From Leptolyngbyaceae cyanobacterium JSC-12 (GTDB lineage: Bacteria; Cyanobacteriota; Cyanobacteriia; Leptolyngbyales; Leptolyngbyaceae), in assembly GCA_000309945.1 (NCBI GenBank), contig CM001633.1, positions 4,227,912 through 4,291,911 of the forward strand: a stretch of DNA of 64,000 nt. Direction: 5' to 3'. This document shows, piece after piece, positions 1 through 64,000 of this stretch. The position numbers and the translations under genes are program-made. Positions within the stretch are counted from its first letter, which is position 1, and each line of letters opens with the position of its first letter. Below the pieces are notes generated by a model. That model was not told where the DNA came from. It saw only the letters and a list, made by a program, of their open reading frames with translations, and ran no database searches.

Positions 1-1442
1 CAGCCAATATCCAAGCAACCCTTCCGGTCTAAAAACTGCCGAAACTGCTGAATCAAGTCATCGTCTAAAACCGTTGGGCATGGGAAAGGATACACCACAA
101 CCAGCCGCGCCGTTGCATCATCTAAAGCTCGCTCTAGCATCATCCGGCTCCCACTACCCTGCCGTTGCTGGTCTTGTTTTATATCCAGCACCAACTCATG
201 CGTTGGGGCAGTTCCAACCCGTGTTTGCAAATCGACCAGATGATTCTCCGCCCATTCCACCCGGCTTGCCAGATACTTCACCTCATTGTGTAAAGCAGAA
301 GAGTCCAACAATTGAGGCAACCGATGAACCCAGTCTCGAAGGGTACGGTGCTGCTGCTCCAAATCTTGTGTCTGCTGCTGTACTGTATCCAACTGTTGCT
401 GTAACGGATTGAAATGATTGGATACTAGGCTCCGCACTTCTGAGCGCAAACTCTCCAGATCATTCGTGTCAGAAAGCTGGGTTACCCGCCGCTCCAAGGC
501 ATTGACTGTTGCTTCCAACCTATCCAATCCCCTCGATTCTAAAGCGACTGTTGTCATCCGACTAGCAACAGGATTCAACGTCTCCTCAAACACGGACATC
601 CTGGTAGTAACCGTATCGACCTGCTTTCTCAAAATATTCGTTACCACTTTGATAGGGGCAACCGATTGTTCAACCGCATCGCTTTGTTGTGCCACCTTTT
701 CCAGTTGCGCTTCCAAACGAGCAAGATCCCGTCGAGAGGCCATTTCTCCAATCACTTTAATCAGCGACTCCACATCCTGACGCAAAGCACCCGCATCAAA
801 AGGAGCTGGCAATTTATTCAATCGGCGATTCAAGTGGTTAATTTGATCTTGCAAGACTCGATACCCATTAAATTTTTGCTCCCCTGCAATGGCTTGCAAG
901 TTGGTTTGCAGGTGAGCCAATTCCGTCTTTAAATGGCTTAAATCCGACTCCAGTGTATCGAGTTTGGTGAAATTCAGCCGACTTAGGGACTCGCGCACTC
1001 CACTAACGGAATTTCCCAGCGCAACATACAGCTCCTTAAGCTGCGCCATTTCTTGCGACATTACTCGCCATTCAGGCTTAACCGCATCCGATTGCAGCGT
1101 TTGCAGTTTTTGAGACAGTTCGTGGAATGCCTCCTGATTACGAGTTTGAAGATCCTTGCGCAGGTTAGCTAGATGCAGGGGGCTGGGAAGGGTTTGAACT
1201 TGTTGTTGAAGCGTGTTGATTGAATTGGAATACTTTTGATCAAGCTGCGAGATGGCTGTTTCGGTGGTTTGTTGAGCGATTTGCTCGAGTTGACGGTGTT
1301 TGAGTAGATTGAGCACCGCTAATGCAGATAAAGGCGCGGCTGCAAAAACAAATTGTTGTGAGGCAGCGGTAGCAACTGTGCCAACGCCTGTACCGACCAA
1401 CATTAAATTTTCGGCAACGTTCAACCAACGATGATTTTTCAC
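1..1442 (-). CDS. Coiled-coil protein with N-terminal hydrophobic segment (partial, C-terminus beyond left edge)
   Basis: An uninterrupted minus-strand frame runs from a GTG at 1442 to the window edge (about 480 codons). It opens with a short basic start and a hydrophobic Ala/Val/Leu stretch (about residues 13-37) that could be a membrane anchor. Several hundred residues rich in Gln, Leu, Glu and Asp follow with heptad-like spacing, as expected of a long coiled coil. The last visible part (from the segment reading LERALDDATARLVVVYP) turns into a more globular fold. The start is uncertain: an in-frame ATG at 1403 and a GTG further upstream are alternatives, and none has a clear Shine-Dalgarno. 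I do not recognise a function; the architecture suggests a scaffold or membrane-tethered structural protein. The plus-strand frames over this stretch are shadows of it. Confidence 0.7.
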   Translation of the reverse strand, partial: MKNHRWLNVAENLMLVGTGVGTVATAASQQFVFAAAPLSALAVLNLLKHRQLEQIAQQTTETAISQLDQKYSNSINTLQQQVQTLPSPLHLANLRKDLQTRNQEAFHELSQKLQTLQSDAVKPEWRVMSQEMAQLKELYVALGNSVSGVRESLSRLNFTKLDTLESDLSHLKTELAHLQTNLQAIAGEQKFNGYRVLQDQINHLNRRLNKLPAPFDAGALRQDVESLIKVIGEMASRRDLARLEAQLEKVAQQSDAVEQSVAPIKVVTNILRKQVDTVTTRMSVFEETLNPVASRMTTVALESRGLDRLEATVNALERRVTQLSDTNDLESLRSEVRSLVSNHFNPLQQQLDTVQQQTQDLEQQHRTLRDWVHRLPQLLDSSALHNEVKYLASRVEWAENHLVDLQTRVGTAPTHELVLDIKQDQQRQGSGSRMMLERALDDATARLVVVYPFPCPTVLDDDLIQQFRQFLDRKGCLDIG

Positions 1443-1863
1443 AATAACTTTAACCCAGCAGATGAATAGGGCAGTGAAATAAACGTAATTTAGGTTTCTC
1501 CACACCTTTTCTAGAGATTTGTAGGTGTATCAGGAAATCTGCTATGGGATTACTTTTGGAATTTGCTGCGATAGTCGCAGTCATACAAAGCATCGCGGCA
1601 GCAAGTCAGAAAGGTTACCCAGAATCTTCCATGAAATCTTTCGTATTGTGCTAAGTTTTCTGACCAAAGTTGTAAAATCTGTCCGGAGAATGGAGGGTCA
1701 GTTTTGTATCACTCCCTTGTTTCCCAACATTTAAGATTCTATCTTTCCAGAGATAGGTTGGTTCGTAACATCACGATATAATCGCGTGAAGTTTATATAT
1801 TGCAAATGTTTTCTGAAGCGAACAGCTAAGGTAGCAGCCAGTTAGTTGAGGTTAGGAGTGAAC
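1443..1863. promoter_or_regulatory. Intergenic region with candidate promoter for the LCP gene
   Basis: No convincing gene is present; the short plus-strand frame at 1525-1734 has no coding character. A perfect TATAAT at 1777-1782 could be the -10 element for the plus-strand LCP gene, but no good -35 hexamer sits 17 bases upstream. The regions before the two divergent starts are otherwise unremarkable. Confidence 0.3.
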
Positions 1864-3255
1864 GTGAAGCAGATCGATACAGATTCCAATGTGCATGAGG
1901 CTCAAGCGGATATATACCCTTTAGACCCTTCTGAGGAACCTCAACCATCTCAGACATCCTCAAGCTCTCCTAACTCTCTCAAGCTATTGAAACGTACTTC
2001 TCCTCAAAACTGGCTACAAAAAGCGTTTGCTTTAACGATCGCGGCTTCGGTTTCAGCAACTCTGGGTTTGGCAGCAGCCCTCCTGCTACCGTTGCCGTTG
2101 GGGTTGGTTGCCAAAGATGGTGAGACGCGATCATCCAAATTATGGCAAGTTGGGTTGGGCTATCAGGTGGCTCGTCCGGTCAATATTTTGATTATGGGAA
2201 TTGATCGCGTCCCCAACGCCAAGGAAGGCTCATCCGAAATTTTTATGGGACGCAGTGACACGATGTTGCTGTTGCGGGTTGACCCCATTACCGATTCGGT
2301 CAGTCTGTTGTCAATTCCCAGAGATACCCAGATTGAACTTCCTGGCATTGGTACTGACAAAATCAATGATGCTAATGTTCAAGGTGGCGCAACTTTAGCT
2401 GCTCGTACCGTCAGTTCCGTATTGAACGGTGTGACAATTGATCGCTACATCCGAATCAGCACGGATGCTTTTCGAGAACTCGTAGATTTGATTGGTGGTG
2501 TTGAGGTCAATGTCCCCAAACCAATGATCTACGAAGATAAAACTCAGAAGCTGAAAATTAATCTCTCTCCAGGCTTACAAACATTGAATGGGGATCAGGC
2601 AGAACAATTCGCCCGATTTCGATGGGATGATTTAGGCGATATTGGACGAGTTCAACGACAGCAAACATTACTCAAAGCACTGCGGCAAAAACTCACACAT
2701 CCAACGATCATTCCGCGGCTTCCAGCGTTGGTGCAGGCAATGCAAAAGTACATTGACACAAACCTCAGCATGGAAGAAATACTGGCATTGGTAGGAACAG
2801 GACGGAAACTCAGCGAAGGCAAGTTCAAAATGGTCATGCTGCCAGGGCGGTTCAGTACCCCTGATGAATATGTGGCGAGCTACTGGATCATAGATCCGGT
2901 AGGGCGAGATCGCGTCATGAAGCAGTATTTTGATGTAGATCCGGTGCTGTCCTCAAGTGTAACGGTCTCGGATTCGGTGCGGATTGCGATCCAGAATGCC
3001 TCGGATAATCCAACTGCTGCCAGTCAATTACGCCGATACCTTGCAGAAAAAGGGTTTCAAGACACATACGTGATCAATGACTTGCCAAGTTCGCAGGCGC
3101 AAACTCATGTAATTGCCCAGAAAGGCGATTTGGATGCAGCGGAAACCCTCCAGAAGATATTAGGTGTTGGCGTGGTGGAAGCAGACTCTACGGGTGATCT
3201 AGAATCAGATATCACGATCCGCATTGGGAATGATTGGCTAAGGCAGACGCGTTGA
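1864..3255 (+). CDS. LytR-CpsA-Psr (LCP) family cell-envelope ligase with C-terminal LytR_C domain
   Basis: LCP proteins move glycan polymers from undecaprenyl-phosphate carriers onto peptidoglycan on the outer face of the inner membrane. This one has a disordered cytoplasmic head, one membrane segment (about residues 50-85) and an LCP domain (about 100-290). The LCP domain shows the ILIMGIDR strand, a GRSDTMLL segment, SIPRDT and the Arg-rich FARFRWDD...GRVQRQ stretch that binds the lipid pyrophosphate. A LytR_C-type domain occupies the last 100 residues. I place the start at GTG 1864 because AGGAG at 1854-1858 lies five bases before it; a TTG at 1846 and a GTG at 1858 are in-frame alternatives. 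The pentapeptide gene follows within about 16 bases, so the two are probably co-transcribed. The natural substrate polymer cannot be told from sequence. Confidence 0.92.
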
Positions 3256-3271
3256 GGTTAGGACAGTGATT

Positions 3272-3781
3272 ATGATTCTGGGGCTGCGACGACTAATTGC
3301 GATTGGGTGTGCGATCGCGCTGGCAGTCCTGTGGATTTTGTTAACCGCTCGTCCTGCTTTTGCTGAGGAAGGAAAATTCTTGAACTATGGCAACGCGAAC
3401 CTCACCAATCAAGATTTTTCTAATCAAGATTTAGGTGGGGGTGTGTTTGTCTCTGCAGAAATGCGAGGCACGAATTTTAGTGGGGCTATCCTGACTAATG
3501 CCATGTTCACTAAGGGCAATTTGCTGGGTGCCAATCTCAGCGGTGCGAATTTGGAGGGAGCCTTGCTGGATCGCACTACCCTTTACAAGGCAGATTTATC
3601 GAATGCGATTCTGATTGATGCTACGCTTTCCAACAGTATTCTGGATGAAGCAACTGTTGACGGAGCAGACTTCACAAATGCCATTGTGGATCGGTACGCT
3701 GTTTCGCAATTGTGCAAACGTGCGCAAGGGACGAACCCAACTACAGGGATTTCCACTCGTGAGAGTTTGGGCTGTCGATAG
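3272..3781 (+). CDS. Exported pentapeptide-repeat protein
   Basis: A basic start and a hydrophobic core end in a signal-peptidase-like ARPAFA-E site near residue 33, so the mature protein should be periplasmic or thylakoid-lumenal. About 100 residues of A(N/D)LxG-type pentapeptide repeats follow (for example [12 protein letters not shown]), predicting a right-handed quadrilateral beta helix of four to five coils. The short tail contains two Cys. AGGA at 3260-3263 is well spaced for ATG 3272; a GTG at 3266 is possible but too close to it. The gene sits just after the LCP gene and before an M50-like protease, giving a likely three-gene envelope operon. Function of such lumenal pentapeptide proteins in cyanobacteria is generally unknown. 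Confidence 0.85.
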
Positions 3782-3798
3782 CTCAGTATTTGTACTAT

Positions 3799-5028
3799 AT
3801 GACTCAAGCAGACTTGGTGCAGCGGGCAAAGCAAGGGGATGCAGCAGCGATCGCGGCTTTACTGAATCGTGTGCTTGGGCAGCATGGCATTACTGCGGTC
3901 AGTCAGTTAGACGAGCACTGTCTCACAATTGAGTTAAAATCTGCAGGCAAGATTCAACAGCAGGCAGTGATCGCCTCCATTCAGCAAGGGATGAAGCGCC
4001 TGAAACCACTGCGAATTCAGACCGTTTTAGTGTACGGACAAGCGGAAGGCGGAGCCAACACCTGGATGGAATCGTTCATGTTGGATTTTTTTGTACCTCC
4101 CACAAACTCTACAAAGTCTCCTGCAGTGTCTCAAAAGACGAGAAATACCTCATTTGCAGGGTCAGAGATGCCGCTTCCTCGACCAACGGCTAAAGTTTAT
4201 CCTTTGACGAAGAAAATATATGCCAAACCTGTTCCCTCGCCAGACTCTTCTACTAAAAGGATCTCACTGAAAGCGATTTCACTGGAGGCAAACTTAATTT
4301 CTGCCCACGGTTGGAGTTCACTCCTCAGCGGACTAATTCTCGCGATCGCTCTGTTTGCGATTGCTCCGCTCAAAGTTTTGTTTCGCGGCTTTTTGGTGTT
4401 GGTACATGAGGTAGGACATGCCATAACCCACTGGGCGTTTGGTCGTCCGGCGATTCCCACAGTGAATCTTTACTTTGGGGGAGGCGTGACCATTACCTTT
4501 GGGCAAGTCTGGCTGGTAAATGTCGCGATCTATCTAGCGATCGCCTATCTCATTGGTCGATTGCGAGCTTATCCTCGATTGCAGGGAGCAATTGGACTGG
4601 CGACCTTGGTTTATACCTATTGCCTGTTTACCCGCACGAACACAATGCTATCTACTTTGATGGGGCACGGCATGGAACTAATCACGACCGCAGTGTGTTT
4701 GTTTCTGGCAACCAGTGGTTACTTCTGCCGGATCATAGGCGATCGCACGATTTATGCCATGCTGGGGTTCTTTACCTTTTTTAGCGATATTGAGTTTTCC
4801 TGGAAGCTCTTGCACGATGCCGAATTTCGTAATTGGTATGAGGGGGGCATCGGCGGCATGATGGATAACGACTTTGTAATTCTGGCGAACGAATATTTTG
4901 GTGTAAACCTGTCTACAATCGCCCAGATATTTCTGCTTGCCTGTCTGCTTACCCCAGCGATCGCATTTTTAGCATGGCGCTATCAACCCTGGCTGCTTTC
5001 TGCCAGTCGCAAATGGTTGCAATTGTAA
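3799..5028 (+). CDS. Polytopic M50-like (site-2-protease type) membrane metallopeptidase with N-terminal cyanobacterial domain
   Basis: The first 80 residues form a soluble alpha/beta module found at the front of several cyanobacterial proteins (MTQADLVQRAKQGD...). A low-complexity linker to about residue 160 follows, then a hydrophobic domain with several membrane helices. The motif HEVGH, with zinc ligands His203 and His207 and catalytic Glu204, lies inside a hydrophobic segment as in intramembrane M50 peptidases. I did not find the canonical LDG third-ligand motif, so activity is not certain. ATG 3799 is preferred over the upstream TTG at 3790. The gene is 17 bases from the pentapeptide gene and tail-to-tail with the hybrid kinase. 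Substrates cannot be inferred. Confidence 0.75.
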   Translation: MTQADLVQRAKQGDAAAIAALLNRVLGQHGITAVSQLDEHCLTIELKSAGKIQQQAVIASIQQGMKRLKPLRIQTVLVYGQAEGGANTWMESFMLDFFVPPTNSTKSPAVSQKTRNTSFAGSEMPLPRPTAKVYPLTKKIYAKPVPSPDSSTKRISLKAISLEANLISAHGWSSLLSGLILAIALFAIAPLKVLFRGFLVLVHEVGHAITHWAFGRPAIPTVNLYFGGGVTITFGQVWLVNVAIYLAIAYLIGRLRAYPRLQGAIGLATLVYTYCLFTRTNTMLSTLMGHGMELITTAVCLFLATSGYFCRIIGDRTIYAMLGFFTFFSDIEFSWKLLHDAEFRNWYEGGIGGMMDNDFVILANEYFGVNLSTIAQIFLLACLLTPAIAFLAWRYQPWLLSASRKWLQL

Positions 5029-5045
5029 TGGATACCAGGCTGGTG

Positions 5046-8000
5046 TTAGTTGGAATTCTGGGCGATCGCTTGATGAATGGAGTCCAGCAGTTCAGTCATG
5101 GAAATCGGAGGAGTCAGAATCTGCGTCGCAAGCTGTTGGACTTCCTGTGGCAAAGGTGTTAAAGACGTTATTTCCAACTCCGAATTACGATGATCAAGCA
5201 GAATGATCGGTGGTTTGTTGGCTAACGTGTGCAACTCGGCTAACTTTGCCAACATCCCTGATGATGGCTCGGTAGCCGTCCAACAGAGCAACAGCAAATC
5301 CACACTTTGCGACTCAATCTGTTGCATCACTTCTTGCCAGGAACGCCCCATCAATCCGCGCAGTCCCGCTGTTTGTAAGTATTGGAGCAACGCTTGTAGC
5401 CACTCTGTTTCTTGAGGAAAGTGTCCCAATGCTTCATCCACTGATTCTGAACCATGCCTGCTCTCGGTAGATAAGAGCAAGGTTGAAACATCAACTGCCA
5501 AAATTGAAGGACGCCAAACACATCCTGCCGCAATTTGAATCACTTGCAGCAGGGTTGAAATTTCTGGAGAATCATCGGCGATCGCAGCACTGTCAGCCCC
5601 TATCAGGCAGGGAAACACCAGCAAACCTGAAACCTGGCTGGCAGCTTGAGTGGTTTTTTGATCCAGCGTGATGAGCGGTAAGGAGGCCAGCATTGGGCGA
5701 TAGCTTAACTGTTGCAGATAGTCCAGCGGATTCCTAAGTTCACCACTCAACAACACCACATTTGGCTTCCAGACTCGGGCTAAGAGTTCTGCTTGTTCTA
5801 AATCATCTGATTCTAAAATTCGATACTGCCGTGCTTGCAGGAAGCGGCTTAAGTAACTGTCGGTCGAGAATTCTGTTGGATGATGAGGTTGATTGGTAAA
5901 CAAGTGCAGAATTGTCAGATTGTTTGCAGTCTGCGGGAGCACGTCCAGTTCTTTCGGGTCAAACAATACCTGTTGTAATGTTTGTTTGAGTTCTTTGGGC
6001 TGAATCGGTAGTTTCAAAAAACTGTCTGCCCGGCTCCGGAGTGCCTGCTCCTCATCAATCACGGTGGCAGTAATAACGACAGGAATTGTCTGAGTTTCAG
6101 TATTGGATTTTAGCAGTGTTAAGACATCCCAGCCGGATAGCAGGGGCAGTAATGGGTTGAGAAAAATAATACAGGGTTGTAGGCGCCGTGCTTTTTCCAG
6201 CGCTTCGGTGCCCGATCGCGCAATCACAACACGATACCCCAGCCCAATTAACTGCTCTGAAAGAGACTCAACGAAATGGGGAACAGCATCCACGATCAAC
6301 ATCAGGCGATCTCGCAATCTGGGAGGATCCGGAGGTGTATCAATCCCCGTTTCGGTTGCATCGCGCTGAGAATACAGGGGAACTCGTCCACTGGGGAAAA
6401 CTATAGACAGATCTTCCGCCGCTGCGTCTTCTTTCTCTCCCCGGATGAGTTGGGTTTGGTCAGGTGGGGCAGGAGGCAGCAAAATCGTAAACTGGCTTCC
6501 CTGGTTTTCTTTTGAGGTAAAGGTTACATCACCGCCATGCAGTCTTGCCAGACGCCGGGTAAGAACTAGTCCCAACCCCGCGCCTTCAAATTGGCGAGTC
6601 AGTGGATTTTCTAACTGTTGAAATTTTTGGAATATCAGGTGTTGCTTTTCAGCCGGAATTCCAATTCCTGTATCCCAAACAGTAAAGGCAATCCATCCAC
6701 CCCAGCGACTCACCTTTAACCCAAGCGGATGCCCAATTTCAGTGAACTTAAGGGAATTGGACAGGAGATGAACCAGCATTTGACGCAATCGCAGGTCATC
6801 TGCAATTAAAGTGGTTAAGTTTGGCTCAATCTCCAACGAAAACTGCGCCACAATTTGCTCTTCTTCCAGGGGATAGGGGGTTTTATGATCGAGCAGCCGA
6901 TTTTGCTTTGCCTGTTCAAACGCACGATTGCAAGCGATCGCAATATCCACCGGACTGTATATTAACTCTAACTGTCCTGTCTCAATCCGAGTCAGGTCAA
7001 GAATATCATTCACCACACCCATCAAATGGCGACTGCTCTGGTAAATCAGTTGGGCGTAGTGCACTTGCCGCTGGTTCAGTTCTCCTAGAGTTTGATCTTT
7101 TAACAGGCTGGATAGCCCTAATACCGCTGTTAGAGGCGTTTTTAACTCATGACTAATACACGCCAGGAACTCATCTTTGAGGCGATTTAGCTGTACTAAA
7201 TCAGCATTTTTAGCAGTCAGTTCTCTGGCAAGATGTTGCTGCTTAGTGACATCCTGCGCCAGAATCAGCCATAGCGACTCATTAGCAGCTTGAGACAACT
7301 CTGAATTGGCACGTATAGACGGGAAATCTGGAACGGTGAGTGTGTCGTGGTTCGGGAATGGCAAGGGAACTGCTTCAGATGTAGAGACCAGGGTTGCCAG
7401 AGTGAATGGATGGGGTTGAGCTGGGGTAGATTCTGTTGCGTGGGAATGCTTTGCTGGAGCAGGGGTCGGCTTTGACCAATCCAGTTTCAAGTCGGGCAAT
7501 AGTGAACCAAGTGACACTTTGACAAATTGCAAGACTTGTTCTCGTCCATCTTTAAGAGGACAAACACAGACGCAGGTATCTGGATTGGTTCCAAGCTGGC
7601 AGATGCTTTCTGCACTGGAGGATAGACGGTCAGCCGTGGGCGATCGCAGGGATGCATCATCAGGCAACCAGGGGGTTCTAGTATCCTGAGTAGGCTCCGA
7701 TGGTGCCTGCCCGCTTAACCAGACTGCCGCTTCCTGCCAGATTTTGACAGGATCAGACAATTCACCCACTTGTTCCCGCCAAACCCGGTTTTGTGCAACC
7801 ACCTGTCCGCTACTTGTTTGCAGCATTAAGGGGATTGGCAACCGCTCTAACAATTGCAGCAGTGAGTCTAGGAGAGTTTGCTGGCGAGACGGGTCCGTGG
7901 AAAGATTGGCTGTATAGAGAACAGTACTGAGTGGCACCTGCGGCATCCTATGACGTAACCGCAGGTGCAAAATTTCCTCCTGCTGAGTTTTGATGCGTTG

Positions 8001-8666
8001 TTCCAGATCTGCCCGCTGTGCCAACAATTGTTGAGTGAGTTTGAGAATTTGCTGTTGTTGGACGTGGTACTGCGGGGTAACTAACGGTTTGAGCCGTTCA
8101 GCCGAAGATTCCACCTGAAAGGATTCAACCTCACTTGAATCGATACTTGTTTTACCAACAGATTCCCTCGCTTGATGGGCAAGCGGTGGATGGACAAGTG
8201 ATTGATTGTCAAGCACCGCTGCCAAGCTTTCTGCTAAAGCCTGTAGCAAGCGCTCTCGCTCTAGCAACCCAAGCAGCTCACCCGCCTGATTAACCAAGGC
8301 GTAATGAGTGTCGGGTTGGGCAGAGAGGTGCGGCAGAAATTGCTGCAGCGTCCAGGCGGCTGGCAACGCAGTGAGTGGCTCAATAATGGATGCTGAAAGA
8401 TTTTGGAGCGGACATGCTAAAACAGCAGGGATATCTGGCAACGTTGCCTTGGCAGCGTCGGATGGAAGCGACAAGGCGGCTAACAAATAGGGCAATAACC
8501 GATGAAGTTGCACCAGCCCCAGGGGTTGTTGCCACGCATCTGTGATCACCAGGCGATCGCCCCCGCTCTGGCTCATCGTTTCTAAAATCGCCTTAAGAGA
8601 CGCTGCGCCAGAACAAGCTGGAAGCGGCTGCACAAACTCTTCAAGACAAATGTCGGTTAAGGACAT
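5046..8666 (-). CDS. Hybrid histidine kinase: tandem CBS, PAS-like, HisKA, HATPase and three degenerate receiver-like modules
   Basis: In order, the 1206-residue protein shows two CBS-like repeats (about 13-60 and 95-150), a coiled coil (about 203-240) and a weak PAS-like stretch (about 265-305). A long variable linker leads to HisKA with CISHELKTPLT (phospho-His about 506) and a HATPase with N box (HLLSNSLKF), DTGIGI and GAGLGL. REC1 (about 785-900) keeps one acidic-pocket Asp and the Lys, but has Asn (LNPLLP, about 837) where the phospho-Asp should be. Two further receiver-like modules have Ser (LLSGEL, about 974) and Cys (LLLLCW, about 1128) there. The start is ATG 8666, with GGAAGG six bases upstream; a TTG at 8672 is less likely. 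It is transcribed away from kaiA across a shared spacer. A clock input/output role like CikA, whose pseudo-receiver binds KaiB, is an inference from position and architecture. Confidence 0.9.
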   Translation of the reverse strand: MSLTDICLEEFVQPLPACSGAASLKAILETMSQSGGDRLVITDAWQQPLGLVQLHRLLPYLLAALSLPSDAAKATLPDIPAVLACPLQNLSASIIEPLTALPAAWTLQQFLPHLSAQPDTHYALVNQAGELLGLLERERLLQALAESLAAVLDNQSLVHPPLAHQARESVGKTSIDSSEVESFQVESSAERLKPLVTPQYHVQQQQILKLTQQLLAQRADLEQRIKTQQEEILHLRLRHRMPQVPLSTVLYTANLSTDPSRQQTLLDSLLQLLERLPIPLMLQTSSGQVVAQNRVWREQVGELSDPVKIWQEAAVWLSGQAPSEPTQDTRTPWLPDDASLRSPTADRLSSSAESICQLGTNPDTCVCVCPLKDGREQVLQFVKVSLGSLLPDLKLDWSKPTPAPAKHSHATESTPAQPHPFTLATLVSTSEAVPLPFPNHDTLTVPDFPSIRANSELSQAANESLWLILAQDVTKQQHLARELTAKNADLVQLNRLKDEFLACISHELKTPLTAVLGLSSLLKDQTLGELNQRQVHYAQLIYQSSRHLMGVVNDILDLTRIETGQLELIYSPVDIAIACNRAFEQAKQNRLLDHKTPYPLEEEQIVAQFSLEIEPNLTTLIADDLRLRQMLVHLLSNSLKFTEIGHPLGLKVSRWGGWIAFTVWDTGIGIPAEKQHLIFQKFQQLENPLTRQFEGAGLGLVLTRRLARLHGGDVTFTSKENQGSQFTILLPPAPPDQTQLIRGEKEDAAAEDLSIVFPSGRVPLYSQRDATETGIDTPPDPPRLRDRLMLIVDAVPHFVESLSEQLIGLGYRVVIARSGTEALEKARRLQPCIIFLNPLLPLLSGWDVLTLLKSNTETQTIPVVITATVIDEEQALRSRADSFLKLPIQPKELKQTLQQVLFDPKELDVLPQTANNLTILHLFTNQPHHPTEFSTDSYLSRFLQARQYRILESDDLEQAELLARVWKPNVVLLSGELRNPLDYLQQLSYRPMLASLPLITLDQKTTQAASQVSGLLVFPCLIGADSAAIADDSPEISTLLQVIQIAAGCVWRPSILAVDVSTLLLSTESRHGSESVDEALGHFPQETEWLQALLQYLQTAGLRGLMGRSWQEVMQQIESQSVDLLLLCWTATEPSSGMLAKLAELHTLANKPPIILLDHRNSELEITSLTPLPQEVQQLATQILTPPISMTELLDSIHQAIAQNSN

Positions 8667-8969
8667 AGCCAACCTTCCCCGAAGGGAAAAAGGAGCATAG
8701 CTTCGCTGACGGTGGGGCAGAGAGTTTTCGATCTATCCTCCAATTATGACGCTGGAAAAGAGCCAGTTAGGCAGCGATTATAATTAATTCAAAGTTTAAC
8801 TATGTCGAAAATTTAAGTATTTCAAGAATATAAACGAATGTAATCTTTCGCGTTATATTTGCAACGATCAGTATTACTAGGTAAAGTAGCGTTACATTTA
8901 GGTTTATATTTAATTAATATTTTGAGTATCCTAAATTTCTAAGTTGACTCTCTTCCCCCACCCTGAGCC
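8667..8969. promoter_or_regulatory. Divergent AT-rich control region between hybrid kinase and kaiA
   Basis: This 303-bp spacer is much more AT-rich than its flanks. An 11-base direct repeat GCGTTAYATTT occurs at 8850-8860 and 8889-8899 with 10/11 identity and a 39-bp period. GTTACATT at 8891-8898 equals one half of the HLR1 consensus recognised by the response regulator RpaB. An inverted version (AATGTAAT) lies near 8838-8845. No gene is visible in it. Confidence 0.45.
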
Positions 8970-9842
8970 TTGCATTCTATCCTCCTGACTTGTACTTTTC
9001 TGCCATTGGATACGTTGGCTCAAGCGGTTTCTGAGCGTTTGAGTGGCGATCGCTACTGTGTGATGATAGGTCGCACAGTGGAAGCGTTCTGTCAATTAGT
9101 TGAGAAAGAAAAACACCGTCTGGATTGCCTGATTTTGCAAGACAGCCCAGAATTGCCTCAAGTCATAACCTGGTTGTATGGACATGCGATCCTTCTGCCC
9201 GCTGTGATCCTGGCTGACTTTGCCGAGTCAATCCCTGCTGCGGCTGGAACTGGCGAGCAAAAGTCTTTTCGCTATCACACTGCTGAAGTGACTCTATCCA
9301 GGGCAGACCTTGACCAGATTAATCAACGCATTGAGCAGGCGATCGCGCAATTCGTTGGATTGTCACCTATTCCCTGGAATAAAACCGACCCATCTGCCAA
9401 AACAATGGCTGAGTTATTAGCGAATCATCCATTAGTTCAGCAGCAGCAGCGACTAACTGAAAAACTGAGGGAGCGACTGGGGTACCTGGGCGTGTACTAC
9501 AAACGAGATCCCAAAAACTTCTTCCGTCACTTGCCACCGGAACAGAAACATCAGCTATTAGAAAAGCTCAAAACGGATTATCGGGATATTGTTCTACGCT
9601 ACTTTGCAAATGATGGTACGCTAAATCAGCGAATTGACGACTTCGTAAACACCGCCTTTTTCACCGATGTTTCTGCTGCACAAATTGTAGAAATTCACAT
9701 GGAGTTAATGGACGAATTTTCCAAACAGTTAAAATTGGAAGGGCGCAGTGAGGAAATCTTATTAGACTATCGCCTCACCCTTATCGACACGATCGCCCAT
9801 CTCTGTGAAATGTATCGACGTTCTATTCCTAGAGAGTCCTAA
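8970..9842 (+). CDS. kaiA: Circadian clock protein KaiA (full length)
   Basis: KaiA stimulates KaiC autophosphorylation by binding the KaiC C-terminal tail, and is sequestered by the KaiB-KaiC complex at night. The 290 residues comprise the N-terminal pseudo-receiver (about 1-135), a linker and the C-terminal four-helix domain. The latter begins with the highly conserved [14 protein letters not shown] and contains the DYR...[13 protein letters not shown] terminus. The length matches unicellular cyanobacteria rather than the shortened KaiA of Nostoc-type species. The start is TTG 8970, chosen because it gives the expected N-terminus ([10 protein letters not shown]). kaiB follows after only 38 bases, suggesting kaiABC can be read as one transcript. 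The divergent hybrid kinase shares the upstream region. Confidence 0.97.
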
Positions 9843-9880
9843 GCAATTATTCCGCATCCGTCATCAGACAGCGAACCTCT

Positions 9881-10210
9881 ATGAGTCCTCTTAAAAAAAC
9901 CTATGTTCTGAAACTCTACGTTGCGGGCAATACTCCAAATTCAATTCGAGCCTTAAAAACCCTGAATACGATCCTCGAAGAAGAATTTAAAGGAGTCTAT
10001 GCACTTAAAGTCATTGATGTTTTGAAAAATCCCCAACTGGCAGAGGAAGACAAGATTTTGGCAACTCCAACCTTAGCAAAAATTCTGCCGCCGCCTGTGC
10101 GTAAAATCATTGGCGACCTCTCTGATCGTGAAAAAGTACTTATTGGTCTTGATCTGCTCTATGAAGAATTGCGGGAAGACGAAGCCGGAATTGATGACGA
10201 GGTGCTTTGA
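9881..10210 (+). CDS. kaiB: Circadian clock protein KaiB
   Basis: KaiB is the metamorphic thioredoxin-like protein that, in its fold-switched state, binds the CI ring of phosphorylated KaiC, captures KaiA, and in the known system competes with SasA and docks CikA. The 109 residues match the family from start to end: [12 protein letters not shown], the central [18 protein letters not shown] and [14 protein letters not shown], ending in an acidic tail. ATG 9881 is the only sensible start. It lies 38 bases after kaiA and 94 before kaiC, in the standard order. Nothing is missing or unusual in the protein. Confidence 0.98.
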
Positions 10211-10253
10211 TGTGCGCCTTTTGTGGTACACCTAGCGATGAAGCTTATTAACC

Positions 10254-10275
10254 GCTGATCAACTGCTGATCAACT
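10254..10275. repeat. Perfect 11-bp tandem duplication in the kaiB-kaiC gap
   Basis: GCTGATCAACT occurs twice back to back (10254-10264 and 10265-10275), each copy containing the palindrome TGATCA. It lies 30 bases before the kaiC start, in a 94-bp gap that also holds the kaiC ribosome-binding region. Confidence 0.85.
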
Positions 10276-10304
10276 AAGAAAGTGAGGCTGTTTTAGAAAT
10301 TGCT

Positions 10305-11855
10305 ATGAATCAACTTAATCAAGAAGCCAACAACGGGCTCAACTCAGTCGGAGTCCAAAAAATACGGACTTTAATTGAAGGCTTTGATGATATTAGTCAT
10401 GGCGGGTTGCCTGTTGGCAGAACTACCTTGGTAAGTGGAACCTCTGGCACTGGAAAAACCCTTCTAGCAGTTCAGTTTCTCTACAATGGCATCACCTATT
10501 TTGATGAGCCTGGGATATTTGTAACGTTTGAAGAAGCCCCTGCTGATATCATCAAAAATGCCTTCAGCTTTGGGTGGGATCTGCAAAAGCTAATTGATGA
10601 AGGCAAGTTATTTATTTTGGATGCATCCCCCGACCCTGAAGGACAGGATGTTGTGGGAAATTTTGATCTATCTGCCCTGATTGAGCGCATCCAGTACGCC
10701 ATTCGTAAATATCGAGCCAAACGGGTGTCGATTGATTCGGTCACTGCTATCTTTCAGCAATACGATGCTGCTTCGGTGGTACGGCGCGAAATCTTTCGGT
10801 TGGTGGCACGCTTAAAGCAAGTAGGAGCGACCACTATCATGACTACAGAGCGAGTGGACGAGTATGGTCCGGTTGCTCGCTTTGGAGTAGAAGAGTTTGT
10901 GTCGGATAATGTGGTGATCGTTCGCAATGTGCTGGAAGGAGAACGCCGCCGTCGTACGATCGAAATCTTGAAACTACGCGGTACTACCCATATGAAAGGG
11001 GAGTATCCGTTCACGATTACTAATTACGGGATCAATATCTTCCCGCTGGGAGCAATGCGCCTAACGCAGCGATCGTCTAATGTCCGCGTATCTTCGGGAG
11101 TCAAAACCCTGGACGAGATGTGCGGTGGTGGTTTTTTCAAAGATTCGATTATTCTTGCAACCGGGGCAACTGGGACGGGCAAGACTCTGCTAGTCAGCAA
11201 GTTTTTGCAGGAGAGTTGTAGTCGGGGCGAACGAGCAATGTTATTTGCCTATGAAGAATCTCGTGCCCAATTGTCTCGTAATGCCTATTCTTGGGGGATT
11301 GACTTTGAAGATTTAGAACAAAAGGGCTTACTGAAAATCCTCTGTGCCTATCCAGAATCTGCAGGTTTGGAAGATCATTTGCAGATTATTAAGTCTGAAA
11401 TTGCGGAGTTTAAGCCTGCCCGAATTGCGATCGATTCTCTGTCTGCCCTGGCGCGGGGGGTAAGCAACAATGCGTTTCGGCAGTTTGTGATTGGCGTGAC
11501 TGGATTCGCCAAGCAGGAAGAAATCACGGGCTTTTTTACCAACACCACTGACCAGTTCATGGGATCACATTCTATTACCGATTCCCACATTTCCACCATT
11601 ACCGACACAATTTTGATGCTGCAATATGTGGAAATTCGTGGAGAAATGTCGCGGGCGATCAACGTGTTTAAGATGCGCGGTTCCTGGCATGACAAGGGTA
11701 TTCGCGAATACACGATTAGCGAGCACGGGGCTGAAATCAAAGATTCATTCCGTAACTTTGAACGGATTATCAGCGGTTCCCCTACGCGCATCTCGATAGA
11801 TGAAAAGAGCGAACTGTCTCGGATTATGCGGGGTGTGCAGCGAGACGATGAGTAG
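10305..11855 (+). CDS. kaiC: Circadian clock ATPase/kinase KaiC
   Basis: KaiC is the hexameric double-RecA ATPase at the core of the clock. It autophosphorylates and dephosphorylates on a daily cycle set by KaiA and KaiB. Both P-loops are intact: CI GTSGTGKT (45-52) and [11 protein letters not shown] (287-294). Both catalytic Glu pairs are present (FEEAP about 76-77; YEESR about 317-318). The phosphorylation pair is Ser430-Thr431 in SHISTITDT, matching Ser431/Thr432 of S. elongatus. The A-loop and C-terminal tail that KaiA binds are present and conserved (SGSPTRISIDEKSEL). The 516-residue length is normal. It ends the kai cluster; an antisense aminotransferase remnant and a monooxygenase gene follow. 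Confidence 0.99.
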   Translation: MNQLNQEANNGLNSVGVQKIRTLIEGFDDISHGGLPVGRTTLVSGTSGTGKTLLAVQFLYNGITYFDEPGIFVTFEEAPADIIKNAFSFGWDLQKLIDEGKLFILDASPDPEGQDVVGNFDLSALIERIQYAIRKYRAKRVSIDSVTAIFQQYDAASVVRREIFRLVARLKQVGATTIMTTERVDEYGPVARFGVEEFVSDNVVIVRNVLEGERRRRTIEILKLRGTTHMKGEYPFTITNYGINIFPLGAMRLTQRSSNVRVSSGVKTLDEMCGGGFFKDSIILATGATGTGKTLLVSKFLQESCSRGERAMLFAYEESRAQLSRNAYSWGIDFEDLEQKGLLKILCAYPESAGLEDHLQIIKSEIAEFKPARIAIDSLSALARGVSNNAFRQFVIGVTGFAKQEEITGFFTNTTDQFMGSHSITDSHISTITDTILMLQYVEIRGEMSRAINVFKMRGSWHDKGIREYTISEHGAEIKDSFRNFERIISGSPTRISIDEKSELSRIMRGVQRDDE

Positions 11856-11876
11856 CAATTGGGTGACGGCTTTGGG

Positions 11877-12056
11877 GCGAGAGTTTGCAGTGGGTTGAAG
11901 CGATCGCTTCAGCAGATTACCCAGGACGATCGCACCCCGTTCAATCTCTTCGGCAGAATGTAGAAAACTCAATCGTAAGGCTGGGTAGCCTTTTTGCCCA
12001 GGGAAGCACACTAAACTATCAAAAATTGCCACATTTTGGGCGATCGCGGCACAATG
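11877..12056 (-). pseudogene. C-terminal remnant of a PLP-dependent aminotransferase (MocR/class-I like)
   Basis: About 60 minus-strand codons read like the end of a fold-type-I aminotransferase. The segment CFPGQKGYPALRLSF is followed by EEIERGAIVLGNLL, resembling the final small-domain strand and helix of MocR/LysN-type enzymes. Upstream of this (12057 onward) the frame becomes basic junk antisense to the FAD monooxygenase start. There is no room for the missing PLP domain, so I call it a decayed fragment rather than a gene. The family assignment is from pattern memory and is moderate. Confidence 0.45.
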
Positions 12057-12086
12057 AAGGTAAGGATTTAAGTTACGTTTTTTAAC

Positions 12087-13373
12087 ATGCTTTTGGAGCC
12101 GCAAACTCTTTTTCCCATTCAGCCAACGCCCGGTGTTCAAGCGAATCCACAACCAATTGATTCTCAGCCAAGGCAACTTGACTACGATGTGGCGATTGTT
12201 GGTGGTGGTATTGTAGGACTCACCTTTGCCTGTGCCTTGAAAGACTCTGGCTTAAAGGTTGTACTCATTGAGGCAAAACAAGAGTCGGCGGCGGTTTCCA
12301 GAGGGCAGGCATATCATGTAAATTTGCTTTCCAGCCGCATTTTCGAAGGGATTGGCGTGTGGCAGCACATGCGCCCCAACGTGAATCCGATTGAGCAAAT
12401 TCGCTTATCCGATGGGGACTACCCTGGCGTAGTTCGGTTTTTGCTGCAAGATTTAGCATCCCCCACATTAGGCTATGTTTCTGAGCATCGGGTGTTGTTA
12501 GAGGCGCTGCGATCATTTTTGCAACAGTGCCACAATGTTGCCTACCTGTGTCCAGTGGAACTCCGCGCTACTCGATTTCATTCAGATGCAGTGGAATTGG
12601 ATTTAAGGCAGGGAGAAGAAACCTGGACAGCACGATCGCGGTTGTTGGTTGCTGCTGATGGAGCGCGATCGCCAATTCGGCAACAAGCAGGCATTCGCAC
12701 CGTTGGCTGGCAATATTGGCAATCGTGCGTAGTCGCATTCATCAAGCCCGAAAAACCTCACCAAAATATTGCCTACGAACGCTTTCAGGCAGACGGTCCA
12801 TTTGCAATTTTGCCACTACCCGGAAATATTTGCCGGATTGTGTGGACGGCTCCCAAACAAGAGGCAGAAGCAATTCTGGCACTGGATGATGCAGCATTTT
12901 TGGCGAAGCTGAAACCCCGCTATGGTGACCAGATGGGTAATCTGGAACTAGTGGGAGATCGCTACTTGTTTCCGGTTCAATTGATGCACAGTCATCGATA
13001 TGTGCAATCCCGACTGGCGCTAATTGGGGATGCAGCACACTGTTGCCATCCCGTAGGTGGGCAGGGTGTGAATCTGGGCATTCGCGATGCCGCAGCTTTA
13101 GCGGAGGTACTGAAAACAGCGCACCAACAAGGGCACGATTTGGGTGAACTGAAAACGTTGCGTCAGTATGAACGCTGGCGCAAATTGGAAAACTGGAAAA
13201 TTCTGGCATTTACTGACTTTCTTGATCGCCTCTTTTCCAATACGATTCTTCCCATTGTGATGCTGCGTCGAGTGGGTTTGTGGATGTTGCAAAACCTGCA
13301 TCCAGTGAAACAAGTTGCCTTAAGGCTCATGGTGGGGTTGAGCGATCGCCCTCCCAAATTGGCACAGCGATAA
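12087..13373 (+). CDS. FAD-dependent aromatic hydroxylase of the UbiH/COQ6 family
   Basis: Flavoprotein monooxygenase of the p-hydroxybenzoate hydroxylase fold. It shows the dinucleotide GxGxxG (VGGGIVGLTFA) at residues 36-50, the DG motif (AADGARSPIRQQ) near 190 and the GD motif (LIGDAAHCCHPVGGQGVNLG) near 313-332. UbiH/COQ6 relatives hydroxylate prenylated quinone rings with NAD(P)H and O2. Cyanobacteria lack ubiquinone but encode one or more members, thought to act in plastoquinone or related quinone metabolism; the actual substrate is not readable here. A 30-residue N-terminal extension precedes the Rossmann fold. It is convergent with trxB, with a hairpin between them. Confidence 0.85.
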   Translation: MLLEPQTLFPIQPTPGVQANPQPIDSQPRQLDYDVAIVGGGIVGLTFACALKDSGLKVVLIEAKQESAAVSRGQAYHVNLLSSRIFEGIGVWQHMRPNVNPIEQIRLSDGDYPGVVRFLLQDLASPTLGYVSEHRVLLEALRSFLQQCHNVAYLCPVELRATRFHSDAVELDLRQGEETWTARSRLLVAADGARSPIRQQAGIRTVGWQYWQSCVVAFIKPEKPHQNIAYERFQADGPFAILPLPGNICRIVWTAPKQEAEAILALDDAAFLAKLKPRYGDQMGNLELVGDRYLFPVQLMHSHRYVQSRLALIGDAAHCCHPVGGQGVNLGIRDAAALAEVLKTAHQQGHDLGELKTLRQYERWRKLENWKILAFTDFLDRLFSNTILPIVMLRRVGLWMLQNLHPVKQVALRLMVGLSDRPPKLAQR

Positions 13374-13394
13374 CCTTAGGCAAGATTGTCACAG

Positions 13395-13434
13395 GCACTG
13401 CAGGTAGGCACAAAACCTACCCACACAGTGCTTT
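13395..13434. terminator. Nested-stem bidirectional terminator candidate
   Basis: Outer stem GCACTG (13395-13400) pairs with CAGTGC (13426-13431), and inner stem GGTAGG (13403-13408) pairs with CCTACC (13416-13421) around a 7-base loop. TTT follows. It lies between the convergent monooxygenase and thioredoxin reductase genes, but lacks a long T tract. Confidence 0.5.
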
Positions 13435-13440
13435 ACAGTG

Positions 13441-14811
13441 CTAGAGGTTTGCTTGCAGCAGTTCGCGATACTGACTCTTTTGTTTCACACCCTTAAGCTC
13501 ACTCACCTTTTCCTTCAGCTTAAAGACTTGAACTGTAGGAGTGCCAATAACACCAGCCGCTTCCGCAATTTCAGGATCCTGCTCAATGTCGATATTGACG
13601 TAGTGAATCTTGCCGTCAAATTCGTCAATCACTTTACTAAGAATGGGTTTGAGGGTATGGCAGGGACCACACTGAGGTGAAGAGTACAGTACCAGAATGG
13701 GGCGATCGCTTTCATGATAGAGCTTCCGTAGAGCATAGCTCCCCGTATGACGAGTCGCAGTCGGGTCAAATTCTGTAGACTGCTGTTCCTCAGTCTTTTT
13801 CTCTGGAGCTTGAGCCGGATGGGTTTCTGCCTCTTTCGTCTGGTGAAACTCCTGAATCAAACCATTGGCAGACAAATATCGTTCTGCCAGCAGCGCTGCC
13901 ATACAGCCCGTACCCGCCGCAGTGATCGCTTGCCGGAATTCATGATCCTGCACATCTCCAGCCGCATACACCCCTTCCACACTAGTTTCTACAGATCCGT
14001 GTTGAGTCTTCACATAACCAACCTCATCCAGTTCAATCTGCCCTCTAAATAGAGAGGTGTTCGGCGTATGCCCGATCGCATAGAACAACCCCTTAACCCG
14101 CAGTTCACTCTCTTCGCCCGTCTGGTTATTCTTAAGCTTCACCCCCTGCATATGATCCGCTTCACCAAACACGTCTAGAATCTCCGTATTCCAGTGAACC
14201 GTAATCTTGTCATTCTGCAACACCCGGTCTTGCATCGCTTTGCTCGCACGCATTTTGTCACTGCGCACTAACAGATGCACGTGAGAACCATACTTGGTCA
14301 GGTATACGGCTTCCTCTGCGGCGGAATCACCCCCCCCCACCACTGCCAGTTCTGCTTGCCGGAAGATGGGTGTCGCTCCATCGCAAATGGCACAGGCAGA
14401 AATGCCTCGGCTCCAAAACAGGTGTTCATTGGATAATCCCAGGCGCTTTGCTGTTGCGCCTGTAGCAATAATCACGCTGTGTGCTCGAACTTCCCGATCT
14501 TCAGAGCGGATTACAAATGGACGCTGGCTAAAATCGACCTCAGTAACATCTTCGGTCACCAATTCAGCCCCCCACCGCAACGCCTGTTCTTTCATCCGGG
14601 TCATCAACATTGGGCCGGTAATTCCTTCAGGAAAACCAGGAAAATTTTCAACTTCAGTGGTGGTCATGAGTTGCCCACCTGGCAACCCTCCTGCCTGAAA
14701 GCCTTCAAACACAAAAGGCTTCAGGTTTGCCCGTGCGGCGTAGATAGCGGCTGTATACCCTGCTGGACCAGAACCAATAATCACAACGTTTTCAACGGGT
14801 GAGGTACTCAT
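13441..14811 (-). CDS. trxB: NADPH-thioredoxin reductase C (NTRC): thioredoxin reductase fused to thioredoxin
   Basis: The bifunctional protein uses NADPH to reduce its own thioredoxin domain, which in cyanobacteria and plastids regenerates 2-Cys peroxiredoxin. Residues 1-315 are the FAD/NADPH reductase, with [10 protein letters not shown] and the redox pair CAIC (Cys140, Cys143). A charged linker (about 325-350) leads to thioredoxin with CGPC (Cys381, Cys384). The total of 456 aa is typical of NTRC. Start ATG 14811. A typical 2-Cys peroxiredoxin, the usual client, is encoded about 21 kb away at 36 kb rather than adjacent. Confidence 0.96.
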
Positions 14812-14954
14812 GCTCTATCTAAACTCATAACGACTACGCCTAGTATACTACACATTTCTTATTTATTAATCCCAGGAAAACGCAAAAGATCTTCTGTATG
14901 GCTATATAAATCTGTGATTTCGCATGGGCGGCTATTTTGTCTGCATTCCCTGTT

Positions 14955-17735
14955 ATGAAACATACTGACGCAATCGCTCCTTTGTTGCTGCTAACCACGC
15001 TCATTTCGCTTGTGCCGTCTCCCGTAGCTGCGCAGATTTCTGCAACACCAGACGGCACCAACACACTAGTGAATCAAGCAGGAAATACCTTCAATATCAC
15101 GGGTGGCACTCAGGCAGGTACCAATTTATTTCATAGTTTTCAGCAGTTTGGGCTGAATCAGGGACAAATCGCCAATTTTTTGTCCAATCCTGCCATTGCT
15201 AATATCTTAGGGCGGGTCACAGGCGGCGATGCCTCGGTAATCAATGGACTGATGCAGGTGACTGGCAGCAACGCCAACCTGTATCTAATGAATCCAGCGG
15301 GGATTGTGTTTGGACCCAATGCCAGCCTAAATGTGCCTGCCGCCTTCACTGCCACCACTGCCAACGGCATTGGAATTGGCAATGGCTGGTTTAACGCCAC
15401 AGGCACTAACAACTATGCCAATCTAACTGGAACACCCAATAGCTTTGCGTTTACGGTTACTCAACCGGGGGCGATCGTCAATGCAGGTAATCTTGCCGTT
15501 AGTCAAGGGCAGGATCTTACACTACTGGGGGGAACTGTTGTCAACACTGGGTCTGTTTCGGCACCGGGCGGGACCGTGACCATCGCGGCTGTTCCTGGAG
15601 AAAAGTTGGTGCGCCTTAGCCAACCTGGGAATCTGCTGAGTCTGGAGTTCCAACCTCTGCCGACTGGAATGGCGACTCCTGCAATTTCTCCTCCAACTCT
15701 ACCGCAATTGTTGACAGGGGGAAATTTGAGGAGTGCTACGGGCTTAACAGTTGAGAATGGAATTGTGAAATTAGTGGGGGCAGAAAGTGCGATCGCGCCT
15801 GGTGATGTCACTGCTAAAGCGGTGACATCCCAAACTGCAACCCTCTCTGCTAACAACAACGTAATCCTGGTTGAAAGTCAACTTCAGACTACGGGCGATT
15901 TGAATTTGTTGGCAAAGAACACCGTCACTGTGCGAGATAGTGTAGCGCAACCAGTCGCGGTGCAAGCGGGGCGTGATCTAACCATTCAGGGCAACCAGGG
16001 AATTGATATCCTGGCGCTGAACCATCGGCAAACCAACAAACCTTTCCAAGCGGGACGCGACCTTAACTTGGTTAGCGATGGAATGATTTCGGGCGATGCC
16101 CATTTTGGCAGCGGTGGCAACTTTTCCACGCGATCGCTCAACGGCGGTCCGGCTACTTTTATCAGCCTCAATGATCCGGTGATTAGCTCCAACGGCAATG
16201 TGACGTTTCTCGGTTCCTATACGGGAGCCTCACTGAAAGTAGAAGCGATCGGCAATATTCGATTTACTGGCAATGTGACTATCAACAATCCCGACCCTGG
16301 TGCAGTGGACGCTAACGCAGCTGATCAGGCGCTATTGCAAGGAGGACGTGCCTTAATTCTGCGGGTTGGACGCACCACCCTTGATAACCCCAACAACGTC
16401 CCCAATGGCACGTTTATCAATCCGGGCGGAATTACTACTCCTGGCAGCATTCAAGTAGATGGAGACATTACCGGGGAAAGCGGACCTGTCACGGTGGTAA
16501 TGTCTGCACCTGGAAATATTGCCACTCAAGGAATCAGTAACGCCAATGCCATAACGGTTGACACTCCCAGCAACATATTTGTCAGAAGCGTCAGCGGTAG
16601 CTCGGTGCGCTTAACCAGCACTGCCGGAACTGTGACGCTTGGCACTCCGGCCGATTCAGACGTTGGCAATTTTGGTGGCACGTTTATCATCTCCGCCACC
16701 AACGGAATTCTTGCCAATGGAAGGATTATGGGTGGGCGCATTGAGCTATCTTCCTCAAGTGGAAATATCATTGTAAACACTGTTCGGGGTGGCTCTGCGG
16801 GAGTAGATATCAATGCAGCCGGGCTTTTTCAGGCGCGGGGCGGAACAGAGTTATTGAATGTGTTTTTGCAAACGCGGGCAGCAGACAATCCTGAAGTCAA
16901 TAGTTTCCTGCAATCTAAGGGAATTAATCTTCCACCCGATCAAATTGTCACTGTGCATTACGAGTTTGGCAACGCGGGCCAAAGTCTGCCGATTATCTAC
17001 AGCGTGGGTGCATCGCAAAGTGACAGTGCGCCTGCAGGTTCGCTGAATGCCCCGATTACGATTCGGTTTGGGGGTGCTACTCGAACATTAATCGATAATT
17101 CGTTCCCGATCACCGCAACCGATGGAAGCGGAACGATTACCCAGGGTCGGATTTTGGTTCAGGGCGGCGATGGCGCATTTTTCTTAGGTCCAACCACGAC
17201 TGGGAGACTCGTTCCTACCAATTCTGATCTCTTTTTAACAAAAGATGGGGGGGGCAACTTTATTCCGGTCACTGCTGCTAACTATACGGCTGGCACAATT
17301 CTTTACCGTAACGAAACCTATACGGCAGCGTTCCCTACGGCTGACTTCCCTGCCAATATTAGTGGGGTTGCTGGGTCGATTTATGTGGGCTTTGGGACAA
17401 ACCAAACGCTATATGGTGCTAGCCAAAGTCGGGTGTTTGCTCCGGTTCCCCCTAGCCCTCCAGTGGTTCCTCCAACAACCGAGAACCCAGGTTCTCTCAA
17501 TTCGGGGAATATTGCCCCTGCCAATAGACCGCAAGTAAGTAGCTCGGCGGGAGACGTAATCCAAAGAAACACTGATCGATCAGGTCAAACCAATGCTTGC
17601 GATGTAGGGTCGATCGCTACGAGGGATAGAGACACCCGTTCTAGCCGAGAAACCCGATTCACCCCCTGTGTCCCAACTTCTGATGAAGTGCAAATTCTCA
17701 AGATCTTAGGCGATGATGGGCAATCTAAACCGTAA
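14955..17735 (+). CDS. Two-partner-secretion exoprotein (filamentous haemagglutinin N-terminal domain, TpsA type)
   Basis: From ATG 14955 there is a clear signal peptide ending SPVAAQ, then the TPS/haemagglutination-activity domain. The latter has FNITGGTQ, the NLFHSFQQF segment, and NLYLMNPAGIVFGP with its conserved NPxG turn. About 600 residues of Gly/Asn/Thr-rich beta-helix repeats follow. The C-terminus has a Pro-rich linker (PVPPSPPVVPPTT) and a short tail with two Cys. Such proteins cross the outer membrane through a TpsB/FhaC barrel; no such partner gene is in the window. A TTG at 14937 would add six residues before the signal peptide and is less likely. The CHAT-TPR gene follows 22 bases later, so the two are almost certainly one operon. 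Confidence 0.92.
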   Translation: MKHTDAIAPLLLLTTLISLVPSPVAAQISATPDGTNTLVNQAGNTFNITGGTQAGTNLFHSFQQFGLNQGQIANFLSNPAIANILGRVTGGDASVINGLMQVTGSNANLYLMNPAGIVFGPNASLNVPAAFTATTANGIGIGNGWFNATGTNNYANLTGTPNSFAFTVTQPGAIVNAGNLAVSQGQDLTLLGGTVVNTGSVSAPGGTVTIAAVPGEKLVRLSQPGNLLSLEFQPLPTGMATPAISPPTLPQLLTGGNLRSATGLTVENGIVKLVGAESAIAPGDVTAKAVTSQTATLSANNNVILVESQLQTTGDLNLLAKNTVTVRDSVAQPVAVQAGRDLTIQGNQGIDILALNHRQTNKPFQAGRDLNLVSDGMISGDAHFGSGGNFSTRSLNGGPATFISLNDPVISSNGNVTFLGSYTGASLKVEAIGNIRFTGNVTINNPDPGAVDANAADQALLQGGRALILRVGRTTLDNPNNVPNGTFINPGGITTPGSIQVDGDITGESGPVTVVMSAPGNIATQGISNANAITVDTPSNIFVRSVSGSSVRLTSTAGTVTLGTPADSDVGNFGGTFIISATNGILANGRIMGGRIELSSSSGNIIVNTVRGGSAGVDINAAGLFQARGGTELLNVFLQTRAADNPEVNSFLQSKGINLPPDQIVTVHYEFGNAGQSLPIIYSVGASQSDSAPAGSLNAPITIRFGGATRTLIDNSFPITATDGSGTITQGRILVQGGDGAFFLGPTTTGRLVPTNSDLFLTKDGGGNFIPVTAANYTAGTILYRNETYTAAFPTADFPANISGVAGSIYVGFGTNQTLYGASQSRVFAPVPPSPPVVPPTTENPGSLNSGNIAPANRPQVSSSAGDVIQRNTDRSGQTNACDVGSIATRDRDTRSSRETRFTPCVPTSDEVQILKILGDDGQSKP

Positions 17736-17757
17736 TCGTGGGGGCAAGGATTGAGAA

Positions 17758-20253
17758 ATGAAGGGTTACCAGGTTGGGCTAGGAGCGATCGCTGCGTTAT
17801 TCGTGTTGCTTGATACTGCGCCACCTCTCATGCTGGCAACAACTCCAGAACTCCCGCGACTGAGTTCTGCTAACCAATTACTCCAGCAAGGCATTGAATA
17901 CTATCAGGCAGGACAGTTTGAGGCAGCGATTCAGACCTGGCAACAGGCAGAAACCCAGTATCGCCGGGCGCAAAATGGAGTAGGGCAAGGTCAGGCATTG
18001 TTCCGTTTGGGGACTGCATTGGTGACGGTGGAGCGCTATCAGGAGGCGATCGCCGCTTTAGAAACGGGTTTGCCCCTGCTCCGTTCAGCCAACGACCAGC
18101 CCTCAGAAGCACGTGCCTTAAGCAATCTAGGCATCGCCTACAAAGAACTGGGACGGTATAGTCAGGCAATTGCTTCCCATCGAGCAGCGGGAAAATTGAT
18201 GCGAACATTAGGCGATCGCCAGAGCCTGGGGCAAGTGTTGACGAATTTAGGAAGCGCTTTTGAAGCGGTGGGAGATTACAGCAACGCCTGGATTGCCCAT
18301 GAGCAGAGTTTGAAAATTGCCCGCCAATTGGGCGATCGCATCGGTGAGAGTGTGGCGCTGGGAAATTTGGGCATGATTTACGCCAATCAAGGCAATGATA
18401 AACAGGCGATCGCCGCCTTTGAACAAAGCCTCACTCTGGCACGAGCGATTCCCTATGAACCAGGGCAGGCAAGCACTCTCCTGAACTTGGGAGCTACTTA
18501 TCATGGATTGCGACAACCTGACCGAGCGATTGAGTATTACCAGGAGAGTTTGGCACTGGCGCGTAAGTTGGGCGATCGCCGTCGAGAAGCAACTGTGTTG
18601 GGCAGTTTGGGATTGGTGCTAGAAGACCGCAAGGACTACGCTGATGCGATTCGTCATCACGAGCAGAGTCTGGCGATTGCGCGATCGCTCAATGACCTGG
18701 AAGCTCAGGCAGTAGCACTCAACAACCTGGGGCACACATGCCTGAAAGCTGGACAGTTTGCCAAAGCGGAAGCAGCTCTGCGAGAAGCTGTTCTGCGACT
18801 CGATGCCTTGCGTCCAGAGTTGAATGACCGCTACAAAGTGTCAATCTTTGATACCCAACTGCAGACGTATAATTTGCTACAACAGGTGTTAATCGCCACC
18901 AACCAACACGAGGCAGCGTTGGAAGCAGCCGAATGGGGCAGAGCACGGGCATTTGCTGATCGGTTAGCGCAGCGAGTACGAGATGAGGGCAAACGGGAAA
19001 AGAAAGAATTGGCAAAGACAGCGATCACACCGATTCGGATTGAAGCTATTAAGCAAATTGCCCGAGAGCAGAAGGCAACGCTAGTGGAATATTCGGTAAT
19101 TCCTGATGATGCCTTTAAGTTTCGCGGGAAGCAGCGCGGGCGAGAATCAGACTTGCTCATTTGGGTGGTACAGCCCTCTGGCAAGGTATATTTTCGCCGA
19201 GTCAACCTGAAACCGCTATGGCAACAGGACTTAAATCTAGCAAAACTGGTTACTGCCAGCCGTAACTGCCTGTATCCTGGGGCTGATTGCAGCGTGAAAA
19301 CCAATCCAGTACCCACTAAGGCATCGAGTCGATCCGGGCACCCAACCCAAAGACCTCAACGCCGGATCAATCCAGCCTTGCACCGCTTACATCAGTTGCT
19401 GATTCAGCCAATCGCTGATCTACTACCTGAGAATGCTAGCGATCGCGTCATCATTTTGCCCCTGGAATCCCTCTTTCTGGTGCCGTTCCCTGCCTTGCAA
19501 GATACCAATGGGCAATATCTAATTGAACAGCACACGATTTTGACCGCTCCAGCTATCCAGGTGTTAGCGCTGACCCGGCAGATTCAGCAACAACGCCATG
19601 CCGCCAGTCGCCACAATCGCTTTTCACCAGCTTTAATTGTGGGCAATCCCCTCATGCCCAAGATTGGCTCTGAAGAACTCTCTGCGCTCCCCGCCGCCGA
19701 GGATGAGGCCAAGCAAATCGCTGATTTGTTGAAAGCAAAAGCATTGCTGGGTAGGGACGCAACTCAAAGCAAAGTAGTCCAGCAAATGCCACAAGCTTCT
19801 CTGATTCATCTTGCCACGCATGGATTGCTGGAATACGGTCAAACTCTGGGAGAGACAGATGTGCCAGGGGCGATCGCCCTTGCCCCCGATCCCACCCCTA
19901 CAACAAAAAACGCCCCCAACGGCATTCTTACTGCTAACGAAATTGTGGATTTTCGCTTACAAGCCAATCTTGTAGTGCTGAGTGCCTGTGACACCGGACG
20001 AGGGCGCATCACTGGAGATGGAGTGATTGGCTTATCCCGTGCGTTTATCGCTGCGGGGGTTCCCAGCATTGTGGTGTCATTATGGGCAGTATCGGATGTG
20101 TCAACTGCTCACCTCATGGCGCACTTCTACCAAAACTTGCTGACCCAGCGAGATAAAGCTAAAGCGCTCCGCTACGCCATGTTGGAAACGATGAAGCAAT
20201 ACCCTCGTCCCCTAGACTGGGCAGCATTTACTCTTATTGGGGAAGCAGAATAG
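17758..20253 (+). CDS. Exported TPR-CHAT protein (caspase-like protease domain)
   Basis: An N-terminal hydrophobic segment (about 8-28) looks like a signal peptide or anchor. About nine TPR-type repeats follow (about 40-350), with recurrent LGDR...A..LGNLG spacing. A coiled linker leads to a C-terminal CHAT domain (about 530-831), a peptidase C14-like fold. The catalytic pair is visible: His688 in HLATHGLLEYG and Cys744 in LSACDTGRG, followed by the conserved GEGVIGLSRAF-like and VVSLWAV segments. CHAT proteins are proteases activated by partner binding through their repeat region. Co-transcription with the upstream secreted exoprotein suggests that protein, or its sorting, as partner or substrate; this is inference. 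Confidence 0.93.
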   Translation: MKGYQVGLGAIAALFVLLDTAPPLMLATTPELPRLSSANQLLQQGIEYYQAGQFEAAIQTWQQAETQYRRAQNGVGQGQALFRLGTALVTVERYQEAIAALETGLPLLRSANDQPSEARALSNLGIAYKELGRYSQAIASHRAAGKLMRTLGDRQSLGQVLTNLGSAFEAVGDYSNAWIAHEQSLKIARQLGDRIGESVALGNLGMIYANQGNDKQAIAAFEQSLTLARAIPYEPGQASTLLNLGATYHGLRQPDRAIEYYQESLALARKLGDRRREATVLGSLGLVLEDRKDYADAIRHHEQSLAIARSLNDLEAQAVALNNLGHTCLKAGQFAKAEAALREAVLRLDALRPELNDRYKVSIFDTQLQTYNLLQQVLIATNQHEAALEAAEWGRARAFADRLAQRVRDEGKREKKELAKTAITPIRIEAIKQIAREQKATLVEYSVIPDDAFKFRGKQRGRESDLLIWVVQPSGKVYFRRVNLKPLWQQDLNLAKLVTASRNCLYPGADCSVKTNPVPTKASSRSGHPTQRPQRRINPALHRLHQLLIQPIADLLPENASDRVIILPLESLFLVPFPALQDTNGQYLIEQHTILTAPAIQVLALTRQIQQQRHAASRHNRFSPALIVGNPLMPKIGSEELSALPAAEDEAKQIADLLKAKALLGRDATQSKVVQQMPQASLIHLATHGLLEYGQTLGETDVPGAIALAPDPTPTTKNAPNGILTANEIVDFRLQANLVVLSACDTGRGRITGDGVIGLSRAFIAAGVPSIVVSLWAVSDVSTAHLMAHFYQNLLTQRDKAKALRYAMLETMKQYPRPLDWAAFTLIGEAE

Positions 20254-20285
20254 GCAATTCAGAAAAAATCGCTAATGGTCATAAC

Positions 20286-21131
20286 TCATTTTGAGCATGG
20301 GAGATTTGAAACAGGACGGTAAAGGCCGAGTGCTGTTTTGAACAACAACGAGAGAATGTGCAATTCTCCTTTGAAGCCTTTAATTTTGCTGGGAGTCGGT
20401 CCTTTGGCTGGGTAAACCCGCGATACCGGCAGTTCCTTTACCCGATAACCCAGCCGAGGAGCCATGACAGACAAATAGTAGTGCAGGTTGTAGGTATCGA
20501 AGACATGGCGGAAGGGTTGCAGGTTAGGATCAAGCAGAAATTCACGGCTGAGTGCTCGAAATCCGTTCGTGGTATCCGTATAGCGGAAGCCAGCAGCAAG
20601 ACTGATAACAGGTGCATGGATGAAGACGACTGCCAGCTTACGAGCCAGGGGCGTGTTTTCCTCTACTCCACCAGGAATATAGCGGGAGCCTTGCACATAG
20701 TCCCAGCCGTGTTCCAGGGCAGTGAGAAAGTTGGGAATGGCTTCTACACCGTCTTTGTTGTTGCCATCAATAATTACCATGCCTTCGTAGCCTTGCAGCA
20801 AGGCGTAGGCAAAAAACATGCGTAGTTGGGCACTGAGTTTACCGTTGCCCGTTTTGGTTAGCAGAGTGCGAACTCCAACTGAAACTAAGCGATCGCGAGC
20901 AGTAGAACCATCCGTGCTGCCACCATCAGCAATCACGATATCGGCTAATTTGTGCAATCCCAGGTCATGCATTTGCTGGAGTTGTTTGCAAATGCGTTCT
21001 CCTTCGTTAATGATGGGAATACCAATGCAGAAGCGGGTTTGACGAGGAGCAAAGGTCTGGACTGTAAAAGCAGGGACTTCCCAATCGGGAGGCAAATCTT
21101 GCATGGACAACATTTGACTTTCTTCACTCAT
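20286..21131 (-). CDS. GT2 family glycosyltransferase (DPM/ALG5-like)
   Basis: GT-A fold transferase of 281 aa. A short N-terminal extension leads into the PIINEGER donor-site strand, VIADGGSTDGS, and the metal-site region IIDGNNKDG, where Asp-Gly-Asn replaces a classical DxD. The acceptor-side segment is YVQGSRY. One hydrophobic stretch near 180 could associate with the membrane, but there are no clear multi-helix anchors. Relatives make polyprenyl-phosphate sugars or extend surface glycans. It is the last gene of a four-gene minus-strand operon; its start overlaps the stop of the preceding gene by four bases (ATGA type), indicating translational coupling. A polyprenyl-phosphate-sugar donor for the operon's large membrane protein is a reasonable but unproven role. 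Confidence 0.85.
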   Translation of the reverse strand: MSEESQMLSMQDLPPDWEVPAFTVQTFAPRQTRFCIGIPIINEGERICKQLQQMHDLGLHKLADIVIADGGSTDGSTARDRLVSVGVRTLLTKTGNGKLSAQLRMFFAYALLQGYEGMVIIDGNNKDGVEAIPNFLTALEHGWDYVQGSRYIPGGVEENTPLARKLAVVFIHAPVISLAAGFRYTDTTNGFRALSREFLLDPNLQPFRHVFDTYNLHYYLSVMAPRLGYRVKELPVSRVYPAKGPTPSKIKGFKGELHILSLLFKTALGLYRPVSNLPCSK

Positions 21132-21937
21132 ACCACCTCGTAAATGCTCCTCACTGTCTTCAATGCTTGTTTCACACCCTCAATTGGCTGCTCCGTTGCC
21201 CGCATTTCAATAGTTACCCAGTTGCTCCAACCAATAGTTTTTAGGGCGTGGGCGATCGCCCTGTGATTCACTTCCGGTTCTGCAAAATTTCCTAAATTCG
21301 GTTCGCTAATGTGGAAATGTGCCAGCACATCGGCAGCCGCTTCAATCGCCTGGGGAATGTCTTCGCCAGCCAAGTGCATTCCTGCCGCATCCAGATGCAG
21401 ACGGAAACCAGGTGAGCTAACCAATCGCACCAGTTGCGCCCCTTCCTGGCTATTAGTGATGAAGTTGCAGCCATAATCAACTGGGTTGGGTTCCAGGCAA
21501 AGACACACCCCTTTTTGAGCGCAGTAATCGCCTATTTCAGCAAATACTTCGATGGCTTGATGCAACGCAGATTTTTCATCCAGATCACCGCGATCGCGAT
21601 TTTTGGGCGCACCAAACACCATCGGTCTTGCTCCCAGGGCAACGGCTAAATCAGCAACCCGTTTCAGGTGTTCCACGAGTGCGGCTCGCTGGTTCGGTGT
21701 GCCAAACACTTTGAGGTCAGGTTGTTTGAACAGAATTGCTTGCAACGAGGAGCAAAGCAATCCCTGGGATTGCAAATTTTGACGGTAGCGATCGCCCACT
21801 TCTGGGGAAATCTCCCAGTCCGCCCAAATGCGAGTGGGGGCAACCTCAACCGCTGCCACATTTTCACTTCCCAGCAGAGAAAGCACCTCAGCATCAGTTT
21901 CATCTGTCCAGGCAATGTTCGAAATAGAAAGTTTCAC
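21128..21937 (-). CDS. Sugar phosphate isomerase/epimerase-like TIM barrel protein
   Basis: 269-residue AP-endonuclease-2/xylose-isomerase-like barrel. Visible family features are the N-terminal MKLSISNIAW strand, the central metal-site strands CLEPNP (Glu) and FRLHLDAAGMHLAGED (Asp/His), and the closing VTIEMRA strand with a Glu ligand. These residues support a divalent-metal-dependent isomerase or epimerase of a keto-sugar or cyclitol; the substrate is unknown. It overlaps both neighbours by four bases (21934-21937 with the SDR gene, 21128-21131 with GT2), so the three are tightly coupled. Confidence 0.82.
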   Translation of the reverse strand: MKLSISNIAWTDETDAEVLSLLGSENVAAVEVAPTRIWADWEISPEVGDRYRQNLQSQGLLCSSLQAILFKQPDLKVFGTPNQRAALVEHLKRVADLAVALGARPMVFGAPKNRDRGDLDEKSALHQAIEVFAEIGDYCAQKGVCLCLEPNPVDYGCNFITNSQEGAQLVRLVSSPGFRLHLDAAGMHLAGEDIPQAIEAAADVLAHFHISEPNLGNFAEPEVNHRAIAHALKTIGWSNWVTIEMRATEQPIEGVKQALKTVRSIYEVV

Positions 21938-22710
21938 GCTGGTTTCCCTTGCTCTGCTGCCACAAATCGACCGATCGCTGCCAACACCGCTGCTTTTGGG
22001 AGAATGTACCCATTTTTGCCACCAAACACCTCGGCATAACGAGTCCGCACATTATAGTAAATCGGTTGTCCAGCGGCAGCGCCAATGGTTACATCTGGGA
22101 AAAATTGGGTTTGAATGTCAGCCGTTGCCACTGGCTCTGTTGCTAGCATCACTAACCGCAAATCATGGGCGATCGCTCGCTGCACATCACTCCACAACCG
22201 AGTCACGTCATACCATTGAAACTGGCTCTCTGGCGTGATTTTTTCTACATCATTGTTGTGCAACAGATCAAAAATGACATTCTTCCGCAGTCCTGGACCA
22301 AATAACCCTGGCAATCGGAGCACATAAGCACGGGGGAAAAATGCCGTAACAAATCGCTCCAGGATTAACCGATTGCGCCCATAGAAATGATTCTCCAGAC
22401 TCGTACAATCAAACAGTTCATCTACATCAGTGATGCGGGGAAACACGTCAATCGAAGAAATCAAAATAAATTGCTCTGCTTGCACGTGTTCCAGATGGCT
22501 GATCAATTGTTGAATTGAATCCAGATCCGCCTCTGGATTTTGATTTGCCCACCACTTCTTTGCCTGCGGAGCCGCACACACCAATTGATTAAATGTTTGT
22601 CCACGAATGCTGGCAATATTTTGGGTATTGTAAAGCGCGTCAAAGTCGGCAGCCTGGGCTAAGTTACTCCCGACAAATCCTGTATATCCAATCAAACCAG
22701 AGCTAGGCAT
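21934..22710 (-). CDS. NAD(P)-dependent epimerase/dehydratase-like SDR protein
   Basis: A short 258-residue extended-SDR relative. The N-terminal dinucleotide motif reads GYTGFVGSNL (GxxGxxG). The segment ISSIDVFPR matches the Ser of the catalytic triad. The Tyr motif is YGRNR, that is Y-x3-R rather than the usual Y-x3-K, so catalysis may be altered. The C-terminal substrate domain is small. It follows the large membrane protein by 13 bases and overlaps the isomerase gene, in an apparent surface-sugar operon. Substrate unknown. Confidence 0.8.
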   Translation of the reverse strand: MPSSGLIGYTGFVGSNLAQAADFDALYNTQNIASIRGQTFNQLVCAAPQAKKWWANQNPEADLDSIQQLISHLEHVQAEQFILISSIDVFPRITDVDELFDCTSLENHFYGRNRLILERFVTAFFPRAYVLRLPGLFGPGLRKNVIFDLLHNNDVEKITPESQFQWYDVTRLWSDVQRAIAHDLRLVMLATEPVATADIQTQFFPDVTIGAAAGQPIYYNVRTRYAEVFGGKNGYILPKAAVLAAIGRFVAAEQGKPA

Positions 22711-22723
22711 CGGCTGAATCCCA

Positions 22724-25012
22724 TCAGGACTTTTCAGATTTCAATAAGGGTTGATTTGACAATCCAACTGCCATCAACATCAGCAGTATACCCATAAGCG
22801 CAACTCTACAGGACAGTTGTAAACCGGGTGGAAGATAGGTTAACTGATAGGGCTTGCCCGCTTGAAAGTCGCCTTGCCAGGCATTGAAAGCTCGACAAAA
22901 CTTTGATGCCTTTACCCCGTTGAGTTGCCAGCCAGTTGAAAATGCCTGCAAAGAAACTAGAGTCCCTTGACCAGAATGATCCAATTTAAATCGGAGGTCA
23001 TTAATAGCTTTTTGAAAACTCGCAGGTTGACTGATAGTTGCTGCCTGAATTTCTGCGATCGCTCTGGTGTAGTCTCGCTGCTCACAGGCTGCTTCAATGG
23101 CTTGAGTTGAGTTCACCAAAAACACTTTTGGTAGCGGATTATTCACTTTGATAAATTCTGAACTGAGTCGAGTAACAAAGGTTCCATCCTGGACGGGATG
23201 TCGATAAATAGAGGTAACTCCAATTAAACGAAGAATATCCACTTGTTTAGCAGTTAGCAAAACATCAGGAGCAACCTGATTAAGTAAAATCCCAGTCAAT
23301 TTAAAGTTTTCAGCCATAAAAATAGCAAATTCTTTGTTTAGAATTGGGTCAAATACTCCAATTTGTTCATAATTCCTTAGTAAATTAGAATTTGCTACCT
23401 CTGCATTAGAAAGAATTCGCTCTTGTGTGAGATCAATTCCTTGTATTGGAAAGGGTGAGTGATGCGTCAATGCTTTGAAAAATCCATAGGGTTTGATCAG
23501 CAGTGAAACAATTAATATAGACCCAAAAAACCATCGCCATTTGAGTGAATGCTGACTGGTTAATAAAACGGACAAGCCAGATAATACAGCGAAGATGGAA
23601 CCACCCCAAACTATCAATAGTTGATCAATCCGTCTAGAGTTAAATTGCCATGCTGGATCGACAAGATTAAAGAGGACGATCGCAATTATCGTTAGAACGA
23701 GTGTGGTAAATCCCAGCAATGCACAACGACGACGGAGTTTAAAGGGGGTATCTAGTGCTAGGAAAAGTGCGATCGCGGCACTTGTCGCAAATAGTAGGTG
23801 GATGTGATGAATATATTTAGGATACCGCAGCGTATTCACGAAGGGAATTTGAGTAAGAATTTCGCGAAAGGGACTCAATACGGTCGTATTTAATAAACTC
23901 GTTAGTCCTGCCCCCAATAACAGGAAAAATAAAACTGCTCTACGTTTATCGGTTGTGCGGTTGAGAAAAATAACAAATATTCCAACAAATATTAGAAAAA
24001 TAAATAAGGGATGAACTGCAAATACTGCATAATCATCTCCTGAAAATGTAGTTTCTCGATACCAGCGTGGATGGGTGCCGTTGATATATTGAATAATCCA
24101 ACCTAGGAGCCAGGGAAAGCTGATAGCAATTTTGGAGCGATCGGGGGATTCTACAGATAACAATAAGCCTTGACTTTTGCTGACAACATAAGGGATGAAC
24201 GAGGGAGAAGCAATAAGAATTCCCGCCAGAAACGATAGTAGAAAAATTGCGATCGCTCGCCAGCGTATTTTCCCAGATACAACACTTTCAGCCCCAAAAA
24301 AGATGCAAGCTGCTATCAGATCAAAGAAGCTTTCTTGTGGGTTCCCGGCTGTAACAGAACAGAAAATGGCAAAAATAGCAATCAATATTGTAGTCATTGA
24401 ATACTGGTTGCGAGCCATTTTCACAGCCGCCCAGGTAATCAATGGTGCCCAGACAAATGATCGATAATGCCCCATATTGACTAATAAGAAGGTTGACCAG
24501 CCAAATGCCATTGCTAGGGCTAAAACCAGAGCAAGTTCCCAGCGGATATAAAGTTTAAATAGGACAAAAGCATTAATCAGAAGAATGAGAATATGGAAAA
24601 CTGAAAATAAGTCGAAAAATTGCGACGATGACAGATCCATGAACACTAATAAAAAGTTCAACGGATATAATACTCCCGATTGCATTGATTCTAATAAGGG
24701 TGCACCAATCCCATTGTCTAAATTGATCAGAGGGATGGAAAACTGCCGCAAGGAGTGTCCAATCTTCGCCAGCCAGGGGTGATCTTGTAAACTACCAGCC
24801 AGCGGATCGAGAACGGGAAGAATCCGCCCAAACCGTTGATTGGGATTGGCACCTACTTCATTGCTGGAAATTGTGAAACCACCAAAGATAACATCAAAAT
24901 AGACCAGAAAGGGAGACAGCAGAAATAAAACCAGATAAGTAGATTGATTTCGTACGATCGCTTGAATAAAGCGAGTGACTTGCCCCGAATTGTGCAGCTT
25001 TTTTTGAACCAT
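22724..25012 (-). CDS. Large polytopic membrane protein, YfhO/GT-C glycosyltransferase-like
   Basis: 762 aa with about a dozen hydrophobic helices over residues 25-510, a soluble C-terminal part (about 520-735) and a final helix. The early segment LINLDNGIGAPLLESMQSG followed by VLYPLN resembles the WNP/GGxP...SxxFYPLN loop of YfhO-type proteins, a GT-C family that uses polyprenyl-phosphate sugars on the outer side of the membrane. It is the first gene of the four-gene operon ending in GT2. The region is more AT-rich than its neighbours (many ATT/AAT runs around 23300-24100), which may reflect membrane-protein composition or transfer. The acceptor polymer is unknown. Confidence 0.8.
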   Translation of the reverse strand: MVQKKLHNSGQVTRFIQAIVRNQSTYLVLFLLSPFLVYFDVIFGGFTISSNEVGANPNQRFGRILPVLDPLAGSLQDHPWLAKIGHSLRQFSIPLINLDNGIGAPLLESMQSGVLYPLNFLLVFMDLSSSQFFDLFSVFHILILLINAFVLFKLYIRWELALVLALAMAFGWSTFLLVNMGHYRSFVWAPLITWAAVKMARNQYSMTTILIAIFAIFCSVTAGNPQESFFDLIAACIFFGAESVVSGKIRWRAIAIFLLSFLAGILIASPSFIPYVVSKSQGLLLSVESPDRSKIAISFPWLLGWIIQYINGTHPRWYRETTFSGDDYAVFAVHPLFIFLIFVGIFVIFLNRTTDKRRAVLFFLLLGAGLTSLLNTTVLSPFREILTQIPFVNTLRYPKYIHHIHLLFATSAAIALFLALDTPFKLRRRCALLGFTTLVLTIIAIVLFNLVDPAWQFNSRRIDQLLIVWGGSIFAVLSGLSVLLTSQHSLKWRWFFGSILIVSLLIKPYGFFKALTHHSPFPIQGIDLTQERILSNAEVANSNLLRNYEQIGVFDPILNKEFAIFMAENFKLTGILLNQVAPDVLLTAKQVDILRLIGVTSIYRHPVQDGTFVTRLSSEFIKVNNPLPKVFLVNSTQAIEAACEQRDYTRAIAEIQAATISQPASFQKAINDLRFKLDHSGQGTLVSLQAFSTGWQLNGVKASKFCRAFNAWQGDFQAGKPYQLTYLPPGLQLSCRVALMGILLMLMAVGLSNQPLLKSEKS

Positions 25013-25090
25013 GAGGTAACGGTAGATGGCGCGATCGCCGCATTTATTCCCTGAAAAAAGAGTCTACCGCACTTAACGTCAAATCTTGTA

Positions 25091-27148
25091 CTAACGTCCT
25101 AACAATTTGTCACGTAGGTTTTTGATTTTGTCGCGAAATTCTGCCGCTTTCTCAAATTCCAGCTTCTTCGCCGCTTCTTTCATTTGGGCTTCAAACTGCG
25201 TAATCAGTTCAGGAATATTTTCCATAGGAATGTCACTGGCGTGCTGATAGGCAATGTCCAATTCTTCCGCTTTCAAACGCCGCGACACTTCTAGAAACGC
25301 CAGGATGGAATTGCTTTGCTTTTTGACAATTGGCTGCGGTGTAATTCCGTGTTCCTCGTTATAAGCCTGCTGGATGGCGCGACGACGCTCAGTTTCAGTA
25401 ATGGCACGCTCCATACTGTCGGTCATGTTATCGGCATAGAGGATTGCCTGCCCATTAATGTGACGGGCGGCGCGTCCAATCGTCTGAATCAGCGATCGCT
25501 CTGCCCGCAGATAACCTTCCTTATCTGCATCTAAAATAGCTACCAGTGATACCTCTGGCAAATCCAATCCTTCCCGCAACAGGTTCACCCCAATCAACAC
25601 ATCAAAATCCCCATTTCGTAGGTCTTGCAAAATTTCGATGCGCTCAATCGAGTTGATTTCTGAATGCAAATAACGCACCCGAATCCCGCGTTCCTGGAAG
25701 TATTCGGTTAAATCCTCTGCCATACGTTTGGTAAGCGTTGTAACAAGGGTGCGTTCCCCCCGCTTTGCGCGCTCCTGAATTTCGCCATACAGATCATCCA
25801 CTTGCCCTTGCGTGGGACGAACGAAAATCTCTGGATCGAGCACTCCAGTTGGACGGATTACCTGCTCTACCACCCGCCCAGTCCCAGTAATGTAGCGTTT
25901 GATTTCTTTCTTGCCATCGTTGCTGATATCAAACTTGCCATCGGAGACTTCTAACTCCCAGGTTCCTGGCGTGGCTGACACAAACACGCACTGGTTCACC
26001 TTCTGCCAAAATTCTTCTGCCTTAAGGGGACGGTTATCTGCAGCGCTGGGTAGCCGGAAGCCATGTTCAATAAGCACCCGTTTGCGGGATTGGTCACCGT
26101 TATACATTCCCTGCAGTTGAGGCAACGTTACGTGAGATTCATCGATCGCTAGCAACCAGTCTTTTGGGAAGTAATCTAACAAACACTCTGGAGCCTCACC
26201 AGCGGCGCGTCCAGCCAAGTGACGGGAGTAGTTTTCTACTCCATTGCAAAAGCCCACTTCCCGCAAAATTTCCAGATCGTAGCGAGTGCGTTGTTCTAAC
26301 CGCTGTGCTTCCAGGAGTTTGCCTTCTTTTTCCAAGACTTCCAGTCGTTCTTTTAACTCTTGTTCGATCGCTTCACACGCTTCCTTCAACCGTTCCTCTG
26401 GTGTCACAAAGTGGCGAGCTGGGTACACATTTACCCCTTCCAGACTTTGCAGAGTTGCTCCAGTGACCGGATCAACGTAGCGAATTGCATCAATTTCGTC
26501 ACCAAAAAACTCGACGCGAATAATCCGGTCTTCATAAGCTGGACCAATTTCCAGCACATCGCCTTTGACGCGGAATTTGCCCCGTCCGAGTTCCAGATCG
26601 TTGCGGCTGTATTGCACCGACACGAGATCGCGAATCACCCCCCGCAGGTTGACTTCTTCTCCTACACGCAATGGAATTGACGCTTTTAGATATTCAGCAG
26701 GAATCCCCAAACCATAGATGCAGCTAATGGATGCAACCACAATTACATCCCGACGCTCAAACAGCGATCGCGTGGCAGAGTGGCGCAACATATCAATTTC
26801 TTCATTGATAGAAGAGGTTTTGGCGATGTAGGTGTCAGTAACGGGAATGTAGGCTTCGGGCTGGTAATAATCGTAATAACTGATGAAATACTCCACTGCG
26901 TTGTTGGGGAAGAATTCACGCAACTCGTTACACAACTGGGCTGCCAGGGTTTTGTTGTGTGCCAGCAATAGCGTAGGTTTGCCAATTTTGTCGATCACAC
27001 GGGCGAGCGTATGGGTTTTCCCAGTTCCGGTTGCACCCAATAAGGTCTGGTAGCGATGTCCTTGCTGGATGTAATCAGTCAGTTGGGCGATCGCTTTAGG
27101 TTGATCGCCCATCGGCTCAAACGGTGCTTGAATCTGAAACTGCGGCAT
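25091..27148 (-). CDS. uvrB: Excinuclease ABC subunit B
   Basis: UvrB is the damage-verifying helicase-like subunit of nucleotide excision repair. It is loaded by UvrA and then recruits UvrC. The 685 residues are normal. Features in order: Walker A GATGTGKT near 39-46, the beta-hairpin region [12 protein letters not shown] near 94-105, Walker B DESH near 340, helicase motifs V and VI ([25 protein letters not shown]) and the C-terminal UVR motif (about 645-685). Start ATG 27148. It appears to be a stand-alone housekeeping gene, downstream of the methyltransferase on the same strand with a 125-bp gap. Confidence 0.99.
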
Positions 27149-27273
27149 AGGTTTCTTGATTGGCAGCGAAGGAATACATTGGCTCTACCAATCTATGATG
27201 ACGGAATCTTGCGAAACGTGCAGGTAGACCACCACAGATTTCCAGTTTTGCAAAAGGATTGCAACTACAGTCT

Positions 27274-28593
27274 TTACGAAGTTGCCAACATCACATACCC
27301 CTGGTGTTCTAGTTCAATCAGGCGTTGCTTCACTGTCTCAAAGGCTTCCTCTGCTGTCGTAGGCTGGAGAGTCACAGGATTGAGCGGGCGTAGCATTTTC
27401 CAGTGATGCACAATCGCATTGACAGATTGGGGGCGCTCAAGCAGTAACAGCAAGCAACTGGCAATCAGATTATCCACGTTAATGGGATTATCAGTTTTTT
27501 GCAGATATTGACTGATTTCAAATAACTTGAACTCTGAAATGCAGGAAATTAGCTCTTGCTTGAAGGCATCCGTTTTCAACTGTGGATTGATATAAACTGT
27601 TCCTGCTTGCCATTGCGATTCTGCCCAATCATCTATTGGGGTGTAAGTTTTCCCTTGCCCCGGATGCCCACACCAAATGTCGAGCAGACGATGATAGGGA
27701 TGGAGTAGTTCAAACAGGTGCAGTTGCTCTTCTACAGTTTTATCAGCCAGGGTGAATGCGACTGAAACCGGGAGTTCGGTGAAATCTTTGAACAGTTCTA
27801 CCAGGTTCCATTGCCACCAGTTCACCATGCTGATAAATTCCAGATCGGCCGCTCGCAGAATCGAGAAAAATTCTGGAATGTTAACGCCTTTGTCTCCTCG
27901 TAATAAGTGATTAGCTAGCAGGCGATCGTCATCGGTTTCAAATCCAGGGTGCCAGGTTCTCGATTTCACCAAAACCCCGTCCTTCAGCGATCGCATCACA
28001 TCTCTCACAGCCGATAGTTCAGCTTCGTTGGGTGAGCTATCCATTAGTCCCATCAGAGTGAAGAACTCTTGCGCCTGGTGGAACATTGCTCGTTGCAGGC
28101 GGCTGTGAAAGTTAGCACGAATAATGCCATCTGGTTTGAGGACTGATTTCATGGCTTTCAATCCAACAACGGGATCAGTGAGCAGATACAGCACCTCATC
28201 ACAATTGATATAGTCAAATTCCATGCCCAGGTTGGGCAATTCTTCAATGGTCAGGGCATGAAATTCCGTATTGTCAAATCCGTGATATTTCAAGCGTTCG
28301 CGTGCAAGTTTAACGGATTCTTCTGATAGATCAATCCCAACAATTTTGGCACCCGGATTTGCTTCCGCCAGGATCAACGATTTGTAGCCCGATCCACAGC
28401 CCGCATCCAAAATCACTTTACCGGCTGGTTCGGTCACTTGTTGATTCCGCACATAGTAAGAAGTAACCAGATCATGAATGTAGAGATTCTGGACTTCTCC
28501 TTTGGGCGATCGCTCTAGCGGCACTCTGGGGTAAGGAGCAGTGTCAAATTGTTGGCGGATTTTTTCGAGCAACCCAGCTTTTTGATCATCCAT
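27274..28593 (-). CDS. Class I SAM-dependent methyltransferase with C-terminal extension
   Basis: 439 aa. The methyltransferase core (about 45-190) has motif I VILDAGCGSGYKS, the acidic motif II IVGIDLS and motif post-I/IV FDYINCDEVLY. A second half (about 230-439) of mostly helical sequence ends in a winged-helix-like stretch and is not a known catalytic domain to me. Acceptor specificity cannot be read. It is transcribed divergently from the RfaE2-like gene across 110 bp. Similar large two-domain methyltransferases are common in filamentous cyanobacteria without assigned function. Confidence 0.82.
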   Translation of the reverse strand: MDDQKAGLLEKIRQQFDTAPYPRVPLERSPKGEVQNLYIHDLVTSYYVRNQQVTEPAGKVILDAGCGSGYKSLILAEANPGAKIVGIDLSEESVKLARERLKYHGFDNTEFHALTIEELPNLGMEFDYINCDEVLYLLTDPVVGLKAMKSVLKPDGIIRANFHSRLQRAMFHQAQEFFTLMGLMDSSPNEAELSAVRDVMRSLKDGVLVKSRTWHPGFETDDDRLLANHLLRGDKGVNIPEFFSILRAADLEFISMVNWWQWNLVELFKDFTELPVSVAFTLADKTVEEQLHLFELLHPYHRLLDIWCGHPGQGKTYTPIDDWAESQWQAGTVYINPQLKTDAFKQELISCISEFKLFEISQYLQKTDNPINVDNLIASCLLLLLERPQSVNAIVHHWKMLRPLNPVTLQPTTAEEAFETVKQRLIELEHQGYVMLATS

Positions 28594-28703
28594 GAATGGT
28601 TTCTCCTGTAAACGGTATCCCTGGGTGTGGGATGCTAGATAAGGACTTTATATGTCAATCTTGCCCTTCTGTATAAAGCTTCTATCAAGTTAGGCGCGAT
28701 CGC

Positions 28704-29207
28704 ATGATTTCTGGTGTGTACACGGTTGAGGAACTGCAACAGGCAATCCGTGCAGAGCCACAGTATTGGCGACCCCTCGTTTTTACCAATGGATGTTTTG
28801 ATTTGTTACATGCAGGGCATGTCCGTTACTTGCAGGCAGCAAAGCGACTGGGGCAATCACTGGTGATTGGTCTAAACAGTGACCGATCAGTGCAAACCAT
28901 TAAACCCCAGGCAGCCGGAAAACCCCCTCGTCCAATTGTGCCAGAAGCCCAACGGGCTGAGGTGCTGGCTGCTCTCAAGCCTGTGGATGGAGTTGTCATC
29001 TTTCACGAGAAAACAGCCAGTGAACTGGTTGCAGCCTTGCAGCCAGATGTGTACGTTAAAGGAGGTGATTATAGTTTGGCAACCCTTCCTGAAGCGGCTG
29101 TTGTGCAAACCTATGGCGGACGGGTGGAGTTTGTACAAATCGAAGTCCCTAGTTCTACCTCGGCGATCGTTGAACGAATTTTGGCAACCAGAGGCGATAG
29201 GGTATAG
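28704..29207 (+). CDS. RfaE2/HldE-C-type nucleotidyltransferase
   Basis: 167-aa cytidylyltransferase-fold protein with VFTNGCFDLLHAGHVRYL (HxGH nucleotide-binding motif), the GLNSDRS motif, YVKGGDYS and the closing SSTSAIVERI (ISSTxI signature). In heptose synthesis this domain transfers AMP from ATP to D-glycero-D-manno-heptose 1-phosphate. In bifunctional HldE it is fused to a kinase; here it is stand-alone with no kinase neighbour. Cyanobacterial members may act on other sugar 1-phosphates or alditol phosphates. Start ATG 28704; gun4 follows 67 bases later on the same strand. Confidence 0.88.
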   Translation: MISGVYTVEELQQAIRAEPQYWRPLVFTNGCFDLLHAGHVRYLQAAKRLGQSLVIGLNSDRSVQTIKPQAAGKPPRPIVPEAQRAEVLAALKPVDGVVIFHEKTASELVAALQPDVYVKGGDYSLATLPEAAVVQTYGGRVEFVQIEVPSSTSAIVERILATRGDRV

Positions 29208-29274
29208 GAGGGCAAACACAAACGATTTGACAATTCTGAAGTACTCTCTCTATTTGTCTTGAATCTTATAAGAA

Positions 29275-30054
29275 ATGAGCAGTTTTTCTATCAACTCGTT
29301 TGATTCGACCACAACTCCCAATGCTTTTGAGCAAACAACTGAGGAACTTTTAACCAGGTTAAGATCTACTCCCGAAAAAGGCTTGTTCTCGTTGATTCAA
29401 GAACTGGAAGCTAACGGGGAAGCTGGATTAACGGTTCTTATGAAGCTTCTGCAAGAACGTTGCGGTGATCGCTCTAGTTCTGCCGCAGCATTCAGCCCTG
29501 GGCAAGAACCAGATCTGGTCGCTGGAGCAATTTATCAGGTTTTATTTCGAGCAGAGTCGCCAACCTGTGCCGACTTTTTGCAGACTTACTTCCCAACTGG
29601 GGTGGTGCCGCTGCGATCACAATCCAATATTGACTATCACCCACTACAAATTCTCCTGGCAAAACAAGAATTTCAAGCCGCCGATCAATTAACTCTGCAA
29701 AAACTGTGTGAGCTAGCGGGAGAATCCGCCATGCAACGTAAGTGGATTTATTTTACGGAAGTAAAGCAATTTCCTGCGATCGATTTACAAACCATTGATG
29801 CCTTGTGGCGGGTTCATTCTCAGGGGCAATTTGGCTTCTCGGTTCAACGAGAACTGTGGCTCAGCGTAGGTAAAAACTGGGATAAACTGTGGACAAAAAT
29901 TGGTTGGAAGGATGGCATCAACTGGACTCGCTATCCTCAAGGCTTCACCTGGGATCTGACTGCCCCTAAAGGGCATCTCCCTTTATCAAATCAACTACGG
30001 GGCGTGCGTGTCATGGCATCTCTCATGGCTCATCCAGCCTGGAACCCAGGATAA
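29275..30054 (+). CDS. gun4: Gun4, porphyrin-binding activator of Mg-chelatase
   Basis: Gun4 binds protoporphyrin IX and Mg-protoporphyrin IX and activates the ChlH/ChlD/ChlI magnesium chelatase. The 259 residues comprise the N-terminal helical bundle (about 15-115) and the GUN4 core (about 120-255). Characteristic segments are YFTEVKQFPAIDLQTID, LWRVHSQGQFGFSVQR and the closing GHLPLSNQLRGVRVMASLM. A longer than usual Ser/Thr-rich start precedes the bundle. Full-length architecture and the core match the authentic Gun4 rather than the shorter GUN4-domain proteins fused to kinases. No ChlH, ChlD or ChlI gene is in the window; the chelatase subunit at 46.5 kb is CobN-type. Confidence 0.93.
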   Translation: MSSFSINSFDSTTTPNAFEQTTEELLTRLRSTPEKGLFSLIQELEANGEAGLTVLMKLLQERCGDRSSSAAAFSPGQEPDLVAGAIYQVLFRAESPTCADFLQTYFPTGVVPLRSQSNIDYHPLQILLAKQEFQAADQLTLQKLCELAGESAMQRKWIYFTEVKQFPAIDLQTIDALWRVHSQGQFGFSVQRELWLSVGKNWDKLWTKIGWKDGINWTRYPQGFTWDLTAPKGHLPLSNQLRGVRVMASLMAHPAWNPG

Positions 30055-30229
30055 TTCCCTAGTCAGTATGGCTACTGTATTTCTCTGAACCTGCTCTAAA
30101 AAGTTCCGTATTCTCCCGTGTTTATCGAGCGTTCATCGACTTCAAAGTCAGGGAATGCTTTGTATAGTTAGAAACCTTTCAATGGTACTTCACAGGGATT
30201 CACGCGATACACGGGGGTTACGGATCGGT

Positions 30230-31666
30230 ATGATCAGTCAAGAAAAGCGGTTGTTTTGTCGTCTAGATGGGCTGACTGTATTAGCTCGTGAGCAGCACCG
30301 CATGAAGATAATGGCAGAACTAGGGTTGCTGCACGCTGAGGGCATACCTGTGTTTGAAGAAGCAACCCAAACAGCCGCCCAAGCTCTGGAAATACCCATT
30401 TGCATCTTGGGAGTGATGGAGGCAGAGCGTCTGCGTTTTAAGTCAGCAATTGGGCTATCTCGTCTGGGGTTGATGAATGAACTGGCAACCTCACGCCAGC
30501 TTTCTCGCATAGAATCCTTTTGCACTCATGTGGTGGACAGTCAACAGTCATTGGCGATCGCAGATACCCTTGCTCATCCCGCCTTTGTTAATAGTGTTTT
30601 GGTCTATCAGTACGGCATTCGTGCCTATCTAGGTGTACCGTTAATTGCTTCAAACGGATGCTGCGTGGGCACTTTAGCCGTGATGGATGTTGATCCCCGA
30701 CAATTTGCAGACCGAGATCTGGAGTTTTTACAAGTGATTGCTCGCTGGACAATGAGCGAGTTTGAGCGATCTCAGATGGTTAACTCCAAAACAACCGCAG
30801 CACCAGAGCTCATTCCTCCTGTTCAGCCTGTTTCTGCCAATCTCTCTCTGGCTAATCAACTGCGGGTAGATCTACTCAGCCATCTTGCTCAAGAGTTGCG
30901 AACACCGCTAACATCCGTCATGGGTATGGCAAGCGTCTTGAATCGCGAAATTTACGGTCCGCTCACAAGTAAGCAAAAGGAATACCTCAACATCATTCAC
31001 AACAGCGGGCAGTATTTACTGTCATTAATGAACGAGATTATAGAACTGTCTGAGTTTAAGGAGAGCAATCAGAGTTTAAATCTCAGTTCAGTGGATATTG
31101 AAATGCTGTGCCAGCAAGCAATCAATACCTTAGAGCAGGCAGCCCAACGCCGAGAACAGCAAATTCGGCTTACCGTAGAACCTGGCCGTCGGATTTGGTT
31201 GGTGGACAAGGAAAAAGTCCGGCAAATGCTATATCACCTAATTTTCAATGTTATCCAGGCTTCAACGGCTGGCAGTATCATTCGGCTGCATGTTTCGCGG
31301 CGTGAAGCAACTCTCGATCTGTCAATTTGGGTCTCTCATCCCTGGCTAGGTGAGGGGCTACCCTACGTTGAAATTTACTCTGAAGAACCATCCCTGGTAG
31401 GGGTTGGCGGCAATAGTAAGCCGTATGAGTATGATGAGGGTTATGACTCAATGATGGAAGCGTCAGGATTGGCAGATGACAGTTCCTTTAAAGGCCTTGA
31501 TTTTGAAAGCGATCGCTCGATTGAAACACCTCGCAAAAATCTAGGACTCATGCTAAGTCAGCATTTAGTTGAGTTACATGGTGGGCACATCAGCATACAA
31601 GGCAGTGCTGAATCAGGCTTCCGCTATGTCATTCATCTGCCCCGCCTGACTGAAACAGACGATTAA
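30230..31666 (+). CDS. GAF-domain histidine-kinase-like protein with degenerate H box (probable pseudokinase)
   Basis: A GAF domain (about residues 25-180) is followed by a DHp-like helix pair and a HATPase-like domain. The H box reads [11 protein letters not shown]: the residue before ELRTPL, where the phospho-His should be, is Gln. The N box ([10 protein letters not shown]) is present. The G1 DxGxG is not recognisable (the region reads [10 protein letters not shown]), and the G2-like end is [10 protein letters not shown]. Autophosphorylation is therefore unlikely; the domain may act as a scaffold or regulator. ATG 30230 is used; ATG 30155 and 30182 in the same frame would add 25 or 16 residues without a better ribosome site. 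Its stop overlaps the convergent dtd gene by four bases. Confidence 0.85.
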
Positions 31667-32121
31667 GCAGTTGACTCTGCCTCGCGTTCCAGGAAAATCG
31701 TCACTGGTCCATCATTCTCAATCGTCACCTGCATCATGGCACCAAACTGACCCGTTGCTACTTTTAAGCCACTTGCTCGCAGCTTTTCAACAAATCGCTC
31801 ATATAGCATTTCTGCCAGTTGGGGTGTTGCTGCACGCTCAAAGGAAGGACGACGGCCTTTGCGACAATCCCCGTACAACGTGAATTGGCTAATGACCAGC
31901 AGTTCCCCTGCAATCTCCTGAACTGAGCAGTCAAATCGCCCTCCTTCGCTAGCCGGAAACAGACGCAGTTCCAAACATTTGCGAGTCATCCAATTCAGTT
32001 CCGCCTCAGTATCGGTATCAGAAATGCCTACCAGCAAATTTAGCCCTCGCCCAATTTTGCCAACAACATGCCCATCGACACTCACTTGAGACGATTTGAC
32101 TCGTTGAACTACAACACGCAT
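31663..32121 (-). CDS. dtd: D-aminoacyl-tRNA deacylase
   Basis: Dtd hydrolyses D-amino acids (and glycine from mischarged tRNA-Ala) off tRNA. The 152-residue protein shows the full family pattern: MRVVVQRV start, the catalytic SQFTLYGD with the conserved Ser-Gln, RPSF, and the C-terminal NDGPVT motif that provides the cross-dimer Gly-cisPro region (MMQV...[10 protein letters not shown]). Start ATG 32121. It is tail-to-tail with the GAF pseudokinase and overlaps it by four bases. Confidence 0.97.
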
Positions 32122-32192
32122 TTTTCAACTTGCCTCCTCATCTCCCTTACCACCTGACTTCTGGCTCCTGGTCCCCGACTCACCAATTACCC

Positions 32193-32444
32193 CTAAACCC
32201 CTATCTTGGATGATTCCATCTCTTGAAGAGATTGCCACCCTGCCTGCCAAAGAGATCTGTCTTTGAGTTGGCTAGCGTTCACCCAAAACCGCACATTGGG
32301 ATCGCAGGCCGCAACCATTTCAGCAAATACCCATCGTCCCTGATTTTTGCGATTCACTACCTGAAAATGACGCCAGCCATCTACTTTGGTTTGAGCAGTC
32401 CATTTTGAACCCACTAGATGTGGAAACTTTTGCTTGCGCTGCAT
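32193..32444 (-). CDS. Small Trp-rich conserved protein (TIGR02450 type)
   Basis: 83 residues rich in Trp and basic residues, with the family signature KWT...GWRHF near the start, then RWVFAEMVAACD and a final WQAGW. This is a widespread small bacterial family without known function. ATG 32444 is the only start that retains the N-terminal basic segment. It lies just upstream of dtd on the same strand, separated by a C/T-rich degenerate repeat stretch (about 32145-32205). Confidence 0.8.
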   Translation of the reverse strand: MQRKQKFPHLVGSKWTAQTKVDGWRHFQVVNRKNQGRWVFAEMVAACDPNVRFWVNASQLKDRSLWQAGWQSLQEMESSKIGV

Positions 32445-32663
32445 AGGCTCCTTATTGGCGATCCCTGTTTCCTATTTTGTAAGATACTATTCTGCAAGAT
32501 GGGGATCTTTATTCAGACACTAGCTGCATCAGACACTAGCTGCCGATTCTCCACGCAAACCCAACTATCTTCACAAGAAGTTGGCAGAGGCATATGCTGC
32601 AAAATCTAAAACATCGGCTTAAATAGCATCAACTTCTCGATAGCTAATTTTTGGCATCGCATT

Positions 32664-33452
32664 ATGAAATTGCAACTCCTTCCCATCGCCACCCTGGTGA
32701 CTTCGTTTAGCTTCGCACTTCCGGCTTATAGCGAAAACATTGAACATACTCGCCAACTGTTATCAACGCGGTACTGCCCTCAATGCGATTTGAGTCGGGC
32801 TGGGCTGGTTTTTGCGGATCTGGCTGGGGCAAATCTGATGCAAGCTAATTTAGTGCAGGCAAATTTGAGCCGAGCAAATTTGCAAGGAGCCGATTTGCGA
32901 GGAGCGAATCTGGTTGGGGTGTCGTTGAATGGTGCCATTTTGGTGGGAGCACGGCTGGATGGAGCTAATTTAACTGGCGCTGATTTGCGGGGAGCCTATT
33001 TAACTGGAGCCAGTTTGCAGGGGGCGGTTACGGAAGGAGCATATTTGCAGGGGGCAGTTGGCTTAACAGCGAATATTGGGAAGGTTGAGGATTTTTATCG
33101 GTGGGCAATTGAAGATGAACGGCAGAAAAACTATGTGTCTGCGGCAAATAACTTTACCCAGGTGATTGAGCGTAAGCCTGACTTTGCACCAGCATTTATT
33201 GGTCGATCTGCAGCGCGTTTGCAGGGGGGAGATTTAAAGGGGGCGATCGCTGATGCCCGCCGTGCCGAAAGCCTTTTTGCCGCCCAGGGAGATGCTGCAA
33301 ACGCTGAAATTGCCAACAAAATAGCAACGGCGCTGGAGAAGCCACCAGAGGAACGCCCCAAGAAGGGAGGTGGGTTTGGTAACTTCTTAGTAGGGCTCCT
33401 GGGTGGTGCGCTCCAGCTATTTCTTACCCGATTTCCAATTCCGTTCTTTTAG
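32664..33452 (+). CDS. Exported pentapeptide-repeat protein with TPR-like segment
   Basis: A signal peptide (LLPIATLVTSFSFALPAYS-E) is followed by a CPQCDLSRAGL opening and about 80 residues of A(N/D)LxxA pentapeptide repeats (about 45-130). A TPR-like pair (about 138-215; FTQVIERKPDFAPAFIGRS) comes next, then a Gly-rich hydrophobic tail. The CxxC...L(S)x(A/T)xL opening is a recurring feature of cyanobacterial exported pentapeptide proteins. Predicted location is lumen or periplasm. The gene ends two bases before the convergent DUF4347 gene stop. Function unknown. Confidence 0.85.
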   Translation: MKLQLLPIATLVTSFSFALPAYSENIEHTRQLLSTRYCPQCDLSRAGLVFADLAGANLMQANLVQANLSRANLQGADLRGANLVGVSLNGAILVGARLDGANLTGADLRGAYLTGASLQGAVTEGAYLQGAVGLTANIGKVEDFYRWAIEDERQKNYVSAANNFTQVIERKPDFAPAFIGRSAARLQGGDLKGAIADARRAESLFAAQGDAANAEIANKIATALEKPPEERPKKGGGFGNFLVGLLGGALQLFLTRFPIPFF

Positions 33453-33454
33453 TG

Positions 33455-35617
33455 TCAAGCCAGAATATCCCAGGCTCCAGCAACTGTATTGATGACTACG
33501 GTTCCAGTATAAGCAGCATTATCCAACATCCAAACTGCATCTTGCCCGGTGGTGTAGTTGCGCACGATCAGGTCGGGGGTGCCGTTACCGTCCAGGTCTT
33601 GTTTGTCTAATAATGCCCAACCTGCTCCATTGCTTGGAATAGCAACATTAATGGCATTGACAAAACTGCCGCTGTTCAGTTTCCAAATGGAGATTTCTCC
33701 CGTGGAATAGTTGCGCCAGAGTAAATCGGGCTGAGTGTCGTTATCAAACCGATCCAGGTAGTAAGGAACCCATTGCGTGGGTAGGGTGGGAAGCGTAATC
33801 GTACCAGCAATCGTGGTGGAATTCATCAGCCAAAACTCATTGGTGCCCGTATTCGCATTGCGCCAGAGAATATCGGCAAAGCCATCATTGTTGACATCTT
33901 CTACTCCGCCAATAAACCAGTCCCGCGATCGCGCTGGTAAAAGACCAGTAGCAAACAGATTGACACCACTCATTAACCAAAAAGCCGTAGTTTCAAGCTT
34001 ATTAGAGCGCCAGAGAATATCGGGGGTTCCGTTCAAATCCAAGTCTTTGACCCCTACAACACGCCAATCTGTTTTTGGTCCGGTTGATGGTAGATAAACC
34101 CCTGTCATCAGCGTGGTACCTTGGATCAGCCAGAGGGCATTTTCGCCTGTAATCGGGTTATGCCAGAGCAAATCGGCTTGATTGTTGCCATCAAAATCTG
34201 CCAAATCAACCAACTGCCATCCATAGCCTAGTGCTCCAAGGGTGATAGTATTGAGCACCGTACTTCCCTGCATCAGGTGCAGATTGACCGGACCACCTAA
34301 AAGATCGTACTGGATTAAGTCGGATGTCCCATTGCCATCGTAGTCTGTCTTAGAAGCTGGCATTGGGTTGCGTAAGGCGGTAATGTAGGTGGAATTTGTG
34401 CCCCCATTAGGAAGCCCCAAGCTTCCAGCGGTATTGACGCTATATTGAGCGGCTGTAGCAATTTGGGTATTGTCTCCTAAAAATTCCACGATGCCGGTTG
34501 CGCCGTTGTTAGGTGCGGTGGTAAGAGTCACAGTAGCGGCTGCCCCAAACGTACCAGGAGTGGCATCCCAATTCACTGAATGAATAGAACTAATGCCAGT
34601 GGAACTACTATCTACCCAGACTACATCTGTTGCCGCAAAATCACCTTGATTCGGTGGGTTAAGCCATTGCACATACGAGCCTTGTACCTGCAATGCCAGG
34701 TTCCAGGCTGCATCGCCCGCAGAGGGTAAAGGATTATAAGTTAAGTCTTCGGTGGGGATAGCAGTTGTACCGCCAATGGTGATAATCGTGCCTGCTTTGA
34801 AGAAGGGGGCGATCGCAGCTAAATTTTGAAATCGATAAACTCCAAACTTGCCGTTGGTTGCTGCTGTGGAATCTCCGAAGTAAAGACTTTCAAGTTGAGC
34901 CGCTGTTTGATCAATCGTTAGCACAAACTCAATGTATTCCGTATTATCAAAGGTTCCTGCTCGGCGGAACTCGTTGATCAAGATAGGCCCGCTTAACGTA
35001 CCGCGATAGTGAGTAAGAGCATCCAGTTGAAATGGCAACTCAGCCTCAATCGCTCCTTGCTGATATTCCAGGCTCCAGTTTCCCCCTTGACCTGTGACAT
35101 CAGTAGAGGCGGCCACATCTGCCTGGGTTAATTGGCTGAGAATCTGCACAAACGCCCGACCCCAATCTCCCTCGGCAACATTGCAGCCATATAACAGAAT
35201 ATCAGCATCCTCGGTGAGGGCATTTGCCCATGACTGGAGTGCCTGGGAATAGGTTGGAAGATTATCGAGCGATAGCCCATTCCGGCCGATTTGTAGGCTT
35301 CCCGACGCTCCATGAGACACAATATGCAAACTGGAAAGATCGCGACGCCCTGAGAGGGTTGTAGTGATCTGGGCGATCGCGTCTTGAGTTGAATCAAGAA
35401 TGTGGACTTCTGTTCCTGGAGCCGCAGCCGCTAGCGTGGAATAATCCCCAACAGTGGAATCAATAAAAAGCAGGGAGGACGCTCGAAACGGTGCAAGCGA
35501 ATCTAATGTCGAGGTTGTTGTAGAAGACAAGGGCGCTTGCAACGATGCGAAAGTTGCGTCCAGAGGAATAGTTGAACTTAGGAGTGCGCTGTTTGAGGTT
35601 AATGATTGAGCATTCAT
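33455..35617 (-). CDS. DUF4347 protein with C-terminal FG-GAP/VCBS repeats
   Basis: About 720 aa. Residues about 45-205 form a DUF4347 domain (LHIVSHGASGSLQ...DILLYGCNVAEG), a caspase-like-looking fold widespread at the front of giant secreted cyanobacterial proteins. The middle is an Asn/Thr-rich beta region. The last 290 residues hold six FG-GAP-type repeats with Ca-binding-like D-x-D-x-N-G-x-x-D motifs (DYDGNGTSD, DFDGNNQAD, DLDLNGTPD, DVNNDGFAD, RFDNDTQPD, DLDGNGTPD), predicting a beta-propeller. No N-terminal signal peptide is visible, as usual for type-I-secreted DUF4347 proteins. ATG 35617 (AGGTG seven bases before) is preferred over TTG 35695. Confidence 0.87.
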   Translation of the reverse strand: MNAQSLTSNSALLSSTIPLDATFASLQAPLSSTTTSTLDSLAPFRASSLLFIDSTVGDYSTLAAAAPGTEVHILDSTQDAIAQITTTLSGRRDLSSLHIVSHGASGSLQIGRNGLSLDNLPTYSQALQSWANALTEDADILLYGCNVAEGDWGRAFVQILSQLTQADVAASTDVTGQGGNWSLEYQQGAIEAELPFQLDALTHYRGTLSGPILINEFRRAGTFDNTEYIEFVLTIDQTAAQLESLYFGDSTAATNGKFGVYRFQNLAAIAPFFKAGTIITIGGTTAIPTEDLTYNPLPSAGDAAWNLALQVQGSYVQWLNPPNQGDFAATDVVWVDSSSTGISSIHSVNWDATPGTFGAAATVTLTTAPNNGATGIVEFLGDNTQIATAAQYSVNTAGSLGLPNGGTNSTYITALRNPMPASKTDYDGNGTSDLIQYDLLGGPVNLHLMQGSTVLNTITLGALGYGWQLVDLADFDGNNQADLLWHNPITGENALWLIQGTTLMTGVYLPSTGPKTDWRVVGVKDLDLNGTPDILWRSNKLETTAFWLMSGVNLFATGLLPARSRDWFIGGVEDVNNDGFADILWRNANTGTNEFWLMNSTTIAGTITLPTLPTQWVPYYLDRFDNDTQPDLLWRNYSTGEISIWKLNSGSFVNAINVAIPSNGAGWALLDKQDLDGNGTPDLIVRNYTTGQDAVWMLDNAAYTGTVVINTVAGAWDILA

Positions 35618-36075
35618 AAAGGCACCTGGCGCGATCGCATCAGGACAAGATTGCTCTTGCAGAATGCCCAGACAACCTCTAACATTTCTGAGCAAAAATT
35701 CGTAAGTTTTTCATAAACCAGGGAACTTTATTCCGTAAGCACACGGTCAAGCCTGCTGGAATTCAGAGCAACTTAAGGAATAAGAGGGATTTGTGCTATC
35801 CTCGCCCTCCAAGCCCCAACCACTCTCCCAAGTTTGGGAAGGGGAGTGGGGGTAAGGGCTTAGAAGAACCTCCAAAGACCGAAGTCATTAAATCCATGAT
35901 CCTCGGCTCTTACCAATTAAATAGATCTCTGAAAAAGTCTTAGTCAAAATCGTTATGACTATGATATAGTTGTAGCTGTTGGTAAGTATTTGTCGCTATT
36001 GATTCTTATTGAGCACATTAGGCGACTGATGCTTTGAAGTGAAAGACGCACTTACTATAAGGAGGCTACTATCTC
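35618..36075. promoter_or_regulatory. Intergenic region upstream of 2-Cys peroxiredoxin
   Basis: No gene. It contains a REP-like long hairpin (35811-35861, listed separately) and an inverted repeat TAGTCA-N9-TGACTA at 35941-35961. The latter overlaps a TATGAT (35960-35965) that could be the -10 element of the peroxiredoxin gene. AAGGAGG just before 36070 is a strong ribosome-binding site for ATG 36076. Confidence 0.4.
35811..35861. repeat. REP-like palindromic hairpin
   Basis: AAGCCC and GGGCTT close an imperfect inner stem, CCACTC..CCCAA against TTGGG..GAGTGG with loop GT, spanning 51 bases. Its C/G-rich palindromic form resembles dispersed extragenic palindromes of filamentous cyanobacteria. 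No second copy was noticed in the window. Confidence 0.55.
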
Positions 36076-36672
36076 ATGCATCAAGATGGATGCTTGCGCG
36101 TTGGGCAATCTGCTCCTGACTTTACTGCAACGGCTGTTGTAGATCAGGAGTTCAAAACGATCAAACTTTCCGATTATCGCGGTAAGTATGTGGTTCTATT
36201 TTTCTATCCCCTAGACTTTACCTTTGTTTGCCCAACTGAAATCACCGCATTCAGCGATCGCTACGAGGAATTCAAGAGCATCAACACCGAGATTTTAGGA
36301 GTTTCCGTTGATAGCGAATTTTCTCATCTTGCCTGGATTCAAACTGATCGCAAATCTGGCGGTGTTGGCGACCTAAACTATCCTCTGGTGTCTGACATCA
36401 AGAAAGAAATCAGCAGTGCTTACAATGTGCTGACTGACGAAGGTATTGCCCTGCGCGGCTTGTTCATCATTGACAAAGATGGTGTAATTCAGCATTCAAC
36501 CATCAATAACCTCGCTTTTGGTCGCAGCGTAGATGAAACTTTGCGGACTCTGCAAGCGATCCAATACGTGCAGTCTCACCCGGATGAAGTATGCCCTGCT
36601 GGTTGGAAACCCGGCGACGCAACCATGAACCCTGACCCTGTGAAGTCAAAGGATTACTTCGCGGCTGTGTAG
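36076..36672 (+). CDS. Typical 2-Cys peroxiredoxin
   Basis: Thiol peroxidase that reduces H2O2 and alkyl hydroperoxides; recycled in cyanobacteria by NTRC or thioredoxins. 198 aa with peroxidatic Cys52 in FTFVCPTE and resolving Cys173 in EVCPAGW. The GGVG motif (95-98) and C-terminal DYF mark the overoxidation-sensitive class. Strong Shine-Dalgarno AAGGAGG precedes ATG 36076. A strong terminator follows, so it is probably monocistronic. NTRC, its likely reductant, is encoded in this window at 13.4 kb. Confidence 0.97.
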
Positions 36673-36695
36673 CTGTGGCAACCTTCTAGCTTGAG

Positions 36696-36724
36696 AGGGT
36701 GGGCAGATTGCTCACCCTTTTTTT
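36696..36724 (+). terminator. Rho-independent terminator of the peroxiredoxin gene
   Basis: AGGGTGGGCA (36696-36705) pairs with TGCTCACCCT (36709-36718) with one G-T wobble, a 3-base loop, and a run of T residues directly after. Classic intrinsic terminator, 24 bases past the stop codon. Confidence 0.9.
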
Positions 36725-36802
36725 GGGTCTTTTGCGGAATTTTAAGTTAAGATCTGTAAAGAAAGTTTGATTCAAAATTGGAATTTCTTCTAAGTGACTT
36801 CC

Positions 36803-37342
36803 ATGCTAACTTCAACAGATTTTAGCGGGCTGTTTAGCGATCGCTTCTTCAAAAATCTTTTTCCGATTCCAGCCAGCAACGACTTGAGTTATGGTGCCGT
36901 CACACCCGATTTTGTGCTGCCAGACATTACAAATGGCTCAACAATTCAGCTTTCCAGCTATCGTGGCAAACAGCCTGTTGTGCTTGCTTTTACCAGGATT
37001 TTTACGGAAAAACAATATTGCCCGTTCTGCTTTCCCCACATCAAAGCCTTGAATGAGAGCTACGAACAGTTTCGCGATCGCTCCATCGAATTATTGCTGA
37101 TCACTAGCACCGACAAGCGGCAAAGCCAAATTGTTGTTCAAGATCTGGGACTGAAGATGCCCTTACTCAGTGACCCATCTTGCCACGTTTTCCGAGCTTA
37201 TCGGACTGGGCAAGCGCTGGGTGCGCCTCTGCCTGCCCAGTTCGTCTTGGATCTCCAGGGTAGATTATGCTACAAACACCAATTTTCCTTCCTCGACCAC
37301 AATGCCAGCCCAGAGCTTCTATTGCAAAGCGTTAGTGTTTAG
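36803..37342 (+). CDS. Redoxin/AhpC-TSA domain protein, peroxiredoxin-like
   Basis: About 180 aa thioredoxin-fold protein. A family-typical opening (APDFVLP-like TPDFVLPDITNG) is followed by IQLSSYRGKQPVVLAF. The active-site region is QYCPFCFPHIKAL, a CxxC pair where peroxiredoxins have PxxxTxxC. A third strand carries the conserved PLLSDPSCHVFRAY. The CxxC suggests a thiol-disulfide or atypical 2-Cys peroxidase activity. ATG 36803 is used; GTG 36794 adds three residues. It follows the terminator of the typical 2-Cys enzyme, so it is separately expressed despite the shared theme. Confidence 0.82.
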   Translation: MLTSTDFSGLFSDRFFKNLFPIPASNDLSYGAVTPDFVLPDITNGSTIQLSSYRGKQPVVLAFTRIFTEKQYCPFCFPHIKALNESYEQFRDRSIELLLITSTDKRQSQIVVQDLGLKMPLLSDPSCHVFRAYRTGQALGAPLPAQFVLDLQGRLCYKHQFSFLDHNASPELLLQSVSV

Positions 37343-37357
37343 GGTGATGCTTTCACC

Positions 37358-37819
37358 TCAACGAGCTTTCTTGCGGCGATCGCGTTTTTCCTTGACTTTC
37401 TTGCGAACTAGAGAATAGTCAATCGGGAAGCCTACTAGAGGAATCACTTGATATTTACGTTCCTCTTCAAGGCGTTTGAGTTCGGCATACTCTACCCAAT
37501 GAATGCAGTCAACCGGGCAAGTGTCAATCGCTTCCTGAATAATTTCTTCTGCGTCTCCATCCTGACGCACTACCCGCGATCGCCCGTAATCTGGCTCAAT
37601 ATAAAATGTATTCCGTGCAACATGAGCACAGTGCTTACAGCCAATACAAGTAATTTCGTCTACATACACCCCCTTCTGCCGGAACACGCCACCCAGTTCC
37701 GGTTCCAACCCCGACCGATCCGGAGTCTCCCTTAAAAAGCCTCCCAACTCAGGCTCTAACCCGGTGCGATTTGAAGCATCAGACAGTAGCGGAGAAATCT
37801 CACCTGAAAGATTTTCCAT
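37358..37819 (-). CDS. [4Fe-4S] ferredoxin with duplicated N-terminal GLEPELGG motif
   Basis: The 153-residue protein has three parts. Two copies of the segment (T/S)GLEPELGG-(F/V)-(L/F)R(E/Q) occur within the first 50 residues. A ferredoxin core carries CIGCKHC and a distal TCPVDC, enough for one [4Fe-4S] cluster. The basic C-terminal tail ends KEKRDRRKKAR. It acts as a soluble electron carrier, partner unknown. It is followed upstream (same strand) by the Ycf35 and DUF2997 genes, a conserved cyanobacterial neighbourhood, so a joint function is likely. Start ATG 37819. Confidence 0.88.
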   Translation of the reverse strand: MENLSGEISPLLSDASNRTGLEPELGGFLRETPDRSGLEPELGGVFRQKGVYVDEITCIGCKHCAHVARNTFYIEPDYGRSRVVRQDGDAEEIIQEAIDTCPVDCIHWVEYAELKRLEEERKYQVIPLVGFPIDYSLVRKKVKEKRDRRKKAR

Positions 37820-37965
37820 AGGGGATTAACCAAAAATACAAACAAGTTAAACCGCGTAATCTCATACACATGCTCTTAAACAAATGCGAAGTATCCGCAC
37901 ACAACCTTTGCATTCAAGGTTCAACGCATACTTCGCCAATCATATTCGTTGCTTGTTAAAAGAGT

Positions 37966-38352
37966 TTACGCACCCCAACGTTGAAGAACCAGACGAATAG
38001 AACCATCTGAATTTTGCTGTTGCTCAGAAACCTGAAAACCCCGCTGAACAGATTCATTCAAAACAGTCTGAAAGGCATATCGCTGAGTAATTTTGCTCAA
38101 GAAATGATCTACTGGAGTGGGTTGATTCCAGAATTGCAGATCGGCAATCAACTCATATTCAGTACCGTTCCAACTAAAACCAATGTCGTATCCGTTATCT
38201 TGCTCAATAACAACATCAGCAGTGCGGGTCTGCTCGCGGTAGCCACGAACTTCCTGCGGTCCTGGTTTCCAATCAATTCCAAGATCAGTCAACGCTGCTT
38301 GCAAGGAAGACAGGTTGCGAATCTGAGTCTTTATTTGGCTAAAGTGTGACAT
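37966..38352 (-). CDS. ycf35: Ycf35/DUF1257 family protein
   Basis: 128 aa matching plastid Ycf35 along its length: MSHFSQIKTQI start, a central VIEQDNGYDIGF and a C-terminal LQRW end. Function is unknown; it is retained in red-algal plastids and nearly all cyanobacteria. It lies between a DUF2997 gene (upstream) and the ferredoxin gene (downstream), all minus strand with gaps of 44 and 146 bp. Start ATG 38352. Confidence 0.93.
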   Translation of the reverse strand: MSHFSQIKTQIRNLSSLQAALTDLGIDWKPGPQEVRGYREQTRTADVVIEQDNGYDIGFSWNGTEYELIADLQFWNQPTPVDHFLSKITQRYAFQTVLNESVQRGFQVSEQQQNSDGSIRLVLQRWGA

Positions 38353-38396
38353 GGCGACTTCTTAACAAATTGGAAGTTGGACAAAGGCGTAGCAAA

Positions 38397-38606
38397 TTAC
38401 CACTCACTAAAGGTGGTGTGATTGGTTGCCACAGTGGATTGTTCAATCTTCTGGGCAAAATATTCAGAGGTCATTTCCTGGCTGAGAACCTGACCTAGCT
38501 GAGCTTCGATGGCGGCAGTTACCTCAGCGCAGGAAGCGCCGACAATGCCTGTCACCTTTTCTTGCACCCGTCCATCGGGATAGATGATAAATTCCAGGGT
38601 TTCCAT
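38397..38606 (-). CDS. DUF2997 family small protein
   Basis: 69 aa from ATG 38606: METLEFIIYPDGRVQEKVTG, then a helix with GASC and AEVTAAIEAQLG, as in DUF2997. A GTG at 38618 would add four residues. The family almost always neighbours ycf35, supporting one operon DUF2997-ycf35-ferredoxin. No known activity. Confidence 0.85.
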   Translation of the reverse strand: METLEFIIYPDGRVQEKVTGIVGASCAEVTAAIEAQLGQVLSQEMTSEYFAQKIEQSTVATNHTTFSEW

Positions 38607-38970
38607 GCTCTCAACCACTATTTGGAATCTTCCGCATCAAAATTGAATGCTTGAAGTAAGCCAGCGCATAATGCAGAAGCGTTGTTTGATCTAGCAAACC
38701 ACCTGATCGTTAAGATACAGTTCAGATCGAAAACTCGATCAAAATCAAATAAACTTAACAAAAATTATTGAATTCAAGGGTGGAAGCTCAGTTACTTGAC
38801 AGTCTCTCTTAACTTTCAATTCCAGTCAAGTCAGGCGGTTAGTTCGGAAAAATTAATGAAAGTTTATGGATTTGGACTATCTATTTCCCTCTATTGATTA
38901 ATGGATTCTGAGACGGCAGGTGAGCTTCAGCGGATAATGGGGGCTGTTGAAGTTTGGTAAGAACAGGATC
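38607..38970. promoter_or_regulatory. Divergent intergenic region between DUF2997 and the oxidoreductase gene
   Basis: AT-rich and without genes. An inverted repeat GATCGA-AAAC-TCGATC lies at 38725-38740. It must hold promoters for both flanking transcription units, but no confident -35/-10 pair was picked. Confidence 0.35.
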
Positions 38971-40011
38971 ATGGAAAATGTATTTGTAGAACCAGCGATC
39001 GCTACATCTTCCGCTGGTTGTCAGGCTGCTCCTATCGGTGTAGGAGTTCTTGGTTTTGGAGGGTTAGGTCAGGCTGCTAGTCGCGTATTAGCCCCTAAGC
39101 ATGAAATGTGTTGGATGGCAGCCGCCGATCAGAAAGGATTTGTCTACAATCCAGAGGGGCTTGATCCAGACAAATGCATTGCAGCATATCAGACTCAAGG
39201 TTCGCTGGGTTATCTGGAAGAAATTGGTACTCTAAGTCATGACAGTATTTCAGAGTTAATCGCTAAAGCTAGCCAAGTTGAGGGATATTTTTTGGCACTG
39301 CCAAATTTGCCCAACACATTTATGGCATCAGTTGCCAGGCAATTTATTCAATCTGGGTGGCAGGGTGTATTGGTTGATGCCATCAAGCGCACTAGTGCAG
39401 TAGAGCAGTTATTGGATCTGTCTGATGAGTTGTGTGCCGCGGGAATTACCTACATGACTGGATGTGGTGCAACTCCAGGGTTGTTAACAGCAGCAGCGGC
39501 ACTTGCTGCCCAAAGCTATAGCGAAGTTCACCAGGTAAAGATTACCTTTGGAGTCGGAATCGCTAATTGGGAAGCGTATCGTGCCACGATTCGGGAAGAT
39601 ATTGCCCATTTGCCGGGGTATACCGTAGAACAAGCTAGAGCGATGACAGATGCCGACGTGGAAGCGCTATTAGACCAAACCAATGGCATCTTAACGCTGG
39701 AGAACATGGAACACGCGGATGATGTCATGTTGGAACTGGCGGGAATCTGCAGCCGCGATCGCGTTTCGGTTGGCGGAGTGGTAGATACGCGCAACTCCCA
39801 AAAACCACTCAGTACAAATGTGCAAGTTACTGGACGAACATTTGAGGGCAAAATTTCTACCCATACATTTACCCTCGGCGACGAAACTAGCATGGCAGCC
39901 AATGTCTGCGGTCCAGCATTTGGCTATCTCAAAGCAGGTGTTGAACTGCATCGTCGTGGCATTTATGGCATTTTCACCTCGGCTGAAATCATGCCCAAAT
40001 TTGTGCGCTAA
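38971..40011 (+). CDS. Saccharopine-dehydrogenase-like NAD(P) oxidoreductase
   Basis: 347-aa protein from ATG 38971 (AGG a few bases upstream; TTG 38947 is a poorer start). A Rossmann fold begins with [20 protein letters not shown]. The middle has the [11 protein letters not shown] segment typical of saccharopine-dehydrogenase-like and homospermidine-synthase-like enzymes. The C-terminus carries [18 protein letters not shown]. True lysine saccharopine metabolism is not expected in cyanobacteria, so the substrate is open. No operon partner: the next gene is 128 bases on and unrelated. Confidence 0.75.
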
Positions 40012-40139
40012 CGGCATTCAAACGTAAGACACAGCATCCCTCCCGTAGGGGGTGTTGCACCGTAGAAACTTCGTCAAAGATGCGTCAAGATGAAGATCGC
40101 CCAATCGGGTGATCTTTTCTTGAGGGGTGTGGTTTGGTT

Positions 40140-42080
40140 ATGGTTCCTCCAATTCCATTAGGAACCCTTTTAAGGCAGCGATACTTGATCCAAGTCATAT
40201 TAGGGCAAGGCGGATTTGGTCGTACCTATCTTGCAATTGATCAAGAGCGATTTGACGAGCGCTGTGTTCTTAAAGAGTTTTCGGTTCCATATCAGGATGA
40301 AGCGCTTTTGCAAAAGTCGCAAACGTTATTTCAGCGTGAAGCTAGTACTCTTTATCAAATTCAGCATCCTCAGATTCCTCGATTTTGGGCAGCCTTTGAA
40401 GATAAACAACGGCTATTTTTGGTGCAGGATTTTGTTGATGGACCAACCTATCGATGTTTGTTGAATGAACGGCGGCGACAGGGGCAAACCTTCTCTGAGC
40501 AAGAGGTTTGTTATTTTTTAGACAAGTTGTTGCCTGTCCTCACCTATATCCATGATCGTGGCATCATCCATCGCGACATCTCCCCTGAAAATATCATCCT
40601 GAAATCTCAAGTAGATGTTCCCAATCGCCATGTAGGGACAACTGAAGCGGGCTTACCAGTTTTGATTGACTTTGGTGCTGTAAAAGAGGCAACCAATCAC
40701 TGGCCCCTTACCTCAGTTGTGACCCGTGTTGGAAAAATTGGCTACGCACCTCCAGAGCAATTACAGACTGGGCAGGTGTATCCTAATAGCGATTTATATT
40801 CTCTGGCAGCAACGTGTCTTGCGCTACTGACGGGAAAAGAACCCCGATCACTACTGGATAGTCAAACCCTGGAATGGCGGTGGCAATCTTATGCGAACGT
40901 GAGTCCTGAGTTAGCGGCGATTCTGGGACGGATGCTGCATGTGTATCCTGGTGATCGTTACCAATATGCCCAAGAAGTATGGCAAGACCTGCAACCGCTG
41001 CTAGACTCTAAAACCTTTACTCAACCTGCATTCACTGATGTGGCTACTGAGGAAATGAGCGCAATTTACCCTGCTTCATTGTCTTCCACTCTGTTGAATT
41101 CTACTGAGCGAATGCAGCCCAATGAGCAATTGGCAAGCACCGAATCTTCTATCCGACTGTCATCTAGTCGCTTTCCTTCACGTACCAAACCGCGATCGCA
41201 GTTACATCCAGCTAGGAACAAAAACTTACAGCTTGTAATGGCAGCGGCATTTTTGTTAGGCACTGCGTTAGCCGGATCTTTACTGTGGAGATTGTGGACG
41301 AAACCCGTAAATTCTACAGGCGAGGTGTGGGTATCTGGTGAAAAATTGCCCCCATCGGAAGTGTCCAAAATCATCCAATCCCATGGAATAAATTCTGCAA
41401 ACTCTGTAGTGCAAGCTCCTTCTCCTCCATCTGATTCAACAATTCAGCGAGAGGTTGCTGTCAGTGTCGCCCCGCCTCAGCGCATTGAGTTTCCTCCGGG
41501 CAAGATTTCTACCAGCCTGCGAGGAACCCTACAAACTCATAATCTTCAGTCTTATGTTTTGAGCGCTACCCAGGGACAAATTCTTACCGCAACGCTGAAT
41601 GGCGCTGGCGTGATCATGAATGTACTGCGCTCAAACCAGGAAGGCATCGATCCAGCCGCCTACCAAACCCGTAGTTGGACAGGGCAACTCCCTGCAAATG
41701 ACCAGTATTTGATTCAAATTTCTGGAACGGGTGAATATACTCTGGATGTGGCGATTACTCCTACCTCGCGCCCAACTCAAGAGCAAATAGAGCGAGTTTC
41801 TTTTGCCAGAGGGTCGAATGGTACCACCGTTACCGGGAGCATTGCACCTGACCAGATTCGACGGTACTTGCTTAGAGCCAAACAGGGACAGTTAGTGCTA
41901 ACGAAAGTGCTTCAAGGCTCGGTTAACCTGAGCGCGATCGCGCCAAACGGACAGCGTATTGGTGGGACGACAGCTACTTCAAAAGACTGGCAAGGATCGT
42001 TACCAATGGATGGAGATTATGTGATTGAAGTCTCCGCCCCTCAAGCCGAAACCTATGCTCTCTCGTTTGAGATCTTTTAG
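40140..42080 (+). CDS. Membrane-anchored Ser/Thr protein kinase with duplicated extracytoplasmic domain
   Basis: N-terminal Hanks-type kinase (about 1-290): P-loop GQGGFGRTYLA, Lys in CVLKEF, catalytic HRDISPENI (an Ile-Ser variant of HRDLKPEN common in cyanobacteria), DFG, and the PPEQ segment. A Ser-rich juxtamembrane linker leads to one TM helix (about 365-385). An outer part follows with two homologous beta-rich copies of about 85 residues (about 455-545 and 555-645), each containing G-x-(L/I)-x-x-x-(Q)-x-x-x-Y-(V/L)-L and a Y-L/V-I-x-(I/V) strand, resembling PPC domains. It looks like a receptor kinase for an envelope signal. ATG 40140 preferred over TTG 40134. Confidence 0.9.
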   Translation: MVPPIPLGTLLRQRYLIQVILGQGGFGRTYLAIDQERFDERCVLKEFSVPYQDEALLQKSQTLFQREASTLYQIQHPQIPRFWAAFEDKQRLFLVQDFVDGPTYRCLLNERRRQGQTFSEQEVCYFLDKLLPVLTYIHDRGIIHRDISPENIILKSQVDVPNRHVGTTEAGLPVLIDFGAVKEATNHWPLTSVVTRVGKIGYAPPEQLQTGQVYPNSDLYSLAATCLALLTGKEPRSLLDSQTLEWRWQSYANVSPELAAILGRMLHVYPGDRYQYAQEVWQDLQPLLDSKTFTQPAFTDVATEEMSAIYPASLSSTLLNSTERMQPNEQLASTESSIRLSSSRFPSRTKPRSQLHPARNKNLQLVMAAAFLLGTALAGSLLWRLWTKPVNSTGEVWVSGEKLPPSEVSKIIQSHGINSANSVVQAPSPPSDSTIQREVAVSVAPPQRIEFPPGKISTSLRGTLQTHNLQSYVLSATQGQILTATLNGAGVIMNVLRSNQEGIDPAAYQTRSWTGQLPANDQYLIQISGTGEYTLDVAITPTSRPTQEQIERVSFARGSNGTTVTGSIAPDQIRRYLLRAKQGQLVLTKVLQGSVNLSAIAPNGQRIGGTTATSKDWQGSLPMDGDYVIEVSAPQAETYALSFEIF

Positions 42081-42328
42081 TGAGATCTTTTTAGGTCAAT
42101 GCTCAAGCTCAGGAAAAATTGTCATCGAATCATTAACCTGCTGGTTGCAATGCCGCCTCTAGCAAAGAGATCCGCTATGGTTAAAATTAATCAATTCACG
42201 TAGGGTGGGTGTCTTCACTTGCCCGAATAGGTATGATCCCTATTCAAAAGTGCTGATTGTTTGGTTTGAATTTTTTGCACACAAACCAGTGTTGCCGCCT
42301 TGCCCATTCAGTTTGAGGAACAATTCCA

Positions 42329-44930
<2,602 letters not shown>

Positions 44931-44978
44931 GCAACTACTGCCCCTATCTTGTTCTCTGTTGTTCATCCCCCGTTTTGT

Positions 44979-46112
44979 ATGCGTATTGCCCTGTTTACAG
45001 AAACTTTTTTGCCAAAAGTTGATGGAATTGTTACTCGTTTGAGGCACACGATCGACCATTTGCAGCGGTTGGGTGATCAAGTGTTGGTGATTGCGCCAGA
45101 TGGTGGGTTAAAAGAGCACAAGGGCGCTAGAGTCTATGGTGTCTCTGGCTTCCCGTTGCCACTATATCCGGAGTTAAAGCTGGCGCTGCCTCGACCGGCA
45201 ATTGGGGAGGAACTGGAAAGATTCAACCCAGATTTGATTCATGTGGTGAATCCCGCAGTGTTGGGTCTTGCGGGATTGTTCTACAGCAAAACACTGAACA
45301 TCCCACTAGTTGCGTCATACCACACCCATTTACCAGAGTACTTGCAGCACTATGGTTTGGGAATGCTGGAAGGATTGCTTTGGGAGTTGCTAAAAGCGGG
45401 ACATAATCAGGCGGAATTAAACCTGTGTACGTCTACTGCGATGGTGAAGGCGTTGACTGAGCATGGCATTGAACGAGTAGATTTGTGGCAGCGGGGTGTG
45501 GATACAGAAATGTTTCAGCCCCATTTAGCCAATCAGGAAATGCGATCGCGCCTGACCCAGGGCAATCCTGATAGCCCTTTGCTCCTGTATGTAGGGCGAC
45601 TTTCTGCTGAGAAAGAAATTGAGCGGATCAAGCCTGTATTGGAATCGATTCCCAACGCTCGCCTGGCTCTAGTTGGTGATGGGCCCAATCGCCAAAATTT
45701 AGAGAACCATTTTGCCGGAACGCCTACCCATTTTGTCGGCTACCTGCAAGGGTTGGAATTAGGAGCAGCTTTTGCCTCAGCAGATGCCTTTGTGTTTCCC
45801 TCTCGCACGGAAACCCTGGGGTTGGTATTGCTGGAAGCGATGGCAGCCGGATGCCCGGTGATTGCAGCCCGTTCTGGTGGCATTCCCGATATTGTGGAGG
45901 ATGGCGTGAATGGGTTCTTGTTTGACCCAATCGATGAAAATGGGGCGATCGCAGCAACTCAACGCCTGTTTGCTAATCCAAACGAACGTGAAACCCTGCG
46001 CCGCAATGCTCGTCGTGAAGCTGAACGCTGGAGTTGGTCAGCGGCGACCCAACAACTGCGAAATTATTATCGTGCCGTTTTAGATTCACGCATCATGCCT
46101 GCGGCGGCTTAG
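44979..46112 (+). CDS. sqdX: Sulfoquinovosyltransferase SqdX
   Basis: GT4-family transferase moving sulfoquinovose from UDP-sulfoquinovose to diacylglycerol, the last step of SQDG synthesis at the cytoplasmic membrane face. 377 aa from ATG 44979. Motifs: MRIALFTETFLPKVDGI start, SYHTHLPEY, WQRGVDTEMF, VGRLSAEKE, and the GT4 donor site SRTETLGLVLLEAMAAG. Length and motifs match characterised SqdX; the directly upstream sqdB confirms it. Confidence 0.97.
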   Translation: MRIALFTETFLPKVDGIVTRLRHTIDHLQRLGDQVLVIAPDGGLKEHKGARVYGVSGFPLPLYPELKLALPRPAIGEELERFNPDLIHVVNPAVLGLAGLFYSKTLNIPLVASYHTHLPEYLQHYGLGMLEGLLWELLKAGHNQAELNLCTSTAMVKALTEHGIERVDLWQRGVDTEMFQPHLANQEMRSRLTQGNPDSPLLLYVGRLSAEKEIERIKPVLESIPNARLALVGDGPNRQNLENHFAGTPTHFVGYLQGLELGAAFASADAFVFPSRTETLGLVLLEAMAAGCPVIAARSGGIPDIVEDGVNGFLFDPIDENGAIAATQRLFANPNERETLRRNARREAERWSWSAATQQLRNYYRAVLDSRIMPAAA

Positions 46113-46499
46113 TGCTCTCTACAATGACACAATTAACCTTGAACTCAGCGCTGGCACTCTGATCACTGGCACTTTGCTCAGAATTGCCTGCTAACCCGTG
46201 AATTAGTGAATTAGTGCTTGTGCAGAAGTTATTACCCATGTCAGCCATAATATTTTCTCGCAATCGTGGGATTAACCCTGGAGACAAAGAGACAGTGACG
46301 AGACAGTGACTATATTGAACTAATTGAACTAAAGCCCAATGATCCAATCCCTGATTCAGTTAGTGGAATCCCACTTTCAAGCTCATGGCAACCATCATGA
46401 GTACACAAAGCCTTAGTCACGGCATGTTCTCCTATTTCGAGCGCGGCACTGTAGATAGAACGCAATCACGTCCAACACTAACAACTTTCAACTTGTCTT
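46113..46499. repeat. Intergenic region with clustered short tandem duplications
   Basis: No gene. Four small duplications lie within 190 bases: CTGGCACT at 46151 and 46166 (7-base spacer), GTGAATTA twice at 46198-46213, GAGACAGTGAC twice at 46289-46310, and ATTGAACTA twice at 46314-46331. The last three are perfect head-to-tail copies with units of 8, 11 and 9 bases. It separates sqdX from the convergent cobN-type gene. Confidence 0.8.
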
Positions 46500-49400
46500 C
46501 TAAATAGCCACACCTTCTAGTTCTTCATCAGTTAAGTCATAGAGTTGTCTTAATTGCTCAAGTTTACCTGGGTCAGCGTGCCAGAAACCGCGGCCATGAG
46601 CTTCCAGCATTCTGCCAACGATATTGCGAAAGGCCTCCGGATTGGCTTTGCGGAGTTTTTCTGCCATTTCAGCATCCAACGCATAAGTATCTGCTGCCTG
46701 GTCATATACCCAGGATTCTTGAAAGTCAGCGGTGCCACCCCAGCCAATCAATGCTGTCATCCGTTGCGATACTTCGTATGCACCGCCCGAACCCTGTGCG
46801 ACCATTGCCTCTGCCCATTTGGGATTCAGTAGTTTCGTGCGGTATTCCATTCGCAGCAAGTCTTCTAACTTGCGAGGTGTGGTGTCTTTGGAAAAGCTTT
46901 CCACAAAGCTGGCAGCCACTTTTTTGCCTTGTTGTTGCTCGGCTGCTTTCTTTAACCCGCCAGTGTTGGCGTAATACTCCTGAATATCCGTCAGTCCATA
47001 CTCGACCGAGTCAATTTCCTGCACAATCCGATTCGTGGTTTTTAAGAGGGTTTGCAACACCTCTGGGCGAGCCTGTCCCTTGTCTTGTCTGCCATAGCTA
47101 AAGGCATTACGTCCTTGCCAGGTTTGCGCCAGTTCCTCTCCCGATTCCCAGTTTGAGGCAACAACTTGATCATTCACGAGTGAGCCATAATCTCCTGCAG
47201 GATTAGAAAACAGGCGAGCAGAGACGTTTTCAATACCTTGTGTTTTGAGTGCTAGAGCGTGTTTGCGAATAAAGTTTTGGTCTTCTGGTTCATCGGCTGT
47301 TGCCGCCCGATGAAATAAATCATCTAATAGCTCAATCACGTTGACAAAACTATCTCGAAAAATGCCGGACAGATTTGCCAACACATCAATGCGGGGATGC
47401 CCGACTTGCTCTAAGGGCACTAACTCATAGCGCACAATTCGCCCAGTGCCTTCTTTCACAGGTGTCGCGCCTACGAGTTCTAGCAAAATGCCTAGTGATT
47501 CACCTTTGGTTTTGATCACGTCCAAGCCCCACAACATAATAGCGATGGTTTCAGGGTAGGTATGGTGTTCTTGCAGGTGTTGCTCAATTAATTTGTGGGC
47601 AATTTCTCGACCTCGTTCGTAGGCGGCAGGAGATGGCATCCGGTAAGGGTCAAGAGCATGGATGTTGCGTCCGGTAGGCAATACGCCAATACCATCCCGC
47701 AGGAGATCCCCCCCAGGAGCGGGAGGAATATATTCGCCGTTAAGCCCGCGCAGGAGGTTGGTGAGTTCGTCGGTATTTTGAGTCAGCAAGTCACGGATTT
47801 GCAGGGCTTCTGTGAAGGCAGGGGAGGAAATTGGGGGAAGTGGGGAGACATTGTGGGCGATCGCCCGGATTGTCTCATCCGGCAATGCATCGCCAACATA
47901 GGCTTTGAGATAGGCTTCAAGTTGATCAGGTGTGGGAGGTTGTCCGAGAATGTGTAGCCCAGAGGAGAATAGGCGATTTTCCAACACTTGCAAATATTCG
48001 TAAAGCTTCACCAGATAGCGATGAAAAGCTTCAGCACTAAATAAGTTAGCGTTCTCTGGCGTAAACTCAATACCAAGCCGCTTCGACTCAGCAAACGGAC
48101 AATCCGCATCTAAGCCAGAATCGACAATTTTCTGGCAAATGGCAGATTTGAGGGCGTAATTCTTTTCTGGATCTTCTCGATACTCGGCAATTAAATCGCG
48201 CAGATGCATCAGTTCCTTATAAAGCCCAGCACGACCGTAAGGCGGAACATTATGAGAAATCAACACACCATATCCACGCCGTTTCGCCAGAATTGATTCG
48301 GAGGGATTATTGGCTGCATAAACATAGAGATTGGGCAGGTTGCCCAGCAAAATATCTGACCAGGAATAACCTGTATTGCCCAGGGGCGAACCAGGCAGCC
48401 ATTCTACAGTGCCGTGCATACCAAAGTGAACCACAGCATGAGCCTGAAAATCTTCCTGAAGCCATTTATAAAAGGCAGCGTATTGGGGGTGAGGCGTGAG
48501 GTCGCGTTCAAACATCAGGCGCATCGGGTCACCTGCAATGCCAAGGGGCGGTTGTACACCAATCCAGATATTGCCCAGTCGAACGCCGCCTAGCAAAAAT
48601 TGATCTTCGAGCGTTTTGATACCTGTGTTGGTGAGGGATTTCCAGCAGCGCTCGATCCAGGAGGTGCGGAGATACCCAAGCCATTTTTCCAGAGTGCGAA
48701 CGGGGATGGTGAGGGAAGAGGAGGGAGATGGGGACGGTGAGGAGGGGAATTGCAGGCTGGCAAGTTCATCGGCTTGTTTTACCCAGTGGATTAACTCTTC
48801 GCCATCGTTAGGAAAGTCGCTAATGGTGTAGCCTTCAGCCTTTAGCGCCTGGAGAAATTTCAGCAGGGATTGAGGGACGTTGAGCAGGGCGGCGGTTCCA
48901 GTAGACCCATATCCAGGAGGAAAGCCGTAGAGAATAATCGCCAGTTTGCGATCGCTGGGTGGAGTCTGGCGCAGGGTGATCCAGGCTTTGAGGCGGTTTA
49001 TCAATCGCTGGACGCGATCGGGAATCAGATAAATGGTATCGCCGACTAAGCCGCCCAGTGGAATGGGATCGATCGCGCCATCCAGTTCAGGTAAAGCATA
49101 TAGCACCACACTTTGTAATCCGCCGATGCCCTGCCGCGTCCAGGAATGAATATCCTGAATCAGCAAGGGAGCCGCTACGATGTAGGGCACATTCTTAGCG
49201 CAGAGAATGCGCTTTGCCACTTCCACCTGTCGTCCTGCTTCCATTGACCCCGCCGGACCACCCACTAAAGGAAACCCAATCGTGGAAACAATGGCATCCA
49301 CTCGCACTGCTTCATTGGACAGAGAAGGCGTTTCATTTATTCCCTTAGCACGTTGCTGTTGCTCATACTCCGTTGTCATCCAATCCCGCACTGCCACATG

Positions 49401-50369
49401 ACCTTCCACCCCATTGATAAAAATTGGCACTGGAATCAGTCCCGCCTGCTCAAATGCCCGAATCAGTTGTGGAATATAGGGTTGCTTAGTGATCACATGC
49501 TTGCGGTAAAGCAAGATGCCAACATAAGGAGGAGATGGGGAAAAGGGTGAGGGAAGAGAGTAATGCAGGGATGGCATTAGGTTTGCTTCTACTCCCTGGC
49601 TTCCTAGCTCCTTGACTTCTTCACCTTCCCCACTTCCCCTACCTTCTTCATCTCTATTTCTATCTTCTAACTCCTGACTCCTGACTCCTAGCTTCTGCCT
49701 TGCATACCAGTCCAAATACACCTGTGGCGATTCAAAGTAGCCGTGGTAATCAGGGTGCAGCAGTCCCATATTGGGCGTTTCTAACGGAGGAGGAATGTCA
49801 CCAATAGTGAGTCCTAAATATTTCTCTGCCAGCGTCCAAAAGAGGGCTGCAACGTTTTCGGTGCCGCCTGCATTCCAGTAGCCGTAGATGATCAGCCAGT
49901 TCCGCAGGTCTTGAACTTTGCCGATGGGAATGTATTTCAGCAGTTTGGGCCCGGTTTTGAGGAAGCTGATATAGCCTGCAAGTTTGTCCTCTTCACGGGC
50001 GTTGCTAAACTTGCTGAGGATAAATTGGACAGGTTTGGGCATTCCCTTCGGTTTATCGCCGATCGCAAATTTGCCCAGTTGCGTCAGACTCATTAGTTCC
50101 AGTGCGGACTCGAATACGAGGCGGATGGGAATGTGCTGAACGCGATCGCGTAGCCACACCACTTGGTCATAATCAAAGATCAAGCTGGCGAAAAACACAT
50201 CGGCAGTTTGGAGCGCGGCTTCAATGGCAGCAGAGTTTGCACTCAGGTCACGATCGCTGAAGCTCAATACTTCCAACTCTGGACAGCGTGAGCGCGCAAG
50301 GTCTGCCGCCTGTCGATACAGGCTTGCATTAAACGATTCAAATCCAGCAATTAGCACAATCCGTTTCAT
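46500..50369 (-). CDS. cobN: CobN/BchH-type chelatase large subunit (cobaltochelatase CobN) with low-complexity insertions
   Basis: 1289-aa large subunit of an ATP-dependent porphyrinoid chelatase. It would bind the tetrapyrrole and, with ChlI/ChlD-type AAA+ partners, insert cobalt in cobalamin synthesis. The N-terminal DUF3479-type domain (DVFFASLIFDYDQV...SALELMSLTQLGKFA) and the CobN core (HFGMHGTVEWLPG near 650-665; MLWGLDVIKTKGESLG) are present. The N-terminus is unlike photosynthetic ChlH, favouring CobN. Residues about 226-280 (49530-49694) are a charged, Gly/Glu/Ser-rich insertion derived from CTCCTGA heptamer repeats. A second Ser/Pro-rich insert lies at about 48705-48757. No cobalamin-riboswitch B12 box was seen upstream. 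Confidence 0.88.
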   Translation of the reverse strand: MKRIVLIAGFESFNASLYRQAADLARSRCPELEVLSFSDRDLSANSAAIEAALQTADVFFASLIFDYDQVVWLRDRVQHIPIRLVFESALELMSLTQLGKFAIGDKPKGMPKPVQFILSKFSNAREEDKLAGYISFLKTGPKLLKYIPIGKVQDLRNWLIIYGYWNAGGTENVAALFWTLAEKYLGLTIGDIPPPLETPNMGLLHPDYHGYFESPQVYLDWYARQKLGVRSQELEDRNRDEEGRGSGEGEEVKELGSQGVEANLMPSLHYSLPSPFSPSPPYVGILLYRKHVITKQPYIPQLIRAFEQAGLIPVPIFINGVEGHVAVRDWMTTEYEQQQRAKGINETPSLSNEAVRVDAIVSTIGFPLVGGPAGSMEAGRQVEVAKRILCAKNVPYIVAAPLLIQDIHSWTRQGIGGLQSVVLYALPELDGAIDPIPLGGLVGDTIYLIPDRVQRLINRLKAWITLRQTPPSDRKLAIILYGFPPGYGSTGTAALLNVPQSLLKFLQALKAEGYTISDFPNDGEELIHWVKQADELASLQFPSSPSPSPSSSLTIPVRTLEKWLGYLRTSWIERCWKSLTNTGIKTLEDQFLLGGVRLGNIWIGVQPPLGIAGDPMRLMFERDLTPHPQYAAFYKWLQEDFQAHAVVHFGMHGTVEWLPGSPLGNTGYSWSDILLGNLPNLYVYAANNPSESILAKRRGYGVLISHNVPPYGRAGLYKELMHLRDLIAEYREDPEKNYALKSAICQKIVDSGLDADCPFAESKRLGIEFTPENANLFSAEAFHRYLVKLYEYLQVLENRLFSSGLHILGQPPTPDQLEAYLKAYVGDALPDETIRAIAHNVSPLPPISSPAFTEALQIRDLLTQNTDELTNLLRGLNGEYIPPAPGGDLLRDGIGVLPTGRNIHALDPYRMPSPAAYERGREIAHKLIEQHLQEHHTYPETIAIMLWGLDVIKTKGESLGILLELVGATPVKEGTGRIVRYELVPLEQVGHPRIDVLANLSGIFRDSFVNVIELLDDLFHRAATADEPEDQNFIRKHALALKTQGIENVSARLFSNPAGDYGSLVNDQVVASNWESGEELAQTWQGRNAFSYGRQDKGQARPEVLQTLLKTTNRIVQEIDSVEYGLTDIQEYYANTGGLKKAAEQQQGKKVAASFVESFSKDTTPRKLEDLLRMEYRTKLLNPKWAEAMVAQGSGGAYEVSQRMTALIGWGGTADFQESWVYDQAADTYALDAEMAEKLRKANPEAFRNIVGRMLEAHGRGFWHADPGKLEQLRQLYDLTDEELEGVAI
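49671..49691. repeat. Short tandemly repeated heptamer inside cobN
   Basis: CTCCTGA, CTCCTGA and CTCCTAG stand head to tail and stay in the cobN reading frame, where they encode part of the GVRSQELE insertion. The flanks (about 49560-49670) are degenerate C/T-rich sequence of similar kind. Confidence 0.8.
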
Positions 50370-50540
50370 GGATTCAGACTCAACCCACCTCTTACCTTCA
50401 ATAGTAGTAGGGTGTAGTAGGCTTGAGGGGTGGTGATTCGGTGAACTTGGAAGTATGACGGTAAATATAATTGCAACTGTGTGATGGATCGCCCCTTCAT
50501 GCTATCAAGCCCCAACCTAAGACGCCTGCTCTGTCATCTA

Positions 50541-50562
50541 ACTAATGATACATTAGTACTAA
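50541..50562. promoter_or_regulatory. Overlapping palindromes, candidate operator upstream of DUF4230 gene
   Basis: ACTAATG-ATA-CATTAGT is a perfect 7-base inverted repeat (50541-50557), and it overlaps a second palindrome TTAGTACTAA (50553-50562). The element ends 17 bases before ATG 50580, where a repressor would block translation or transcription start. Confidence 0.5.
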
Positions 50563-50579
50563 ACTCTGTCGGTAAACCT

Positions 50580-51308
50580 ATGAGAGAAGACGACTACGAT
50601 CACTCATCGAGTACTGGTTGGTTCGGTGGGCTGCTGTGGATGTTGTCGGGTGGTGCGGTTGCTGCCCTGTTGATGGTTGGCTTCAGCAATTTTCAGTGGG
50701 GCGATCGCTTGGTTAGCGCCTTCAATAGTCTCCTGACCCCTGCTCAACCAGAACCAAAGGTAGACGTGCGATCGCTGGTGCTCCAGCAAGTGAAAGAATC
50801 CAGCGAACTTACAACGGCCGCTTTCACGATGCAAGCCGTTGTCCCCACAGAGCAAGATGCAGCCGTGGGCGGATTCGTTTTTGGGAAAACTAAACTGCTT
50901 TATATTGCGCATGGGGAAGTGAAAGCTGGTGTGGACTTAAGCCAGATCACAGCAGAGCATATACAGGTTACAGGGGATGCAATTCGCATACAACTACCCC
51001 CAGCCCAGGTGCTAGACCAGAAAATTGATGTTAATCGTTCCCAAGTGTATGACTACAATCGGGGGATGCTAGGGTTGGGACCAGATGTAGGACCTGAGTT
51101 GCAGGCAATGGCACAGCAGGAAGCGCTCAAGAAAATTACGGCGGCAGCCTGTGAAGAAGGGATTTTGCAAAAAGCTAGCGATCGTGCCAAATTTGTTGTA
51201 ACTCAGTTCCTCAACACGGCTGGCTATAAAACAGTGACCATTGAACCTTCCCCCTCTACACCGGAAGCCTGCACTGGGCAGATGCTTGAACCGTTGACCT
51301 CAAATTGA
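50580..51308 (+). CDS. DUF4230 family membrane-anchored protein
   Basis: From ATG 50580: a short acidic head (MREDDYDHSSS), one TM helix (about 13-35) and a soluble domain with VDVRSLVLQQVKESSELTTAAFTM and the family pattern GxVxAGVDLSxI...ITGDxIRIxLPxxxV. This matches DUF4230, a family of unknown function found outside the inner membrane in many bacteria. GTG 50481/ATG 50484 would extend the frame by 32-33 residues, but those codons overlap a strong palindrome and look non-coding. Divergent from cobN. Confidence 0.82.
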   Translation: MREDDYDHSSSTGWFGGLLWMLSGGAVAALLMVGFSNFQWGDRLVSAFNSLLTPAQPEPKVDVRSLVLQQVKESSELTTAAFTMQAVVPTEQDAAVGGFVFGKTKLLYIAHGEVKAGVDLSQITAEHIQVTGDAIRIQLPPAQVLDQKIDVNRSQVYDYNRGMLGLGPDVGPELQAMAQQEALKKITAAACEEGILQKASDRAKFVVTQFLNTAGYKTVTIEPSPSTPEACTGQMLEPLTSN

Positions 51309-51318
51309 TAAGTAGGAA

Positions 51319-51343
51319 GCGTACTGTAGGTTAAACAGTACGC
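51319..51343. terminator. Stem-loop after DUF4230 gene
   Basis: GCGTACTGT (51319-51327) and ACAGTACGC (51335-51343) form a perfect 9-bp stem with a 7-base loop, 11 bases past the stop. There is no T tract on the plus side, so termination efficiency is uncertain. Confidence 0.5.
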
Positions 51344-51366
51344 CATTGATTTGAACTCTGGTAAAC

Positions 51367-51633
51367 TCAGCCGTCAACTAAGTAGTTGATTGACGGCTGT
51401 TGTGCCAGTTCTTGAGGTTTTTCAACCAGCGATCGTTGCCGACGAGTTGGGGATTCCCTACGCGGGGGGGTGTATTGTGCCAGCACCCCTGGAGATTGAA
51501 CCAGAAGAATGGTTGCAATCACTAGTAGAGCGCCAGCTACTTTTACACCTCTATTGAGATAAACTGCATCCTGAACCATCGAAATCCTCGCCTGAATAAT
51601 TTCGATCGGATGCACTAACGTTTGATTAGTCAT
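51367..51633 (-). CDS. Small single-TM hypothetical protein
   Basis: 88 codons from ATG 51633. The protein has a polar N-terminus, a hydrophobic segment (VAGALLVIATILLV) followed by SPGVLAQ, which could be a signal-peptidase site or a TM anchor, then a basic Pro/Arg-rich tail. The frame stays open to 51738, but the upstream part has no coding look. I recognise no family. A long imperfect stem-loop (51368-51399) covers its last codons. It is convergent with the DUF4230 gene. Confidence 0.45.
   Translation of the reverse strand: MTNQTLVHPIEIIQARISMVQDAVYLNRGVKVAGALLVIATILLVQSPGVLAQYTPPRRESPTRRQRSLVEKPQELAQQPSINYLVDG
51368..51399. terminator. Long stem-loop overlapping the 3' end of the small TM gene
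   Basis: CAGCCGTCA (51368-51376) pairs with TGACGGCTG (51391-51399). Inside, ACTA pairs with TAGT with a small asymmetric bulge. It spans the stop codon of the minus-strand small gene, so it is either a terminator or an RNA-stabilising element. Confidence 0.45.
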
Positions 51634-52030
51634 AACGAAACAACCGAATGCACGAACATAAACGAACTGGTAGAGCACCTCTGCCTGCCTTCTTCGCCAG
51701 TCAGTCTGAATTCGCTCAAGACACATAAACGGCTTCAACGATACTTCAAACGCTGATTTAGAAGCACAAGTCTAGCAGTATCGTCCCGGTTTGGGTAAGA
51801 GACGTATCCGTAGATTATTAAAATCTCAAACAAAACTGGTGTGAGCAGCACATTCCGGATAAGTCTAGGTAGATCTCCCCTAATTGGCGAGGTGAGAGGA
51901 AGGACTGAACCAATCTCCCCGAGACGATCCAGGAAATTTAAATCAATCAGTATGCTTACCCTATCTAGAGTCTAAGCCAGCTTTTTAGTCCGCGGTTTAC
52001 ACTTTTATGTAATCTTGCGTGCTCTAAATA
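51634..52030. other. Gene-free stretch upstream of the small TM gene and downstream of the CHASE2 kinase
   Basis: I see no coding character, repeats or clear regulatory element beyond the presumed promoter of the small minus-strand gene. Confidence 0.4.
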
Positions 52031-53920
52031 TCATCTGCGTAGCAATTTAGTGAGCGGAAAAGTTAATTCACAGAGGGTTCCTTTCGGAGAAACGGCTTCT
52101 CTTTTAAACGTGCCTTTTAGTTGCGCTGCTAGTTTCCGAGCCTGTTTTGTCCCCTCTCCTTCCCGTAAAGAACGGATACCAAGTCCATCATCAATTACTT
52201 GTAAGGTATACCATCCATTGTCAGATAGTCCTAAAACAGTCAAATGGCTTGCTTCTTCGGCATGTTTACCAACATTGCACAGAGCTTCTTCCAGGAAACG
52301 ACAAAGGTTTTGCCGATGCTCAATGTTTAATGAGGATTCCTCAATTGGGTCAAAGTCGCAAGCGATTCTAAGCGTTTCAAATCTGGGAAATTCTGTGCGA
52401 TCAAGAGTATAGCTATAGACTTCATAGAACAATTCATGTAAGGGAAGATTAAGGTTGATTTTAATTCCATCTCCCAGATAAAGACTATTCTCCTGAGTTA
52501 ATGATTCTTGCTTGAGATGCTCTCCAATTCCTCGAATTTCGATATTAAGGTTTTCAAGAATTGTTATTAATTTCTCTGAGCTTATGTTGCTATCTCGAAG
52601 TTGTCTCAAAACGTTGGATAAGGTTTGTAATGGACCGTTGTGAATAACATTGAAAGTTTCCTCGATCGCCCGTTGTCGTTCTTCAGCCAACCGCTGATTT
52701 TCTTTCAGCCGAGATCTTAAAACCCAATCATATTTATGAAAAACTGTATAGCCAATTCCATTGATTAACCAAACTAGAGTAACAGGGAAAATCGGAATCC
52801 ACCATCCAGTCGCTAAAGTGAAGTAGCCGATTCCAAGCAGTCCAGCTTGACCAATTCCTACACTAACTAACTTGGTTTTAGGAGATAAACTGCTACGTCC
52901 TAAAATGATGGCAACAATCCCCCAACTCACAATCCATAAATATTCCCATTCATTATTCCATGTATCAATCAGAGGTCGTTTATCCAATACGGCACTTACA
53001 ATTTGACTGACAGCATGAGCTTGAATCTGGAAGGAGTTAATGTCAACAGATGCAGCCGTTGAAATAACCGGACGAATAATAGGATCATGAATCCCAATAA
53101 TAACAATGCGATCGCGAAACCAGTTCGGATCAAATTTTCCTGTTTTAATTTCATCTAAAGAAACGAGCCGAAAGGGGTTCTTGCCGTTGCGAGGATTGAG
53201 TAAAATTTGTGGTCCTCCGGTGTCTGCTCCAACATAGGCACCAGAATCTGGAAGCAATCTAGGCAGTTCTGTTGAGCCAAACTGCATAGCGAAAACATCT
53301 CGAGTCCCATTTCCTAGCTTGAGTTCTTGGTCACGAGATACTAAGTATTTTTCTACCAATCTAATCGTTAAGGAGTATTTGTATTCATCCAGATTAATTG
53401 GATTTGCAGCTCCAAGAACGAGTCTTCTAATATGATCATCCGTATCTTGAATAATATCAATAAAACCAACCTGATCTTTTGGAAATTTTGGAGGGGCTAA
53501 TGTTTGATCAGCTGCAGAAAGAATAAGTTCAGAAATTACTAGATTCTTGTATTGCTTCAAGTTAGTAAATAGTTTAGCGTTATCTAATTCTGCAACTTGA
53601 TTAGGAGAAATATGAAGACCAATTACTGCTGGTTGATAGGTTTGCAACATGTTAACTAAACGAACCAATTCTTGCTCTGGAATGGGATAACCAACTTTCT
53701 GAATATCCGTTCTGTTAAATCCCACTAGCACAACGCGATCGTCTTCTGGTTCTGGTGGACGAAGACGTAGAAAAGTATCAAAAGTTAGCAGTTCCAGTCC
53801 TTGTAAAGAACCTGTCAGGCGAGCAGCGACAACTAAACCAATGACGATCGCTCCTGGCAATCCCCAGACTCGCCAAGTTGAGAGAGTCGTTTTGACCTGA
53901 TTCCAAGTGGGGCGTTGCAT
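52031..53920 (-). CDS. CHASE2-domain sensor histidine kinase
   Basis: About 629 aa from ATG 53920 (TTG 53938 is the alternative). One TM helix (about 20-40) is followed by an extracytoplasmic CHASE2 domain (about 45-300; LTFDTFLRLRPPEP...DDRVVLVGF start, FRDRIVIIGIHDP end) and three TM helices (about 310-395). A short coiled coil leads to a NarL/DesK-type DHp with IHNGPLQTL and a HATPase with EEALCNVGKHAEEA and DDGLGI. In typical HisKA_3 kinases the His is followed by Asp (HDGPLQ); here it is Asn. The regulator gene lies just upstream on the same strand, so the two form an operon and probably a cognate pair. Confidence 0.93.
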   Translation of the reverse strand: MQRPTWNQVKTTLSTWRVWGLPGAIVIGLVVAARLTGSLQGLELLTFDTFLRLRPPEPEDDRVVLVGFNRTDIQKVGYPIPEQELVRLVNMLQTYQPAVIGLHISPNQVAELDNAKLFTNLKQYKNLVISELILSAADQTLAPPKFPKDQVGFIDIIQDTDDHIRRLVLGAANPINLDEYKYSLTIRLVEKYLVSRDQELKLGNGTRDVFAMQFGSTELPRLLPDSGAYVGADTGGPQILLNPRNGKNPFRLVSLDEIKTGKFDPNWFRDRIVIIGIHDPIIRPVISTAASVDINSFQIQAHAVSQIVSAVLDKRPLIDTWNNEWEYLWIVSWGIVAIILGRSSLSPKTKLVSVGIGQAGLLGIGYFTLATGWWIPIFPVTLVWLINGIGYTVFHKYDWVLRSRLKENQRLAEERQRAIEETFNVIHNGPLQTLSNVLRQLRDSNISSEKLITILENLNIEIRGIGEHLKQESLTQENSLYLGDGIKINLNLPLHELFYEVYSYTLDRTEFPRFETLRIACDFDPIEESSLNIEHRQNLCRFLEEALCNVGKHAEEASHLTVLGLSDNGWYTLQVIDDGLGIRSLREGEGTKQARKLAAQLKGTFKREAVSPKGTLCELTFPLTKLLRR

Positions 53921-53944
53921 AGCCTTGACCCCCAGCAAACACGA

Positions 53945-54628
53945 TTAATCGATTAATCCTTCTTCTCTAGCACGGATTTCGGTTTGGATGCGAATATTCC
54001 TGCCGTCATTCCTGTCTTCTTCAGGATACACTTCTAGCAAATCCTGGATCTTCGTCCAATAGTGGCGCACGGTTCGCTCCGACACATTCATTCGTTCCGC
54101 GATCGCCCGGTCTTGCAGCCCTTCATAAAATGCAAATCTTAACACGGTTAACCAATCGGGTTTGATCTCCAGAGTGCGCCGTGTCCGAATGTCTTTCGTG
54201 TGAGTAATGCCATTCAGTGCCCAATCAACCCGATTCAGCATTTCCCTGCTAGAGAGACTTTTATCGGCAACGGTAAAGCCGCCACCATGCTTATCAATCT
54301 CAGGCTTAATCCGGACAAGTGCCTTAACGTGTGTACTTTGAACTGTGAGGTTGAGGGTAGGATACTCCTGCATCAGAGCTTTCAGCAAACGAATTCCCAC
54401 TTCTGCCTGAGCTGGAGTGCCAGCAGTTTCTGGCAAGGATAAATCCAGCACCACCAGATCGGGCAAACCTGTTTGCTGCTCCTTTAAACGCTGCCGTGCT
54501 TCTGCTGCAGTTTGCGCTGTCAAAATTTCCGCATTTGGGTACTGTCGCTTCAATAAATCAATCGTTCCACCTAGAACGACCTCATGATCATCCACGACTA
54601 AAATCTTGAGGGTGTCTGACTCTGACAT
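53945..54628 (-). CDS. NarL/LuxR-type response regulator
   Basis: A receiver (about 6-130) with VVDDHE acidic pocket, phospho-Asp in VVLDLSLPE and Lys in ADKSL. A C-terminal helix-turn-helix follows (about 155-225; LQDRAIAERMNVSERTVRHYWTKI) with a short charged tail. The conserved start MSESDTLKILVVDDHE sets ATG 54628; an upstream in-frame ATG at 54688 adds 20 residues unlike the family. The CHASE2 kinase starts 24 bases downstream, making this the first gene of a two-component operon. Confidence 0.94.
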   Translation of the reverse strand: MSESDTLKILVVDDHEVVLGGTIDLLKRQYPNAEILTAQTAAEARQRLKEQQTGLPDLVVLDLSLPETAGTPAQAEVGIRLLKALMQEYPTLNLTVQSTHVKALVRIKPEIDKHGGGFTVADKSLSSREMLNRVDWALNGITHTKDIRTRRTLEIKPDWLTVLRFAFYEGLQDRAIAERMNVSERTVRHYWTKIQDLLEVYPEEDRNDGRNIRIQTEIRAREEGLID

Positions 54629-55010
54629 AGTTGCAGCGATCGCCGAAGACGCGAACCGGACAAAGATATTGCATGAACTTACAATCAACTTTGCAGAAAA
54701 CTACAATCCTGGCAAGGGGGGAGGGAAGGAGGAATAGATGAGGCAGTGAGGAGAGAATTGAAGCTCGGCAGAGCGTGAGAACTTGGTAAGGCAAATTTCA
54801 CAAAGCTGCAATTTTAGACCGTTATTCTCGGAAGGGAAGTTGGCAGAGAGCGATGATGTGCGATCGCGATCGCTCCCGTATCGTTGTAGATATTCAATCA
54901 GACCTCAACGCATCCGGAGAAAATTCTCACTGCAAACCATCGTTGAGCATTCTTTTCTCGCTGCGTTGATTTGAACTGTCACTTGACCCCATGCAATAGC
55001 CCCTCAAACT
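54629..55010. promoter_or_regulatory. Divergent region between the response regulator and the PAS-LuxR gene
   Basis: No gene. A purine-only-like tract (about 54713-54759) and two overlapping HIP1 octamers (near 54860) are the notable elements. It should contain promoters for both divergent regulators. Confidence 0.35.
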
Positions 55011-55604
55011 ATGCTGAGCCAATTACAACAAATTAAACCGCAACTTCAATCTAGCCTAACGTTTGTTCAAGGTGTGCTTGAAGGTTTAACGGATGGCATT
55101 CTAATTCTGTCTGAACAGGGCGACTGGATTTACCACAACTACTACGCTCACTGCATCTGCCAAAAACTCAATCAGGGTGAACCCGCTCTACATCAGGTGC
55201 CCGATGTGATCTGGCGCAACTGTCAGGCATTGATTGATAGCCGCGATCTTTATTCTGACCAACCCATTGTGATTGAGTCAGAAGTTACACTCAGTCCTTC
55301 TGATATTTATCGCATTCGGGTTCGCTGGTTGGTGTTAGAAGATTCTCAACGCCCTTATCTGGTTGTGTTGCTGGAAGACCGTTGCCAGTCATTACAAAAC
55401 CAGGCAATCGCTGAAACGATTTTGTACGATCTAACCCCCCGGCAAGCCGAAGTCTGGCTGCTGTATCGTGCAGGTTTCAAGTATCAGCAAATTGCTGCTG
55501 AGTTATACATCACACAAAATACAGTCAAGCGTCATCTGAAAGATATTCGCATCAAGCAGAAAATGGCACTGGCTTCTGACTACGAACCGACCTACGCTGT
55601 ATGA
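55011..55604 (+). CDS. PAS-like/LuxR-type HTH transcriptional regulator
   Basis: 197 aa. Residues about 15-125 read as a PAS-like sensor domain (VLEGLTDGILILSEQGDWIY opening). Residues about 140-190 are a LuxR-class HTH (LTPRQAEVWLLYRAGFKYQQIA...NTVKRHLKDI). There is no receiver domain, so it is not a classical response regulator. The PAS fold may bind a ligand or partner directly. It is encoded head-to-head with the NarL/CHASE2 pair, suggesting connected regulation. Confidence 0.87.
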   Translation: MLSQLQQIKPQLQSSLTFVQGVLEGLTDGILILSEQGDWIYHNYYAHCICQKLNQGEPALHQVPDVIWRNCQALIDSRDLYSDQPIVIESEVTLSPSDIYRIRVRWLVLEDSQRPYLVVLLEDRCQSLQNQAIAETILYDLTPRQAEVWLLYRAGFKYQQIAAELYITQNTVKRHLKDIRIKQKMALASDYEPTYAV

Positions 55605-55694
55605 ACCTGACTCGGATAAAAAGCTTCGATTTTTGAGTCCAGATTTTCTTGCATCAGGGAAGCATCACCAACCTTACCTAGGAGCAATGATGCG

Positions 55695-55967
55695 ATGACA
55701 GTGCAAAGCCCCCTCAAAACAGTTTACTCCTTATTCTTTGCTGGCGTAGAAGATGCTGAATCGGGTCGCTCTCGCCAAACTGCAGATTCTAGTTTTTACG
55801 GTAAAGGAATCGTTTCGGAAACAATCGCGCCTCATCAAACTGGACGGGTTCGGTTTCAGGGTTCCTGGTGGTCTGCTTTGTGTGAACAGGAAGTAACGTT
55901 GCCCCCCGGAAAAATGGTTCAGGTGATTGGCAGACAGAACATTACCCTGCTCGTTCAACCGCTCTAA
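55695..55967 (+). CDS. NfeD C-terminal-like (OB-fold) domain protein
   Basis: 90 aa. The last 60 residues match the soluble NfeD domain (GIVSETIAPHQTGRVRFQGSWW, then CEQEVTLPPGKMVQVIG and ITLLVQP), an OB-fold normally attached to membrane helices and working with SPFH/stomatin proteins. Here it is stand-alone and no SPFH gene is adjacent. AGGAG lies about ten bases before ATG 55695. An intrinsic terminator follows. Confidence 0.82.
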   Translation: MTVQSPLKTVYSLFFAGVEDAESGRSRQTADSSFYGKGIVSETIAPHQTGRVRFQGSWWSALCEQEVTLPPGKMVQVIGRQNITLLVQPL

Positions 55968-56020
55968 CTCGATTAGAGTTTGTCCTAAAGCATTTAATTA
56001 GATTTCGCTGTATGCACTGT

Positions 56021-56047
56021 AAATCCCCTGCGTGGGGATTTTTTCTT
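56021..56047 (+). terminator. Rho-independent terminator after the NfeD-like gene
   Basis: AAATCCCC (56021-56028), loop TGCGT, GGGGATTT (56034-56041), then a run of T. Strong intrinsic terminator. Confidence 0.9.
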
Positions 56048-56595
56048 TTCAGAAACATAGGCTTTGTGTGGGGATAGTTGTTAAACTGGCACTGCCGATA
56101 TGTGGAACGGTGTAGCAGTATGCGTGCTGGTGCTTAAAATGAAGCATTGGTAAATCGGCAGGTATCTTTGGTAAAGCCCTCGCAAGCTGCAAGCAACTTT
56201 GAGCAAAAGGCTCTATTTGCCTAGCTACGGGGAATGGAGGGCGATCGCTATTTACATCAGTCCCCAATCAAAGCGAGGGTCTTCCCCGTAAAATTACTCA
56301 GTGCAACAACCGCCGCAAAGCGCATTTTTTGCTGTAACCACAAAATTTTAGTGATCCGCATCCGGATTGTGGACACCCATAGAACTGGAAACTCGATAGT
56401 GATAGCGCACTGCCTATCGATTTAGTCTTTATTCGGCTGGCAGCAGGCATTCAATCAGAGGGCATCACCATTCCCTTAGCCACCAGTCTTCACGATTTTT
56501 TTAGTGTGTTCTGAAAATCGCGCTTCAGACAGCTGCATTGCCGTCTAGTTTTGTGTGCCTGGTGCAATGCCAATCGCAGTTTCGAGGAATTTTAG
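56048..56595. other. Gene-poor stretch with a possible coding remnant
   Basis: No intact gene. At about 56406-56514 the plus strand encodes a start-less run of about 36 codons (DSALPIDLVFIRLAAGI..., ending TGA) that has protein-like composition and is bounded upstream by a stop. It may be the tail of a decayed gene. GAGGAA just before 56596 is a good ribosome site for the next gene. Confidence 0.35.
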
Positions 56596-57021
56596 ATGGC
56601 AATTATTACTGTGGCAACCGCCAACGATAGCGGAGCTGGATCGTTGCGAGATGCGATCGCCCGTGCCCAATCTGGCGATACCATTCAGTTTTCATCCACC
56701 CTCGCGAACCAAACGATTACCTTAACCAGTGGCGAGTCAGTGATTCCTAATGATAAGGATTTGATTATTGATGGCAGTAATGCCTCTGGGTTAACAATCA
56801 GCGGCAATCAGCAATCCCGCATTTTCAATGTTCAATCAACATTTATCAGTCAGAGTTTTAGACAGATTCAGGATATTCTTGCAGGTGGCTTAAGCACGGC
56901 TGGCAAGTTGCTGGAAAATCCGTTTGTGGCAACCCGTCCTGATGTGATCGCCAACTCAGTCAACACTGGCTTCGATCCTGCAATGATCAATGCTCTAAAC
57001 CTTAAAAACGGCTTCTGCTAG
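56596..57021 (+). CDS. Truncated beta-helix (CSLREAI-like) surface-protein fragment
   Basis: 141 aa. The N-terminal 80 residues (ITVATANDSGAGSLRDAIARA...DTIQFS) match the opening of large secreted right-handed beta-helix proteins carrying the CSLREAI-type motif. Instead of hundreds of repeat residues, the frame switches at about residue 78 to an unrelated helical tail and stops. A GAGGAA ribosome site precedes ATG 56596 and a strong terminator follows the stop, so it may still be expressed. I read it as a rearranged remnant of a surface-protein gene. Confidence 0.6.
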   Translation: MAIITVATANDSGAGSLRDAIARAQSGDTIQFSSTLANQTITLTSGESVIPNDKDLIIDGSNASGLTISGNQQSRIFNVQSTFISQSFRQIQDILAGGLSTAGKLLENPFVATRPDVIANSVNTGFDPAMINALNLKNGFC

Positions 57022-57053
57022 AGCATTTGCTAACAAGTTTGCACAACAGGTAC

Positions 57054-57079
57054 AAGGGCATGCAAACACATGCCCTTTT
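57054..57079 (+). terminator. Rho-independent terminator
   Basis: AAGGGCATG (57054-57062) pairs with CATGCCCTT (57069-57077) around a 6-base loop, ending in TTTT. It lies between the beta-helix remnant and the convergent DUF1499 gene, and could serve both. Confidence 0.85.
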
Positions 57080-57118
57080 CTTCATGGTTGAATCAATATT
57101 CACTTTATATTGCTGATG

Positions 57119-57517
57119 TTACGCTGCGAGTTCTTTCAGCTTTTCTCGAATAAGTTCAATGCGATTTCGGTTTACACCCAAATCAGATTTACCTAAACGA
57201 GAGGCTGATCGCACATGGATCACCTTTGCGGCAGAGTCAAGATAGAACTCTACATCATCCACAAAACCCATTAGCTTACTCTTAAATTCAGCATACAGGT
57301 AGTCCGATGACTCCGTTACAATTGTTGTTCGCTCTATTGATTGGATGACTTGCTTTAATTTGGCGATCGCCTCAGAGGCTTCTCCATTAAAGGAGAGTGG
57401 CGCGATCGCATGAACCACATCCGTGTCGTAACTGCATACACAATTGGGGCTATTGGGACATGGAGAAAGCCTGCCATCCTTGACACCCAGATTCGTTGGA
57501 CGTTTTCCAGCAAACAT
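57119..57517 (-). CDS. DUF1499 family protein
   Basis: 132 aa. Family hallmarks are the CPNSPNCVCSYD motif near 19-30, AIAPLSF, an internal helix ending in ERTTIV, and the closing VDDVEFYLDSAAKVIHVRSASRLGKSDLGVNRNRIE (quoted in pieces: VEFYLD, RSASR, NRNRIE). No signal peptide. DUF1499 has no established biochemical function. ATG 57517 start; the glycosyltransferase upstream ends 24 bases before it on the same strand. Confidence 0.9.
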   Translation of the reverse strand: MFAGKRPTNLGVKDGRLSPCPNSPNCVCSYDTDVVHAIAPLSFNGEASEAIAKLKQVIQSIERTTIVTESSDYLYAEFKSKLMGFVDDVEFYLDSAAKVIHVRSASRLGKSDLGVNRNRIELIREKLKELAA

Positions 57518-57541
57518 AGAAATATCAGGAAATGAACAGAC

Positions 57542-58633
57542 TTAGTTTATAGCACTGTGGTATTCATCCAATGCTTTTGCCACAAACCATTCAAACTTGG
57601 AGATAAAAACCGATTCTGCAAATTCTTCTGCCCGTTCAATGCAGGCAGTTGCCGAAAAGCGGAGTTTTTCAAACTGGAGGATCGCTTCGCATAAGCTTTC
57701 GGCGGTGGGCTGGGAAAAGAGGAGTCCAGTGCGGAAGTTGAGAATGATTTCCTTCATACCGCTTAACTCGGATGCAATCACTGGAACCCCATGCCCCATT
57801 GCTTCCACTGGGGAAAAAGCGAAATCTTCGTAAGCAGTGGGGTAAATCAGGGCGATCGCCCCCCGATAAAGGTCTGTTATTGTCTCCGCAGGCACTTCAC
57901 CAAGAAATCGTACACCTTTCCTGGCTGCTGTCTGCAAGCGACTGGTTTCACTCCCTGTACCTACAATCCACAAAGGACGATTTAACTGCTGACAAGCTTG
58001 AATTGCCAGATTAACCTGTTGCAGTGGATTCAAATCACCTACGTACAGATAGTAATCTGTTCCAGCAGAACCTGCACCCCGCACTTGCACAGGAGGATGG
58101 ATGACTTCAGCTGATCGCCGATAGAACTTGCGAATGCGGCGGGCAGTCACTTCTGAATTGGTGACAAAGCGATCAACCCGTTGAGCGGCATAAAAGTCAT
58201 ACTGGCGCAGGAAGGGATTTACCCACGCCCTAGAACCATCTCCTGGAAAAGGCTGAATCGGTTCCCACAATTGTCGAGGTGGCGTGTGACAGTAGCTAAT
58301 GTGCAGCGTGTGCGATCGCGTCAACACTGCCTGACTCAAGTAATCCCCAGATGAAGAAATCACCAGGTCATAAGATGACAGATCCAGCGATTCCCAAAAG
58401 TAGGGCAACCAGCGACGATAAGCCTGGTAGAGGTGCGTGATACCAGGTAAGCGCTGGGCAAAAGTAGGGCGAATATCCCAATCCGCGAATTGTTTTGCCG
58501 CTTTACCGAGTCGGGGATAGTCAATAAATGCTGTATAAATTGGCGCATTGGGATATAGCCGATGTAGGACTTGCAAAGTCCGCTCGGCATCTCCATAGTC
58601 CCGCAGGCAATCGTGGACAAGTGCCACTTTCAT
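57542..58633 (-). CDS. GT4-family glycosyltransferase
   Basis: 363 aa from ATG 58633, which gives the typical MKVALVHDCLRDYGDAER start (the frame continues upstream without homology). Acceptor-side features are ISYCHTPPR and ALTRSHTLH; the donor-site region is YLYVGDLNPLQQ...GTGSE, then ALIYPTAYEDFAFSPVEAMGHGVPVIA with the GT4 E-x7-E pattern. Probably extends an exopolysaccharide or lipid-linked glycan. Sugar specificity unknown. It precedes DUF1499 on the same strand. Confidence 0.87.
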   Translation of the reverse strand: MKVALVHDCLRDYGDAERTLQVLHRLYPNAPIYTAFIDYPRLGKAAKQFADWDIRPTFAQRLPGITHLYQAYRRWLPYFWESLDLSSYDLVISSSGDYLSQAVLTRSHTLHISYCHTPPRQLWEPIQPFPGDGSRAWVNPFLRQYDFYAAQRVDRFVTNSEVTARRIRKFYRRSAEVIHPPVQVRGAGSAGTDYYLYVGDLNPLQQVNLAIQACQQLNRPLWIVGTGSETSRLQTAARKGVRFLGEVPAETITDLYRGAIALIYPTAYEDFAFSPVEAMGHGVPVIASELSGMKEIILNFRTGLLFSQPTAESLCEAILQFEKLRFSATACIERAEEFAESVFISKFEWFVAKALDEYHSAIN

Positions 58634-58756
58634 CGCAAGCACCTTAAAAGCACCAGGTACAAGTCTAGTCGAGCAACTGCCCGATTTGTAGGGCAAATGA
58701 AACACAATGCCCAATTCCAAACGTCTGCGATCGCAAATTTGTTTTATCCTTAATGC

Positions 58757-60181
58757 CTATCTTGGCTGCAGAGTGTGAATATTCAAGAAATTCGTAGTTT
58801 TGGCGGTTTGGATCGGATTGCCGCCCATAATCAAGACTTTATCGCCAGGAGTTGCTAAACCGCGTTCATACAGCATGGTTTCAGCAATTTTGGCGAGTTC
58901 ATCCGTTGATGTAACGGGATTTTGCAGCAGTAATGGCTTCACGCCCCAAATCAGGTTCAAACGGTTGTAGATAGCGCGATCACTGGTAAATGCCACAATT
59001 GGTGCACGGGGACGTTCAGCAGCAGCAAGGCTGGCAGTAAAGCCCGTCATGGTGAAGGCGCAAATGCAGCGCAAATCTAGAATGCTATCAATCGTATTCA
59101 GCGCTTCACTAATCGCATGAGTTTCATCCATCTTGTTGGGAGGAAAGTTGGGAAACTCAATTGTTGGCTCGATTTCAGCCGCAATCCGAGCTAGCATTTC
59201 CACTGCTTGCACTGGAAAATCTCCCATTGCCGATTCACCGGATAACATTACTGCGTCAGTCCCGTCAATAATGGCGTTGGCAACGTCACTAGCTTCGGCA
59301 CGGGTGGGACGGGCGTTGTGAATCATACTTTCCAGCATTTGGGTCGCGGTAATCACCGGAATGCCTTTGCGATTGCACAATCGAATAATTTGTTTTTGGA
59401 TGGCGGGTACTTTTTCTGGACGCATTTCTACGCCCAAATCACCCCGCGCTACCATAATCGCGTCCACTTCTTCAGCGATCGCTTCAAAATTCTTCACAGC
59501 TTGCGGCTTTTCGATCTTTGCTAGCACTGGAATGTCTGCACCTTTTGCTTTTAACAATTCCTTAAGTTCGCGTACATCGTCTGCCTGCCGCACAAAACTC
59601 AAGGAAATAATATCTACGCCCTGTTGAATCCCAAACTCTAAATCTTGTTTATCTTTCTCGGTCATAGAAGGCAGGCGCAAATTTAAGGAGGGGAAATTTA
59701 CCCCTTTCCGACTGGTCAGCACGCCCCCTTCAATCACACGACAGAGCACCGCCCTTCCCTGAACCTCCACGACCTTCAATTCCATTAGCCCATCCGCCAA
59801 AAGCACCTGAGTTCCTGGCTCAGCTTCTTCTGCAACGTAAGGATAATCAATCCCAATCGTGTCAGGTTGACCGTTCAAGTCTTCCAGTGGTACCAGAGTT
59901 AAATGCGCTCCCTCAATCAGTTGCAGCCCTGGTTCAGGAATTTGTCCAACGCGAATTTTCGGTCCCTGGAGGTCTTGCAATAGGGCAAGTGGCATCTCCA
60001 TTTCTTCAGCAAGCGATCGCAACAGATGAATATTTTGGGCATGAGATTCGTAGCTGCCGTGGGAAAAATTCAACCGGGCAACACTCATGCCTGCCTTGAG
60101 CAGTTTGCGCACTACTTCAGGCGAGTTGCTGGCGGGTCCAATCGTAGCAACAATCTTAGTGCGATGGGGAAGTAACTGCAT
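58757..60181 (-). CDS. pyk: Pyruvate kinase
   Basis: Converts phosphoenolpyruvate and ADP to pyruvate and ATP. 474 aa from ATG 60181 (GTG 60199 adds six residues). Motifs: TKIVATIGPAS, NFSHGSYE, the catalytic Lys in LAKIEKPQAV, MVARGDLGVE, ATQMLESMI and RAEASDVANAI. The C-terminal allosteric domain is complete, and there is no extra PEP-utiliser domain of the long cyanobacterial isoform, so this is the short type. Monocistronic by context. Confidence 0.97.
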   Translation of the reverse strand: MQLLPHRTKIVATIGPASNSPEVVRKLLKAGMSVARLNFSHGSYESHAQNIHLLRSLAEEMEMPLALLQDLQGPKIRVGQIPEPGLQLIEGAHLTLVPLEDLNGQPDTIGIDYPYVAEEAEPGTQVLLADGLMELKVVEVQGRAVLCRVIEGGVLTSRKGVNFPSLNLRLPSMTEKDKQDLEFGIQQGVDIISLSFVRQADDVRELKELLKAKGADIPVLAKIEKPQAVKNFEAIAEEVDAIMVARGDLGVEMRPEKVPAIQKQIIRLCNRKGIPVITATQMLESMIHNARPTRAEASDVANAIIDGTDAVMLSGESAMGDFPVQAVEMLARIAAEIEPTIEFPNFPPNKMDETHAISEALNTIDSILDLRCICAFTMTGFTASLAAAERPRAPIVAFTSDRAIYNRLNLIWGVKPLLLQNPVTSTDELAKIAETMLYERGLATPGDKVLIMGGNPIQTAKTTNFLNIHTLQPR

Positions 60182-60320
60182 AGGGCTGACTGCAAGCACG
60201 ACAGGTTGCAGCCAGTATCCCAGATCCCAGCAAAATCAGTCGGTTATCAAGACAACGTTGTAGTAATTTGTTGTTTACCTGCAGTCAACCGTCTTAACAT
60301 TTAGTCCTTTTCCTTTTCCC

Positions 60321-60348
60321 TAACCCCTAATCCTCAATCCTCAAGTCT
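60321..60348. repeat. Period-7 repeat at the end of the hydrolase gene
   Basis: TAACCCC, TAATCCT, CAATCCT, CAAGTCT stand head to tail (60321-60348). The minus-strand stop codon lies inside the repeat, so repeat-length change could alter the protein C-terminus. Confidence 0.65.
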
Positions 60349-61214
60349 GCCAACCAGTTCACAATCGCTGGATTTACAGCATCCGGGTTTTCGTCATGGG
60401 GGCAATGTCCAGTATTGGGAATGGGCACAAAGGTAATGGGATGAGTGGTAGAGGCTGTCTGATAAACGCTGGCTCCAGCTATCGGCGTCCAGGGATCGGC
60501 TTCGCCCCACAATACTAGCAGCGGCACCCGAATTTTAGGCAGCAGTTCTGCTGGCGTCGGTCCTGGAGGTGCCGTCAGTACGGAGGCAAAGACTTTTTGG
60601 GCACCTGCATCACAGGATGGTTCGTAGATCAGATTGATGAGTTCATCGGTCACTGCTTCGCGATCGCGATAAACCTGATGCAACGTGCGACGCAGACGCG
60701 GCTTTTGCCGGATGAGATTAAATAAAAACGGACCCACCAGGTTAGACGAGACAATTTTAGTAAACGTCCGCATCATCACTCGCAACGGCAGGGGCAGCTC
60801 TTCGGGACGATGATTCAAACCGCCTGCACTGTTAAGCAGCACTCCACCCGCTGCAATTTCAGGATAGTCCGCCAGGACCATCAAACATAACAAGCCGCCA
60901 ATTGAGTTACCCACAAAAACGGTAGGCTGATTAATATGAGTTGCCCAAAAGTCTCTCAGTTGGTCGCGCCAGAGTTCCACTGTGTAAGCGATCGCGGGCT
61001 TTTCGGCATTGCCAAATCCCAGCAGGTCAATCGCATACACCTTGTAACCAGCGCCCGCCAGCACGGGAATATTTTTGCGCCAGTGCCCAATGGATGCACC
61101 AAAGCCATGTACCAGCAACAATGGACGACCGCTGCCCGTAACTGTGTAGGGAATTTTGTAACCGTTCCAGATCCAGGTAAGTTTTTCGAGGGGAGCAATA
61201 GATTGTGTCAGCAC
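60327..61214 (-). CDS. Alpha/beta-hydrolase fold protein (pheophytinase/epoxide-hydrolase-like)
   Basis: 295 aa. Oxyanion motif LLLVHGFGASIGHW, nucleophile elbow FVGNSIGGLL (Ser), acid region VLWGEADPWTP and catalytic His in NTGHCPHDENPD. Cyanobacterial relatives include pheophytinase-like hydrolases; the substrate is not readable. The last codons run into a period-7 repeat (60321-60348) that supplies the stop. Divergent from the MEKHLA gene with 31 bases between starts. Confidence 0.88.
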   Translation of the reverse strand: MLTQSIAPLEKLTWIWNGYKIPYTVTGSGRPLLLVHGFGASIGHWRKNIPVLAGAGYKVYAIDLLGFGNAEKPAIAYTVELWRDQLRDFWATHINQPTVFVGNSIGGLLCLMVLADYPEIAAGGVLLNSAGGLNHRPEELPLPLRVMMRTFTKIVSSNLVGPFLFNLIRQKPRLRRTLHQVYRDREAVTDELINLIYEPSCDAGAQKVFASVLTAPPGPTPAELLPKIRVPLLVLWGEADPWTPIAGASVYQTASTTHPITFVPIPNTGHCPHDENPDAVNPAIVNWLADLRIED

Positions 61215-61245
61215 GATTGTTTATAAAGTTTCTTAAACCTCTTCT

Positions 61246-61782
61246 ATGATAGAAGGAATTTTGCTGGATTCTGGCTTGTCCCTGGTTGTGATTTCCCTAA
61301 TTGCTACGATGATTTCTGAAGTTTCTCCCTGGCAGCAGCCCCATGTCATTCGTCATACTCAACGGCTCCTCACCAGTTTTCGGCACTGGACGGGGCAAGC
61401 TTTACTAACCCCCCAGGTGCCACCCGTAACCCAGGCTCAGATGCTGTTTGATGCTCCGTTCGCGGTTGTTTCCCACGACACGCAGTCAGACCCCATCTTC
61501 AACTATGCCAACCAAACTGCCCTTCGCCTGTGGGAAATGGACTGGCAAACCTTTACCCAAACTCCCTCCCGCCTCTCTGCCGAACCCATTGAGCAAGCAG
61601 AGCGCGCTCGCTTGCTGCAACAAGCCAAGCAGCGAGGCTTTATCCGTAATTACCAGGGTGTTCGTATTTCCAACACTGGGCAGCGCTTCCGTATTCGCAA
61701 TGTGATTTTGTGGGACGTGCTGGATGAGCAGGGCGATCGTTGTGGGCAAGCTGCTACCTTTGACCAGTGGGAGATGCTATAG
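61246..61782 (+). CDS. MEKHLA-domain protein
   Basis: A PAS-like MEKHLA domain fills most of the 178 residues (PWQQPHVIRHTQRLLTSF...FDAPFAVVSHDTQSDPIFNYANQTALRLWE...QRFRIRNVILWDVL). MEKHLA is a sensory fold named from plant HD-ZIP III proteins, ligand unknown. ATG 61246 encodes an extra 21 residues that are hydrophobic; ATG 61309 would start at MISEVSPWQQ and fits a soluble protein better, but neither has a clear ribosome site. The next gene starts on the base after its stop codon. Confidence 0.85.
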   Translation: MIEGILLDSGLSLVVISLIATMISEVSPWQQPHVIRHTQRLLTSFRHWTGQALLTPQVPPVTQAQMLFDAPFAVVSHDTQSDPIFNYANQTALRLWEMDWQTFTQTPSRLSAEPIEQAERARLLQQAKQRGFIRNYQGVRISNTGQRFRIRNVILWDVLDEQGDRCGQAATFDQWEML

Positions 61783-62700
61783 ATGGATTTGCCCCTGGTA
61801 TACCATTCCAACTATGTGGTGCCGCTGCCAGCGGGACATCGCTTCCCCATGCCCAAATTTCGGATGTTATACGAATTGTTGCTGGCGGATGAGGTTGCCC
61901 ATCCTTCCCAATTTCATATTCCAGAACGTCCGCCGGAAGCCTGGATTGAGTTAGTTCACATCCCTGAATATGTGCGAGCATATTGCGAAGGAACGCTAGA
62001 TGCCAAAGCTCAGCGACGCATTGGGTTACCGTGGAGTCCGGAGTTGGTGAATCGTACCTGTGTTGCTGTAGGGGGGACTATTCTCACGGCAAAACTGGCG
62101 CTGGAGTGTGGCATTGCCTGTAACACAGCAGGCGGAACCCATCATGCTTTTCCCAGCTATGGGTCGGGCTTCTGCATTTTTAATGACATGGCGATCGCGG
62201 CGCGCGTGTTGCAACAGTTGGGATTAGTGCAGCAAGTGTTGATCGTAGATTTGGATGTGCATCAGGGAGATGGCACCGCCTGGATTTTTCGGGATGATCC
62301 CACAGTGTTTACGTTTTCTATGCACTGCGAAGTCAACTTCCCTGGCACTAAGCAGCAGAGTGATCTGGATGTGCCCCTGCCGGAAGGAATGGAAGACGAT
62401 GAGTATTTGCAAACGCTGGATACTTATCTGCCGGATTTGCTATCTCAGGTTAAGCCGGATCTGGTGATTTACGATGCTGGGGTAGATGCGCACATGGGCG
62501 ATCGTCTAGGTAAACTGGCACTTACCGATAGCGGTTTGTTTCGCCGCGAGATGCAAGTATTGACGACCTGCTTAGTACGGGGTTACCCGGTTGCTTGTGT
62601 AATTGGTGGTGGCTACGCCGAAGATTTACCAACATTAGCCTATCGCCATTCCTTGCTGCATCGGGCTGCTGCTGAAGTTTATCATCATGGTCGTTTCTAA
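61783..62700 (+). CDS. Histone-deacetylase-family (arginase-fold) deacetylase
   Basis: 305 aa zinc amidohydrolase fold. The substrate-loop histidines (GGTHHAFPSYGSGFCIFND) and zinc ligands Asp-x-His in DLDVHQGDG and the Asp of YDAGVDAHMGD are all present, plus IGGGYAEDL. Bacterial members deacetylate acetyl-lysine, acetylpolyamines or acetoin-pathway compounds; which applies is unknown. Its ATG directly follows the MEKHLA stop (TAG then ATG), so translation is coupled. Confidence 0.93.
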   Translation: MDLPLVYHSNYVVPLPAGHRFPMPKFRMLYELLLADEVAHPSQFHIPERPPEAWIELVHIPEYVRAYCEGTLDAKAQRRIGLPWSPELVNRTCVAVGGTILTAKLALECGIACNTAGGTHHAFPSYGSGFCIFNDMAIAARVLQQLGLVQQVLIVDLDVHQGDGTAWIFRDDPTVFTFSMHCEVNFPGTKQQSDLDVPLPEGMEDDEYLQTLDTYLPDLLSQVKPDLVIYDAGVDAHMGDRLGKLALTDSGLFRREMQVLTTCLVRGYPVACVIGGGYAEDLPTLAYRHSLLHRAAAEVYHHGRF

Positions 62701-62841
62701 ACTTACCCATCCCCCACGGCAAGACAAAATTGCCCAGACTTACCACACTCACCCCTACCAACCCACCCAACGGTTCCATATGATGAATAACTAGATGCGA
62801 GCTAAATTGCTGCGATCGCCCCCTTCTGATCCTTTAAAGAA

Positions 62842-62863
62842 ATGCTCATGGGAAAATGAGCAT
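62842..62863 (-). terminator. Perfect hairpin downstream of the ZIP remnant
   Basis: ATGCTCAT (62842-62849) and ATGAGCAT (62856-62863) with a 6-base loop. On the minus strand the stem is followed by T-rich sequence (TTTCTTT), as in a terminator for minus-strand transcription. Confidence 0.55.
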
Positions 62864-62872
62864 GTACCCAGC

Positions 62873-63136
62873 TTAACCCCCAGCCACCCAGTAAATGCCA
62901 ATCACCATAACTAACGCCGCTGTGGGCTTAGAGTAACCCAGATTAATCGCAGCCTCCGTTCCTGGAATAATGAGAGAAAATGCCGTTGCAGCTAACATCA
63001 CCCCGCCTCCAAATCCCAACAAAATACCCTGCGTGCGCTGAGTGATCCTGGGCGTAAATAAAATGGGCAATGCCCCAATTGCAGTACACAATCCAGCAAA
63101 GAGGCTAGCTGCAAACCCTACAAGAATTGATTGCAT
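62873..63136 (-). pseudogene. ZIP-family metal transporter, N-terminal fragment
   Basis: From ATG 63136 the frame encodes about 87 residues resembling the first three helices of a ZIP/ZupT permease: an FAASLFAGLCTAIGALPILF helix, the ILLGFGGGVMLAATAFSLIIP helix and a third starting ALVMVIGI. It then stops after WVAGG. A complete ZIP needs about 250 residues, including the metal-site helices 4-5, and only 172 bp separate the stop from the HDAC gene. It is therefore a truncated remnant rather than a functional transporter. Confidence 0.7.
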
Positions 63137-63304
63137 ATCCAGTGGTGAAACACAGTGATGAAATGAGAAGCCTAAATCATACTCGTTATGACTTTGTATA
63201 AGTCTACAAGTCTGGAATCCCCAATAGGGACAATACAGTGTATCCCTACTGGGGTAATCCCATTCCACTAAACAGTTTTCAGATTAGCCAAGAATATCTG
63301 AGGT

Positions 63305-63586
63305 TCAGGTGCCGTATTTGTCTGTGTAAGCCTTCTCAAAATCCTCGAAAGATGGCTTTTTGCTATCAGTAGATTTTTGAATGGCTTGAGAAGGTTGTGA
63401 GGATTGGGGTAACTCGTCTGTCTTCTTTACTGGCGAATTTTGAACAGTTTCTCGGCAAATTACTGCCTCGCTAATTGTGGGGTGCGATCGCTGCGGCAGT
63501 AGCTCTGGACGGATTGCCTTTGCGCCAGGAGCCACCAGTGTTGAAAGTACAAGTGTTGAGGTAGCAACTGCAAGTATACGTCTCAT
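63305..63586 (-). CDS. Small secreted hypothetical protein
   Basis: 93 aa. A clean Sec signal peptide (MRRILAVATSTLVLSTLVAPGAKA) is followed by a Ser/Pro/Gln/Lys-rich mature part with one Cys, ending FEKAYTDKYGT. I recognise no family. ATG 63586 follows a short purine-rich leader (AGGAGAC-like on the minus strand) that can serve as ribosome site. Confidence 0.65.
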   Translation of the reverse strand: MRRILAVATSTLVLSTLVAPGAKAIRPELLPQRSHPTISEAVICRETVQNSPVKKTDELPQSSQPSQAIQKSTDSKKPSFEDFEKAYTDKYGT

Positions 63587-63801
63587 AACTTAGTCTCCTA
63601 AGTGAAGGGAAAAAGGAGTGGAGCGCCTTCACCTGAAAACTAGAATCGCAGCCCTACCTGAAAGTACTCTGATAATTAACTGAGGGCATAATTGCAAGTT
63701 CCTGAGAATTTTTGGGGTGCTCTAATGTTCTTTCGCAACATCGCCATCAACATCTGAAGCATAATCAATTCAGTTGCCTCCTGATGACTTGGAGACTCAG
63801 C

Positions 63802-64000
63802 ATGAAACGATCGCGATCGCTCAGATTCCTCTGTTCTGTCCTTGCAAGCGTTTGCTTAATCTGGTTGTCCTTGCCGCAGCATCCTGCTGCTGCTAACCTC
63901 ACAGGTGAATTGTCCAATTCTCCCGTCTTACCCTTAATCACGAGTCCAAAATCCAAAATCCAAAATCCCATCACCTGGCAAGCATTACCAGCAATAGACA
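63802..64000 (+). CDS. Secreted protein, N-terminal part (partial, runs off right edge)
   Basis: ATG 63802 is preceded by GGAG with seven-base spacing. The open frame reads a basic signal peptide (MKRSRSLRFL, hydrophobic core SVLASVCLIWLSL, then HPAAA). After about 20 further residues a stretch encoded by a CCAAAAT heptamer array (SPKSKIQNPI) follows, and the frame remains open to base 64000. The opposite-strand frame over the same bases is its shadow. Mature function cannot be judged from this fragment. Confidence 0.6.
   Translation, partial: MKRSRSLRFLCSVLASVCLIWLSLPQHPAAANLTGELSNSPVLPLITSPKSKIQNPITWQALPAID
63946..63966. repeat. Short tandemly repeated heptamer CCAAAAT x3
   Basis: Three perfect head-to-tail copies (63946-63952, 63953-63959, 63960-63966), typical of the STRR sequences of filamentous cyanobacteria. 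Here it lies inside the reading frame of the partial secreted protein. Confidence 0.85.

Follow-up and report, generated by a model that had tools for sequence, protein, structure and literature searches.

The kai locus and its kinase

The window analysed here, a stretch of 64,000 nucleotides from Leptolyngbyaceae cyanobacterium JSC-12, carries kaiA, kaiB and kaiC and, facing kaiA across a divergent intergenic region, a gene encoding a histidine kinase (Table 1). From the N-terminus onwards this protein comprises a CBS pair, a long helix that is probably a coiled coil, a PAS-like region, a HisKA/HATPase core and three receiver folds (R1, R2, and R3). The reading frame lies where an earlier note on this DNA had placed it, and the CBS repeats, HisKA/HATPase core and three receiver-like modules described there were recovered, while the PAS-like region and the long helix had been overlooked. 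A TTG codon occurs in frame 6 bases 5' of the kinase-gene ATG.

Table 1. Features of the kinase-kaiA locus (window coordinates; residues refer to the kinase).
Feature	Residues	Position	Strand	Evidence and remarks
Kinase gene	1206 aa	5046..8666	-	Start ATG at 8666, stop 5046-5048
CBS pair	1-155	8202..8666	-	AlphaFold model, Foldseek, Pfam in relatives
Long helix, probably coiled coil	198-238	7953..8075	-	AF2
PAS-like region with long low-confidence insert	259-472 (about)	7251..7892	-	AF2 secondary structure; PAS_4
HisKA	497-564, His506	6975..7178	-	Pfam 5.5e-18
HATPase_c	623-732	6471..6800	-	Pfam 6.2e-25; N, G1, G2 boxes intact
R1 pseudo-receiver	788-901, Asn837 at phospho-Asp position	5964..6305	-	Pfam 1.3e-12, AF2
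R2 pseudo-receiver	918-1046, Ser974	5529..5915	-	AF2, weak receiver profile matches
R3 pseudo-receiver	1054-1205, Cys1128	5052..5507	-	AF2, hhalign, weak receiver matches
Divergent intergenic region, kinase/kaiA		8667..8969	.	Sequence; divergent arrangement also in relatives
kaiA with N-terminal pseudo-receiver		8970..9842	+	Pfam KaiA 4.1e-65, KaiA_N 6.2e-35
kaiB		9881..10210	+	Profile matches
kaiC		10305..11855	+	TIGR02655, 1046.7 bits

The N-terminal block was modelled by AF2 with pLDDT values of 87-97, except for residues 61-80 (about 57-68), and resembles CBS pairs in Foldseek searches. In the window protein Pfam detected the second repeat only, at 18.7 bits (E 0.0023) and hence under its threshold of 24; among the family sequences scanned, CBS was found at E<=0.1 in 37/43 (best 1.5e-7). 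The family profile matched PDB CBS proteins, and the AMPK gamma subunit was among the CBS matches obtained by profile and Foldseek. The tandem CBS repeats read earlier from the sequence are thus borne out by relatives, PDB matches and modelled fold. PAS_4 was found by Pfam in 8 of the 43 sequences. Adenosine-binding CBS pairs usually carry the motif G-h-h-T/S-x-x-D, the Asp being the ribose-binding residue. In 55 aligned sequences this motif is mostly absent from both repeats: the Asp position holds Arg in 21 and Asp in three sequences in CBS1, and Arg in 27 and Lys in nine in CBS2, basic residues being the commonest at this position. A canonical adenine-nucleotide CBS pair is therefore unsupported.

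The kinase core is intact, as had been noted, and the window protein displays the phospho-acceptor His and the N, G1 and G2 boxes of a HisKA-type histidine kinase. The acceptor His is present in all 55 aligned sequences. Deviations at one or more of the counted ATPase box residues were observed in nine of them, and at least two boxes are altered in five (L062, L069, L097, L108, and L114), which retain the His and R2; the R2 score is 85 bits in L069, 99 in L114 and 134-140 in the other three. Selection on ATPase-degenerate forms was measured in one genus (L069 and two congeners), where dN/dS ranged from 0.016 to 0.247 over the domains, with the lowest values in HisKA (0.016-0.035) and HATPase values (0.148-0.210) at the upper end of those of intact forms (0.030-0.196). 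In this genus all domains of the ATPase-degenerate form are under purifying selection, HisKA most of all.

The receiver-like tail

R1, R2, and R3 were all modelled by AlphaFold as (beta-alpha)5 folds with a mean pLDDT of 83.8. Three receiver folds in the tail had been set beforehand as a refutation test of the earlier note, and the stacked pseudo-receiver tail that it proposed withstood this test in the model as well as in the loss of catalytic residues, the acceptor positions being occupied by Asn837, Ser974, and Cys1128 as originally read. As modelled, R1-R3 are thus pseudo-receivers, i.e., receiver folds devoid of the residues for phosphorylation.

At the sequence level, Pfam detected R1 alone among the three modules of the window protein. 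R2 matched Response_reg in 7/43 sequences at E<=0.1 and its profile produced weak matches to receivers (best E 0.00084), and the R3 profile was also weak (best receiver E 0.016, with a non-receiver as top PDB row at E 0.015). R3 was related to R1 with a probability of 82% by hhalign, which also found R2 to be related to R1. VIA-align structural comparison covered R1 almost alone and PleD structural alignments spanning R1 and R2 gave an rmsd of about 15-20 A, so that R2 and R3 are assigned from the secondary structure of the AlphaFold model together with hhalign and weak profile matches. With hhalign, R1 matched the pseudo-receiver in the CikA-type protein from genome G036 at 96% probability; its likeness to ordinary receivers is no lower, and its best PDB matches include PleD and DivK.

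In the 55 aligned sequences the acceptor position of R1 is Asn in 45 and Asp in five, and its Lys site is Leu in 44. The acceptor position of R2 is Asp in 42 and Ser in the window protein only, with Leu at the first beta1 acid site in 51 and Phe at the Lys site in 48. R3, read in 36 sequences, shows Cys in 21, Tyr in nine and Asp in two. Concerning retention of the modules, R2 is kept by all 55 sequences, R1 is mostly gone in two and R3 is optional. The window protein lacks the set of phospho-Asp, beta1 acids and Lys that characterizes a phosphorelay hybrid kinase, and an internal phosphorelay in this protein is rejected in view of Asn837, Ser974, and Cys1128.

Conserved elements of the tail include alpha2 in both R1 and R2 and, in R1, also alpha3 with the preceding beta3-alpha3 loop; alpha1 is conserved poorly in R2, with a mean of 0.35, and to a middling degree in R1 (0.56). 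According to an excerpt of PMC12632262, in the pseudo-receiver of CikA KaiB contacts alpha1-beta2-alpha2, and in that of KaiA quinones bind near the beta3-alpha3 loop; the conserved R1/R2 elements coincide only partly with these binding elements. The N-terminal pseudo-receiver of KaiA (PF21714) is likewise a pseudo-receiver of the kai locus, and profile comparison with it gave probabilities of only 1-43%. Overall, no specific similarity of R2 or R3 to CikA or KaiA pseudo-receivers was detected by hhalign (0.4-43%, with a single sequence on the CikA side), and profile comparison does not support either of them as the specific source of these modules. PDB entry 2J48, which we take to be the CikA pseudo-receiver, was absent among the best 60 of 112 PDB matches to the tail profile, an absence that carries no weight.

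Distribution of the family and relation to known kinases

A phylum sample of 291 genomes was scanned with the R2 profile as the family marker, and 81 of them showed a single strong match (153 to 74 bits), against 43 bits in the next best genome and 36 or less for other receivers. The kinase gene adjoins kaiA in divergent orientation in 72 of these 81 genomes (71 read directly plus one decayed remnant, G141), is located away from kaiA in seven and is cut by contig ends in two. Start-to-start distances in the 71 genomes go from about 0.1 to 3.1 kb, mostly 100-1700 bp. Presence of kaiA was recorded in 80/81 family-bearing genomes vs 42/210 others, G249, one of the seven with the kinase away from kaiA, being the exception with zero kaiA match. 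Seen from kaiA, 72 of the 122 sample genomes bearing this gene have the kinase beside it (one decayed), and in an initial set of 80 kaiA loci 26 are without an intact family member alongside. Among the best 80 relatives in named genomes, 75 adjoin kaiA. The earlier expectation that homologues would be found beside kaiA elsewhere was thus confirmed, and this divergent neighbourhood lends strong support to the clock coupling proposed with it.

Presence of the kinase beside kaiA clusters on the KaiC tree (11 changes vs a mean of 21.5 and a minimum of 17 in 200 shuffles) and at 53 loci kinase distances agree with KaiC distances (Spearman 0.56, against at most 0.28 in permutations), which fits an old, largely vertical inheritance. 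In an S. elongatus-like genome the family seems to be missing, the best match being a CikA-type protein, in its HK core only. Named members include species of the filamentous genera Nostoc, Anabaena and Fischerella, which are relatives of engineerable strains. Extracts of published sources give Anabaena kaiA as alr2884 and list the neighbouring tag, all2883, in a table of predicted CRP targets; judging from the numbering, our guess is that all2883 is the Anabaena member of the family. A CBS-containing kinase of Arthrospira is mentioned in an excerpt of PMC7291507.

The HK cores of 21 members form one clade (SH-aLRT 99) and CikA forms another, and the kai-locus kinases are a family distinct from CikA and SasA. 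CikA resembles the window kinase in having a HisKA/HATPase core and, C-terminal to it, a receiver fold in which the phosphorylation residues are missing; the HK cores of the window kinase and a CikA-type protein share 42% identity. However, CikA contains GAF and one pseudo-receiver whereas the present family contains a CBS pair and a PAS-like region and usually two or three pseudo-receivers; unlike CikA, the window kinase is encoded beside kaiA, falls in a separate clade and coexists with a CikA-type gene. The same genome holds a CikA-type gene that scores higher, at 465 bits, than the window gene, which comes tenth at 171 bits, and a separate SasA gene above cut-off (546.5 bits), meaning that the window kinase adds to both and replaces neither. 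Orthology to CikA is rejected on account of that better gene and the separate clades. Orthology to SasA, which it resembles as a clock-linked histidine kinase, is rejected as well, NF006800 giving 107.7 bits vs a cut-off of 342 over profile positions 128-376 only. Pfam scans revealed no GAF domain before the kinase core, where in CikA one is expected and where CBS and PAS-like regions occur here, and the KaiB-like N-terminal part of SasA was unmatched, its family model covering the HK part only. The best curated match is HrmK (NCBIfam NF038297), a hybrid kinase with HK and receiver regions, at 279 bits, far under the cut-off of 725 and limited to the HK core and R1.

No description of a kai-locus kinase family was found among the papers listed by searches of open-access literature, in agreement with the earlier statement that no clock kinase with such a layout is known to have been described. 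In an excerpt of PMC12691664, S. elongatus is the main model of the cyanobacterial clock and alternative clock kinases of Nostoc punctiforme were sought by GAF plus kinase domains, a filter that would miss this family. The window kinase is best read as belonging to an undescribed family of kai-locus sensor (pseudo)kinases.

Possible role of the kinase in the clock

The genomic context suggests a strong link of this kinase to the clock, and its modules make signalling by docking likely. A clock function, together with the docking partner, regulator, ligand, dimeric state and cytosolic location considered below, is what we infer from these data. With moderate confidence we propose a kai-locus sensor kinase with CBS/PAS-like input, no internal phosphorelay, and pseudo-receivers for docking and gating. 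The protein would be a dimer, probably cytosolic, in which the CBS pair, usually with the PAS-like region, would sense a ligand or partner and the signal would pass from the N-terminal sensors into the HisKA/HATPase core. Since the receiver modules are predicted to be unable to carry phosphate by the usual chemistry, there would be no internal phosphorelay, and output could proceed via a separate response regulator, an RpaA-type protein being the obvious candidate, and/or by direct binding. The pseudo-receivers would serve for docking and gating: R1 may restrain or orient HisKA, as its counterparts in CikA and ShkA are reported to do, and R2, with its retention in all 55 aligned sequences, is the best candidate for docking a Kai protein. 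ShkA of Caulobacter, considered here by its description in an excerpt of PMC12632262, is a precedent for a pseudo-receiver gating a hybrid kinase by restraining HisKA, although it has a working receiver besides whereas the window protein has no competent-looking module.

More tentatively, the family may represent a missed clock component of ancient origin, in effect a fourth kai-locus gene, whose pseudo-receivers, R2 foremost, dock the Kai complex, either in competition with CikA or complementing it. An absence of this gene from the model organism would explain why it escaped notice, and some lineages would use its product, devoid of ATPase activity, as a scaffold or phosphatase. If the kinase is a true part of the clock, the input or output network known from S. 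elongatus would be incomplete for the genomes with the kinase beside kaiA.

Other explanations were weighed against the proposed docking kinase. A functional phosphorelay within an otherwise ordinary hybrid kinase, to which the acceptor Asp conserved in R2 of most members and in R1 of a few could point, is hardly credible given the Asn, Ser and Cys of the window protein, the Leu and Phe at the beta1 acid and Lys sites of R2 and the prevalent Asn of R1. That this lineage has its CikA or SasA in the form of the window kinase, with another architecture, is very improbable too: the identity of the kinase's HK core to a CikA-type protein, the best match in the S. elongatus-like genome, is outweighed by the higher-scoring CikA-type and SasA genes of the same genome, the separate clades, the absence of GAF in Pfam scans and the restriction of the SasA model to the HK part. 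The earlier suggestion that the CBS pair binds AMP, ADP or ATP and reports the adenylate state to the clock draws on the fold, on the nucleotide-binding AMPK gamma subunit among its matches and on a response of the clock to the ATP/ADP ratio reported in an excerpt of PMC7766417; the loss of the usual adenosine motif from both repeats in most of the 55 sequences weakens this idea of energy-charge sensing, which we regard as improbable.

Adjacency to kaiA is no proof of physical or functional coupling, and the kinase might be an ordinary sensory kinase, joined to kaiA by a common divergent promoter region, that either regulates the expression of kaiA or is regulated together with it and makes no contact with Kai proteins, its position being maintained by the shared regulation. 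This reading, which we hold to be somewhat unlikely, agrees with the divergent arrangement in 71/71 genomes read beside kaiA, a layout common for co-regulated pairs, and with the survival of the kinase off-locus in seven of the 81 genomes, which indicates that adjacency is not essential. A light-response-like direct repeat in 54 intergenic regions, scored against a consensus, was slightly above mononucleotide shuffles (mean 13.0 vs 12.1 of 16) and also favours it; promoter-like and terminator-like sites numbered 5 and 4, below the 8.1 and 7.4 of shuffles, respectively. Yet co-regulation leaves unexplained by itself the near-strict co-occurrence with kaiA, as well as the maintenance beside kaiA of a degenerate-ATPase form under purifying selection. 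The natural series found next to kaiA, from full kinases to forms with a degenerate ATPase, makes the role of the pseudo-receiver tail directly testable.

Conservation of the kinase beside kaiA

With the last 304 residues of the kinase as query, matches were obtained in 82 of the 291 sampled genomes of the phylum. A profile of R2, the second of its three C-terminal receiver-like modules (R1, R2, R3), gave some match at E<=0.001 in 100 of the 291 and one strong match each in 81 (153 to 74 bits), with a gap below these to the next match (43 bits, genome G290) and to other receivers (36 bits or less). KaiA (Pfam) was found in 122 of the 291 genomes, comprising 80 of the 81 with a strong R2 match vs 42 of the remaining 210. 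The clock association proposed in the earlier note turned out to be far stronger than a single window could show, with the kinase located beside kaiA in 72 of the 81 genomes. In 71 of these the divergent arrangement was read directly at each locus (the source genome, 54 loci from a first set of 80 kaiA loci, and 16 loci added later, selected since their coordinates already placed both genes together); in the 72nd, G141, a decayed kinase remnant occupies the same place. The start-to-start distance varies from about 0.1 to 3.1 kb. The kinase lies away from kaiA in seven of the 81 (G099, G105, G117, G151, G197, G256 and G249, the last without a kaiA match), and contig ends hide its position in two (G091 and G201).

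Among named genomes, kaiA was adjoining and divergent for 75 of the best 80 of at least 283 relatives, a set biased towards close ones; three of the other five loci end at contig ends, and no kaiA was detected within the flank fetched around the kinase in Tychonema sp. LEGE 07203 and Microcoleus sp. LEGE 07076. Altogether, the family is rated as one tied to kaiA, consisting of hybrid-type kinases with a pseudo-receiver tail. The matches listed from the open-access literature include no account of such a kinase next to kaiA, and the accessible portions of two clock-gene surveys (PMC5520375, PMC8113500) make no mention of it.

The remnant in G141 (locus L092; 2.8 Mb genome) carries in-frame stops and still adjoins kaiA, and G177, of the same genus code, has an intact kinase gene beside kaiA. 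At four named-genome loci (L138, L147, L161 and L202) the kinase reading frame is in two pieces, by sequencing error or decay. Best matches to a consensus of the light-response direct repeat in 54 intergenic regions (window 8667-8969 and those of 53 other loci) averaged 13.0 of 16, slightly more than in mononucleotide shuffles (12.1).

Domain layout and receiver-like modules

Features of the kinase, by residue, and of its locus, by window position
Feature	Position	Strand	Remarks
Kinase gene	ATG 8666 to stop 5046	-	1206 aa
CBS pair	residues 1-155		AlphaFold2
Long helix	residues 198-238		AlphaFold2
PAS-like region	residues about 259-472		AlphaFold2; low-confidence insert
R1, (beta-alpha)5 fold	residues 788-901		AlphaFold2
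R2, (beta-alpha)5 fold	residues 918-1046		AlphaFold2
R3, (beta-alpha)5 fold	residues 1054-1205		AlphaFold2
kaiA	8970-9842		faces kinase gene; kaiB and kaiC also at locus
FAD-binding monooxygenase-like gene	12087-13373		separates kaiABC from the next gene
Thioredoxin reductase with fused C-terminal thioredoxin domain	13441-14811	-	shortly downstream of kaiABC; presumably NTRC type
Protein with TPS secretion domain (PF05860)	14937-17735	+	932 aa

Pfam recognized HisKA, HATPase_c, one receiver and a sub-threshold CBS repeat in the window kinase. AlphaFold2 models built on family alignments reached a mean pLDDT of 72.8 for the N-terminal part (CBS pair, helix and PAS-like region) and 83.8 for the tail, whose pTM of 0.53 means that the relative placement of R1, R2 and R3 is not fixed by the model. 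In Foldseek the N-terminus matched CBS pairs and the tail found matches mainly via R1; PleD rows cover R1 and R2, yet with an rmsd of about 15-20 A. R2 and R3 are connected with receivers through hhalign alignment to R1 (R2 86%, R3 82%) and through profile searches, whose receiver hits were weak (lowest E 0.00084 for R2 and 0.016 for R3).

The observation that the three modules lack the phospho-Asp was right for the window, where Asn837 (R1), Ser974 (R2) and Cys1128 (R3) occupy the acceptor positions. Among 55 sequences (the window kinase and 54 relatives beside kaiA), 45 have Asn and five have Asp as the R1 acceptor, and 44 have Leu at the Lys position of R1; R1 is mostly missing from loci L062 and L108. 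R2 was found in all 55 and has Asp as acceptor in 42, Ser being peculiar to the window genome. Since its first beta1 acid is replaced by Leu in 51 and its Lys by Phe in 48, R2 should not act as a normal receiver despite this Asp. R3 is optional, being present in 36 of the 55 aligned sequences, with Cys (21), Tyr (9) or Asp (2) among the acceptors of the 36 read; L042 is a 37th carrier, whose region as aligned ended early and whose R3 is visible when read whole (L281).

Separation from CikA and SasA, and inheritance

Identification of the kinase as SasA was rejected, as the source genome has a SasA at 546.5 bits, and so was its identification as CikA: a CikA-type gene in the same genome scores 465 bits, the window kinase ranking tenth (171 bits), and in a quick-search tree of HK cores (HisKA plus HATPase) the 21 family members included group in a single clade (SH-aLRT 99), separate from the CikA clade. 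No NCBIfam model reached its cut-off among the 25 listed of 123 matched, HrmK being the best listed (279 of 725 bits). The closest HK core in the source genome (G000:C1:2727317-2728003, 52% identity) lies in an open frame of 1306 aa that matches CikA too.

In the first set of 80 kaiA loci, 26 have no intact family member next to kaiA, and several of those genomes carry the kinase elsewhere. Genome G036 (2.8 Mb), probably that of S. elongatus or of an organism close to it, encodes a KaiA of 284 aa together with a CikA-type protein that matches PDB 2J48 at its end (201 bits); the R2 profile had no match in it, and the whole-kinase query matched best this CikA-type protein, through the HK core only. 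On the KaiC tree, presence beside kaiA takes 11 changes vs a mean of 21.5 and a least of 17 in 200 shuffles, loci with a moved kinase being scored as absent, and carriers fall on either side of the midpoint root. Kinase and KaiC distances over 53 loci correlate at 0.56 (permutations at most 0.28). This evidence fits an old gene lost or moved repeatedly, the counts themselves not separating gain from loss.

Sensing, possible binding faces and ATPase-degenerate forms

The CBS pair in the N-terminus is real. Residue counts in the 55 sequences took as reference the usual adenosine-binding motif of CBS pairs, which is mostly absent from the family: in CBS2 the residue after G-h-h is Asp in 40 and Asn in 11 and the ribose position Arg in 27 and Lys in nine, the CBS1 ribose position being Arg in 21 and Asp in three. 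Energy-charge sensing thus has less in its favour than the earlier note supposed, and another ligand, or none, is just as likely.

Among the most constant elements of the tail are R1 alpha3 with its preceding loop, R1 alpha2, R2 alpha2 and R3 alpha1, R2 alpha1 being variable (0.35). According to the accessible part of a 2025 review (PMC12632262), KaiB binds alpha1-beta2-alpha2 of the CikA pseudo-receiver, quinones bind near the beta3-alpha3 loop of that of KaiA, and the pseudo-receivers of CikA and ShkA restrain autophosphorylation. The overlap of the constant elements with these CikA and KaiA faces is partial and no more than suggestive of docking to Kai proteins.

The phospho-acceptor His is present in 55 of 55 sequences; at least one counted ATPase box residue deviates in nine, and two or more boxes are altered in five (L062, L069, L097, L108 and L114). 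R2 of these five scored 134-140 bits in three and 85 and 99 in L069 and L114, compared with about 91-165 at the remaining loci beside kaiA, the L069 genus left aside. In L069 and its congeners L254 and L255, three members of one lineage, every domain is under purifying selection, with the strongest constraint on HisKA (dN/dS 0.016-0.035; HATPase 0.148-0.210), and thus the L069-type ATPase-degenerate form is not decaying. It may retain phosphatase activity, accept phosphate or merely bind a partner. On the proposed reading, the family serves docking more than catalysis. L254 and L255, also beside kaiA, have low HK profile scores.
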